Origin: Tyto alba
Lineage: Eukaryota > Chordata > Aves > Strigiformes > Tytonidae
DNA length: 64,000 bases
Assembly (NCBI RefSeq): GCF_018691265.1
Contig: NW_024881295.1
Location: forward strand, 22,248,243 to 22,312,242
Direction: 5' to 3'
The notes under the pieces were generated by a model, which was not told where the DNA came from, ran no database searches, and saw only the letters and a list, made by a program, of their open reading frames with translations. The position numbers were made by a program, and so were the translations under genes. This document shows, piece after piece, positions 1 to 64,000 of this stretch (positions are counted from its first letter, which is position 1; each line of letters starts with the position of its first letter).

Positions 1-43
1 ACTGTCCCCTGACCCATTTGTGGCTTTTCTGCACAACATCCTG

Positions 44-152
44 CTTTATGAATGAGGAGCTGAGGCATGGATTGAGTGACCTGCCTGCCACTAACAGAAA
101 GCCTGTGGCAGATGAGAGAATTTAACGCCTACCCCTGTCTAACAAAATGAAC
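44..152 (-). repeat. MIR-like tRNA-derived SINE relic
   Basis: Read on the + strand, the segment contains ATGAATGAGGAGCTGAGGCA, then a TGAGTGACCTGCCTGCC-like part, then AAGCCTGTGGCAGATGAGAG and AATTTAACGCC. This follows, in order, the antisense MIR core (GATGAGGAAACTGAGGCA, AGTGACTTGCCCAAGG, GTCTGTGGCAGAGC, GGGAATTGAACCC) as I remember it. Divergence is high, as expected of an old amniote SINE. Confidence 0.6.
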
Positions 153-3100
153 AGTTTCCCCCCTGTGCACTGTTGCTATTTCTGGCTTGATTAATGCCCA
201 TGAGTCTAATTCAAATGAACTTGCTTCATTTTATGTGCTTTTATCTGCTTGTTCCCTGGTCTTCTTACACGGCTGCAATCTTTGAGCAGTGTTATTTCTC
301 ACTTTCTACTTTGTTCCTCCTATTTCACCCATTGCTTTTCATTTACAGGAGATAATCAGCCTTCTGTTTCTGGGTCCTTCCACATCTAACTTGGAAATAG
401 TTTTTCCCTCTTTTCAGAATGGAAGCTGCCTCTCCTCCTTAATTCAGCCAGCTCTCTCAATGAAGTTTTTGGCTATCCTGTACGCTAAGGTTTCTATATG
501 AAAGTAAATAATGCTGGGTGGTATGCAGTGAAGGCCAGTGGAATTTATTCAGATGTGATTTTGGTTGTATGTGAATAATAGCTGAAAGGTGAGAGTGAGA
601 AAAGCATTTTCCAAGTAGTAGGATTCTTTCTTCTCATAGTGACTGAATAAATGTCATTTTAAGGCTTTTAATAGGGTTGCTTCTGTTTGCGTCTTTTAAA
701 ATTACTCAAAGCAAACTCTACTTTAAGTGAGGGTTTATATTTGCTAGTGGAGAATTGAAAATGCAAAATAGATCCCCCCTGCCTTACTTTACCCATTCCT
801 TCTCCAGATGGTCTACTGATGAGTGGTTATAGAATTGGCTTTGGGGTTAGTGCTGTTCACAAAGCTAGGCTAATACCATTCAGTCCAGACATGACATACA
901 CTTCTTATTTCAACCCAAAGCCTTTTCTCAGCTTAAGAGTGTCAGTCCCTAAGGGTGAGAAGGCAGGGAAAGGGAGTGAGGCTGGTGGCTTTGAACAGGC
1001 CTTGGGAAAATCCACCGTGCTTTCTCCTCACCCCTCTGCGAGTCCCTTTCTTTAAAATCAAGATTTGTACTTCATCCACCAGAGGTTAAATGTGAGTTCC
1101 CTAACCGAGAATTCCACAAAGAGAGATTACTTACCACACTGTAGCAATTGTAGCAATCGTATGTTAACAAAGCGCCACTAAGTTGCAGGGTGTGCATGAC
1201 TAATTCTAAAAGTTAAGTGTATAAAAAGTTTTTATTCCATGGTTGGTTGGCTACTCTTTCAATTAATCTTAAAATACGTATATATTAAAGTAAGAGACGG
1301 TGGAAAATTGAACTTGTGAAGGGTTGCAAACAGTGGATGTACTTGATAGACAGAAGTGGATAAGATAATGATTCAGAGAACGCTGAGATTTTATTAAAGT
1401 TGTCTATAATGTGATGTCATGTCTTCAAGCGCTCGTAAGAAGAATGACCTTAATCTGGCATTGTGCACTTGCTGGCTGCTTGCTGGGAAGTCACCAGAAG
1501 ACCTTTATGGAATCAGGGTGGTTTTAATTTGCTCAGAGGACTCATTTGGAAGCATCTTGTGTCCTCGTCTCCACACCCAGAGACACCTGGGCCACTTGCA
1601 CACTTCTCACACGTTGAACCTATCTGCTCGCCCACTGTATGGACAAAGTAGATTTTGCATGTGATCAGAAGCCAAACTCCTGTTCGCTTTATGCAATTAT
1701 GTTTCTCTTTGATACTATACTTTTCCCATCTTTACGATGAATATCTTTCTAATATTGCTGCAAAAAGCCTTTTAGATTCCCTTGCCATCCTCTGTTGTTT
1801 CTGACTTACTAATCAGTAATTCGCGTGACAGAAGTGTATGGTGACTGCAGATCAAATCTGCATTAAAGTTTACTTCCTTTTAGAACAAGCAGCCGCGTCT
1901 AGTACACAGGGTATTAGTCCCCTGTAGGCATGGGCTGTATTTATTGTTAACTGTATAATCACAGGCAATAATGACATTCTGCTATCCCCGCTTAATTTTG
2001 ACTTAAGGTGCTCATTGTAGCCATTTAAAAACAAAAATGTCTACTGTAATGTACCTTCATACTTGAGGCATATGAAGCCTGTTCCCTATGTTTTTAATTA
2101 TAGTTGAAGAAGAAAAGATGAAAATTAGCTTATAGACCTTCTGCCAAAAAATATGGAATTGATTTTAATTTAGGTTAACCATGGAAACCTCAGCCAGCAT
2201 TCTAGGCAAGGCTGTGCTGCAGTAAATGATACCTTTTTCTCACAACTATGGTAAGTCGTCTCTTGATTAGAAGTTTTCTTTTAAGAGCACTAAGACTGTT
2301 TTTAGCTGCATTACTGTGTTGTGAGTGAGATAGGTTTACGATGTTTGTTGCGTTCTGCCAGGCAGGATAATGATACATAATCTGTTTTCAGATCGTTTTT
2401 AATTTCTGCATTGAAAATTTGTTTTTGAATTAGTACTTGAGAATCATTAAAGTGTACTTTTAAAAATGTAGGGGCAGAATGTTAAGATAGAGCAATGTGA
2501 AGAGAGATATTACCTGGTACATAATGTAAATGACTCAGAAGTTGTAGAACAAGCTATTTGCTAAAAATGTGGATCAGTGAGCCCTAAGGCAAAGTTAAGT
2601 ACTGGCTAGTCAAGGTTTGCCAGGCTGCTGGAGTCCGTGCTCTGCCAGGATTCACGTGGCTATCACAAGTGGAAACTCATAGTTGATCCAGACCAAATCC
2701 TTAAATCTGCATGACAATCAGCTGGAGGAGGGTAACGTTTTTAAATATAAAAATCTACACTAATTCCAGTAGCTCTAAGAAAATATCCCTGTTTTCTCAT
2801 CAGGAGCTTTTACAGTGGAAAAAGTAACAATAGATTAACAACAATTAATAATAAAATAGTAATAGTAATAACAAAAAAAGTAGCAAGAAAGTTGATATAA
2901 CGTGGCAGTGCAAATTCCTTGTGCCCCTCTTGAAGGAAAAGTGAGTTGCCAGAGCTTTTCTTTTTGCTTATCTATCCCTCCCCTTCCCCTCCCCCCGCCC
3001 CCCCCAGTTCATCTGTGTGGGACATGATTATTCTTTGCCTGTTACACTAAGGTGTTGGCTTAATCTTTAATTTGTTAAATCTGTAAAGCTTCAGGCCTAC

Positions 3101-3295
3101 CCGTGGCATTAAACAAATAAAATACAGCCACCAAATAGGAAGGAGCCTATTTTCTGCAGCTGGTTCAGCTGTGGTCTGGGACGGCTGCCATACCCCTGTA
3201 TTGACTGTTCTTTCTGGTGTCTTGTTAGGGAACACAGTACTGCCAAGAAAAGTGTCTATGGATATTGCTCTACCAAAAGATCTATCTGAATTTGA

Positions 3296-3352
3296 TATGA
3301 GATGTCCTCCGGAGGTCCTTTCCAACCTCAGCCATCCTGTAATTCTGTGAAT
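3296..3352 (+). repeat. CR1 LINE 3' end fragment
   Basis: The segment TCCGGAGGTCCTTTCCAACC, then TCAGCCATCCTGTAATTCTG, follows the usual CR1 3' end (GAGGTCCCTTCCAACCTCAACCATTCTATGATTCT). Only the last 50-60 bases are clear, and the element start could not be placed. An old amniote repeat appears to follow at once. Confidence 0.7.
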
Positions 3353-3357
3353 TTTAG

Positions 3358-3440
3358 GTCAGGCCCTCAGCCAGCATAAATCAATGTACTTCCATTAACT
3401 TCAGACAACCCTACACCCACTGGTAGCGATTATGCATCTC
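3358..3440. repeat. Ancient amniote interspersed repeat, family not determined
   Basis: The order GGCCCTCAGCCAGCATAAAT, CATTAACTTCAGACAACCCT and ACACCCACTGG resembles a common amniote repeat. That repeat carries the blocks CAGATCCTCAGCTGGTGTAAA and CATTGACTTCAATGG. I know the pattern but not its family name. Confidence 0.4.
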
Positions 3441-5773
3441 CATAGCGGGGCTGGGATGCACAACTGGCTTCCAGCAGCTCAGAGGGGTGCCTCAGGAGCC
3501 AGCTCTCTGTGTGTGTGCTTGGCCTTTTGCAAGTAAAGGCTTGCTTGTGCATCTTGTGCAAAATCTTATTTCGTGCATCCTGACCTGGTTTGTAGAGTGC
3601 AAGCATTGCCTGTACGCAGCAGCCCTGCCAATGTGCCGTCGTTCAGTAACCGGTGGTAATTCAGTTGGGTATCCAAACCCATAGTCTGACCCAGTTGATG
3701 GGCTGAGCTCCTTCTTCAGTCCCTCTCTCACAAATGCGGGTTTTGTTTTGAAGAATCAACCCACCAACATTTTCATTTGAAGACATGTCGTATAAAAATA
3801 GTTAAGGAATGAATAGTTGTGTACTGTTGCCAAAAGATGCTCATACATGCTGTCTCGACCCTGTACCCTTGGTTGTTTTGTTTAGAAATGTTTCCTTTCT
3901 TCAAATTAAACTTCCTAGGATTATTTCCGGTTATGTCAATGCCATCATCATCCTTTCACGTGAATTTCTTAGCTTATTTCCAAATTGCTGTTGCAAAGGG
4001 TGATGAACTCAGTTTGTAAACAGCTGATGAGAGTGCTTTGTTGGAGGCTCACCTTCACGTGGGCGCATGGTTTGAAGCACTAGTGACACACAGTATGACA
4101 GCTAATAAGTCAATATTTGGAAAATGATTCAAATGAGAAAAAATGATGAAATATATATCATGAGATCTTCATTTTTCCACCCTTTAAAAGGACTGTTTAG
4201 TGGTATGGATTAGTACACAAGTGATGTTCCAGTGTGTGCTAATAATTTGATTGTGATATTTAGTTTTAAAAACAAGCTGTTTTGTTTTTTTTTTTTGTGG
4301 CAGCAGAGGGAAGAAACATGCTTTCAATTTGTTCATGGCCTTACTCTTTTTAGATATGTTTTTTCATTTTCCTATTCCTTCATCATGTTGCATCTTGATT
4401 TTTGCTGGGTTCACATAGGACATGAAAGGTGAACAGCATAACGCTTCTGAAGCCAGCAAGTACCAGGTTTAGTTGCTACACCTGCATGTGTGCACGCATG
4501 CATATTTGTATAGAATTATGGATGCATACAGATGCACACATATTGATTCGGAGTCTTTCTGTGATTTGAGGAGCTGCTGAATCTCTAGTCTTCACTAGAG
4601 CCTTGTGGATGTCAGTTGTGCCATATCCTATTACGGAAACTTCACAAAATGTGCCTTTTTTGTACACACTGTGGTGACATTTCAGTTCCTGATGCAGCAA
4701 AGCCATCACACCTGATGGCAGGCCGTGCCTTGAACATCCAGTCCTTTGTGAGACGGACCTGTGATGTTCTCTCCTCCCTCCCTCCCTTTGCAGGACAAAT
4801 TCAAGCAAGTGTCGATCCTGCCACATGTACAATAAGGCTCAGTCTCATTGAGCTGAGAATATTCAGTGCTTCCAAAAATCATTCTGTGCCTTATGAGGAT
4901 AAGTGAAAAGGTGTCCAAGCAGTGAATTTATTAAGATTTACTTTTTTGCCTAGCAGTTTTCTACAGCTGCTAGATCATAGTTTGTTTGAAATCTTGGCTG
5001 GTACAGCATCATTATAGAAAGGGGATTATGCTAGCAGGGAATGTGTTTGGCTGTATAGAACTTAACTGTTTAATATTAATTTGTTTGACTGCATATTTGT
5101 GGGTGCTGTTGTGCAGCCATGTGAGCCCAGATGCCTGAGAGATTTTCCGGTGCCAGTCTCTGAGCTGAGAAAGGGCTCTTATCCTTGCTTTGACCTGGAG
5201 GTTCTCTCCGGGCTGTGCTGGAGCAGGAGCTCCTACACTCAGCCGCCGTAACGATGCACCTGCTTGGTTTCCCCAGTGTGCCTCCACGTCTGTCTCTGGA
5301 CGTGCCAGGGTACCTTTCTAGGTTGGTCAATGTGTATGCAATTATTTTGCTGCCTTCTCTACCTGGTAAAATAGCTTTTAATTAATGATTTCTTTTTTCG
5401 TTCCTTTTTTTCCTCCTTTCAGAGCCTGCTGGTTAATTTTTTCTGAGCAATTAAATCCAGTTTTGTTTAAATGTTTTAAAGTAGTAGTGCATATGCTTGC
5501 AATAGACACTTTAAAATTAAAATAATAAATATTCAGAGGGTCATTTCTTTCAGACTGTGTATGTCTTTTTATGCATGCACAACAAATTGCTCCTTATTCC
5601 CCATATGCTGCAGCTAATAGCACAAAACTAACGTTGTCAAATGATCACTGCTATTGACTGTAAAATTAATCAGACTTTGGCTTCAGTTAGTCTTAAAGAA
5701 AGACTTGACATATTAGCAGACTGTGTTCTGGGAGCCACCTGATCCTCTGAATCCCAGTGAGATGAAGTCTGGT

Positions 5774-5872
5774 TTTGTGATTAGGGCTCTAGGTTGGGAT
5801 TTAGGAGTTCTGAGCTCAGTTTTTGGCTTTGCTACAGAATTCCTGTGTTCATAAGGACAAACCATTTAGGAA
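5774..5872 (+). repeat. MIR-like tRNA-derived SINE relic
   Basis: The segment reads TGATTAGGGCTCTAGGTTGG, GATTTAGGAGTTCTGAGCTC, AGTTTTTGGCTTTGCTACAG and AATTCCTGTGTTCATAAGGA. This matches, in order, the MIR-type head: GTTAGAGC, AGGCTGGGATTCAGGAGACC, GGTTC (tRNA B box), CAGCTCTGCCACAGACTTCC and TGTGTGACCTTGG. It lies in the opposite orientation to the copy at the window start. Confidence 0.75.
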
Positions 5873-8594
5873 GTGCTTTGTCACCTTAACAAATGTAAAA
5901 GAGTATGTTGGGAATTTCCAGCTGAACATTATCATTAGTGAATGTTAGTGCTTCAGAACTGATAGCAAAGGGTTGGGATTTGGTTCATCTGTTAATTCAA
6001 ATAGTTGTGGTGGGAGGATTTTTTGTTTGTTCTGAAAATGAGCTTCAGAAATGTAGAGGGAAAAGTTTTATTAAAAAGCTCCTTTTTTTTTTTTTTTTTT
6101 CTTTTTAAATAACTTTGTATTTTGAAGTATTTGAAAAACCCCTAAATTAGTAAAGGTAATACTAACAGATTCAGTTGAATGCATTCTGAGGATTATCTTC
6201 TCTTAAATTTGTCATTTTTACTATAATTCTAATTCAGAACAGGAAATAAAGTGAAATACCTGTACTGCAAGATGGGAAAGCTCATTTGTACCTACCTTGA
6301 ACACCTGGCATGTGCCTCTGATGAGTACTATTCATAAAAAGATGTTAGAGTTTACTTACTTCTATGCACGTTCTTATGTGTCATGTACTTCAGTGGGCCA
6401 TGAGTCTGTATTTACCTAAGTATGTTTATTAATGATCTGTCCACAATTGGACCATTCCCTCAAATAGGAGTCTTTGTTTTTCTGTGCCTCTCATGGTCTC
6501 TTCTCACACATTTAAGTATTTGATAAAGATGAGTTTCTGAAAGTTTAGGAAGATACCAATGGCAACACTTTGGAGTGCCACAGGACGGCTTACAAGCAAG
6601 CAGTCCAACAACACTGACTAAGTCCGATGTTTAAGGCTGGTCTGGCTGACTGGCTTGGAAAGACCCTCTGTGAACGAGAGGAACCTCTAGCAGACATTTT
6701 ATTTTCTTCGAGTGGTTTCTGAGATGGTTTGTTGTTTGAGGAAGGTTTGCTGTGTTGTCGTGGCTGGAGGGAGCTCTCCTGCAAGAAGTCGGCGTATACC
6801 CAGCAGTGGTGGTCAGACCGTAGGTGGGCTTGGAGGAAGCTACAGTTCCTGTCAGGCTGCTGTTTTAACTGGCTAATATCCTGTTGTCCGGGTAGGTCAT
6901 GTGAATTTGCTTAAGATTTATGAATATCTAATTGAGTAAGCAAACACTAGTATTTGTCACATTTCCGATTAAGATAGCAAATAAAACCGTTTGATCCCTC
7001 CCGTATGAAGGGCTAACAGTGATGGTGGAAACAGATGGGTTATACGCAGATGGAACACGAGAATAAAAACTTTCCACTTTTTCTCTTTTTCAGACGTGGG
7101 TTGCCTCTTTTCAGATGCTGTGGGCCATAAACCCTGGCAATATAAAAGCAATGCTATTGACTGTAAGGAGGCTAGAAGGCTTAAAAACAAGTTTCCTCTT
7201 CCCTCGCTCCCCATCAAGACATGATGAATCAGTCGGTTGAGACCACAGCTGACGTTGAGATGCACAGTCCTCTTATCTTTTACAGGATTTATTTTTCAGC
7301 ATGGGTCTAAGTATTTGAATCTATCCCCGAGTCTTTCTCCGGTTTATTAATGGGCTGCAGTGCTGCCATCACCATGGTATCTCGCTACCTCTTCCCCTGT
7401 GAAGACTGCAAACCCGCATGTTGATGAAATTTACATTTTTAATTCTCCACTCTCCACGCCTATACGTATAAAAATGGTTTGCAAAACCATGGGGGAACAC
7501 AAACACAAGGACAATCTGGTATCGAGAAGTGACTAGGGTTGCTGTGTTGTTTTGTTCGTTTTTAATGCTTTTTCTTTATGCTATTATGCTGCAGCCATCA
7601 TTGGTTCAATACCTGCTCCTAGGTAGACACCAGAACACCAGATGGATTACGTACTTTACAGCACTAATGATAGTGGCTGATAATGTGTGCAAATCTCCCT
7701 TTCACTGATTGTTCAAGGCAGTTAAGAAATACTGAATACAGCTGTACATAATTATGCTTCTTTTGAAACTAAACCAGCCTGTGAAATTTCTGTTCCTGGA
7801 AAATGGTCAAAATTAGTCAATAACAAAAACAAAACAAACAAACAACAAAACCCCAAACCCTTTGCATGTACTTAGTTAATGGTATATTGTGACATTCTGT
7901 TTCTTAGATGCAAGACTTCCCTGCCAACTCTATTGAGACTTAAAGGGGGGGAAAAAAAAGGCTGCATAATGAAACTACAAAAAGGTGGTTTTGCTGCAGG
8001 TGTAGGAAGATGCTGATTTAACAATACTCTGTGTGTATGCACTTGTTTATGTCAGAAGGAGTTTGTGTAGGACTCAGTATGGATGTGTGTTGCAGGTGTG
8101 TTGAAGGGACATTCCCTCTTTCTATCTGCTCCCTGTTTCTTTCACATGTTTTTGAGTTACTGTAAGATCAACTTTTTTTTTTTTTTCTTTTGGCTTGTTT
8201 ATCCTCATTATCCTCATCTTTTTTATTTTTCATCTATCATTCTGCAAAATTTCCTTTTCTAAACAACTGAAGAAAACAAGATCAGAGTTTTATTAGGTTT
8301 TGCCTTCCCTTCCCCCAGTTTTTCTCCTGTTGAAACTTGCCAATCACTTTTAAAGCCTACGTTGGGCTTTTCTGCAGCACAGGAGATATCATTAAGGCTT
8401 TAAACCCACTAATGAGGGAAATGTGCGCTGCTTGAAGGCTCCTGCAATATTAACTACATCCAATTATGTTAGGTAAACGTATGAGTATAGTCAAAACAGG
8501 ATGAAAGCATATCTTTCTATTCAGGCCAAAAGCAGTCTTCTGAGCCAATCTTTCATCAAACTTACACTGGCTATTTATTTACTGGTTTTGCAGC

Positions 8595-8629
<35 letters not shown>

Positions 8630-11600
8630 ACTGCAATGCTGAGACAAACAACACTTACAGACAGGAAAGGACAGTCTATTCCCAGGGCTCTGTTCCTTAT
8701 TTAAAGAACATACTTTATTGCTGGGTAAAATATGTGAAATCTTAAGGCTGATAAATATTTTTTCCTGTTTAAATGCAGTAATGCTTCCTTATCTAATCCC
8801 ACCCTTAGCTGACTGTGTTATGAGTAGGTGTGATACATGTGGAGTGGAGATGCAGTTCCTGCTGCTCTTTGCTGGTCCTGACCGTTGATTTCTTTTGATT
8901 TGCTGTTTTTTAAAGGGAAGTTCAACTGATCCTACTTCCTTGGGCGTGTGCTATGGGGATATTTTTTTCTGAAGCTTCTTCAGTCTGATAGCATGGGTTT
9001 TCAACAGTCCTTCACTTCTGACTTCCAAAACTGTTATTTGTCAGTAGCAGATTGGTTGCTTTGTTTACCGTTTTCTCCCTTTTCCCTATTCTTGACATAC
9101 AGTAGAGCGTCATGTCCTTTGATTCCTGCTTTTTCCAGTCTTCTTTTGTTAAGAGTAATTAGTTTGTCACTTCTTCCAGAATTGATGTAGGCTCAGATCG
9201 CAAGATTCGAGTTGGCCTTTTTACATCCTTGAGCACTCAGAGTTCAGAGCCAGTACTTTGCTTTGTTTTCATGTCTCTATCCACATTTGGAGATAACTCA
9301 TGGCTCACGAACAAAAAGTCCTTTTGAAGCATCTGGTGCTAGAGGAAACTGTTGAGGGGTGTGCAGAGAGAAGTGATTTGCATCTACCTTCCCAGAAGCC
9401 TGGAAGGTGGTCGCTGAGCGTTGGGGCAGGTGTGGCGTGGCAGCGTGTGATAGCTTGCGTGGCAGTCGTGTATCGTGCCTAAGATCTCTGCAGCCCAGCC
9501 GAGTGTCCTCTTTCAAAGACGGCCAGCAGCAGAAGTCAAAAGACGAGCACGATAGCAAGGCAGGCAGTGGCCATAGCCTTCCTCCTGGCTCATCTGCCTG
9601 GCCTCCAGCAGCCGGTGCTGTGGTGAGTCCCGGGGCCAGCGGGGGCATCTGGGCACCGTTTCTCCCAGTGGCTCCGCTGGCTACAAGTCGGTTTCCCCCC
9701 GCTGCTTCTGAATCTTTTCTGGTCACTATTAGGCAGGCAGGTGACTTTATTCACGGATGAGCTTTTTGTTTCAAATGTGCTAGGAGTTATATCTGGGGAC
9801 TTGTGTGTGTGCAAGTGAAGTTCATTCCTCTTCAGTGAGACTTAATGTGATACACGTGGGTATTATTATACTAATCATTGCAAGCCTCTGCTCTTCATTT
9901 TAAGTCTTTTAAAAGTAGTATTGTCATCTCAGAAATAGTGGGAATAATCCTCTCTTCGCTCGTTCATTCAGATAGTTTAAACCATTTACCTGCCTTTATA
10001 TTTGAACTTAAACATATCAAATATTTTTTCCTTTCCTTTTTTTTTTTTTTTTTTTTTTTTTTTGATGTAATGATAATATTTGTATCTACCACAATGCTAA
10101 CAACGTTTTGTTAAGATGTCTTAGCTGGATTTACCATTCTCACAGCAAGGCCTGCAAAATGGATCATGTGAGCATTCCTCATCTGGTTCAGCTCAGAAGC
10201 TAATCCATCTTAGTTTATGTATCAGGGTGGACTTTTTCAAAACTATGCAGGCTGCCTTGGCACTGAAGCAGATGATGAGTGCTCACAAGGGCTCTCTACC
10301 ATCTCCATTTCAATGGTGGCAATCTCCAATAGATGGGGGGTGGTGAACAGCTGATGGGGTAGTAGCATCTTAAATTGATGCAGCTGTTTTCGTAGTGGTT
10401 CTCTGACCAGAGCCTGGAAAGTTCTCTTCTGATCTTTACAAAATTACCTAGCAATTAACTGCAGTAGATTTGTTCTAAGCAAAAATTTTTGCCATCCTGT
10501 TTTTTTTTTGCATGTGGTCATACACTAAGTAATGTTCATTCAGCGAGAGTAAAGCCTCCATGGGAAAGGATGTTCAGAGACGATGCGCTCCTTAGCACTG
10601 ACAGCGTGTTACAGCTATAAATCTTACGGATCGTAAGTGAAAAACGAGTCGGCAGGTCTTATTTTAGTCTCTGGTGAGAATTCTTCTTTGTTTATATAGC
10701 AACCACGTATCTTGGCACTGTTTGTTGTAAATAGTTGATAGCAAAGAGTTGGCTGGTCTGAGCCTTCGGCGGGGAGCCTGCTGCAGGGAGGAGCTGGGGA
10801 GGCGCCGTGCTGTGCCCGCGGTGCTCCTGACCACGAAAGTTGCCGAGCACTTGCCAGGGCTGCCGACTTTCTGTCAGCCTTAAATTCACCACACTTAAAA
10901 GAAAAAGGGAAGAGGAGGAGGGGTGTAAAACCCAAGTCTCCACGGTGCATGGCGTGCGCCCAGCTCGCCAGCGTAACGAGTGCTCCCTACTTCGAGCACA
11001 CTTGGCCGCTGCTCATTTCATGTCGAGTCTGAAGGCTCGGGGGCGTCTAGGAGAGGTTCCCTTTAGCCCCAGACACGTGTACGGGGATCGGAAAACAGCT
11101 ACCCTGCAGCAAAAGAAAAGGACTGTTGATCACTGTTAATTATTTACTCCTGCCAGTCTCCTCTCGCTGGTGTTAAGCAATAGAAACCAAAATAACTGCA
11201 TTCTTTACTGAAATAATGTCCCATTCTTCTTCTTTTCCTTTCATGCTTGCTCTTGCAGAAAAGGATTTGGGGAAATAAGTAGTAAAACCAAGAACTATCT
11301 TGCACCATTCTCCTCTGCAAGATTAATTGTAAGTTGAAGATATACAAGATATTCTTTTTTTCCCTTTTCAAGGCAATTGCAAGGGACAGTTTCCCCATTT
11401 CCTTTTCCATTTTCAGTATGCGCATTTAGATGAAGCTAAAACTGCACTCTTGCACTTTTTATGCCGCTTTCCTAAAATAATTCTGAATAATTTAACAATG
11501 GCTCAGAAACATTCCAGTTTAACCAGTCGTTGACCTTCAGTCACATTTTAATGTCGTCAGGACTATACTGGTATTTCATCAGTTCCAAATAAGCTGTATT

Positions 11601-13109
11601 ATAGCAGAGGCAATGGTTATATCTATAATTAAAGTTGCCCAATGTCTTTCCATTACAATGCTTACCTTTCGGTATGTTATCAAACTTTAACTGCTTCAAT
11701 TAATATTTTCCATTTAGAATTTTTCAGTCAAAAAGGTCTTGCTATTTCAGAGAAGCCGCCTATGGAGAAGGTAGGGTTATTGATCCATGGTGGGGAAAAA
11801 TAAACCAAGAGTCTTTTGCTTCGGCTTTGGCTTTGTTCACTCTAGGGTAAGGGCTGGATATAGAAACCACTTTAAAAATCTGACCAAACTACTTAGGTTT
11901 ATAAGCCCCTGAAGAATCTCAGTAAACACAGGCTCAACAAAAATTATTAAAGAACAAGGAAACTCACTTGCTAGTATCGCTCTCTGGTGACAGGGCTCTA
12001 CAGATCACTAACTAGCGGTTGTCATGTGAGCTTTATGAATAAAGGCTGAGAATCCCGAGTTTGTGACTGATTAATTTCACGTGAAAGATGTAATTTTTTT
12101 TTTATTTGCAGCATTGAAACCTTTCAGGACATTATTTTCTTTATAAATATTACATTTGCAAAATCAAATAGAGAACTTGTGGGGAAAAATAGTATAGGAT
12201 AATATAACTAAAGAATTGGATCTATTTTTGCATGTGCTTTAGGATACGACTGCACGCATTCTAAGATTTTCAAATCTTTTAATGTTTTATTTTGCTTTCT
12301 TAATTTTCTCCTAATATAATCGTAATCAACTGCAGTAAGAATAGGTGGCATGCTATATTGCCAGCATCGAGAATTAAAAAGAATATATACCTTACATGGC
12401 CCTTAGTGTTTTCGGAGATTTGATTAGGAAATGTTTGGAAGATCGAAATTTCATGTTCTGGCTGATTTTGAAGAGTCAAAAGCTAAAATTAAAAAAAAAA
12501 AAAAAAAGAAGTTGATTAGAATATTTTCTTTCAGTAACAGCTTCTAATGTAAAGCCATAGTTGTTTCATATTTGCACAGTAAAGTTATTTTGTTCCAGAA
12601 ACATATATAATAAGATATTTTGTTGGAACTTTTCTCCATTTTTTTTCTTCCAGAAAGCCTGGAAAAATAAACTGATTATGCAGTGTTTCCAATTTCTCTC
12701 ACCACGTGCAGCTTTATTTAAGTTTCTCTAACCAGCTCTGGTTGCCTTTTGTTTAACGTTTGACTTGAGGTTCTGGAGGGGACACCCCCTCTCTAACTGG
12801 TGCTTCCCCATGTCAGGTTAGACGGTCTCTGCGTGCCCCGAGTGCTGGATGGCACAGCCTCGGCTTTTCCATCCCCAGGGGTCAAGAGGGGCAGCTCTCA
12901 TTTCCTCACGTTTCTCAGCTGCTCCCTTGGTGCCCACTGGAGCCTTTACATCATATTGGCAGCGCACGGTCAGTTTGGGCGGATCCCAGGGTTAAGGTTT
13001 ATTCTAAGTAAAGATTTCAGCGGGCTTTTCGACACGTTGCAGAGGGTTGTCTTTTCAGTTTCAAGATCCCTTTTATTTTTCAGGCTGTTGGGCGCTGGGG
13101 GGATTCAGC

Positions 13110-13350
13110 AGGGGCCTCAGATACGGGAGAAGCACCCGTGCAGGTGCGAGATGAGCTCTCGTGACGTGGGAGCGCCGTGCTGCGCTGGCCCGGGGGGGGG
13201 GGGAGCTGCCACCCCCTCCCGTTGCCCTCTGCCCCCCACGGCACAGCCGGGCTTGGGAGCGCGGGCCAGGGGAACTCGCAGAAATGCTTGGGAGCTCCCC
13301 CCGCCGCCTTCCCGCGCCCGCCTGGCTCCGCGAAAGGTTCTCGGGTGGTT
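13110..13350. promoter_or_regulatory. GC- and CpG-rich patch, possible small CpG island
   Basis: CpG dinucleotides are dense here, with runs such as CCGCCGCCTTCCCGCGCCCG, and the patch contains a 12-base G run at 13192-13203. The surrounding sequence is AT-rich and CpG-poor. Several open frames up to 213 codons cross the patch on both strands. They resemble no protein family and are the usual effect of few stop codons in GC-rich DNA. It could be a regulatory element or an alternative first exon; nothing in the sequence decides. Confidence 0.4.
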
Positions 13351-16300
13351 CGTTCCCGTGGCTGGCACATCCTCCTTCCCTGGGCACACAGAGGAGAATC
13401 GAAACCCCAAATACTTCTCTGTCCTAGCGTGCCTTTGCTGAGCTTCCAGCTGGCCTGCGCCTGAAATGCTAGCCCTGACTTTTTCAGCAACACAAGGGGG
13501 GAGAATTCAGGCTCTGGCCCGTCCCTCTGTCCTTTTAGTTTCACGTCAGGGTGGCAGCGCGGTAACTGACGCGGTGGGGTGGTGGAACAAGCCCTCCAAA
13601 AGCTGTGGTCCCCTGAAGGAGGCCTGTCCTGCCGGGAGGGCATTGCTGAGCTCTGGGCTGTGGGCTCCAATCGGTGGGGTTTTGGCGGTTTTTAAATTTT
13701 ATCTTATCCTAGAACTCTTAGGATGCCGAGACATGCTGATGTGCTCTCCGCTTCATAATCTGCACTGCTTGCTGTTACAAGCCTAATATGTTTGAGAATG
13801 GAAAAGTAGAAGTAGCTGATACTGTTAATTTATTTTGAACGAGGTACTTGCTGATACACAGAGGAACAGTTTAGATGCTCTCCTTGAAGAAATCAAGCTA
13901 GAGCAGTGTGAGGAACAGCCTGGTTACAGGTTGTTTGGGAAGTGAGGCTGTTTTACTGAAATTGTGAGCTCCAGGGAACTTGTGGTAAGTCCTGTAATAT
14001 TATCTGTACACAATAGGACTTTATTATTGTTGAAATTATCTTGTGATAAACATCTCACGATAAAATTCTTGATGTGCTCAAATTAATTTGTGAGATTCAA
14101 ATGAACAAATGCTATTTCATGTAAGCATGCTTTGACATGCTTTAATAGATTAGGATTTCTTATTTTTACTTGATTGAAACCAGACAAATAGCCACAAGTA
14201 TGAAATCTTGGAAGATAAAATCCTGAAAGTGTGCTATGCAACTACTTACAAAGTTTTGTTTTATGGTCAAGCTCTTCTTGAGGGACAAATAAATGAGGAA
14301 CGAAAGCAGCTACTACTATCAGGAAAGCGCGTTAGTGTTTTGACAGATAGATGTGGAGATCTTAATACACGAAGTTTGGGTTTTTTCCCTGATGTGTAAA
14401 TATGCACTTAATGTAATTAGAAACAATTGTGAAGTAGCAGGCAGGGAATTCAAATTCTTCAGTTAAGCAGATATTGCAAATGTGATTTGTTGACAGCTTG
14501 TCATGCTGCCGTTACAGCTGACCTCGAATTTTCTTTCTGAATGACTTTTCAAAGGAAAACCAACATAAAGAGAGGCATATTTGGCCGGAGAGTTCTCTGC
14601 CCCTGACTAGCAGCAGATGCTTAGAGAAAGAGCAGAAGAACAGGGCAAGTGCAGAGTGGTATTTCCTATAGAATAGCCCCCTAACATCTAACCGTCCATG
14701 GCTGACTTCCTGAGCTGGAGGTCGCATCCATGTTTTTCATTTTTAATAGCCCTTTTCTTCCAGTAGTTTGATTTAAATAGCATTTTGAACCCATTTGTAT
14801 TTTTGAAAACCATCAGGAGTCTTCACAAGCAAACTTTCATTTGCTTTGTTTGACGTTTTCAAATTTTCATTTTGGCATTGGCTGGAAAAAAGGTGAAATA
14901 CTTTTTCTTTGAGTTGTTTTACACGTATCGGAGATCATCGATCTGAAGTACTGATTCCAAATGTTCCGTTTCAAATTAGACAGATGGCAATTTGATGTAT
15001 ATTTTCTATACCAGGATGTTGCTCTACAGGAAATGGGGTATTAGGCAGCAACTTTTAGGTACTACATGGGAACTTGGAAGACTGAGAGAAACCTTCTGAA
15101 AAGACTATCAGCTTTTGACCATAGCTTACTACTCACCTGTTTACTTTTAGTGTTTCTCAGTGCTTTGAGATTTTAAGATAGACTGGCCTGTTTATAATTT
15201 TATTTCTATATTGCGACATCTGAGTGAAAGAGGTCAAACCAAAATTGCCGATATAACCTGAAATACATAAAAAAGTGACATTTTTTTTATATACTCTGCC
15301 CTGAAGAAAAGTTTTGCATACGAGTAATATCTTTAAAGTAAGCCATTTGGTAAGCCTCCCCCTCACCTGGCTAGCTTGCCTCTGCTAGTAATGAGAAAGT
15401 CCTAAGCATTTAACCCGCATTTTAGGACCTTAATTTGAAAATACAAATTAAAAACTCTTTCTCAGCCATAATGAGTGCTTGGAAGTGCCTTGAGTCCCTT
15501 GGAGCTGTGTTTCAACACCGAGGTTTCTCATGCACCTGCAATTCTTTTTCTAAGCATAGTCAGAACCACTTGGGTGCCAAAGTGCTTAGCATTTTTGAGA
15601 CCTAACTCATGTCCAACCTAGGAGACCTATGAATATGGTGTTTCGCGAGGAGACAGACCTCACAGGTACCTTTGGAACTGGCTGGTGGTTTAAGGTCTGG
15701 AGAAAATGTAACAGCAGCAAACACGTTCCTTCGAGTCACAGGAGAAGGCATTGGAACTGTGGCTCTTCAACACAGTCCCCACTGACGAGGGGAGCTGCCC
15801 AGAGTGCAAGAGAAAGGCTTTCATGCATTTGTCTGCTGGAAATCATTCCAAGGTGCTCATCTCCTCTCTGGGAAGTGACCTACCTAGCAACCTCAAGGTG
15901 ATCCTCGGGGAAGATGCACTCGCAGCCTTACATGTTGAAGCTACTCCACATTCTGTGCAGTCCTTGGCGTCCGTGGTAGAGAAGTCATTGAATCTCGGCA
16001 GTCATCTGGATCAGGGAGGCCAAGGTTTTGGATACTACTGCAAAATATTGCTCATGTATCTTTATCTAATGATAGTTTTATATAAACAGACCTTGGAGAC
16101 GAACTGGGATCGAAGCCCTTTTCACAAGGGGAATGAATGCTCTAAGTCCAGCCTCAGTTGACTCCCAAGTATTCCCTGCAAAGGACAGGAAGGTTTAGGA
16201 TTATCCCTCCCTGCACCTTCCCCTAGACTGTATTCCTGCTGTGATAGTTCTTTCCTCCTTCATTATTTTTATTTTATGAATTCTCTTCCCATCCTTATCG

Positions 16301-19300
16301 ACATGGAAGGAATTACAGCTTTTTTCCCCTATATGTGAATTCAGTTCCCTCAGTGACGATACGAAAGGGAGTTACCACCATGACTTCCTTCACTCAGTCC
16401 AAAGAAAGGGAGTAATTCCTGATCACAGCTGTAGTGGCCTCTCTTCTGGAACGCATTGTATTATGACATCCATGAGGAGGGAGGTGGCGAGGCCCTAGGG
16501 AGGTGGGGGACTCTTCCTGCACTGCTGTCACAGCAGCTTGGACAACCCTGTGCTTAGCTTTGGTGAATCCTCTTTTGAAGTATCTGACTGCATACCCAAG
16601 ACATTTGAGTCAGGATTATGACAAGGGTCAGCAGCCTAGAGGACAGGCAGTGGGAGCTTGGGTGGTTCTTACAATCTCTCTTGGTATTCTCCAGAATCTC
16701 CGAGGATGCTGCAGAGATGTCTCTGAATGAGCAGATTATGGGATATGATGTTCCTGTGTAGCAGAAAGTTCTAGCCCAAGTTCTTATGGACATTGTCTGC
16801 CATTCCTATGTACACCAGTGATTGAAAACATGGGAATATATTTGTAGCAAAAATTACCAGGGACTGTTTTTCTCCAAATTTTTGTTACAAACTGTAAAAG
16901 GAACCTTCTGGTTCTCAACCTTTCCTTTAGGAAAAGTGTGCATAAACAGAGAGGCTTTTAATAGTCTTATGACTCTATCCAGCATTAAAAAGTCCAGTTA
17001 TGTCAGCTGGAAAGTAGATTTAAACATTGTTTTTAAAAACTGATTCTCAGCACAGGAGAAACTGCATATGAAGCACAGTTCTCCAGTAGAACTGAATTTG
17101 TTTATAATACCAAAACTCCTAATTAATTAATAGTAAATACTTTTTTCTTTGGTTTGATTGTTTTGACCCCAAATATGCAAACTGACTGCCATATGCAAAC
17201 AGATGAAGGCGTGGACTTAATTTTGGTCTTGCTTACACCAACAAATGGAATGATGTGTGACTTGCATCAGTCTGGGTCAGACTGCAGGAGGCCATATGTG
17301 TTTATTTTAGCATTTATGAATGGTTATATTTACCTCATTGCAGTGACTCGCTTTGGTTTCTATTGACAAAACCATGACTTAAGAGAATGTTTGCGAAGAC
17401 AAGCACAGATGTTTCCAGGCTGCTTGCCACAGAAAGGAAAAAAAACCCCAGTATTTACTTGTAAACTGGTGTTGGCTGTGCCATTTTTCCAGTGAGTAAT
17501 GATGAACAGTAGCCACCAGTCAGTTACTGGAGACCCCAACTTGACAACAAAAAAATGGGCTTGGAGATGCCTTTTTGTATAGTCTGATCTACACAGTAGA
17601 GTGGAAGACAATTGCTATAATCACTGAAATCAATTCTACCTTGTAACACTCTTTTGAAGTATCTTAATGACCAAGGAGAATGTAAAAGCTTAATGAAATA
17701 GATAATGCATGGATATTTTCTCCCCTTCTGTGCAAGCACATTGGTTTCAAATTAAGCTAAAAACTTTTACTAGACATTTTATGAAATTGCAAAGCAACAT
17801 AAACTCTCTGGAGTTTGGTGATTTTCTTTTTCCCCTCTGCAGCCATAAGAACACCTCCTAAAACATAGATACTAAAATCAAACTTGTTTTAAATGGACTT
17901 TTATAGAGGGGAAAAATGTGTAATAGGCTATCATCAGGGTTAATGATGATCTGGGAAGGTTGTTGGGAAAGTGCTTGTGAAGAAATGTCTGTGCACATAG
18001 TTTTAATGGGCAAGGAAGGACTGAGTTCACTCACCCAGGAGCAGCAGGGTGGGCTGTGCGGCATCCGAGCCTTTGGGTATGGAGTTTTGGAAAGGCAAAC
18101 GAAGAGTGAGCCTGCTCTGGGAGAGACACCGCCTATATGTAGTGATTACCTCTGGTGATGTTTGGGTGGGAGCCCCCTCCCAGTCAGAGCAGGGGGGTGA
18201 GAGGGACCCAGTGGTCTCCCACACTGGGGCACGGCGCTCAGTGGGCAGCGGTAGCCCTTGCCCTCCGCCACAGCTGTCATCTTTGGGTAAGGAGCTGAGT
18301 CTTGCTCCAATGCCATTGTGATGTGTGAAGGAAAAAGTGACACACGTTTTGAAGAGATGTGGCTATAACATCTGTGTAAGCAAGAGCCTGCTATATGGAA
18401 ATGATAATGAACTACAGGGTATGTGACATAAACAAACTCTGTTTTGTTCTGAAAAACACGCAACACAGTGCTCTCCTGGTTCAGGCAGAAGCCACTACAC
18501 AATGTGTTTTTAAATGTCATGAATGCAGGGAGAGCTGAACATGACTTTTCCTCTTACAAAACACCAAGCAAGTCTGAAGGGATATACTGTATCAGTTTAC
18601 CAACAGGGAATTTTAAAACTAACAACTTTAAAAACTAATGGAGGCATCTTCGGCTTTCCCACTTTCATGATCCCCTGACTGCAGGCTTGGTAAGGTGTTA
18701 TTCCTGGAGATACCTCAGGTCCTTTTTTTTTTTCCTGTTACTTTTTTTGATAGGAAATATTGTGTTGATCTGTAAGTGTTATGCCACTGCCACTGACTGG
18801 ATGAAATACCATATGAGCAGTTCATGGGCTTACTGGTTCCATCTGCTGGCTGAACTGGTGGTGATGACCGGTCGGTCAAGTGGGGTTAAACAAGTGCTCT
18901 TATGAAAAGATTTTACAAATAATTCCTGTCTGAGGTATGGGCAGAGAGTCGTGTCTTCATGCTACAATCTTTCTCTCTGTTTTTTCATTAAATTTAATTT
19001 CATTAAATTCAATTTAAAAATGCGATTTCTTAAGCAGGATGGCACTCACAAGTACGTTTTTAGCAAGAGAAGGACAGCAACAGCAACCCTCTCTGAAAAT
19101 AAGATGATGAACAAATTAACACACTGATGTGTCAGTGCTGCTGCCCGCTCATCACTTCTGAGGCTCACCCAGGGAGAGAAAGCCTAGACCCATTCCCCCT
19201 AGAGCTACCACAGATACTTCAGAGCATGCGCGAGGGCTAGAAGGCTGAGAACTTACATGAGGGCAAATGGTGTTTGCTAGGTATGACTCATGCCAGCACC

Positions 19301-21689
19301 AGTGTTGGAGTTACTGTTAGGATTTGGGGTGCTCTAGAGCTTAGTTCCGTGTTTGAATCTCATCAAGCTTTCAGAACTGAGGGTTGGCTTGGTAAATCTT
19401 TTTCATTGGTTTTGTTAGCACTAGGCTATGATTAAGTCTAAGTTTAAGACAACAAAGTATCTCACATCCTGTTTTATAGAGTTTAATTTCTTGCTGCGTT
19501 GTCAAAGCACGTGGAGTAGATCGACAGCTGGTTCTGTGGAGGTGGATGGTTTGTATTGCAGGTTTCAGTGCTAGTAGGTTTTTAAAGGTCTTTAGAGGTG
19601 CCCTTTAGGTTCTTTGAAGATTCGCCTATTCAGGATATTTTAAAAGTGCATGGCTGCATTAACTTTCTTCTACTGGTTGCAAACCTTCATCCCTCATTTT
19701 TCTACCAAAGGAAAAAGAGAAGATTTCTGAGGGAACATTGTGGTGCTGCCTTCCTCCTGCTCCAGACAGTCATTACTGGCTGCCAGCAGTTCAGTCTAGC
19801 CTGTTAGCGACACACTCAGAAAAGGAGCAAATGATTTATGAATCACACCAGGCTACAGTTACATTCCAGAATAAAACAGGGACAGGGTATCAGTGCCTGA
19901 GTAGGTCCTACAGATGCCCATATTAACAGGCCTCTTAGCGTGGTTTTGTCCTGTATGGGTTACTTGTCCTGCAGGCACGGTCTGAGCACAGTTCAGGAGG
20001 TGAACGTGCACCGTGGCCATAAGCAGTTTGGACATGGCCATCCTCTTTGGGAGAGTGGTTTAACCTCAGGGACAGGAGGTGTTCTGTACCACTTGGCCTC
20101 GGAGCCAGAGAAGAGTTGCTTGCCTGAATTATTTAGCAATACACAGCAAGCCAAATTGACTCAGGGACAAACAAGCCAATAACTGGGTCTGACGGTCAGC
20201 CTAAGGAGTTGCTTAATGGGGAGGGAATTCTTGCATCAACTGGAAAGATGCTGCTCATCTGCAAACATTATTTTGTTTTCTGTTTTAAAAGCACTGGTGT
20301 TTTAAAAGGATTTGTTTGGAAGCGAATCCCTACAATTTTCTTTGTTGTTTCTGCTGGCCATGTCTGTGACTGTGGGAACTCAGTGACACTTGCAGGTATG
20401 CTGCAGCCGATTACCATGCTGGCAGTAGTTTTCATGCAGCATTACAGTACTGCAGTCAGAAATGGTTGATTACACAGGAGAAGGAAGCGCAGAGCTGTTG
20501 TTGAGTATTTAGATAATGCTGGATGGAATATAAGTCTGAATGCAGTTGACTTAAAAGCAACCTCTTTCCCCGCCTAAAAACCCAAATCCCACATCTGAAA
20601 GTATTACACCTGCCTCCCATGGTAATTTTTTAGTGATTTTTTTTTATAGGCTCTAGAATTCTGAGATACAGCTGGTACTTCGTCCATCGGAGAGAGGTTG
20701 CACTTCATCTTTCACTAAGATACTTCAGGCTCATTCTCATACCAAATCCATTTTCATTCCTGCTAGATGAACCTGTAACATAGGTTATGCAATTAGGAGG
20801 AAAGTGTTTGCAGAAACGATAAGGAAAACCTGATAAATGAAATCCACTATGCACTGTCAGTCATGCTGATGCTATTCCAATAAACACAAGCATGGTTTTG
20901 TGTACTCAGTTTAAAGAGACAGAGTAAAATAATTTATGGCCAAAATTGTCTTTCCTTCCTTGCAGTGTTTATATGTATATAATACTACACACACCAAAAA
21001 TATATTAAGGGAGCATTACTGACATAAAGTAGAGCTCTAAAAACGCAATGCTATGGTTAGTGTCGTAGCTATAGCATTACAGTTAACAGGCTTTTTGTTC
21101 AGTAACTGGGCCCCTCTCTGTGGATGCTCTATATACAGTCTTTATACAATTAGGAGCATTTTTTAGGGTGAATGTTTGGTTTTAGGAAGGGGTTTTGCTT
21201 TCAAGGCAAATGCAGTCACATTTATATCACATCTGTTATTATCTAAGTGGAGCCTTGTCTTCCAAAGGAGATTTGTCTTATAGAGTGCACAGATTGGGCA
21301 GCCTTCAATTTAGGAGTAGATGCAAAATACTTTTCCAAGTGCTGCCCTATAATTTTTTTTCCATTTTATTTTTTTTTCTGTACTCTCTACAAACCTTGCC
21401 TAGAAGACAAAATCAGTCATTTCCTTGTGGGAATAGTTATTCTGCTCTTTCACTGTAGTTTCTGAGTGCCTCAGAAATGTTAACGTATCATTAGCAGTTC
21501 CGAGGAGGTGATGTGATATCTCCACTTTATAAAACAGGAGCGAAGGCTGGTAGTTGAAGCACAGGTCTGGGAGCGTTTGCTAATTTGGGGGTCCCGTTCA
21601 ATGACCCGATTTCTTGGACTAATGCATTTTGTGTGGTCAAGGCACATTCCCTGTTGTTGATTTCAGTGGCATCAGTGACTGCTCAGGAG

Positions 21690-21836
21690 CCCCCTCCCTG
21701 GGAGGGTTCCAAGGCCAGGTTGGACGGGGCTGGGAGCCCCCTGGGCTGGGGGAAGGGGGCCCTGCCCGGGGCAGGGGGGTGGCACTGGGTGATCTTTAAA
21801 GTCCCTTCCAACCCAAACCAGTCTGTGATTCTCTGC
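21690..21836 (+). repeat. CR1 LINE 3' end, fairly well preserved
   Basis: The segment contains GGTTCCAAGGCCAGGTTGGA, CGGGGCTGGGAGCCCCCTGG, CCCTGCCCGGGGCAGGGGGG, TGGCACTGGGTGATCTTTAA and AGTCCCTTCCAACCCAAACC, then AGTCTGTGATTCTCTG. This is the CR1 3' untranslated end almost base for base (TTCAAGGCCAGGTTGGATGGGG through AACCCAAACCATTCTATGATTCT). It is the least decayed CR1 copy in the window, and the body is truncated at the 5' side. Confidence 0.9.
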
Positions 21837-22539
21837 AATCTGGGTCTCAGGGCTTGAAACTGAAGACCAAAGATATAGGGAATACTTTTTTGGTGACCAA
21901 CGGAGTTGAGATTTAGTGTAAAGGGCTTCCCTAGCAGCACAGAAGACCTGCTGGAGCAGAGGCTAGCGTACAGTACTTTCTCCAAGGATGATGCTCGTTT
22001 CCAGTTGCTGGGAGCCTCTTTCTCCCGATTCTACCGTGTCTGTGTTGAGTATCTGTAACAAATGAGGCAGCGCTCCAGTGAGTGATTATCTCTCTAGCTG
22101 CACTTCTGATCCTCAGAGCAGATAAATACTGATAAGTTAGAAAACAGGTAATTTATTTAAAGAGGATACTCAGAGAAAACGGTCCAAACTACTGCAGCTT
22201 TGACAGTCTGTCCCAAGTTTTCCTTGTTATTGCATGAAATAGGATAGTCTGTGTATACATTAAAAATGTGCCCATACTTTATCTTACAGTAGTCATCTGA
22301 TAAGAGTACCTCAGTCAGTCTCTTCCTTCAGCTTAATATCCTGTTACGTACTCTTCTACTTGAAAACAGCTCATCTTTGCTCAAAACTGGTCTGTAGTGT
22401 CAGCTCAGTGACATTAGTTTACTACACTGGCTGGTGTTGCTTAGAATGTAAAACTATCCCATTAGCCTGTTTGCAATATAAAATGGGCTTCTGCATTTTA
22501 CAAGCTTATGCAGTGTAGCAAGATTCTGGCAAGTGTAAA

Positions 22540-24095
22540 GGAAAAAGGTGTTAAGGAGAGCTGGCAGCTCCTTAAAGAACAGATATTAAGTGCAAACTGT
22601 TCCAATAAGGAGGAAAGTTAAGGAAGTGCGGTAGAAGACCAGTGTGGCTAGATTGTCAGCTCTTCATGGGCCGTGAAGAGAAGATTTTATACAAAGTGGG
22701 AAGTAGGTCAGATTTCCAAGAAGAAGGATAAATAAATAGTGTGTAGGGGCGATAACATCAGAAGTCTTGAGGCAGAAAATGAAATTAAAGTATCCAGGTG
22801 TGTTACAGGTGGTAAGAACTCATTTTTCATGTGCATTAGTAATGAATGAAATACTGAAAGAAAATGGTAGGGTGTGAAAGGGATCGACAGGTGGCACTGG
22901 GAAGGCCAAAGTGCATTTGGGTCTTTCCCAGTAAAGTGGATACTGCTGCTACTGAAAACACGGGCATGGTACTGCCACTGCTACCCTGGGAAGGTAGGCA
23001 GGGGCCTGGCTGCCAGAAGATTTCCCATATGCAAATTAGTGTCTCTGTACAGCTTGATACCCACAGAAGTGTACACCTTCCACCCCCACCCGCCAATTTA
23101 AGGATGGTTTGTCTGAAGGCCATTGCTGTACAATACCTGAAATACTGAATGAGGATGACTTGGGAAGTGTTTGGGAACAGACCACTGTCAGAAGGGAGGC
23201 ATGAGCTGGGAGGATGCCAGAGGTGGCTTCTCTGCATATGCTGTTCTGTACTTTTGTTAATGGGTTAGGTGGTGTCACTGAGTGCGGTAACAGTTTATAG
23301 AAAAGGCACTAAGCTGTGGTAAGGACAAAAGACACTATGAAAGGAAGGGCTACAATTCAAAGTGATCTTGATCAGTTGGAGAAGTAATCATAAAAAGAGT
23401 GGTCACAGTTAAACAAGGACATGTTCTGTATATGACTCTTAGGAGTAACCAACTTTAACGATAAAGGCTGTGGAATAAATTTATAGGGAATAATTATTCA
23501 GAAAAAATTCCAAGAGATGCAGGGAACCACAAACCAGTACATGAACTGACATTGTCATGCTGTGGTATGTAGTATTCCTGGGATGAATAGGGAGGAATAT
23601 AGCCTGCAGAATGTATGAAAAAAAATTAAAATCCTTCCTTGCCTGGAGTACTGTGCCAAGTCACAGGCACTGTACCTTGAGAAAGATGTAAATCAACACG
23701 ACTGTGCAAAGGGACAGCAACAAGACTGAACAAACAGTCCCCGATAACATAACTGATAAGTATGTGTTGAGTGAATTGGTGTTATTTGGGGTAGATGGCA
23801 GCAAAATGATTAGTGGTTATTACAGCCTTCTGTATATATGGGCTGCTGCAAAGAGAGAGAGAATAACCTGTTTTCTATGACTGTGATAGCACAAAGACTA
23901 AAGACAGTAAGTTCCAGCAGGAGAGATGGTGCTACCATGGTAAGAGTAGTCCAAGCACTGGAGGAGTTTGCATGGGGAGTTTATTGAATCTCCATTGCTG
24001 GAGGCCTTCAAGAACAAGTTAGAAAACATCCTCTGGCAATAGTATGAGTTGTAGGTGATTTTGCTGTGGGTCTGGACATCTCATGACCCCTCTTT
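22540..24095 (+). repeat. Degraded CR1 LINE fragment, + strand
   Basis: Successive blocks follow the CR1 order. CTGGCAGCTCCTTAAAGAAC and a GTAGAAGACCAGTGTGGCTA part lie near 22.56-22.65 kb. AGAAAGATGTAAATCAACAC comes near 23.68 kb, then a GAATAACCTGTTTTCTATGA part near 23.86 kb. TGAATCTCCATTGCTGGAGG and CCTTCAAGAACAAGTTAGAA lie near 23.99-24.02 kb. The blocks after 23.64 kb are the most convincing. The part at 22.85-23.5 kb may hold unrelated insertion or heavy decay. The reverse transcriptase frame is destroyed. Confidence 0.7.
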
Positions 24096-24825
24096 CAGGG
24101 GAAATTGTGTTGTTTTCTGACATGCTTCCTCTTTCATCTTTTTTTATCCTTTTACTCCTTGGTGAATATCACTATTATCTGAATAAGGATTTCTTAGTTG
24201 GTGAGGGGGATTATGATTTAACAAATCCATAGCAGTCATCTTGGTACAGAACTTTACGGGGCAGTGCTTTAAACTACTGTTTGACCAGCTGCTTGAAGCC
24301 TGTAAGAGCCCCAGGCCACAACTTCTCAGTGAGAGTGTTCCTTATAGACAGAGTAAGGACTGGGACTTGCTTTCTAATCAGCATATTTTCTGAAGACTTT
24401 TCAAATGCACGTAACAGTCTGACATACCAGCTGTCACCAGGAATCGTGTCCCCCACCGACACCCGCGTGCGCTGCGTTGGCACTCGTGTCACAGGGAGAG
24501 GGAGCGTTGACAGGTCCTCTGCTAGTCACCTTAGAGAGGGAGGAAAGAAGCCAGGGTTCAGCAAAGGAGAACTGGCAGTCGCAGGAGAACACCAGGAACA
24601 GCAGAACAACAGTCTGAGCAAGGCGTTACTGGACTGGCCTGGGGCTTTGACAAATTTTCTCCAGCCTCATCTGTGTCCAGATCGGCGTTTGGGACTGATT
24701 CAAACCTCTGTTGTTGTGGGGCAGCCGTGCAATGCCGTTCATGGCCAGTCTTTCCAAGTTCCAGAGTCTAGAGTAGCTCTAGTTGCATTTGTGTTGAAAC
24801 TGAATCATGTTTTCTTTTGACTTAG

Positions 24826-24942
24826 AAGCCGAACTTGATTTCCAAGCCAATGCTTGACAGCATCCTTTGTCTTCGTGATGACAGATGGAAGTATGTCCGG
24901 AGCCTCCTGACCCCAGCCTTCAGCGATACCAAACTGAAAGAG
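24826..24942 (+). CDS. TBXAS1: TBXAS1 coding exon (C-helix region), 117 bp, phase 0-0
   Basis: The exon follows an acceptor ending TTGACTTAG and is followed by the donor GTAAGG. It encodes 39 residues starting KPNLISKPMLDSI. The recalled human exon also has 39 residues, starting ASGLEFKSVADSV. The stretch CLRDDRWKYVRSLL contains the P450 C-helix WxxxR pattern, whose Trp and Arg contact a heme propionate. It is followed by TPAFSDTKLKE, matching human SAFSPEKLNE. I chose the start because it gives phase 0 and exactly the human exon length. A second AG two codons in is possible but would shorten the exon. Nothing is broken here. Confidence 0.93.
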
Positions 24943-25839
24943 GTAAGGTGTAGGCAGTGCTGCTTTCGTAATTTAGAAGACATCATCATTTTCCTTTGTG
25001 CAGGCATCTACTTTATATAGGTCCATATTAAGAATAGGTAAAAGCTGCTACTTTGTGCCAGTTCATTTAGACCTGAAGAGCACGTGCAGTAGAGCATATG
25101 TACGGTGTGGTCCAGGTCACAGACTGGTGAAAATCGGAACAGCTCATCTGAGGATATGATCCGCTGTCTTTCTCTGTATAAGCCAGTTTGTCCATTAAAG
25201 TGTAGTAAACTCAAAAAGGACCCTTATACCTTCCTCCCACCACCCTGTTAGGCGTAAGCTAAAGTACAGGAAAGGTTATTACTCCCAGTTGGAACATAGC
25301 TTTTTGTGATTTGCAGAGTCAGCAGCTCTCATGTTAACTCGGGAACTGCTGTCAGTCTATTTTCATTTCTCCATCTCCTTCCCCCCCCCTTCCTCCTTTT
25401 ATTCTTTAATCCTTTCATATAATAAAATAAGTCACTGGAACAGAATGTCATTGCCAGATAAATACCTCCAACTGAAAATAAATGTCTCCGTGCTGACCTG
25501 CTGCTAATTTCCTATAAATGTCTCAGCATTTATTTAGCCATGGGAACCCATTACCCAGTAACAAAGTCCTATTCCAGTGGCACGATATCTCTTAATTAAA
25601 TGCAGATAAATGATTGACTGGATAAAGTCTTCTTTTAAGGAAAAAAAAAAAAAAAAAAAAAAACAACAAAAAACCACCTCTTCCTTTATGTATTTTATTC
25701 TGAAAGGGACTCATGCCGCACTCCGGTGCCCAGTCCTGGGTTGTAAAATTTTCCACTGGGCAGACGCTTGTGTTGTTTTGACATGCCGCTGTCGAAATCC
25801 ACAGTAACATCTAAATGTGTCTGGCTCTCCCAGCTCTAT

Positions 25840-26220
25840 AGACAGCGGTCGCTTAGCAACGCCGGCTGTCACCTCCTTATTATGGTAAATTCTAATTGGC
25901 TGCCAGCCTGGCAGAGATGCTGATTAATCACGACTGACAATGCCATTGGTTATGCGTCCCGACATTTGCTCTGTCACCAGCTCCATCACAAAATTTTAGC
26001 AAGGCGAGGATGCTTAAATATGCAAGCGATTAGTTGCTCATGGTGTGGTGGGGAGAGGAGAGTTTTGCATTTTCCTAGCGGAAATTAATCTGCCTTACTG
26101 CAGGTCATCGGCTCTTTGCTGGCGGACTAACAAAAGATAAAGCTGCATTCCCCTCAATTTGCAGAGAGCAACCTCTGCCGGTACCAGCCAGGCAGATTTG
26201 ACTGAGGAGAGCGGTGAGGG
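25840..26220. promoter_or_regulatory. Possible regulatory block: RFX-like X-box, NFI-like palindrome, two CCAAT boxes
   Basis: At 25848-25860 GTCGCTTAGCAAC is an imperfect inverted repeat of the RFX X-box type. At 25900-25914 CTGCCAGCCTGGCAG is a perfect inverted repeat with a one-base centre. It overlaps TTGGC and so resembles an NFI site. Inverted CCAAT boxes (ATTGG) lie at 25895-25899 and 25945-25949, and a TTAATCA homeodomain-like core lies between them. Such a cluster suits a promoter or enhancer in the first recognised intron. No conservation test was possible. Confidence 0.35.
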
Positions 26221-28271
26221 TGAGCAGGCGGAGGCCCTGGGCATCGTGCCTTGGGGCTAGGAACGTACAGGTTTGCAGGGTTTGACCGATTCAGCGGGGG
26301 TGGGAGCAGAAGTCACAGCTGCTCGCTTTGCACTGCTTGGTGGTGGAGCTGCAACGCAGGAGCTGGCGGTAGGAGGTGAACTGGAGGGCTGGCTAGCGCC
26401 TGGTAGCTACCTCACGTGCTAAAATGGAGGTCTTTATTTTCAGCCTGATAATCAGCTTTCCCCGCGTTGCCTCTTCCAAACTCTGTGGAAGTAGCACGGT
26501 GGTGCATGGGCTCCGAGTGGCCGGGAAATGGTCACATCGCCCTTCCAGTCTGCAGAAGGTGGGAAGCTGAGGCGTGGGGGAGGTCTCTCTGTAAGGCCCA
26601 ACTTTGTTGTTCTGTCCCATGTCTTCACCCTCCACAGCGAGATGCTTGTCCTAAGTTCAGGTGAGGCTGAGAACCTCTTTTGACTGGATGCGCTCCTCAG
26701 CCTTGCTTCCCATTTTCTACAGACCCGGGATTTGAAGTTAATACAGCTTAAGTCCTCGCCCATGTGCTTCTCTTGCTGTTGCTTAAGTTAGAAGCCATAC
26801 CAACACTTTTCAAAGGAAATCAATGCTCATTAGTTATGATCTCACTTTTTAACTCTCCCATATTTAGTATTCTCTCATAACCTCTACAGCAGCATGGAAG
26901 CAAAAATACCGCATTCTAGTATTGGCCATACTACAGAGTATCCGAGTTATGTAGAAGACCTCCTGTTTATAATAAACTCTTCTTCTGTACCTCAAAGGAG
27001 CTACGAATAAGCTAGTTTGGGTATTAATTTATTGCATAAGAACCTGGACATGTTGTTTTATACATATTTATAAATACTGCTAGACACGTTCCTCCTTTCT
27101 TGTCCTAAGACATGGATTCATTTGACACAGAGATCTGAGCTCTGATAAAACCCCACGCGGAAGCCTTCCTCTCTGTTCACTCTGGATGTCTGCCTTGCCT
27201 TTGTTCCCCTGTGTAAACTCCCCAGTGGTGCTGGAGAGGCTGCACCACCCCTCCCAAGTGGCGTTGGGGAACGGTTCCCCTTGAGCGCGGCCGCCCGCAG
27301 AGCCACTCCGAGCAGAGACCTGTCTGTCTGGATGCTCTGGGAGAACTGGGAGCTACTAGCCTGTGACAAAGCAATAAATGTTAACAACCCCTTGTGCTCC
27401 CCGTAGCAATCACCTCAGATAAAAGATGCACAAAGGGCCGGAGAGTGTAGGTTCCCGATAGCTCCATTTCAGAAACAGAAGGATCTACTCCTAGGCTAAA
27501 GGACAGCTTCAGCACTGCCAAGAGCAAGAAGCTGGTCATCCACTCTTTGGCCTGGAGCTGGAGGACAGAACCCAAGGCAGAGGTAACGCACGTTGCTAGG
27601 GTCTGACCCGCAGTGCCCCCCAGAGGCACCTCGCTGCTGGGGCTGGGGCCAGGGGCGAACTCGGCCCTTGTCTGTCCGCAGCCGTGGTGTAGTGTCACTG
27701 AGAAGTTCACTAAGCTTGCTGAATTTTCCCTTAGGTTGGCAGAAATCTCTAACAGCCAGTCACCAAATGAGGAAAAGGTAATCCCAGAAATTTTGAAGTT
27801 TGTAAAGTTACAAGCAATTAACTGAAAGTAGAGGTTATAGAGCTGTTGGGAAGCCAGTGTAGTGGCTGCCACGTGTACGCAGAAGGTTGTTTTCCTAACA
27901 TTTTTCAAGACTTTCTGGCATCTTCTCCACCTTTCTGTCTCCTCAATTTATCTTTAAAAGCTGTGCACCATTTCACTGTTGCTGTTGTGGATTTCTATAC
28001 ATTGTGTGTTCTCCCTTTTGAATTTTCTTTTTCTATCGAGTATGTAAACGTTGGTAAAGGAGTATACTCCCTCTGAAGGAAGGTTTGGCTCCAGGTAACA
28101 TTAAATTCAAATACTATAGAGGTGAGCATAGCATAAATCAATCGACTTCTAAGTTTGATCCTGCAGTAAGATTTGGTAGGATCCCACATGAGATGCCAGT
28201 GGAGTTGGTAGCACGTCTGAGAATAAGCTCTTTCCATTGAGACCCCCGAATGGACCTCATAGTGCCACTGC

Positions 28272-28436
28272 TATAGGAGCACTAGAAACAAGAAATGAGA
28301 GATGGGAGGCAGGAGACCCCAGAATTTTCGCTTCCAGCTCTGCCATTGACTGCCTGTGGGTGATCTGGAAGAAGAATCTACTTAAATTCTCTGTGCATAA
28401 AACAACTTTCATCTGTTAAATGGGAATATACCAACC
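28272..28436 (+). repeat. MIR-like tRNA-derived SINE, well preserved
   Basis: The blocks GAGCACTAGAAAC, GGAGGCAGGAGACCCCAGAA, CTTCCAGCTCTGCCATTGAC, TGCCTGTGGGTGATCTGG, AAATTCTCTGTGCATAAAAC and TCATCTGTTAAATGGGAATA follow the MIR consensus in order: B box, AGCTCTGCCACTGAC, TGTGTGACCTTGG, TCTCTGTGCCTCAG and CATCTGTAAAATGGG. This is the clearest SINE in the window. Confidence 0.85.
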
Positions 28437-31400
28437 ACTGAAAATTGATCCAAGATCTAATTCATGAGGAATTGGTGAAGTAAAATACCCGCCGGCCCGT
28501 AAGTAAAAGATGAATTTCCTGGTGTTCCTGTCATGCTCTCCTCAGCTATTATGTACTGAAACAAGCTGATATGTTAGTGATCTTGCTGTACCAATCTTGA
28601 TTCCCTATTTAGTATTTCTTATTTTGCTCCTCTTCTTTTTGCTGTGGTGCCTGTGATGATCCTGCAGTTCTGGGCCCCTTGTCAGACTTGATAAATAGCT
28701 TTGCTCTCTTTTACAGCCAACACCAGCAGAAAACCTATTGATTTTTATTTATTCTGATGGTGCTGCAGTAGTCTTGTCATCTCCTATCAGTGTGCCGGGA
28801 ATCCTATCCTCCATTAACCAACCATTAAAACAAAACAGAACACAAAAATTAAAGAAAAGAGCACAGCATAATGTAGCATTGTCCTAAATAACCTGCAAAG
28901 TGGAGTTTGTGTTGAGGCATTTTCTTTCAAATGAAGGGAGACACAAAGCAGAACTTGTGATAACATGGCAGAACAGTGCAGGAAAATCCTTTAGTGTCAC
29001 TCTCAGGCATGTAGATCTTCCAGGTCCCACTAGGACATAAGATCTGACAGTCCAACCGTTGAGGTTCCCTTGATTTGCTCTTACTCTTCTTGTGCATGTT
29101 GATCAGAGGCATTTTGGAAGGGTCTCTGGAAATTGGTATTGTTACTCAGCAAAGCGAGTGTGCTCACCTGAGACAAAGCAAATCACCACTGTAGAAGCTG
29201 ATCTGTGAAATGTGCATATCCTTGAGCCACAAGTCAGTGTCTGGTTGAGTTGCTCACGTTGGTCAGTTGTGCCCATTAACAGCTTGGCCCCACTGTGAGG
29301 TGATGGAAACAAATCCTCTCTCAGACATCTTCCTGACACTCCACTCTTTTCCTGGTTTTATTCAGGGACTTGAAATCTGGTGCAGAAGCAATTCTTATTT
29401 TAGGGATGTCTCGTTTTTCCTTTTGCTTCCTTTATATTTCATCCTGTTTGTGGGACAAGAGGCCCAACATGACTTCTGCATACTCTATGTGAACAGTAAA
29501 CTCCCCAGTGTGTCTGTCTACAGTGAATATGATCCAGCCTTCTACTTCACTTTGGGTGCTAATAATAAGGGGAGTAATAATAGTGAATACTGAGGACCAC
29601 ATCTAACTAGAGGAACGTGACTCATGCCTTTGAACAGAGCAAACATCCCCATGCACTGTGTGTATGCAGAATCAGAAACTAATTGTTGTTATGTGCCAAA
29701 TAGCATATTGGCAGGATTTATACAGCAAAGCCCCTGGCATCATGAAAACCCTAACCCCAAATGCTCTTCTTTGGCAGAAAGAAAGAAATTTGGACTCTGG
29801 GCTACTCTTGCTATTAGATAACTGGCAGATCAAATATTTACAGGGACCATATTGTTTAGATTTTTCTTCATCCTGTTACTCTCAGCCAATCTGAACACAG
29901 AGCAGCTGGGGTTTGTTTACCCACCAAGAACTGAATCTCAGGCAGGTTATGTTATGCAGCTTTTATGTTCTGACTGACAAATGAGAATGTATAGAAATTA
30001 GTGGTACCCAAGGCAGTGCAGATCAACATTTCTGTTTCTGTGCCAGTTTTCAAAGTTTGTATGGTTCACCTCCCCCAACACTACTTTATTTTTTTCTTGA
30101 CAATGAACAAAGAGTTTAAAGTGTTAAGGGACTTGAGAATGTTTTAGTCTGTGGTCTTTGTAGTTAGCAGTCTTGGACTAATTTATGTCCCCCAGGGGAA
30201 TAAAACCCCAAACCCAAACCCAGGATTCCTGAGCAGATATCCCCTGTAGCTTTCATATGCAAATAATTGTCTCATTGATATGACTCTGTCCTATCATGCT
30301 AACAATAAATCAAATCCATGTGACCCCCTCACCGTTTTCCTGGTTAGATTTGCTAATAAAAATATCTTATGGATGGAAATGAATTACAATGGTATTTTGA
30401 ACGGGTGGTGGAATGTGGAAAGTGCAGAGGTGCTGTAAAATGCCCTGGCCAAGCATACGTGCCCCAGCCATCTCTGCCAGCTGTTGGAAAGCAATAGCAA
30501 CCAGCTGGGTGGTTGCAGGTCTGGTGATGTGATGGAGAATAAAAGAGAAAATAAGGCAATAAAAGGAAACTCTGAAATGATCACCATCTGTTTAGGAAAC
30601 ATCATACCTGTTAAAATATGGATTTTCATTTTGTTCTCCTTGACTGGTTCAGTTCATTGGAGGGGCTGGACCCAGAAATTATAAAGCGTTTCACTCTGGT
30701 TCAATCTGTTGAACAGAACTGTGTTAATTTTGTTGAAGCATTTGAGAAGAAGCTCACTGCAGGGGACCTTCTTTAGAAAACCAAAGGGGAAGAAAACTGC
30801 CACACAACGTGGTGTGCACCTCCCAAACACATACCAGCTGCTTTTACCGAATACTAATCCGGCTTCAGAATTGTCTTGTGAGACTGTGGCAAAGCCCAAA
30901 GCTTTGAACTGAAATAATGACAACCTACTCTGTCCCATATAGGTATGGGACCTCGAGAGCAGCTAGACACATTCTTGACTCAGAATTCTGCCTTTGGAAA
31001 ACATGTTGGATGCTCCCACATTGGCCTTTTGACTGCGTATAGTCTTGCCCATGTGTTAGGATGGCAGAGTGCCTCCGCACAAAGTGTTATGCCAGTTTCA
31101 CAGAGGTAGAAGTGCCAAGCAAAATGGACTTGGCTGGGCAGGCTGCAGAGCTCTCGGAGTGTGCTGAGAGGCTGCAGTAAGTCTTTTTTGGTAACAAGAA
31201 TGTCAGAGGAGTAGGACAAGTCTGTTCTCGTGTTTGTTGACATCCGTATGCTGAAGGAGGTTGTTCAGGAAGGAAAGGCAGGTTTCTGTACATACGTCTG
31301 CTGATGCTTGGCATAATCGTTGAGGAAAGACTGTGATATTGAACTGTAGGCTGTAAGGATCTCTTGGCAGGCTGTATGGAGAAGGGGCTGCAGCAGGTAA

Positions 31401-32272
31401 TGCCTTTAGGGTCAGGGCTGGATTGCTGCTACACCCTTCCTCTGCCTGCCTAGTAGGTGTAATCAAGGCAAGTGTCTGATGCCTTTCATATGTAAAAAGT
31501 TAAAGAGAAACAGAGAGACACTTTAATGAGGTCTTGATGGTTGCCTATGTCACGATTTCCATGAAGAGCTAAAGAGGAGACTGTTGCCCTGTTAGCTACA
31601 GCCAGGCTGTGGGTAAGTCTACCTGACTGTCATGTGTCAGTGACTGGAAAGAACCATTAGCTGAATAAATTCACATTAAATGGCATCACCGCTCCACAAC
31701 ACCCTTTCCTCAGGTAGCAATAGCATTTTGCCCTCAGCAACTTGTAGCAGTAGACGTCGTGGTTTTCTAACGTACATGTTAAATGCGCCAAACTGAGGGA
31801 CACCAGGATGGAAATGCTGGGCCTCTGACGCTCGTATCTTTATAGAACTTCATGACCATGGAAGATATTATTCCTTCTGCCCTGGAGCAAATGTAGCCTA
31901 AATGTAATGTCCTGTAAATACGGATCGTGGTGAACCATCAGTTGGAACAAGGAAGGATTGGAAGGAGAGGGGGATGTCTTTGCTCGATAGAGCTCTCTGT
32001 GTGTAGCCACGGTGGGCGAGAGCCGAAGGCCAGGTAAGTGGCAGAGCCTCTGGCGTTTAGACCCAGAGCTGGAGAAAAGCATCCTTGTAATGTGTAGGTT
32101 TATTTTTAGCAAACAGTCCCAACATTTCATCTTACCTGTGAAAAAGTGTCTGACCACACCTGCAGAGGATCTTGCGAGCTCCATCCCATCTACTGGATAA
32201 AACTAATTTCAAATAATTGATGTTTTTTTAAACATTGTAATGTTTTTCATGATACAATGTGTTCCTTTCTAG

Positions 32273-32361
32273 ATGACACCGCTAATAAACCAGGCCTGTG
32301 ATGTCCTGCTGTGTAACTTGAAAGTCTATGCAGATTCTGGCAAAGCTTTTGATATCCAGAG
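32273..32361 (+). CDS. TBXAS1: TBXAS1 coding exon, 89 bp, phase 0-2
   Basis: The exon lies between the acceptor CCTTTCTAG and the donor GTATGT. It encodes [17 protein letters not shown] and then [12 protein letters not shown], plus the first two bases of an Arg codon completed by the next exon. Human TBXAS1 as I recall it reads MVPLISQACDLLLAHLK then RYAESGDAFDIQR. Both the exact 89-bp length and the split Arg codon are the pattern seen in CYP3-clan genes. This is the D-helix region before the E-helix. No defect is visible. Confidence 0.94.
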
Positions 32362-32639
32362 GTATGTTCAACATGCCAGAAATTAGTAGCAGATTTAAAA
32401 AAAAAAAAAAAAAGTCAATAGCAGAAGTTATTCTAAGTATGTGCTTAGTGTATAAAATTTTTTTTTTTCCTCCCTCACTTTTATAAGTGGAGATCATAGT
32501 TTAGTAGAGGATGTGTCTGATAGATGCCTTTTCTTCCTGGGGGCAGCCATTGCATACTTGAAAAGTAATTTTGGAAAAGCATCTAATGTATTTCTAGCTG
32601 TTGTTTCATGAAGTTTTAACAGCTGGAAGCGGAAAGGAA

Positions 32640-33720
32640 AGCTGCATCAGTCCCTGTCCAGTCTGCTCTCTACAGTCTGCCAATAATGTACAAATATAGG
32701 AATTGATCTAGTATCAAATCCCTCTAGGCCATCACTCCCTTGCTTTTTTTATATGAGGTTTTTTTGAGCACTTAATCATTCTTACCACATTCCTTCTAAG
32801 CCCTTCTAATGGCACGTTAGCCTTTTGTGAAACGATGGGATCGGTACTCCAGATGAGAATGCACCACTGATTTATAAAATGACACTTTAATATTTTCCAT
32901 ACTGTGCTTTCTCCCATTTGTTATGCATTTAATATCCTATTATCTTTTTTGTTACTCTTTCATCAGAGGTCTTCACTGAACTGTTCACAGCACTGTCTAG
33001 CCCCTTCTCTGAGCAGATGCATTTCTTCTAGGACTCTGTATGGCATATGAGTAGTTCAAATGCATTCTTTTTAATATGCACTATTTTGCATACACTTCAG
33101 TTACTGGGTTGGTCAGCACCCTCTGAAGTTCTTTGTGATTTCTCCCAAACTGGAGCAGTGCAAATAATTTTGTTTCATCTAAATAAATTGATATTTAACC
33201 ACAATTCATCCACCTCGTTTCAAGTACATGTGTATCTACACAGGCAAGTGTATGTCTGTGCACAGAGATCTCTTTATTAAACATCTGAAGAGATGCTATG
33301 AAACCTTGAGATACATTACACTTAGCCTAGTGCTCTGATGAAAATTGACCTTTTGAGTCCTTCCAGGCTTTTCCCTTTTTTCCATTTGTCTTTTTTCTTT
33401 GCCTGGTCTTTTAGCTATTGATCCATGATAGGGTTTCACCTCTCAAGAGGCACTTTGGAAAGGACCTTTTGAAAGTATAAATGAATGATGTTGACCATTT
33501 CAGAATATGATCTTCCAGTTGTTTTATCATACCACCATTTCAGCAGGTTTGACATATATAAAAGTGATTCCCACTGCACTGCAGTTTCCCAGAATTGCCT
33601 TGGGAGTTATTTTTTTGGATGTAAATACCCTATCTGCAGCCTCCTGTCATCTTGTACGTTAGTTATCTTTAGCCATTTTGTGTTTCGCCAACAACTTGAA
33701 ATTTAGTTTTTAAGCTTTTT
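32640..33720 (-). repeat. Antisense CR1 LINE relic (amniote type)
   Basis: On the + strand the order of blocks is CTCCAGATGAGAATGCACCA, CTGATTTATAAAATGACACT, TTAATATGCACTATTTTGCA, CACCCTCTGAAGTTCTTTGT, AATAATTTTGTTTCATCTAA, GATGAAAATTGACCTTTTGA, CTATTGATCCATGATAGGGT and a GGACCTTTTGAAAGTATAAA part. This matches the known antisense CR1 reverse-transcriptase region (ATTACTTTGCAT, CCCTCTGTAGCTCTTCGCAG, CTGATCCATGAGAGGACC, ACCTTGTCAAAGGC). Decay is heavy and no long frame survives. Confidence 0.72.
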
Positions 33721-33819
33721 CAGTACCTTGGAGAGGTAGATGATCAAGTGCTTCTGCAATTATTGTTTTATTGCAGTGCCCCCTCTTTTAACATATCAAC
33801 TTCTAATAATGCTTTTCGT

Positions 33820-33845
33820 TTGTGTGTATGTGTGTGTGTGTGTGA
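33820..33845. repeat. TG microsatellite
   Basis: TGTGTGTATG followed by uninterrupted TG dinucleotides. The run is short and may vary in length. Confidence 0.9.
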
Positions 33846-34835
33846 GTTGAAAACCCAAAGAAGTTACTTAGCTTTGCAGTATTGTTGTCTTCCAAATCTG
33901 CTCTGGTGTCATCAGAATGACAGTGCACAAAGATCATAGTTTAGAAATGCTGCTTCACAATATATATACAGGATATACTGGGCCTGAGTCCTGTCCTTCT
34001 CTTAATACATGCTCACTCAGGTTAAAACACCAGAGAATTTGATACTAGCCTTTTGTAAGAGAACATAGAACAGTCATTGCAGACTTGACCACAAATCACA
34101 AGAATCAAATTTCAAGGATATTTTACATTCTCAGTCCATTTATTTCAAAACTAAATATAGCTGCTAATGCCAGTAGAAATAAAGATGGTGAGAGAACTGG
34201 ATAGATGGTCAGATATGTGGGGAGAGATTCAATAAGTTCTGAAGTTTCTAGATCATGGCCCACAGATCAGTTGTGGTTCTCAAAGCATTTGCTGCTCCTC
34301 TGCAGAGTTACAGATTTCACATGGTGTGGGTTCCTCTTACTTTTGACCATGATTTTACATTACAAAGGAGCTGTCAAGAAGACCAAGGAAATCCTTAACA
34401 GGTGATTTTACTTAAACACCTCTTGTCACTGAGAGTTTAGACTGAACTGGTAGTAGATACGGTTTCTGCAGTTTGAATGAGAAAGGAATGATCTCTTTTA
34501 TTAGGATGCACAGTAAGAAAATGCTTATGAATCTCTGACCTGTTGCATTTGACTTCTAGCTAATAACAAGCAAAATTTTTTATTTTTTATAAATCTTTGG
34601 TGGAATTATTGAGCTATATGAAAATATATTCATGTCGTAGACAAGAGAAGGTGATCATTATTAGGCACCAACATTTGTCAGAATGATGGGAACATCTCCT
34701 GTTGGCAAAGCTCAAATCTTAAAGCAAAAAGAAAATCAGGGGCAAAACTTAATGTTATGTGATGTTTGTAGAAGCAAGGTATTAATGGATATGTAATTTT
34801 TTGCTAACAATTTATCATTCTTCAACTCAATGCAG

Positions 34836-34984
34836 GTGTTACAACTGCTTTACCTTGGATGTCGTTGGCAGTGTAGCTTTTGGTACTGAAGTGGATTCTC
34901 AGAAGAATCCCGATGACCCCTTTGTTAAGAATTGCAGAACATTCTTTGAAATGTCTTTGTTTAAGCCTCTCCTCATTCTGATCC
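34836..34984 (+). CDS. TBXAS1: TBXAS1 coding exon, 149 bp, phase 2-1
   Basis: The first base completes the split Arg codon. The exon then encodes CYNCFTLDVVGSVAFGTEVD, SQKNPDDPFVKNCRTFFEMS and LFKPLLILI, ending one base into a Leu codon before the donor GTGAGT. Human TBXAS1 as recalled reads [20 protein letters not shown] and then ...PEDPFVKHCKRFFEF. The DVVxSVAFG segment is the conserved E-helix part of the CYP3/CYP5 clan. The length of 149 bp equals the corresponding CYP3A exon. No defect is visible. Confidence 0.95.
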
Positions 34985-36601
34985 GTGAGTATAGTCCACC
35001 CTTGTCCACTTCTTTATGGTAATTTTCTAAAAGTCATTATCAAATTGCAAAACATGTTGAAGCAGGAGCAGGAAGATGCATAACAGACTTCATTTCATTG
35101 GTGTTCAGAATGCAACCTACAGGCCAAGTATACCCTCAAGATTGCCACCATATGCTGTGCAGCTCCTGTCACCATTAATGCAAGTTCTTTTAGAAACTGG
35201 CAGTCTGTGGAGGCGATGCTCCAGATTGAGCTGAGTGGATTTTTTAATACACTTCTGCATTAAAACAGAGTAACTGCCCTTTGGAGCCTGAGAGTAAAGT
35301 TTTTGTGCACTTGGTTTGCCTGGTAGAGATTTAGTGGCTAATAACCCACTAAAGAAAAGAGGTGGAAGGGAGCATAAACAGGTAGTGTAAGTCCTCCAAA
35401 TTCTTATTGGAATAGCAGCACCAGACTAGTTGATGGCTATAGAGGGTAAAGACGATAAGTGCCAGCACAGGCTGCTATTAAGAGAATGCATTTGTTTTCA
35501 GGTGAATAGATAGGGAATGCAAGAATGGGGTATAAAGCCATTTAGTTCTAGGGCATGAAAGCTAAGGCTTCGTGGTGGTGGTGGCCTTGTCAGTGCAAGG
35601 CCATTAAGAATCGTAGCTGAGGAAGCCACAGCATAATCGAGGTCGTTGAGGTTTTAGCATCTTGTTATCTAGACCTGCACAGAGTAGTGTCACATGAACA
35701 CAGTGTCAGAGTTTCCTGTGCCCATCTGCTCCTGCTGGCATTACAGATTGCACCTGTACTAGCAGCACCTGAACTGTTCCCTTCTGGAGTTGTGTATCCA
35801 GAATGTCCTGGGGTTAATGGTTAACGTCTGATTGCGAAGTGTGATTTGTGACTAATTTCTGAAGGGACAGAAATGTGCCCCTGTATATCTAAGACCATGC
35901 CCTTCATTAAAGAAAGTTTCTGTGGGTTTTGGGACTGGATTCTTTGGCTAATCTCTTTCTGCTGGTAGATTATGCTGAATCTCCACATTGTGTTGCCCTG
36001 TTGGCGGCACAGGGGTTTTCTGATGACTGATTTGTTAGTCTTAAGCTGCTCATAAGTTAATGATGGATTTATTAAGATGCAAGACTTCACTCAGGTTTCT
36101 AATTCCTGACCATAAAGGCCGTGGCCTGGAGACCATCCTTGTGATAACATCCCACTTCCAGAGTCTGTAGCATCTGCAATAAATTTGCAAACCAATATCC
36201 TAATATTGGAGAACTATAAATGAGAATGACTGCTACACAGTTTCATGGATCAGCACCGTGAGCTGCTAGGCTAGTTCAAGATCCCCCACCTTCTGTGTGT
36301 AATTGAGTAGGCAGGGTAACTGATTCTCCCCTTTGTTGTGGTGGCTCTATGGCATCAAGAAGCTGAACCCAAATCCTGAGGCATTGTGGAAACAAGCTTG
36401 GAAGGCATCTGTCTGGCAGGGCAGCCGTGGCCAACATACAGTTTCTGGAAGGAAATCCTTTACCAGCCTATGGGGGTGGAAGGAAAAGAGGGAGAGGGAT
36501 AGAGAAAGAGGAAAACACAGGTTTCATGAAAGTAAATGCATCCCATGATGAGTTTTATAACATGTCTGATTCAGTGTTTTCTTCTTTAAAATCTTTTACA
36601 G
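34985..36601 (+). other. TBXAS1: TBXAS1 intron of about 1.6 kb
   Basis: The intron is bounded by GTGAGT and TCTTTTACAG. A purine-rich stretch of GGGAGAGGGATAGAG type lies near 36484-36515. I recognised no repeat family, RNA gene or coding segment in the rest. Confidence 0.88.
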
Positions 36602-36731
36602 TTTCTTTCCCATTCATAATGATCCCATTGCTCCGGATTTTGCCAAACAAGAAACAAAGGAACTGAATGGATTTTTTATCCAAACCATAAAAAATGCAAT
36701 TGTCTTCAGAGACCAGCAAGATGCAGCTGAG
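36602..36731 (+). CDS. TBXAS1: TBXAS1 coding exon (F-G to H region) with a one-base frameshift
   Basis: The acceptor TTTTACAG and the donor GTAAGG are both good. The incoming phase gives (L)SFPFIMIPLLRILPNKKQRN and then a stop codon at 36663-36665. One frame over, ELNGFFIQTIKNAIVFRDQQ followed by DAAE reads straight to the donor in the correct phase for the next exon. Human has PNK-NRD-ELNGFF. Here only eight bases, 36651-36658, separate the PNK and ELN codons instead of nine, so one base is missing in the A-rich run. The exon is 130 bp and not the expected 131. Both halves are otherwise well conserved, with no other stop or splice damage. Skipping this exon would not rescue the frame, because the flanking phases are 1 and 0. 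A sequencing or assembly indel in the A-rich tract, a recent null allele, or a true lineage frameshift are all possible. Confidence 0.9.
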
Positions 36732-38654
36732 GTAAGGCTATTTCTGTGATAAATATATGGATAAGCAAATGTTTTGAGGAAAAACTGGAAGTGGCATAAG
36801 CCTCAGCTGAAAGAGCAAACTCAGTCTGTTTGAACATTCAAAGCAATTTAGTGAAGATTTTATTCATTTTTAGCATTATGTACCATCAACCAGGCTTGGT
36901 GTTGATGCAGTATTGTTAACACAAGAAAGATTGCTTCTCTCAATATTTCTGTTCAAATAAGGATGCAGAAATGTCATATCTGGGATGACTTTTCAACCCA
37001 GTTTCTAGACCCAGAAGGAAGGATTCACCCTGTAGAATTTTTCCTCATCCTAAAGTCAGGTATTTTGTCTATGCTACTTTTCCTTAACAACCAGAGAAAA
37101 GGGAGCCCCCACTGAGTGTTTCAACCCAGTCATTACCTAGGAGCTGAGGCAGGTTTTATATAGTCCTGTGACAGTTCCTACTGCTTTTGAAAATGGAAAG
37201 AACCTGAATGTCTGGTTAAGAGCAGACACTTGATATTGAGATGTCTGAAGAGAAAGGTGGTAAATTCCACCTGAAGTATGCACACTAATGGCTATGCATT
37301 ATTACCAAATCATTTGTTACTCCTGTATTTCTCTTTTGTCTCTTCATAAAGCAGTTCTGGGCTTTTTGGTTTTGTTTTAATCACTGTTGTTTTATGAAGT
37401 ATCTGAAGACACATGCATTTTTATGAAAATCTCTATTTTTTTTATATATAAAGCATTTGGAACAGAGGCGTGTGCTTCAGTTCTGTGATACGAAAGTTCT
37501 TTGGGTCTACTTGTCCATTTGGACCATTCTTTAATACAGACTGCACATATTATTCCTAAAAATAAGTTAGCTAGTTATGGATGTGTAGTGAGAAACAAAG
37601 AATACCAATGAGAATTTCATCTTAAAGGTAACTGAGACAAGTTTTGCATATCAATTGACATAAAACACACTGCAACATACACATTAAGGGGCTGTCAATA
37701 TTGAAATTTAAGAGATGTTTCTTACCAATTTGAGATGAAGAGCAATTCTGATGGGGTAAGAGCACAGGTGAGAATGGATCCTCCCAGCTTTTTCTCACAG
37801 CTTAGCCCCACAGCCGTCACCTTTCAGGAAAAAATGTACTTTAGTTTACTCTGCACTACATCTAAGACACATTTAAAAATCAAATTGATTTTCAAAGATA
37901 CTTAACGCTCTTTGCTGTGTTGTGTGTTCTGCTCTTTTTCTTTGACTTTTTCTGCATTGGAGTCTCACTTCTGTATTTGTTGTGTTTTGTCATGACATGC
38001 TTCTTGTTCTTTCCTCCAGCCCACCTTTATGAGTCTTTGCCCCCATTGGCCTTTAGGTCTTTGTCTCCATCCTTCTTTACAACCAAAAGCTTGCAAGCAC
38101 TACTGACCGGCCGCAAGTAATTCATGATTCTTGGTTAAGTAAACCATGGTTCTTGGCCCAGGCTGAGTGCTGGAGGAATATTTTCTAACAGAGGCGGTGT
38201 ATCTAAGCTGCTTGCCGACGCCTCATTTGTAGTGCACAGATCCAGCGTGGACTTCTGATGGCATACTGGTGTGACTCTATGTATGGAGAGTTTTGAATCA
38301 AAGATTTGTGCAAAGGGATCTGCATGAAATGTCTGTTCTGTGTATCAATTATAAAAGGATGAAAGGGACAATGAAACAATATAATGTGGTTTAAAAGTAG
38401 TTAATGTATAATACTGTTAATAAAATGCAATGTATTTATGCAGTAGTGGCACTGAGAGCATTGATCACGGGCTAAATCCTTCACTGTACTAGAGATGGTC
38501 ACTCCCTCAAACTGCAGACTAAGATAAAAGACAGCATGTGGGTATGCTTGGGAGAAAACACAAAGAAAAGCAAGGCTGTAGTGACAAGCTCAGGAGGCAG
38601 CACTCTCGGCGTGTGCAGCCTGTTTGCAGGTTTCAGTGGTTGATGGAGCAGAGG

Positions 38655-38700
38655 GTTAAGGTTACGTTGGAAGGGACGTTGGGAGGTGCTGCAAGAGGTA
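38655..38700 (-). repeat. Possible antisense CR1 3' end scrap
   Basis: TACGTTGGAAGGGACGTTGG followed by GAGGTGCTG resembles the antisense CR1 end (GGGTTGGAAGGGACCTCTGGAGGT). The match is short and could be chance. Confidence 0.3.
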
Positions 38701-38867
38701 ACCCAGTGGCTGCCCAGTATCCGGGCAGCGTGGAGGAAAGTGCAAGGTCCATGTTTGCCTTAACAGCGCGCGCCCAAGTCCATGACCAGCTGTGGTCCGC
38801 CTGCTCCTGGGCTTTGGCCTAGTTTGCAAAAATTGGCATATGGGAACTATTTCAAACACTGGGAGTT

Positions 38868-39290
38868 AGACACTTAGGACCAGATTTCCGAGAGCGCATT
38901 GTGTCCCCTTTGCAGTTCAGGATCATTAGCACAGCTTTCAAAAGCAACTGGAAAGTTTGGAGCTCCCTTTCCCCCCCTTTTTGCTGCCTGTCTGTTACGC
39001 GCTCTTAGAATTTTGACTATTTGAGGTTGGTGGCACACGAGTCTTGTTACAAGTATAGGCAACTTAATAATTTGCCAGGAACATAAAAATGGTATGTGAA
39101 AGATCAAAATGCAGCTGTGTCCAATTTAATGTAGAAACGCAATCTGAACAAATTAGGTGTCCCAGATCGCCCTGCATTTGAAGGACAATTATGTCCTGTT
39201 TCTTAGGTCTTGCATGATGAAATGCACCCACTGAAGTCAGTCAGAATTTTGGCACTGAATTTTAATGAGGCCAAGATATAACCAGTAGCT
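38868..39290. repeat. Pieces of an ancient amniote interspersed repeat, family not determined
   Basis: GGGAGTTAGACACTTAGGAC and CAGATTTCCGAGAGCGC at the left resemble a widespread amniote repeat (GGGAGTTAGGCACCTAA... AAATCTGGGCC). AAGTCAGTCAGAATTTTGGC and then TGAATTTTAATGAGGCCAAG at the right resemble its AAGTCAATGGGAGTTTTG... TCAATGGGGCCAGG part. The middle is unclear. Confidence 0.35.
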
Positions 39291-40479
39291 GCCGGTTCTT
39301 TGTGCTAATAATGGGAGCTATAAGCAAAGTCCCTGTGCTGCATTAGGCCAGTGGGTATTCCTTAGGTTGCCACATTCCTAGGTGTTCCATTGTGTGCATC
39401 TTTTACTCCTCATTGATTTTATCACCGTTAAAAATGCTTTCAGGTTCTTTTCTTGGGGGTGGGGGGAAGGAAAAAAGAAAAACAAAGCATTTGGAACAAA
39501 CTGTAAAACAATGAAAAGCTCCACGAAAGTAATTCAGCTGAAGCTTGTCTTCCTCTCATCTGCAGCTAATGTGAACAAAGAATAAAGAAAAAGGCCAAAA
39601 AACAATGCGACAAGCAAAGTCAGCCTGTTATCATCCCTGTTATATCAGTAAATTAAACAGTGCTTCTGAATGCCTAAAGATAATCCCATGGGCAGATAGT
39701 AATTTTACAGCCAGGTTTAGATCTAATAATACGCTTGCATCTTATATGAGATCTGTGATGTCACTTTCTCTCATCCCATTGGTTAGTGCTGCCGATGTAA
39801 TTTTAATTATATATTATCTTTCTGTGGTCAGTCAAATAATTTCAGTCCTGGATATTCCACTCATTTGGCTCATGTACAAAAACATTTACTGGTCGTACTG
39901 TAGAAATGTTAATATACTACATTAATTCATGGATTCAAATTATTGTAAAATGCTTTTCCCACTATTTACAGAAGGGCAAATTCACCCCGCTCAGAAGAAA
40001 CAGCACAAATTTAACGCACCACTTAACACCTACTTTGAAGACTCCAGCAGGATTTAAGTGTTCAAATACCTTATCCTGATTATCTGCCCAGGTTTAAATT
40101 TTTCCCTGAGGCAAAATGTTTCCAGAAACAGGGCAGATAGACTCTTTGTTTACTTCAATAAATGATAGTTTGATAGATTTTCATTTAATAATCTGATATG
40201 CAAATCATTGTTCATGTAAGAGTTGTTTTTCTATCATGTTATAGCTCAGTTCTTAACCTACCAGTCTGTTTTAAATTTTGTTATCTAGATGAAGGAGTCT
40301 TTCACGGTGCTCAAAACCGGGGCTCCTTTTAAAACTGTGGGTTGAAACTAAGCCCCCTCGGCGGATCAAAGGCCAGGATTTCATTTGTAATCCATGGTAA
40401 TAACAACAATTGGAACGTAACAATTTAAGGATATCGCAAAACATTATTTCTGGAACATCACAACAGATCTGTGGGGAAA

Positions 40480-41130
40480 TCCAGTTTTCAAGAGCGGCGC
40501 CCTTGCGCAGGGCGGGTTGGAGAGCTCACCGAGGCCGCGGCACGTTCTTCTGGCGTCCCCTGGCTCTTCCAGTCGTGCCGTGATTGCGCAGCTCGGGGTC
40601 ACCGGCCCGCGCCGGGCAGGTGGCGACCTAACGAGGACCGGGGGTCTCCTGGGGGTCTCAAGCCGGTTCGAAAGGAGAGGGGGACAAGGCGGAGGGACGT
40701 GTCCCCAGGGCCGTATTCGCTGGCGGCTGGGCCGGCGGCTCAGTCCGTGGGGCTGGGGGCTGCCTGGGGGCGGGCGGTGGAAGCGCAGGGCAGGCAGAAG
40801 GGGCAGCGGTGCCGCCGTGGGCCGTCGAGCCACGAAGCAGCCGCACGGTGCTGCCGGGTCGGGTCCCGGTCTGGCCCCCCGGCAGCGGGCCCGGCCCTGG
40901 AACGTTCTGTGCTCTACTCCGCTACCTCTGGGTCGACAGACGTCGTCCTCCGGGCGGGCGGCAGCTGCCCGCGCAGGGTTCGCCCCCGCGTCCCACCCTC
41001 GCTGCCGGCCGAGCCTTCCCCTGGTCGCGGGCGGGCAGGGCCGGTGGCTCCGGTGCTGCCGGGCCGCCCGGGCAGGCCCCAGCCACCCCTGGCGAGCGGA
41101 GAGCCTTCCGTCTTGCCGTGGCAGCCTAAA
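40480..41130. promoter_or_regulatory. CpG island inside the 20 kb TBXAS1 intron
   Basis: About 650 bp is very GC-rich and dense in CpG, with GGGCGG boxes (for example GGGGGCGGGCGG near 40765), CCGCCC-like runs and no TATA box seen. Both edges drop sharply to AT-rich sequence. Long open frames of 227 and 215 codons run on the + strand and shorter ones on the - strand. Their Arg/Pro/Gly/Ala-rich translations differ from frame to frame and match nothing I know, so I do not call a protein. The likeliest reading is a promoter-type island for an alternative TBXAS1 transcript or a noncoding RNA. A recent GC-rich insertion or an enhancer are alternatives. Confidence 0.6.
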
Positions 41131-43859
41131 AAAGGTCAGGAAACTGCATGTTGAGGCAGTTTGAAGCCAAGGTATTTAAATGCATGCAAAGGGGAAAGAA
41201 ACGCCCTTTCACTGAGGACTAGCAATAGGAATGTTCTATAAGGAAGTGGTATCTTTTAATGTCTTTCTGGGAAATGATGGCCTGATTACGACTTTAATCT
41301 CTGGAACACTGATTCCCAGGGAAAAACGTACAGTGAGCTCCCCTAAATGCTTCACCTCAGGGGAAGAGGGACGTGTGTGTGTGTACCTGCATTCTGGAGG
41401 ATAAGGGACAATCTGAAAACCTAATTACTGTGGGACTCCGTTCTTTTCTCTTCCTTTCCCAGCAGTTCCCTGGAGTTCTTCCTTTTCGTGAACTAATGAA
41501 CTATTTTATTCAAGAGCTGCTTGAAATGAGTTGAGCAGAGGTAATCCTCCTGAAAAAGTCTGATCCTCTCCTTGTCAAGGGAAAACTATACAATTACTAA
41601 GAAAACTTAGTTAAAAATTTGCTAGATACTATGTACATTCCAGGAGCGATGTGTGTGTTTGAACTGTGGAAATGCAGTACAGATGTTAAAAAGTAAATAT
41701 TTTTCTAAGGAAACAGCAGATGGGAGGATTAGACACCTTCTAATGGTGTGCGGTTTTCTTGCCTTTGTAGAAAACCAAGCAAAACCTGTTTATATTTGAA
41801 AGGAAGTGGTGTCCATTTAAGGATACACACTGTATGACAGTATTAAATAATCTATTTTTATTGATTAATAAAGTCAGTAAAATGAAGGATCAGTCAGGTC
41901 TTTCTGTTGTTCCGAGTCTGTAGGAAGGATGCTACAATTCTGTTCTGCTGGGCTGTTCTCATGGTTTGATCATGTCATTATCCGCTCCCTTTGTCAGGAG
42001 GAAATGTGAAGTGGGCTTTCCAGAAAGGTAAACGCGTGTCTTAAAGATATAGAGGGAATTTGTGCTAAATACGAGGTTTGAACCCAAATCTCAAACCTGG
42101 ATCTCTGCTGTTTTAAGCAGAAGGATATCATTCCTCTAGAATGAACATTAAATCTGCTGTCTGTGCTTGTGCAACACACAGTGATTCTAAGAGGGAAAAA
42201 AAAAAGTGGCATTATGTTAACAGGCGTTTTAGTTATTCACTTTCTTTTAAAAATCAAGCCATTACTGCTTGCTTTTAAAATTGTGTTCCTTCATTCCCAC
42301 ATTTGAAGAAAAATCTTTTTTTTTTTTTTAATTTTTAAGAATTTTTTTAAAGATATAATGAACTTTATAACTTCAAAATTTCTTAAGTGGACATTTAAAC
42401 ATAGCAAGGCCTCAAAACCTCACCATTACTACTGCCTGCTGGGTTACAGATCACAGTGCTTTATGGATCCTAGGCGAGGAACAGGCAGATGGTACCACGT
42501 GTATGTTATCTGCCCCACTCCAGAAAACCCTGCAGCAACCGTGACAATTTAGTCTTGGCGCCTGGGACTCTTTCTCCAGTGCCCCTCTCTCTCCTTACTG
42601 CCTTTCAGTCTTCTTCAGCCACCGCTGTGTATCTTCAGTTCCTCTCCAGGGGGTGGCAGGAGCAGTGTCCCCATCTCGGCATTTCTCGTGTCCCACCTCA
42701 GCCACAGCCCGGGGCGCAGGGTGCCCCTCATGCTCATGAGCCGCCTCACCGGCTCCTCGAGCACCGCTCGCGCGCTTCGGGTTGCCAGAGCAGGCCTGTG
42801 CCGAAGGGCAGAAATGAAGTCGGAGCGCCAGGGTGTCCGCACCGACTGGGCCGGTGCGGGTTCTGGGCACCTGGAGATGCCAGGGGCGATCCTGCAGGCA
42901 GTGCTGGGGAAATGTGGGCATCCGTGCAGGAGAAGCTAACTTCGCTTTCCAAGGGATGTGTGGTGGAGCTGATTGAGGGGGCCTTCAGAGAAATGGTGAC
43001 TTCGCCCCTTTCTGGGCGGAACAGGGGAGGTTGAGATCCTCCGATAGCAGCATTGAGCCACCAGGACGCCTTCAGAGCTATGGGGAAGAAGGACTTAAGT
43101 ACTTCTGTCAGTGAGGTTTTATGCATTTTCCTCCTGTTTTCACCAGCCGGTGCAGGAAGTGAAGATGGCCATTTGGCTTTGCTGATCTACAGCATATGAG
43201 AAACATCACTTAATTGAGAAGGGTAGGATTTTTAGTGTTGAAAAAAAAAAGGCTTTTTCATCCAGAATAAAAATAAATAAACCCACATGCTCAGTTGTTG
43301 GTAATGTCAAGGGTTTTAGTGACTTTCAAAAACTGTGTTTATATGGTAAAATCAGTCACTTAAAATACTGTTTATCAAAAATCCAGGGCAAAAGATAGCT
43401 TAAGGACTCTTTTAAATAATGTTTACAGTAAAAATTCTCTGGAAAACTAGAGGAGAAAAGGATTGAAACACAGACCTGTCTTTTTTCAAAGAAACTGCCC
43501 CATCATTGAAAGGGAGATAAAAAGTCTTTTTTTTTTCTTTTTATTTTTTATTTTGGCCAGCTCTACTTACACCTATTTCTAGGTGCTGGTAGTTGTAGCT
43601 ATACCCTGTTTTTCCTGTTCTTGATACTGAAGGGGAAGGAGTGGTCACAGCTCTGTTTTATGTGTCCATAAAAATAAGAAGAGCAAGAGCTCCTTGTGCT
43701 TTGAAGGTGGGATCCAGCAAACACTGGTCTGTATCACTGAGCTTTGTGGTGGCTTGACCTGCACAGGTGAAAAACAGAAGTTGAGAAAGACAAAAAATAG
43801 GTGGTTGTTTCTTATACGGGCCTGGGTCTCTCGCTTCTCCTCTGCAACCTAGACCTGGT

Positions 43860-44530
43860 CCACCCCATCATGAATTTTTCGCTTTACCCTCCCGTATGAT
43901 GGCCAGGGGACCCTGTGCGTGTTATCCAGAGAGAAGTTCAAACATTGGAAATCCTGTTTATGCCTGTGGTAATTCCCTGTGGGCAGTAACGTCAGTGCTG
44001 GCTACTCGTCCCAGCCTGATCCTGTGCTGGTAATGAGTATTCGCAGCATGCATTTCAATGTCTGATTAAATCTTTCTGAAAGGCCATCTGTTTGAGGAGG
44101 ATGTGGCATAGGCTTTAATACTTTTTATACCTAGTACTCAATACTGCTGTTTCATGACCTTAGACATAAAGTTTGTCCCCTGGTTGGTTAGCATCTCTCC
44201 TGGTACTCTGATCAGAGAAAATAATTGCATCGAGGCTTTTGCAACCTGTTGGGTCACTGTGTGTCTTTGGGGAAATGTTCCTGGGTGTTGGGTCACAGAC
44301 GTTGCACACACCCAGTGAGACTTTGTGGTGTCCAGGGCTGAGAAAAAGGTATCTGTTTGCTTGCGAGGAAGTAAAGCATCTCCGGCTGCCTTTCTTTTAT
44401 ATCGCTCAGGGCAGACTCTGATGTAGTCATCTATCTGTAGATACATGCCAAATCAGTAAGTAATCCGGACTTTCTGCTGCCTGTTCTCACCTGTGCAAAA
44501 TACCCAGCCTAAGCAGTGTTACGTCTGTAT
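43860..44530 (-). pseudogene. Broken Ty3/gypsy-type integrase relic
   Basis: On the - strand a 102-codon open piece (44138-44446) contains DYIRVCPERYKRKA, like the end of the integrase HHCC zinc region. It also contains PGEMLTNQGTNFMSKVMK, like the core segment around the second catalytic Asp. That Asp is Asn here (TNQG in place of TDQG), so the enzyme would be dead. A stop ends the piece at 44138-44140. The frame then shifts, and HPPQTDGLSERFNQTLK follows at about 44050-44106, the conserved HPQTDG..ERFN block with the third catalytic acidic residue. More weakly similar sequence continues to about 43860. The zinc-region side extends to about 44530 with another stop. No LTRs, reverse transcriptase or gag were recognised. 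Intact avian Ty3/gypsy elements are rare, so this is probably an old relic. A domesticated integrase is unlikely given the stops and shift. Confidence 0.75.
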
Positions 44531-45015
44531 TTCAGGGTCATTTTTCTATAGGCTTGGAAGCACAGTTTCCCTTTGAGATTCCTTCCGCATAAACTAAATC
44601 TTCTTCAGTGTGTCTTTTCCCGCTTCCTGTCATTTGCTTTCCTTCATGGTATGGTCTCAGTATTCATCCCTTTGGCTGAAAGAAATAAATGTCACCCTGA
44701 AGCTGTATACTTTCCCTTTCTTTCGTAAGCTCTCTCTCTTTACAGTTCTTCATCTCTTCTGTACATTAGCCTTGTGGTCTGTTCCTTCCAAGTTTCTCAG
44801 AAGATCCTACTTTAGGTCACTGAGAACCTTTCTTTTTTCCTACTTAATCTGTGATCTGGTCTTCATCCAGGGTGTGGGGTTTTCAAATCAGAAAACAAAG
44901 GGAATCTTGCCATAAAATAAAATAAAATCATCTGGAGATTAATTTTCTGCATAACAGGGTGGTGGCCTTTAATGCCAGGGTGGGGGTATAAAAATCTCAT
45001 CTTCGTTTACATAGC

Positions 45016-45041
45016 TTTTTTTTTTTTTTTTTTTTTTTTTT
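45016..45041. repeat. 26-base T homopolymer
   Basis: An uninterrupted T run. Similar long runs in the window are at 8597-8625 (29 T), 10037-10063 (27 T), 25641-25663 (23 A) and 48787-48807 (21 A). No transposon body could be tied to them. Exact lengths are unreliable in any assembly. Confidence 0.9.
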
Positions 45042-46394
45042 AATTACTTACTCTTGATCTAAACCTGCAGGGGATCTGGTGACTGGGACTAGTAGTTTTA
45101 TGTATTTCTTCTACCTCACCATTCAGAGCAATAGCTTATTTGGGTAATTTCCCTCTACAAACCAACTTTCTTCTGACATATGTAACTAGAACATAGCATC
45201 TAAATTCTTCGTTTAGAAAAAAATCACAATTTTACCGACCTAATTGCAGTAACAGAGCTTTCCCTTTAACTGTCAGTTTTAACATTTTCAGTTTTGTCTT
45301 TTGTATTTCATCCTTTTTTTTTTTTTTTCTTTTATCTGTTATTGGTTCAACACCCTTCCTCCCTGAGTCGCTCCCAGAACTAGGGAGGGGAGATGCAGCA
45401 CTTGTGGTATTAGTGGAGGTGATCTTTGAATTTGTCTCTATTAGTCTCTCTGTGTCTCTGTTTGCCTGCAGTGACCTCTCTCAGCCCCACGCTCTGCCTT
45501 CTTTTTGCAATACAGCATGACCTTTTCCGAAGCAGTTATGAAAAAGCCATTCCATGATATTTCATTCTGGTTCAACCATCTTGTCCATCTGTTGGCATGT
45601 TTTGATCTCTGGAGGTTTTTCCCTTGATCTGTCTCAGCTGTTTGTATCTACTTTGCACTCCTTTGATATTTCTCCCTTTTCTCTTGTGTCTACTTACCTG
45701 AGCAGATCCATACTCCTCCTTACAGGAGACACCGACAGCCTGTCTTGCCAACGGGGGAACCGTTTATGTGGCCGGCGTACGGATGCTAAGTACATGAAGT
45801 TGCTTTTCTTTTGAACCTGACGGCAAGTCAGTCTCACCATCTCAGAGCACAGAGGTGACCAACTTTGTTTGCCGGGGCGATCCTCTTCTTGCCACCGTGC
45901 CAGGAGGTCCCTGGGGCTGCCTCTCTCCCTCCAGCCTGCTGCAGGCACCGGAGCTGGAGGCCTTCGCTAGACCCCGTCCGCTCACGAGCAGATCTGGGTT
46001 TTGAGGATAATTTAACAGTAGAGTTACTTATTATGGAAAACGACAGATTGTCACTGGAAACCTTGAGGAGAGGCTTTCTAAAATGTGCCCTCGATGTCAG
46101 CTGGCTGCGAGGCAGGCATCCCTGCGTGGCGTTCCTCCATCTGCCTTTTGCTAAAGAGCAGCCTCAGCGATTGCGGCGATTCCTCTCCCTCCCTGAAAAT
46201 CCACCTAGGAAATCCTGCATCTGTGGCAGTCAGTGGCTGCCTTGCCCTGGCTTCACAGCCTGTGACCATGCAGGGTTTTCTCCACTTTCTTCTTCACAGT
46301 GACTACCCTTCGTTTTTCCCTCCCGCTGGGATGAGCAAGCTATATCTAAGAGAGACAGAGACTAGAGGGGAGCCAAGCAGCTCTTTTCTCTCTT

Positions 46395-46720
46395 CAACAG
46401 AAATGTACACTTTTTAATAATGTAATCTCAATTAAAAACATACCAATTAAAATGGGCTTTTTAGTAGGTCTCTGGAGAGAGGGAGCCATAATTCACATTA
46501 AAATGTAAAGCTTCAGAAGCAGGGAGAGCTAGGTGCATTGCAAGTGCCCAAATATTCAGTGATTTTAATTACAATGGAAACTTGATAAATTGCTTTGTGC
46601 CACAATCCATTATTAACAGCTTAATGAATATCACTGCTGCCTGTTTTAAACTGCTCCACGGTGAAAATTGTTGTCAGTATTTCAGGTGCTAACTCTGATT
46701 TTTGGTGTGTTTGTAACTTG
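46395..46720. promoter_or_regulatory. AT-rich stretch with homeodomain-like cores, possible conserved noncoding element
   Basis: The stretch has many TAAT/ATTA cores, for example TCTCAATTAAAAACATACCA, CAATTAAAATGGG, TTTTAATTACAATGG and CATTATTAACAGC. It has no repeat signature and no open frame. The style is that of amniote conserved noncoding elements, but conservation cannot be judged from one genome. Confidence 0.25.
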
Positions 46721-49279
46721 ACCCCTTAAAAAGGGGAGGAGGGTGGAAGTCTGCAGGCTTGGCTTTGGGTCTGGGTAAGTTCTACTGGCGGCAGCATCCG
46801 GACAGGGGGGCAGAGGGAAAGATGGAGCTTTTGTGTTTCACCAGTCTTGGGACTGGCCAGGGATTAGATCTGCTCCTTGTGCAGTTTAAGAGCAGTACCA
46901 GAGCTGTTCTTCGGACGTGCAAGGGGCCCTGATGCCAGCCGAGGGGCCAGCAGAGCTCGGCGCTGCCTTTACCCGGGCTGCTTCTCTGCGCGATTCCCTT
47001 CAGGCTGGAGGACTGTGTGGGGAGCCTGCTCAGGGGTGGGGGAAGCAGCAGTGTGCCAGCCCACGATCAGGCATGCTGACGAGCTTATTTTGGAGTGAGC
47101 AAAGTGCAAGTTCGTTCGAATTTTCCAAGTTTTAGCTAACAAAGAGCTGACGTGAGGTATGGAATGAGGCAAGTCCTTTCGGAGCGCTGAAACGTAAACA
47201 GCAATTGTGCTCAGCTTTGAACAGGGACAAAACATTTATTTTTGTCTTGACAGTTATTATGACCATAATTGTGCTAATGTTAAGATGCTATATATTTATA
47301 TGTATATTTATAGCAAACTGGTACCTTTCTCCCCCTTTTCAAAACAGCTCAGTATTTCAAGGATAAAGGTTATTATTAAGAATGTTATTATTTTAGATGC
47401 TAACAGCAGGTATGGTGGGCTTATAGTTGCGCCCCATTGAAGTGTTAAGCCATAGGGATTTAAATAGCCGTGGCCTGGTTTCTATAAGATTTATTATTTA
47501 TTGTGGGTGTTTCTGTTTTCACTTTCCACTTGGTCGTGTGGTCTGACCTGAGGGTCACAGTCCCCAAAGTGGGGTTACTGCCAGGTGTTTGACAAGATCT
47601 GCGTGAGATGCAAGGTAGATCTTGGGACAGAAATGGCTGGGAACTGTTCTTCTGATTCAGAGAAGTCACAAGCACTTACATGGGATAAACATGATTTTTT
47701 TGAATGTAATTAATGCCTCAGGTTTTGCTATTATTATTCCGATTATGTTTTCCTGGAAAACAAAATCATAGTAATATTCCCCATCACAGAAATGGCAGCA
47801 TTACTCATAATGATGTTAACTTGAACCCTGCCAATTACACAGAGCTCTCCTGGTTCATTATATCAATAATTACAGATAGCATTTTTTTTTTTTTCCTTGT
47901 GAAAAATGTTTCATTGACAGAGGAGTAATGATGCCTGTAAGTAGCTTAAGTATTGCTCATTCAGGGATATGCAAGATGTGGGAGATGTCCTCATATTTTG
48001 GGGGAGAAAGACAGCCGGTATTCTGGCGTGCTGTTAATATTCGTGTGTTTCTGAGGTTGTATTTTTTTTAGTTTGACTTTAGGAAGCATTGCTGACCACA
48101 GGGCTTGCCTGACTGTCATTTTTCATGCATCTCTGTACTGGCGGAGGACAAAGTAGCATGAAATATATAAAATGCCATCTAATTTTTCTTTTGTTCTTTA
48201 ATTCATGCACACATGCCTCTGTGTGTTTATCAGTGTGCACAAAATGCCTATATTTGCAAGACAATAGCTGTGTCAATATTAGAAAGTCGTATCGAAACTC
48301 TGTGAAGGGAGAGCAGGGGGAGAATCTTCCTGCTACCGAGGAGCCATCTATTGGATAAAGCCCATAACTGAACCGAGCATCCATGGAACTGCGGAGGATA
48401 ACACAATTTGTTACTGGTCACTGGGTAGCTGAAAACAATCCTGTCCTTCCCAATACACTTTTCACCCACTGCATTAGAAACATGTATCCCTTCATGCATA
48501 CAAGTGGGGAGTCAGACGTAGAGGTGATTTATGTACTATAGGTAAAAGCCAGTTTAATATAGCCGAAGATCCAGGATAAATCCTCATGTAGGATGCAGGT
48601 GTGATCATGAATGGATAAGCCAGCAGTGGGATTGTCCGCCAGCAGTGGAGAGCAATTGCTCAGAGAAGGGATAGAAAAGACAAGTCTTTTTTTTCCATAT
48701 TGTTAATAAAGAATATAAATAACATCGACTGTACTTTTTTTGTACATGTCATTTATATCAGTCACACAGCCATAATTAGTTTAGTTAAAAAAAAAAAAAA
48801 AAAAAAAGAGATATTTTTTTAGTTACCCAGAATTACTTAAGGCCATCGCAAACTCAAATAATGAGGTGTTCCTTCCCTCAAAATGCATGTAATTTATATA
48901 TAATGTGATGCAGAAAGAGAGGCTCTTGAACAAACCATGGGAAGAGATGGGGGAGGACAGGATGTGAACAGTAAATTCCCAGGATGACCCCAAAACCTTC
49001 TGATGGCTTTTTGGAGTCAGTGGTGGGGCTTTGGAAGCATGTTAAAGCGAGCACACGGGGCAGGAGGAACAAAGGATAAAGAAGCAATAATGAGATTCCT
49101 GTGCATTTTCTTGAAGTCAGGCAACTGCTAAAACCAGAACAGATTATTAATCAGGAGTTAAATTTAAGCAAATACAGTTATAATCTGTGGCAGAGAGAAA
49201 AGGAACAGGGGGCTCCCTGCAACAGCAGCCTTCCGTCAGCAGTTGGAGTTAGCGGAGGGTCAGGCTTCTGAGCGTAAGA

Positions 49280-49600
49280 CCCTTAGCCTAAACCTCTCCC
49301 CTCCTGCGCCCTCCCTCCCTCCTGAGGGAGGTGGAGGGGGGCGTGTGGGAGGGCTTGCTGGGAGGCCAGGCAAGCTTTGGGAGAGCGTGAGCAGCCGGGG
49401 GATCGGCTCGCTGCTGCCGGGGGAGCCGGCGCCTGTTCCGCGCGCTGGCGCGCTCGGGGGGCCCAGCCCAAGCTGTTGTTCTTCCCCCGTGCCCGGTTAT
49501 TTCTTCTCTTGCTCTGTTTGCCCACTGCGTATTCCCATCACCTCGCTCCCCCCCGTCCCAGCACCGACACACGTGCGGGGCAGGAGGAGCTCAGCTACCG
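49280..49600. promoter_or_regulatory. GC- and CpG-rich patch in the long intron
   Basis: The patch carries GCGCCCTCCCTCCCTCC, a CCGGGGGAGCCGGCGCC part and GCGCGCTGGCGCGCTCG. A near-perfect palindrome, GCGCGCTGGCGCGC, lies near 49440-49453. Open frames of 80-143 codons cross it on both strands without family resemblance. It could be a small CpG island or a regulatory element. Confidence 0.4.
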
Positions 49601-50929
49601 CACACACAGTTCCAATATTTATTGTTCCTACTCGGATAATGCCAGGAGTCATTACCGGAGTGTTCTTATTCTAAATGCTTTGCAAATACAGAATAAGGAG
49701 GTTGCAGCCTGCTGTTACTTGCTACCAGTGTCTCTTGCTCTCCATGTTGCCGGGACTGGGCAAGCTGGCTGAGGCTCCCCAGCCTTTGCGTTTTGGGCTT
49801 CCCGAGCCTTCCCCGCGTGTGCACGCGACGGAGGGTGCGGTGGTTATGCTGGGTGCTGTGCTCGGGGCTGAGGCTGCCAGCCCCGCACGGCAGAGGTGCC
49901 AACCGGCTGCCACGGAGTGCACGACGCTTGTTTGCCACAAGTCTGAATTTCATGGAGAGACGTAGTGCTTCTCTGAGACACCCAGCTCGTTCTGCTCAGC
50001 CTGGTATTGGAGGGAGAGTCCCCAGAGTGAGAGACAACTGCCAGAGCGTTAGGGGTGTAAATGGGCCCGGCCGCAGGCAATCCCTTGGTTTGACGCTGAA
50101 GAACTACTGGAAGGGTTTCCAGCTCTCTGGGCAAGCCATAGGTTTCTCTGTGGGCCCACATAATTAATGAAACACTCGAATAGGTCTGTGCCTTATTTTC
50201 TCTCTCCCGTAGCTGTAGTATCTCTTCATCCTACCTGTCACTGCAGCCAAGTTAGGCCTCCGGCTAGGATCTTAGCAGCTCACAGTCAACAGGTCCAAAC
50301 ACTTCAGAGTGCAAAAAGCCTCCGTCTACAAGAGCCTTGAAGAGCTATGTTAAGCTTGTCTCAACTTGAAACAGTTCTTTGCTCTCTCTCCGTTCACTAA
50401 CAATTATATCTGAAATCCAAATTTCTTTTAATCCCTGGACTGTGTGGGAACATCTCGAGAAGGAGGCTGTTGTCTTTCAAGACGTGAGCCCTCTAGTGCA
50501 ACTTGCAGCAATTTAAGTTGAAGGGAGATGGGTCCCTAATAAGATCTTGGGTTTAGGAATTTCCCCCAGCTTTATTTTCAGGTTGAATTAGGCTTGCTCA
50601 TGCCTCTGTAGATTACTAACGCTTTTACTTTAACTTTGCATTTTGAAGGTCAGAAAAGTGCAAAATTTTTGAGGAAGAAACCAGCAATACCTGACCACTC
50701 TTCTCCCTCACCTCATGAATGGAGGCACTACCACATGAAAATAGCTTTGTGTTTTTCAGCAGTATGATTTTTCTGTTATCAGCACGCTTTGTCAAAGACC
50801 TGCTGAAGTAATATATACATATATAGGGAGAGACATATTCAAGCACGGGTTGTGGAGCCTCAGGTGTTGTGGGTGTTGCTGGGCGAAATCTAATGATCTG
50901 CGATATCTGCAGTAACTCACTGGAGGAGG

Positions 50930-51120
50930 GGAAGCCTCTCCAGTGACGAAGGTGGTTCAGTGCTGGGGGGGACGGCCTGGGGAGGCCGTGGGAAGCTGGA
51001 GTTTGGGTGGGTTTTTAAAAACAGGTCAGACAAATAGCTGTCAGTGTTGGTTTGGCTGACGCTGCCTTGTGGCAAGGGGATGGAGTAGATAACTTGCTGA
51101 GTTCCTTCCAGGCCTCATTC
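50930..51120 (+). repeat. Degraded CR1 LINE 3' region
   Basis: GGGTTTTTAAAAACAGGTCA, GACAAATAGCTGTCAGTGTT, GGTTTGGCTGACGCTGCCTT and TGGAGTAGATAACTTGCTGA, then GTTCCTTCCAGGCCTC, follow the CR1 3' order: TTCAAGAACAGACTGGACA, TGTCAGGGATGGTTTAGG, TGCCTTGAGGCAGGG, TGGACTAGATGACCTC and GGTCCCTTCCAGCCC. Confidence 0.7.
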
Positions 51121-54100
51121 CCCAATGTGATGGTGCTTTTGCCTTAAACTCTTTGAGTCTGTGTAAGTCTGTTTGCAGCCGAGGTCTTAAAGGGTTTTTC
51201 TGAGATCATCATTAGCTTTTCCTCACGGGGTTTTTTAAGATTTGATGCGTGTTGTACCGATTGTACCGATGGAGAAGGTGCACCAGTTATGACTGTGTTT
51301 TAAAAGCAAAAAAGGGAGTGCAGGTTTTAAGAATCACAGGTTCTGTGGAGGTCAGTGCTTTAACCAGTAATTCACAGCAGCCATTCTTCAGATTTAGTGG
51401 CAAACTCAGCCAATAAAATCCATGTCATACTTGAATTTACACTTACTCATGGTTTTTTATTTTTATTTTTTAAAGGAACATTAGTCACATGTGGAAGATA
51501 AGTTTTGCTACCATGTTTAATACTTGCCACGATCAGGTGCTTTCATCAATTTGCTGATGGACCTGCCCCTTCTGGGCCTGCTCCGCGTTTCATGTAGAGG
51601 TTTTGCAACATTATTGTAGGGAGGCTTCTTTTTTCTTTCAAGTAGAAAGCAAAGGCATTGTTGTGGCTTCTGACATCAAATGTGGTGTCATTGAATACTC
51701 ACAGTGCTCCCTCGTTGCTGTGAACTCCTGCCAGAAACTTGCATAGGGCTTTAGTGATGATAATATATGAAAATACCAGAACAAGTCCAAAGTTATACAA
51801 AATCTTCTCAGTCTGGGGTTTCACTACAAATGTTAAGATTAGGCCAGGCTGACAAAAGGCTGCTCCACTTTCCAAGTGGGCACTCAGTATTTTTTTTTTT
51901 TCTTTAAATTTACTCCGGTTTTTAAAGCAAGTTATACTGCTTTGTAGGACGTGCCTGCCCTCAGACATTCAGCCCATTTACAATAAAAACATTAGAGTGG
52001 TTTCACCCGCTGATGTTAACAAATGCAAACAAAGGATTTTTTTTTCTGCTGGACTGAAAACCTCCCAGCCACTCTCGAGCAATGGCCATACCCTGCAGTT
52101 CCAGAGACCCCAGGCCCTGGCAGAGCTGAGCATCACCTCCGAGAGCACCGTGCTCGCCACCTTCGGGCGCACCAGCTTGAGGGCTGTCAGCTCTGGCCTC
52201 CCAGTTAATTCCAGCCTCTGGGTTCGAGCACAAGGCAAAAGGATGGTCTCTCTGGAATGTTTTGGGACTGGATGACTGGCTTTTTTGGGGGATTTCACTA
52301 AGAAACCAAGTGAAACCTGCAAGTGTTAGGGAGAGGTTGAATTAGATCCTTTCAAAGCAGTTTGGCAAAATGATAGTTTCAGTGGAACTGCGTTTTGTGC
52401 TTATTTTTCAAAAGGATCTGGGAAGCTACTGCAGTGCTTTGCTGATAACTTCGAGGTGACACAGGTTTGTCTCACCTAAAAAGATGGTTGCTACGTCAAA
52501 CTTACAAAAAATGACCTGGATATAAACTAACATAGCAGTGTTTGTGCGAGTTTGTGGGAAACAGAAACAATATGAGATGTGAGTTTTCTCACTGTTAGAT
52601 AAGGATTCTGAAGCTTAGCTCCTGCTTTTTTGAGCTGCCATCAGAGCATTTGAGAAAGGCTAGGAGGGTCTGCACAATTTATTGTGAGTGGTATTATATT
52701 AGCAGCATCACATTGGTATGACTTTTGCACCATGGCAAGTGCTTTACAGAATACCAACCGATTATGTCATCTGGTTTCATTTCTTGATTCGTCTTTCAGT
52801 TACTTTTTGTAGTTTTGGGCTCTTTTGAACTCAAAACGGGGAGCTGAGCTATCAGAGTACTGCAAAATTGGAGTATTGTTTGCAGAAAACACAACCGAAA
52901 TCACAGTGTTAAGAACAAAGATTCCAACTGATATACATACGGTAGTTTTCCGTAAGTATTTTTTGACTTCAGGTTGCAGAGAAGTTAAATGGCTCAATCT
53001 CTCTACCAAAAGCATCACCCAAGGGTCCCCTGGATCCCCGAGCAGTGGTGAATTTGCCAGAAGGTCAGCCGGTATGTCAATCTTGGATATAAAAGCACAG
53101 CTCCCTGTGTCGGATGGAAGGAGCTGGAGACATGCCCTGCACCCCCAGGACCCTTGCCTCCTGTGAGAGGAGTCACGATACCTCACACCTGTGAGCGATA
53201 GTTCTCTCTTCTTCTGACAGTTGCAGAACTTACAAGCAGTGATTTGAGGAGGGGTGGTAGGTACCGCTGGATTGGCCTTCCCCGGCACAGCGCACGTCTG
53301 CCCTTCCAGTGTGCAGCACGCAGCTCGTTACAGTTCTGTGCAGAATGATTTCTCTGCATGGCCGGGCGATGTTTAAGGAGACTAATGAGGGGAATGATAC
53401 GGCCCAGAACACTGGTGTCAGGAAATATATTGCAAGGTGTCTATCTTGGGGAAGCTGAAAGCAGGGCTTGTCTTATTATATATTTCAAAGGGGATGTCTG
53501 TGTCACCACCAGGTTAGACGTGCACCCTGTCCCATACTGCATTCAAATTAGATTTTTTCAAATAGTAGCTCTCTATTCAATTCTCATTGGCTTAATGATA
53601 GGCTCTGTGTTGTACAGGGGCAAAACAAGAGTCCGTCTCATCGGCACACCATTCTTTTGAAGAGGGAACTTATTTCTGAGGCCATTGTAACATAACTATG
53701 CAAGTGTCAGAGGACAGGATAGAGGCTATTATGGGCTTCTGCTTTTTTTTGTGAGGAAAATCAAACAAATGTCCCCAATAGAAAAAGGAAGCCAGCAGCT
53801 GTATGTGATGACCAGAGAATGGTTTTGTACAGTGACACTGTCAGTACCTGGTCTGTTGTCAAACTGTAAAAACTGCCTTTTTTTTTTTTTTTTTTTCCTG
53901 CTGTCAACTGAAGTGGATGAAACCTCTGTGAATTTTCATGAGATACCTTTTCCTCATTTCCAGCACTTAACAATCCAATTATATTTGGTTTTATGCTAGT
54001 GTTTGCCTCTATTGCCATTGTTAGGTTTTTGAGTCAGAGTGATTTTTCCATCCTGATGGTGCGGAAGAAAAATATGTTTCATTATGAGTGGTTATAACCC

Positions 54101-57100
54101 TGGAAATCTTTTCTCTTGCTTCGGTTGATGATGATTTTTTATGTTGCGTTCTATACTGATGCCTAAAGTGAAGTAGAATGAACCATAAGAAAGAAAAGCT
54201 TTGCTAAAATATAGCTTCTTCCACTGTGTAGAATTATGATGAAAAAAGCTTGCATCTCTCTAATTTTATGCTTTTTCTCCCCCCCCCCCCCATTATTCAA
54301 ATAGTTTTTACAAATTAATGTTGCTTTAGTAAGGATTATTTATAAAACCATTGCTCTTAGCAACCCTTGCTCACCTGTGAACAATTTACATGGCACATAT
54401 AAGGTATATAGTTGTTTATTGATAGGGTGACCTTATAAACAGATTCTACAACAAGACAAACTTTTAAATTCCTAACCAAATATATTATGTGAGTAATAAA
54501 AGAGTTCCTCAAAATGGCCACAGAGGCATTTCAGAGCACATTCTTGGGAATATTCACTTGTGCTAGCATTCATTAAGTTTGCTTTCAGCAAAAGTTCTCA
54601 TGAACGAAATTTTATTCACTCGTCATTATGATTATTACTTTACTATCACGGCAATAACCAGATGCTTTGTATAAGGCCGGGACCTGATTTTGTCTAAGGC
54701 TGGAGAAACCTCTTACAGAGTCTCCAGAGAGTGTATTGTCTAAATATAAGACCAGACTCAGCTAACAGCTCATGACTGGGAACTGCAAACCCTCAGAGAG
54801 CAATGTGTTTGTTTACAAGAAAATTCATGGCTAGAGAAGGATGAATACAGAACCACACCAAATGTCATACCATTTGAACTATAGTATGTTACAGGGTTAC
54901 GACTCCAGTGAATATGAATGTAATTATACATTTTTATGTTATAAAGATAGTTCAGGTGATGATGACTAGTCTTATGGATAAAAGGGACTTTCTGTACAGA
55001 TGCAGTCCATTACTATACTGGACTAGTTTATCCACACCCTAATGAACACACTAGAACTGGACTGTTTGGGGGTTCTTTTATGTAAAAAATGGCCTAACCC
55101 AAATGCATGTACCAGGAAAATCGCTGAAGCATAGGCTATGCCAAAGAGTTGGACTCTGAGTTGTGCAATACGTGGGCTCCCAGAACGTGAATGAAGCCCT
55201 GTCTGGAGAAGTTAAATGAGATTTTTAGCTATGTGCAGCTGAAGTATGCATGAAGTCTTGTTTCCTCCAGTCTAGAGGAACATAAACGAGCAGAGGTACC
55301 CTGTCATGCTGGACTGGAGGAAGATAACTGTGGCAGGGCTGTTGCAACTTTTGGCTTGCTGTATTAGAAATGCTAGACCAAGGAAGCATGGCCAATCTGA
55401 ATATGGAAATTGTGCCTAAGTCAAGCCACAAGGAAGTATTTTCAGAGCTGGAGCGCATTTGCTGAACACAGCGTGTATAATATTGCCTTGTGTGCCTTGG
55501 CTTACTGGGGGAAAAGCGCGTCCGCCGTGCCTTGGATCTGTGGAGTCGTTCAGCATGCCGTGAGCGGGGCCGGCTGCTGCCTGGAGCGCTGGTTCTTGGG
55601 GGTACCAGGGTGCAGGATGCACTGTGCTCACGCGTACAAGGTGTCTATAATGTACACATGCAAAATGAAAAGGTGCTGTGGGCTGGAGGGGAGGAGCTGT
55701 TAGAGGCAGTATGCCAATCCCTCGTGTTACCCGAACCTCAGAACCACCATTCCTCTCTGCCTCGTAGATAGGTCAGAGCAGTTTGTTGGCAGCAGAGCTA
55801 AGCATAGGATGCTAAGTTTTGCTCCTCTTTTGCTGTCTCACTGCTCTCTTTTCCCATGTCATGTGAAAAAAAAAATAATCTGATTAAGTCCTTTGACATT
55901 TATAATTAATTAGTCCTTCCTTACTCTCATCTTGTTTGCCTGTCCTTTTCTCTGGCTTTTCCTTTTTGTACTTTATCTCTCAATCATCAGATCCAAGAAA
56001 CCATTCAAATTATTTCTCTTTAACAGATAAATGCATCTTTACAGCATTTTATTTTTCTTTTGAAGAAAGACTCGTTCTCTTCTTTTGTCCATCCCACTGC
56101 ACAAGTTGTCATGTTCTGGCACTGCAGTCACTTCTAAGTCCTTGAGCTATCATGTATTCTGTTGGTATTTGAGGAATTGAAAATCAATCACATAGCCTTA
56201 TGGCTTAGGTTCAGCACAATTCTATTATGCCCACTCCCAAAAGTCAATTCAAACCTTTTGGGTTATATTTCAAAGCCTAATCAAGCTTACTGTCCAGGCT
56301 GGTTTGGAGTCAGCTCACTCTTGTCCACAGGTCTGTTTATTAGAGTTTTTGTGTCAGAAACCAGCATGAAAGAAAGCAGTTTTTGTAACAGTAGAATAAT
56401 TCCATGGGCATTTTGCAAAGACAAGCCATCTAAATGGTTTTATGGTAGAGGAATGCTTACTGTTGTAATGCATTTCTGCAAATACGTTTTAAGAAAAAAT
56501 TAAAAAAAAAAAAAAAAAAAAGCTATGTTGGTACAAATGTTCACAACTGGACTTTCTCATAAAAAGACGCACCAGTTTACTGAGATCAGCTTCTAGTCCT
56601 GTCTTGTTAAGCTGCTTCGGATATTATTGTAGATGCAACCCTAAACCTAGACGGTGACTTTCATGCTCTGGATCCATGTGAACAAAGGAGGATGGTGCCT
56701 CCAAGCAGATGGGCCAACTCTTCCAAGCATGCGTCGTGCCTCTTCCACTCGGCAGGTGCACATGGGACCGTGCACTGATTATGTCGATCCCCTTGCTCCC
56801 AGCAGGCGCCAAGAACTCGCCCTGAGGACGGAAGCAGCTCTGTGTGGAGCTGGCCATTGGCAGTCCTCTGTGAAAATATGTGCTGGGGGCAGAGCAGCCT
56901 CATCCCTCTAGGAAGAAGGCAGTGGCCGACCCGTAGTGATGGCATTTCTAGCTGATGTGTAGAAGTCTCCTCGTCTGATGAAAGGCTGGTGGCCGTTCTG
57001 TGGGAGCCAAGTGGGCAGCATAAATAGGAAGCAGGTCTTTCCTTCCCTCCCCCGTGGGCGAAGGCGCTGCTCTGTGACCCATTCTTTACGCTTCTTCTCC

Positions 57101-57116
57101 TCCGGTGTTTCCGCAG

Positions 57117-57431
57117 AGGCGCAGAGATTTCCTTCAGTGGATGCTGGACTCCCGCGGCTCGGCTGCCTGCCCGGCAGCCGGGTGTTGTGGTGTGATCGGT
57201 CCATCGGCCGCCTCCCGGCAGGGCGCGGCGCCCCTCGCTGGCACGGCCCCACCCGGGAGGGTGCAGAAGACGTTAACAGAGGATGAGATAGCAGGCCAGG
57301 CTTTCCTGTTCCTGATCGCTGGCTATGAGACCACAACTAGCACGCTCTCCTTTGCCACGTACCTGCTAGCCACCAACCCAGAGTGCCAGGAGAAGGTGAT
57401 TCGGGAGGTTGATGACTTCTCAGCAAGACAC
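57117..57431 (+). CDS. TBXAS1: TBXAS1 coding exon (I-helix), 315 bp, phase 0-0
   Basis: The exon lies between the acceptor TTTCCGCAG and the donor GTGAGT and encodes exactly 105 residues. The recalled human exon also has 105. It starts RRRDFLQWMLDSRGS, matching human RRRDFLQMVLDARHS. A 40-residue Ala/Gly/Pro-rich linker with little human identity but the same length follows. Then come TLTEDEIAGQAFLFLIAGYE and TTTSTLSFATYLLATNPECQ, ending EKVIREVDDFSARH. AGYETT is the canonical P450 I-helix oxygen-activation motif. Human TBXAS1 has isoleucine in place of the first Thr. The linker DNA is very GC- and CpG-rich. The reading frame is intact within this exon, but it lies downstream of the frameshift in the preceding exon. 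Confidence 0.95.
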
Positions 57432-60400
57432 GTGAGTACGATGCGCTGGTGTGGAGCTTCGTGCAGGGAGCAAGGCAATGTGGAGGTCATCGGGCCACTG
57501 TGGCGCCTGCGTGACCCCTATTTGTCTCAGTTATGGCTGCGTATATTAACATTTTATTAATATTTTCAGCCCAAAATTCAAAAATAGTCTATACTGGTTA
57601 GGGTTTTGGGGGAAGCTGTTAAATAATGTCACTTTACAGCGACTGAAGAGGTGGCCCAGAAGCTTTGTGTCATAGTGAAAGGTTAACCTTTACAAAATAT
57701 TTTACATTATTGAAATAATCCAGCTGTTGACAGACCCTAAAACTACATATTTCCATATTTCCATTTTTTTCCTCTTGTCCAGATACTTTTATTGGTTTTT
57801 GTGGTCAATTTTATTTACTGATCTTTGTAAGGACAGAAACAGCATCCTTACAAACCATAAACTACAAAGTTTTGCTTTAAATGTTCATACTTTTTTTTTT
57901 TTTTTCTTCAGCAGCAGAATATATGTGCATGCTTCAAAAAAAACCCCACCCACAATATTTAATTCTCTTATACTGTGTTCAAATTTCTTCTCCTTCACTA
58001 TCTGTATTTACCAAGGGCATTTATGCTTCCCCGATAACTGCTGACAATATTTTGTATGTGTAGCAGACCATGCAGCAGCCGTTCTTCCACCTTACACTTT
58101 CTGCACAGGTTGTTAGTTATGAGAATTCAGACTGAGGGTCATTTTCTTTTCATGAATACTTTTATAATGGATCACGAGGCTAAGGGGAACAAAATGACAC
58201 CAGGCCTGGCTGTCTTGCAGGATTTTAGCCGCTGGATTTGTATGCTGAAAGCCTTAACTACACAGTTTGGGGAGTTTCATGCTTTTTATGCATTCCATCC
58301 TGTGTGTTGTACTCACAGAACAAGAAAAGAGTTGTATAATTTTCTGCTTTGCTGGTAATAGAAAATTCTTGACTACGCAAAGTGTGCCCGTTCAAAAGCT
58401 ACCATTTCCCTACTTTTGCTTGTGCAAACATAAAAGCCAGGCTTTGTGCACACAGAAGATGTTGTCTTTTGACTTGCATGACGAGGTGCTGAGCGTGGTG
58501 GTTCTCCGTCCAAGGTTGTGTTTGCTCTGCAGGTGCAGGTGGATGGCAGCGGCGGGCGTTAGGGCTGCACAATCTGAGGCACAGAGCTTTCTCTCGGTGC
58601 GTGCCTCATAACTCGGTACAATGAGACCGTTGCTGTGTTATGTTCTAACCCTAAAGGGCTTGGGTTATACTCTTAGGTTATTAGCTCTACAACACTCCAG
58701 CTGGAGAGTATTTACTTGTCTCACCCCAGTACGGCAGACCTAATTATGCCTTTGTGTCCAGTTGGTTCATGTGCCTTCCTTAAGGCCTGCAAAGATGTGA
58801 AGGTGCAGCTTGGCCCGGAGCATGGGCAATTTACTGGTTAATGCTGGCGGCAGAGCTGCACGCAGAAACCCCTGTTATGCGGCGCCAAAGAAGAGACGGT
58901 TCATCTCCGTGCCATTGCCTGACAACTGACGGCATGAGGCGCCGCAGTGAAATTGCTGGGAGAGGTGTCCGGTATGACAGGTACGCGGTGTCGTTCGTAT
59001 TTCTCTGTAGATGGGGATATGGATTAGCAAACTTTGCCCTGTAAGCGCAAAGAAAGCTGACTTCGAGCAGCCGTTAACTGGCCGACTGCTTGCAGACGTT
59101 TCACGTAGGAGCACCACGTATACGCTGGCGTCTCCACTAACAAGGAGTGCGCTTCCACAGACACGCGCTGTGGCACAGTTGGGAGGGAGGGCTGTTGGGT
59201 GCACGCTGTGCACACCTCAGGAGTTTATCTTGGCTTTCTTTGAGTCTGGCCCTGTGTACCCAGTTCCCCTTAGCAGCGGCACTGGCCTTCTGGTTTAGTT
59301 CCAGCTAAAGGAGCCCTTGCTGTGCTCTCGGAGACTGCAGTGTGAACCCGTGCAAGACCTGCAAGTGAGCGTGCTCCTCCTCCAAGCTGGAGGACTAAAT
59401 GGACCCTGTGTTGTATATGGTCTGTCTCAGCTGTCACTCACTATTAGTCATATTTCAATAATGACCCTCCTCAAGCGCATAAAGCTCGACTCTCTTGGTT
59501 GTTTAATAGGAATATTTTGCTAATAATTTCAGCTTTTGCAGTATCTAGGAGAGGTGGTGGAGCTAGGCACACTCAAGTCAGAGAAGTTAAAACTTGGTGT
59601 AGAGAGACGGCGTTCAAATTAACTGAATGATTTTTGCAGATCAGCACTGTACACAGTCTGTGTGGTGCCTCAACCCAGATTGGTGGCCTCATCCCAAATC
59701 ATGCTGTCATATGTTGATTGGAAATACCTTTCTAATCACTTTCCCGTACTTTACTAGTTTTCAAGCTTAGCTTTAAATGATGCATATGTGGCTATATGGC
59801 CAAGGAGAAGAGGGAGAGAAGGACATCTATTCATTTGTTGTCCTTGATACCAGGAAATTCATAGATCTAATCTGTGCAGCTCCATCCTTCAAAAGATTTC
59901 CTAATTTAAACAATTCATTATTTAAGGCGGGGCAATGAACTGCTCAAGGAGCCCATGCCAGAATAAGGAAAAGGGTGCAGCAGTTCAGTCCCCTTAGTGA
60001 CTGTAATTAATTACTTCTAGCCTAGAGAATAAGATCTGTGAGAATGGTTTGCAAGTTACAGGAGTAGAAGCTATTTTAAACCTGCGAATATATAGATGCT
60101 ATGTTCAGTTGTCATGCAAGGGAGAGGAAGGGAGGGGGCACAGCAGCTAGAGGCTCACAGTTAGTTATCAAGTCAGTTGCTAAGAAATTTTATTAGGTTA
60201 CTGCTTGTGCTCAGCACATCAGCTTTGCTCTTATCAAGGTGCCTTTCAATTTTCAGAAAGGAAGGGCTTTAGAAGGCCAAAACATGGAGAATGGGACAGT
60301 CGGCTTGTTTTGACAGGTGGTGGAAGACTGCTTTGATTTGCAGATACGCAAATGTTAAACACAGTACCCTCTTCAGCCAAATTTATATTTAGGCAATTTT

Positions 60401-60929
60401 AACTACAAAATGCTCTGCACCACGTCCCCCTTCCTTCCTCCAACCCTTTCAGTTGCCTCATGCAGCATGTTTTATTGTCCTAATCTGTGGTGTAGAGCTG
60501 TGGTCTGATTTTACAGCAGCTGCTGTGTATCATTCCAGAGATGGCTGTACTTTGGTGTTGGAGAGAGTGATTTATAAACTCATTTACTAAAGTACATAAA
60601 GACACGTGAGAGCCCTCTGAGAAAAGGTGCTATAAATGACAGGCGCCATTCCAGGTTTTTTGGCACACCAGTCAAAAACTCAAAGCGCAGTGACCTTCTG
60701 GCCGCCGGTGCGGCGAGCAAGGTCGGTCCATCTGGGCAGACATACAGCAGTATTGGGGTGGCTCTGGGAGTTGCCCTTGAGGATACCCCTGAGATGGTGC
60801 TGATCTTTGTCTGTCTTGCTTGCACAGTGGGTGCCTTGAGCAGAATGGGACAGCATGAAGGGGATGGAGAAGGCCAAGGCACTGCTGTGTTCGAGATCCC
60901 TGTGCTAGCCTGGTGCAAGCTGCTGCGGT

Positions 60930-62543
60930 GTGGTGCAGAAACACGAGGTTAGGTGCTAGAAGTGGTGCAGAAACACGAGGTTAGGTGCTAGAAGTGGTGC
61001 AGAAACACGAGGTTCGGTGCTAGAAGTGGTGCAGAAACACGAGGTTAGGTGCTAGAAGTGGTGCAGAAACACGAGGTTAGGTGCTAGTAGTGCAGAAACA
61101 CGAGGTTAGGTGCTAGAAGTAGTGCAGAAACACGAGGTTCGGTGCTAGAAGTGGTGCAGAAACACGAGGTTAGGTGCTAGAAGTGGTGCAGAAACACGAG
61201 GTTAGGTGCTAGAAGTGGTGCAGAAACACGAGGTTCGGTGCTAGAAGTGGTGCAGAAACACGAGGTTTGGTGCTAGAAGTGGTGCAGAAACACGAGGTTA
61301 GGTGCTAGAAGTGGTGCAGAAACACGAGGTTAGGTGCTAGAAGTGGTGCAGAAACACGAGGTTAGGTGCTAGTAGTGCAGAAACACGAGGTTAGGTGCTA
61401 GAAGTAGTGCAGAAACACGAGGTTAGGTGCTAGAAGTGCAGAAACACGAGGTTCGGTGCTAGAAGTGGTGCAGAAACACGAGGTTCGGTGCTAGAAGTGG
61501 TGCAGAAACACGAGGTTAGGTGCTAGAAGTGGTGCAGAAACACAAGGTTTGGTGCTAGAAGTGGTGCAGAAACACGAGGTTCGGTGCTAGAAGTGGTGCA
61601 GAAACACGAGGTTCGGTGCTAGAAGTGGTGCAGAAACACGAGGTTCGGTGCTAGAAGTGGTGCAGAAACACGAGGTTTGGTGCTAGAAGTGGTGCAGAAA
61701 CACGAGGTTAGGTGCTAGAAGTGGTGCAGAAACACGAGGTTAGGTGCTAGAAGTGGTGCAGAAACACGAGGTTCGGTGCTAGAAGTGGTGCAGAAACACG
61801 AGGTTTGGTGCTAGAAGTGGTGCAGAAACACGAGGTTAGGTGCTAGAAGTGGTGCAGAAACACGAGGTTAGGTGCTAGAAGTGGTGCAGAAACACGAGGT
61901 TAGGTGCTAGTAGTGCAGAAACACGAGGTTAGGTGCTAGAAGTAGTGCAGAAACACGAGGTTAGGTGCTAGAAGTGCAGAAACACGAGGTTCGGTGCTAG
62001 AAGTGGTGCAGAAACACGAGGTTCGGTGCTAGAAGTGGTGCAGAAACACGAGGTTAGGTGCTAGAAGTGGTGCAGAAACACAAGGTTTGGTGCTAGAAGT
62101 GGTGCAGAAACACGAGGTTCGGTGCTAGAAGTGGTGCAGAAACACGAGGTTCGGTGCTAGAAGTGGTGCAGAAACACGAGGTTCGGTGCTAGAAGTGGTG
62201 CAGAAACACGAGGTTCGGTGCTAGAAGTGGTGCAGAAACACGAGGTTCGGTGCTAGAAGTGGTGCAGAAACACAAGGTTTGGTGCTAGAAGTGGTGCAGA
62301 AACACGAGGTTCGGTGCTAGAAGTGGTGCAGAAACACAAGGTTAGGTGCTAGAAGTGGTGCAGAAACACAAGGTTAGGTGCTAGAAGTGGTGCAGAAACA
62401 CGAGGTTCGGTGCTAGAAGTGGTGCAGAAACACGAGGTTCGGTGCTAGAAGTGGTGCAGAAACACGAGGTTAGGTGCTAGTAGTGCAGAAACACGAGGTT
62501 AGGTGCTAGAAGTGGTGCAGAAACACGAGGTTAGGTGCTAGAA
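60930..62543 (+). repeat. 32-bp minisatellite, 51 tandem copies, in a TBXAS1 intron
   Basis: The unit begins GTGGTGCAGAAACACG and continues AGGTTNGGTGCTAGAA. By hand count there are 51 copies: 45 of 32 bp and 6 of 29 bp, which lack three bases at the unit junction. This accounts for the 1614 bp exactly. The variable base N is A in 26 copies, C in 19 and T in 6. A second variant changes CACG to CACA in five copies. Copies 8-23 recur as part of an exact 537-bp duplication, 61141-61677 against 61679-62215. The + strand is G-rich, with 12 G and 4 C per A-type unit. Each copy carries the stop TAG and the unit is not a multiple of three, so it does not code. The variants suggest CpG decay plus unequal exchange. 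Confidence 0.98.
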
Positions 62544-63784
62544 GCGGTCCAGCCCCAGTGCTGTGTACTGCTGAGTTGTATTTTGCCAAGTTTGTCTCAG
62601 AGCTGTCTTGGGAGACCTCTCTGCCTCTCTCCACCACACTGCAGAGACGGCACTTCCAGGCAAGTGTCCTCAGAAAACAGCACCTGGATCGAGTCATGGG
62701 TTGTCACCTCTTTTTTTACCTCCAGGGCTTTCCTCATCTGTTCGCTAGAGGACATTTTAGGTCTTCTCTTGGCTGATAGCTCCGTGTGGAGGCTTGATGA
62801 TGTCTCTTTCTCTGGAAGTGTGGAGAGGCACCCGGCCTATTGCAGAGTCTGGCAAGCATGAGAAACCTCTGTCATTGGTTATTGTAGAGGTTATTGCCCT
62901 CCTCACCTCTGTCTGGATCTTTGGGGTGTAGGGGAAGGGAGTGCACAGCTTATCATGATCTCTGGGGAAGCAGAGAGACAGGGTAGGGAGTGGTGAGCAC
63001 TGTCACTGCACACTGCATCTTCCCGTCCTACCTGCGAATCCCTGATTCTGCTCCAACTGCACTGCGAAAGGCAGGTTTGAGCGTAATTCCTCTAGCAGAG
63101 GAACTGAAGTTAAAAAACTGTGGAGACTCTGACCTGGACATCTTTATGAATCCCTTGGGGCTAACATATGTGCCCTGTGAAGGGCCGTCCGCTGAAAATA
63201 AGATGCACCTATTTGCTGCAAGCTTGTTGCTGGGTGTGCAGCTTGCTTTGGTACCGTGAAGACAAAATAAACAAGATGAAAAGAGAGTTAAATATGAGCT
63301 AGTGGGGGCAGGACGCCTACATCTGTGTGTGTATAAAAGAATATTACTTTCTGCAGAGACCACAGATCTATTTCCAGGACAGCAGAGAGAGGCCAGATCT
63401 TCAGAAGGTTGTAAACTGGCACAACATGTTTAGTATTAGTTACAGGTATGACGATATGCATCAGCTGGGAAGCTAAGCCCGGTGTGTACCAGTAAAAGAG
63501 GACGGGGGAGGGGGGAAGGTGGCTATTTCGAGACCAGATTATTTTTATAGGGTTTGTGGCTAACCATCCCTAAACTGTCAGAGGCCATACAGTTGTGAAA
63601 AAGATGTTTTTATCCACATGAACCAGGTGAGAAGGAATTTTCCCATGGTCTTCAACGTCTCCATTTCAGTCAAAAATTATCCCTGTTAGGAGTTGTTACA
63701 GAGCCCTTCAGAAGACATGTATTTCTGAACAGGTTTTGCACTTGTGACTATTTTGTTGTAAAAGCAACTTGATTTTTATTTATT

Positions 63785-63798
63785 TGTGTGTGTGTGTG
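63785..63798. repeat. TG microsatellite
   Basis: Seven TG dinucleotides in a row. The run is short. Confidence 0.85.
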
Positions 63799-63971
63799 CT
63801 TAGCCAAAGCAGAGCAAGCCTGCAGCATGCATTCATTCTGAGCAGATGGACACTTGCTCCTGAGCCCTGCTGCACTCTGAGCTGCTCTGTGTGTTTTGTC
63901 CTAAGCCACAGTGCTCAGGGCATGAAAAATTGCTCCATCTTCCATTCTGGGGATTCCCTTAATATAAGGTC

Positions 63972-64000
63972 TCTACTTCTTACCTGTCTTCCCATTTTAG
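63972..64000 (+). other. TBXAS1: Candidate splice acceptor at the window edge
   Basis: CTACTTCTTACCTGTCTTCC followed by CATTTTAG is a pyrimidine-rich tract ending in AG exactly at the last base. The next TBXAS1 exon has not yet appeared, so it could begin at the first base outside. An AG after a pyrimidine run is common by chance. Confidence 0.3.

Follow-up and report, generated by a model that had tools for sequence, protein, structure and literature searches.

Thromboxane-A synthase, encoded by TBXAS1 (CYP5A1), has described bird representatives including those of Larus michahellis, Ciconia boyciana and Gallus gallus. Protein matches indicate that the gene studied here has the same exons in the same order; it also has the haem motif FGAGPRGCIG and the I-helix motif in common with them, and is 79.7–94.0% identical to 52 avian database rows. 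Unlike these relatives, it has one exon that is one base short and a GC-rich diverged loop in the exon at 57117–57431. Disabling variants of the same gene are described in human TBXAS1 deficiency (Ghosal haematodiaphyseal dysplasia; PMC12730773), there in patients and here in one assembly; the abstract of that article reports platelet dysfunction without bleeding, and it also states that heterozygous TBXAS1 variants can cause bleeding. No bird TBXAS1 null was met in the titles and abstract openings of the papers listed for bird TBXAS1, for avian thromboxane and thrombocytes, for TBXAS1 gene loss and for the human disease.

A second point of comparison comes from genome assembly. Passages of PMC8081667 document short consensus-calling indels as an error that creates frameshifts in long-read vertebrate assemblies, and describe hummingbird TLK1, with frameshifts in the unpolished primary sequence. 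The present case, like those, affects a coding exon through a short indel, the error being putative here. Our analysis suggests that the locus belongs to an avian TBXAS1 gene that is otherwise functional and that its one-base shortfall is most likely an assembly consensus error in a short A-rich stretch, a reading that we hold with slightly better than even confidence.

Gene identity and exon map

The genome searched comprises 1.25 Gb in 70 contigs, and the window, meaning the whole stretch of 64,000 nucleotides that was analysed, corresponds to C35:22248243-22312242. Its + strand carries five TBXAS1 (CYP5A1) exons, all with AG/GT borders. The features are as follows, the basis for the four intact exons being tblastn and splice sites.

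24826..24942 (+), TBXAS1 coding exon KPNLISKPMLDSIL...KLKE, 117 bp, intact
32273..32361 (+), TBXAS1 coding exon ending ...FDIQ, 89 bp, intact
34836..34984 (+), TBXAS1 coding exon CYNCFTLDVV...LLILI, 149 bp, intact, one base left over
36602..36731 (+), TBXAS1 frameshifted coding exon, 130 bp against 131 required
36652..36659 (+), eight bases, against three codons in the 120 relatives listed
36664..36666 (+), early TGA stop met by the incoming frame
57117..57431 (+), TBXAS1 coding exon bearing the I-helix motif AGYETTTS, 315 bp, intact

A 32-bp tandem repeat (51 copies, 95% matches) lies between TBXAS1 exons at window 60930–62552. Within the last exon of the list, a GC-rich, Ala/Gly-rich loop (window 57160–57270) diverges from Larus and chicken more than its surroundings do.

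A query made of the conceptual exons (267 residues, with X marking the break) retrieved 362 proteins, 120 of which were listed and aligned. The ten best matches were all from birds, nine named thromboxane-A synthase and one THAS synthase, each aligned over all 267 residues (100% of the query) at 89–91% identity. The I-helix, the haem motif and the C-terminus follow one another in order on one strand, as in the P450 TBXAS1 (CYP5A1), and the protein matches bear out an earlier identification of the locus as TBXAS1 of bird origin. In a TBXAS1 tree of the query and 29 of the 52 bird rows, the query fell in an unresolved fork, with Ciconia nearest by path. A PDB sequence search with the frameshifted exon alone gave no match, nor did Rfam at gathering thresholds.

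One base is missing from a conserved exon

The exon at 36602–36731 is bordered by ttttacag and gtaaggct. A length of 131 bp is needed here, because the preceding exon (34836–34984) leaves one base and the following one (57117–57431) begins at a codon border. Splice borders, neighbouring phases and homology therefore agree with the earlier note, which had given the exon 130 bp where 131 are required. The codons for PNK end at 36651 and those for ELNGFF start at 36660, so that eight bases (36652–36659) intervene; the note had counted these eight bases correctly and had correctly reported a stop after them, with coordinates that need correction (36652–36659 instead of 36651–36658 for the gap and 36664–36666 instead of 36663–36665 for the stop). 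The conservation of PNK and ELNGFF claimed there holds as well, exactly three residues standing between the two motifs in 120 of the 120 relatives listed (362 found).

Among these listed relatives, the three residues are KQK in 69 of 70 bird rows and KQR in the remaining one, the 70 rows counted as birds including two without a source name and some isoforms of the same species. Database proteins may be corrected by annotation pipelines, so these rows do not display the DNA of each species. Three codons are nevertheless the ancestral state, since the count is the same in rows from crocodilians, turtles, lizards, amphibians and mammals. Chance is not in question, because the exon can be read up to the break and again beyond it. 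The one-base shortfall is a true feature of this sequence.

The other exons found are sound

By adding flanks of 70 kb on each side of the window (204 kb in all), we read the rest of TBXAS1. Twelve coding exons were recovered, with AG at 12 of 12 acceptors and GT at 11 of 11 donors, and 11 of the 12 are correct in length and phase. The series reaches the haem exon (FGAGPRGCIG), and the last exon stops with TAA, followed by AATAAAA; the N-terminal exon (about 33 residues) was not found within the 204 kb and presumably lies upstream of C35:22178243. The earlier statement that everything else about the gene is intact can thus be extended beyond the window to every coding exon found except the frameshifted one (11 of 12), the N-terminal exon not being among them, and the decay of other exons that had been proposed as a sign of pseudogenisation did not appear across the 12 exons read.

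We then compared the conceptual protein with 52 rows taken as birds, a column counting as conserved when 95% or more of the remaining rows agreed. At 2 of the 338 columns so conserved among birds it carries a different residue (L to I and K to R), which places it at a tied 18th–21st of 53 rows by fraction, a rank that is a guide only, since annotation faults lower the score of some database rows and several rows are partial or second isoforms. By this sequence comparison, the TBXAS1 protein gives no sign of relaxed selection. With a neutral rate of about 2.5e-9 per site per year, a dead gene would on a rough estimate gain about two conserved-site changes per million years. Inactivation much more than a few million years ago is therefore unlikely, whereas a younger loss may fit.

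These results bear most directly on the view that TBXAS1 is a fixed pseudogene in the species or its lineage, with thromboxane A2 synthesis lost. The premature stop lies upstream of both the I-helix and the haem ligand, as this view would have it, and no second copy appears to compensate: 301 bp around the exon gave one genomic match, the remaining matches of the five exons (4 of 9 rows) are weaker P450 matches on C42, and on these grounds a backup copy was not found in the assembly. Nor did the genome search find a second TBXAS1 copy or alternative haplotype with the other state. However, other disruptions are absent from the 12 exons read and conserved sites show no excess of changes (2 of 338). 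With 11 of 12 exons sound and constraint not relaxed, an old species-wide loss is unlikely, and we regard a fixed pseudogene as very improbable.

Possible rescue during expression

The base could be truly missing and the gene still work, either by –1 ribosomal frameshifting or by use of the AG at 36650–36651 as an acceptor. A –1 shift inside the gap would yield three residues and rejoin ELNGFF, but the local AAA CAA AGG is not a canonical slippery site, which has the form X XXY YYZ. As for splicing, we scanned the AGs from 36440 to 36659 (18 including the normal acceptor), and frame was restored without a stop only by the AG before 36652, that is, by one downstream acceptor with the exon starting at 36652. 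By eye, however, that acceptor has no good pyrimidine tract, and its use would remove the conserved SFPFIMIPLLRILPNK segment; among the 16 upstream AGs tested, four are in the right phase and all of these run into stops. Rescue by splicing thus appears improbable from the sequence, and we give the whole idea of a working gene without the base hardly any weight.

Predicted consequences

In the numbering of chicken TBXAS1, a protein of about 535 residues, PNK falls at 247, the I-helix motif at 344 and the haem motif at 474. If the frameshift is real, translation would read PNKKQRN and stop near residue 253 of about 535, before the I-helix and the haem cysteine. The protein would then be without its catalytic core, and nonsense-mediated decay of the transcript would be expected. 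The further step to abolished thromboxane A2 synthesis with an effect on clotting goes beyond the present data and would require homozygosity. Were the allele both real and common, the bird would be a natural thromboxane-synthesis knockout in an animal whose thrombocytes are nucleated, and would show to what extent haemostasis in birds depends on this signal. If the shortfall is instead an error, the locus is a gene-model trap, in which a frameshift in the reference makes a species seem to have lost TBXAS1.

Consensus error or young null allele

The earlier note had framed the matter as a choice between an assembly indel and a very recent null, and our analysis supports that framing: on the sequence evidence, the options that remain are a consensus error and a very recent, probably unfixed null allele. 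An ordinary explanation for the TBXAS1 frameshift is most likely. Under a consensus error, one base would have been dropped at 36652–36659 by consensus calling, and the living bird would make the full-length enzyme that converts PGH2 to thromboxane A2. The frameshift stands alone among the 12 exons read, the protein is under ordinary constraint, and the exon region has a single match in the genome. Error is also favoured by the three residues that all 120 listed relatives have at the site and by the documented record of short consensus indels in long-read assemblies.

The sequence context is less favourable to an error. In the eight-base gap the longest run is three A, whereas two 6-base runs elsewhere in the same exon are both in frame, and the window contains 29 long homopolymers (at least 10 A/T or at least 8 C/G) across positions 2998–57905, the longest being 29 T. 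The absence of any run longer than three A from the gap, when the two 6-base runs stay in frame and the window holds a run of 29 T, counts against an error and keeps the reading as a real allele alive.

The sequenced bird might therefore carry a real, very young loss-of-function allele of TBXAS1, probably heterozygous or at low frequency. The indel lies outside any long homopolymer, the Lys-Gln-Lys of the relatives is encoded by A-rich codons, so that replication slippage is plausible, a haploid assembly displays one allele per heterozygous site, and unchanged constraint would be expected of so young an allele. Yet a lone indel looks identical to a consensus error, and we have a single assembly of one individual; we consider a young allele of this kind a serious possibility, clearly short of an even chance. 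A real allele of any frequency comes closer to even, fixation being the least likely part. A genuine null that is common or fixed in the population, leaving thrombocytes with little or no thromboxane A2, seems to us very unlikely.

A further point on the side of a young allele is that the same assembly displays no clear excess of frameshifts in comparison families. No clear isolated frameshift was found by eye in connexins, claudins, sulfotransferases and the scored GPCRs, which together gave about 0.12 Mb of single-frame matches. For connexins, 65 of 65 candidates were scored and gave 23 rows: 17 are whole or nearly whole in one frame, one gene occupies two rows of one open frame, another spreads across two rows of different frames, and two rows are partial or weak. 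Of the claudin rows (62 of 62 candidates scored), 13 of 33 are complete in a single frame, as are 7 of 51 sulfotransferase rows (85 of 85); the partial rows of these two families resemble exons of multi-exon genes and were left out of the frameshift judgement. For GPCRs, 147 of 1169 candidates were scored, in a list that favours intact genes, and 150 of 151 rows were listed; counted by hand, 125 cover the domain in a single frame and the other 25 are partial, the partial rows including two with an internal stop and three split pairs, each in one frame. A sample of about 0.12 Mb is too small to rule out a rare error, even at a rate of one per some tens of kilobases.

The GPCR matches also included three pairs of segments about 99% identical, 134–187 kb apart on the same contig and each with a 7tm_1 match (L047/L048 on C14, L049/L050 on C2 and L051/L052 on C44). 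Over the longest aligned block of each pair (12.7 kb in total) we counted 91 substitutions and 16 gaps, the gaps lying by eye in homopolymers or short repeats, which counts against an error in the TBXAS1 gap. Such pairs could be unmerged haplotypes or young duplications, and unmerged haplotypes are the setting of the hummingbird TLK1 case in the passages of PMC8081667 cited above.

One connexin on C56 (L043, C56:11433092-11433605), the gene whose rows differ in frame, was considered as an isolated frameshift and rejected, as it carries two or more frame changes as well as a stop; in our judgement this connexin-like gene is probably an ordinary pseudogene.
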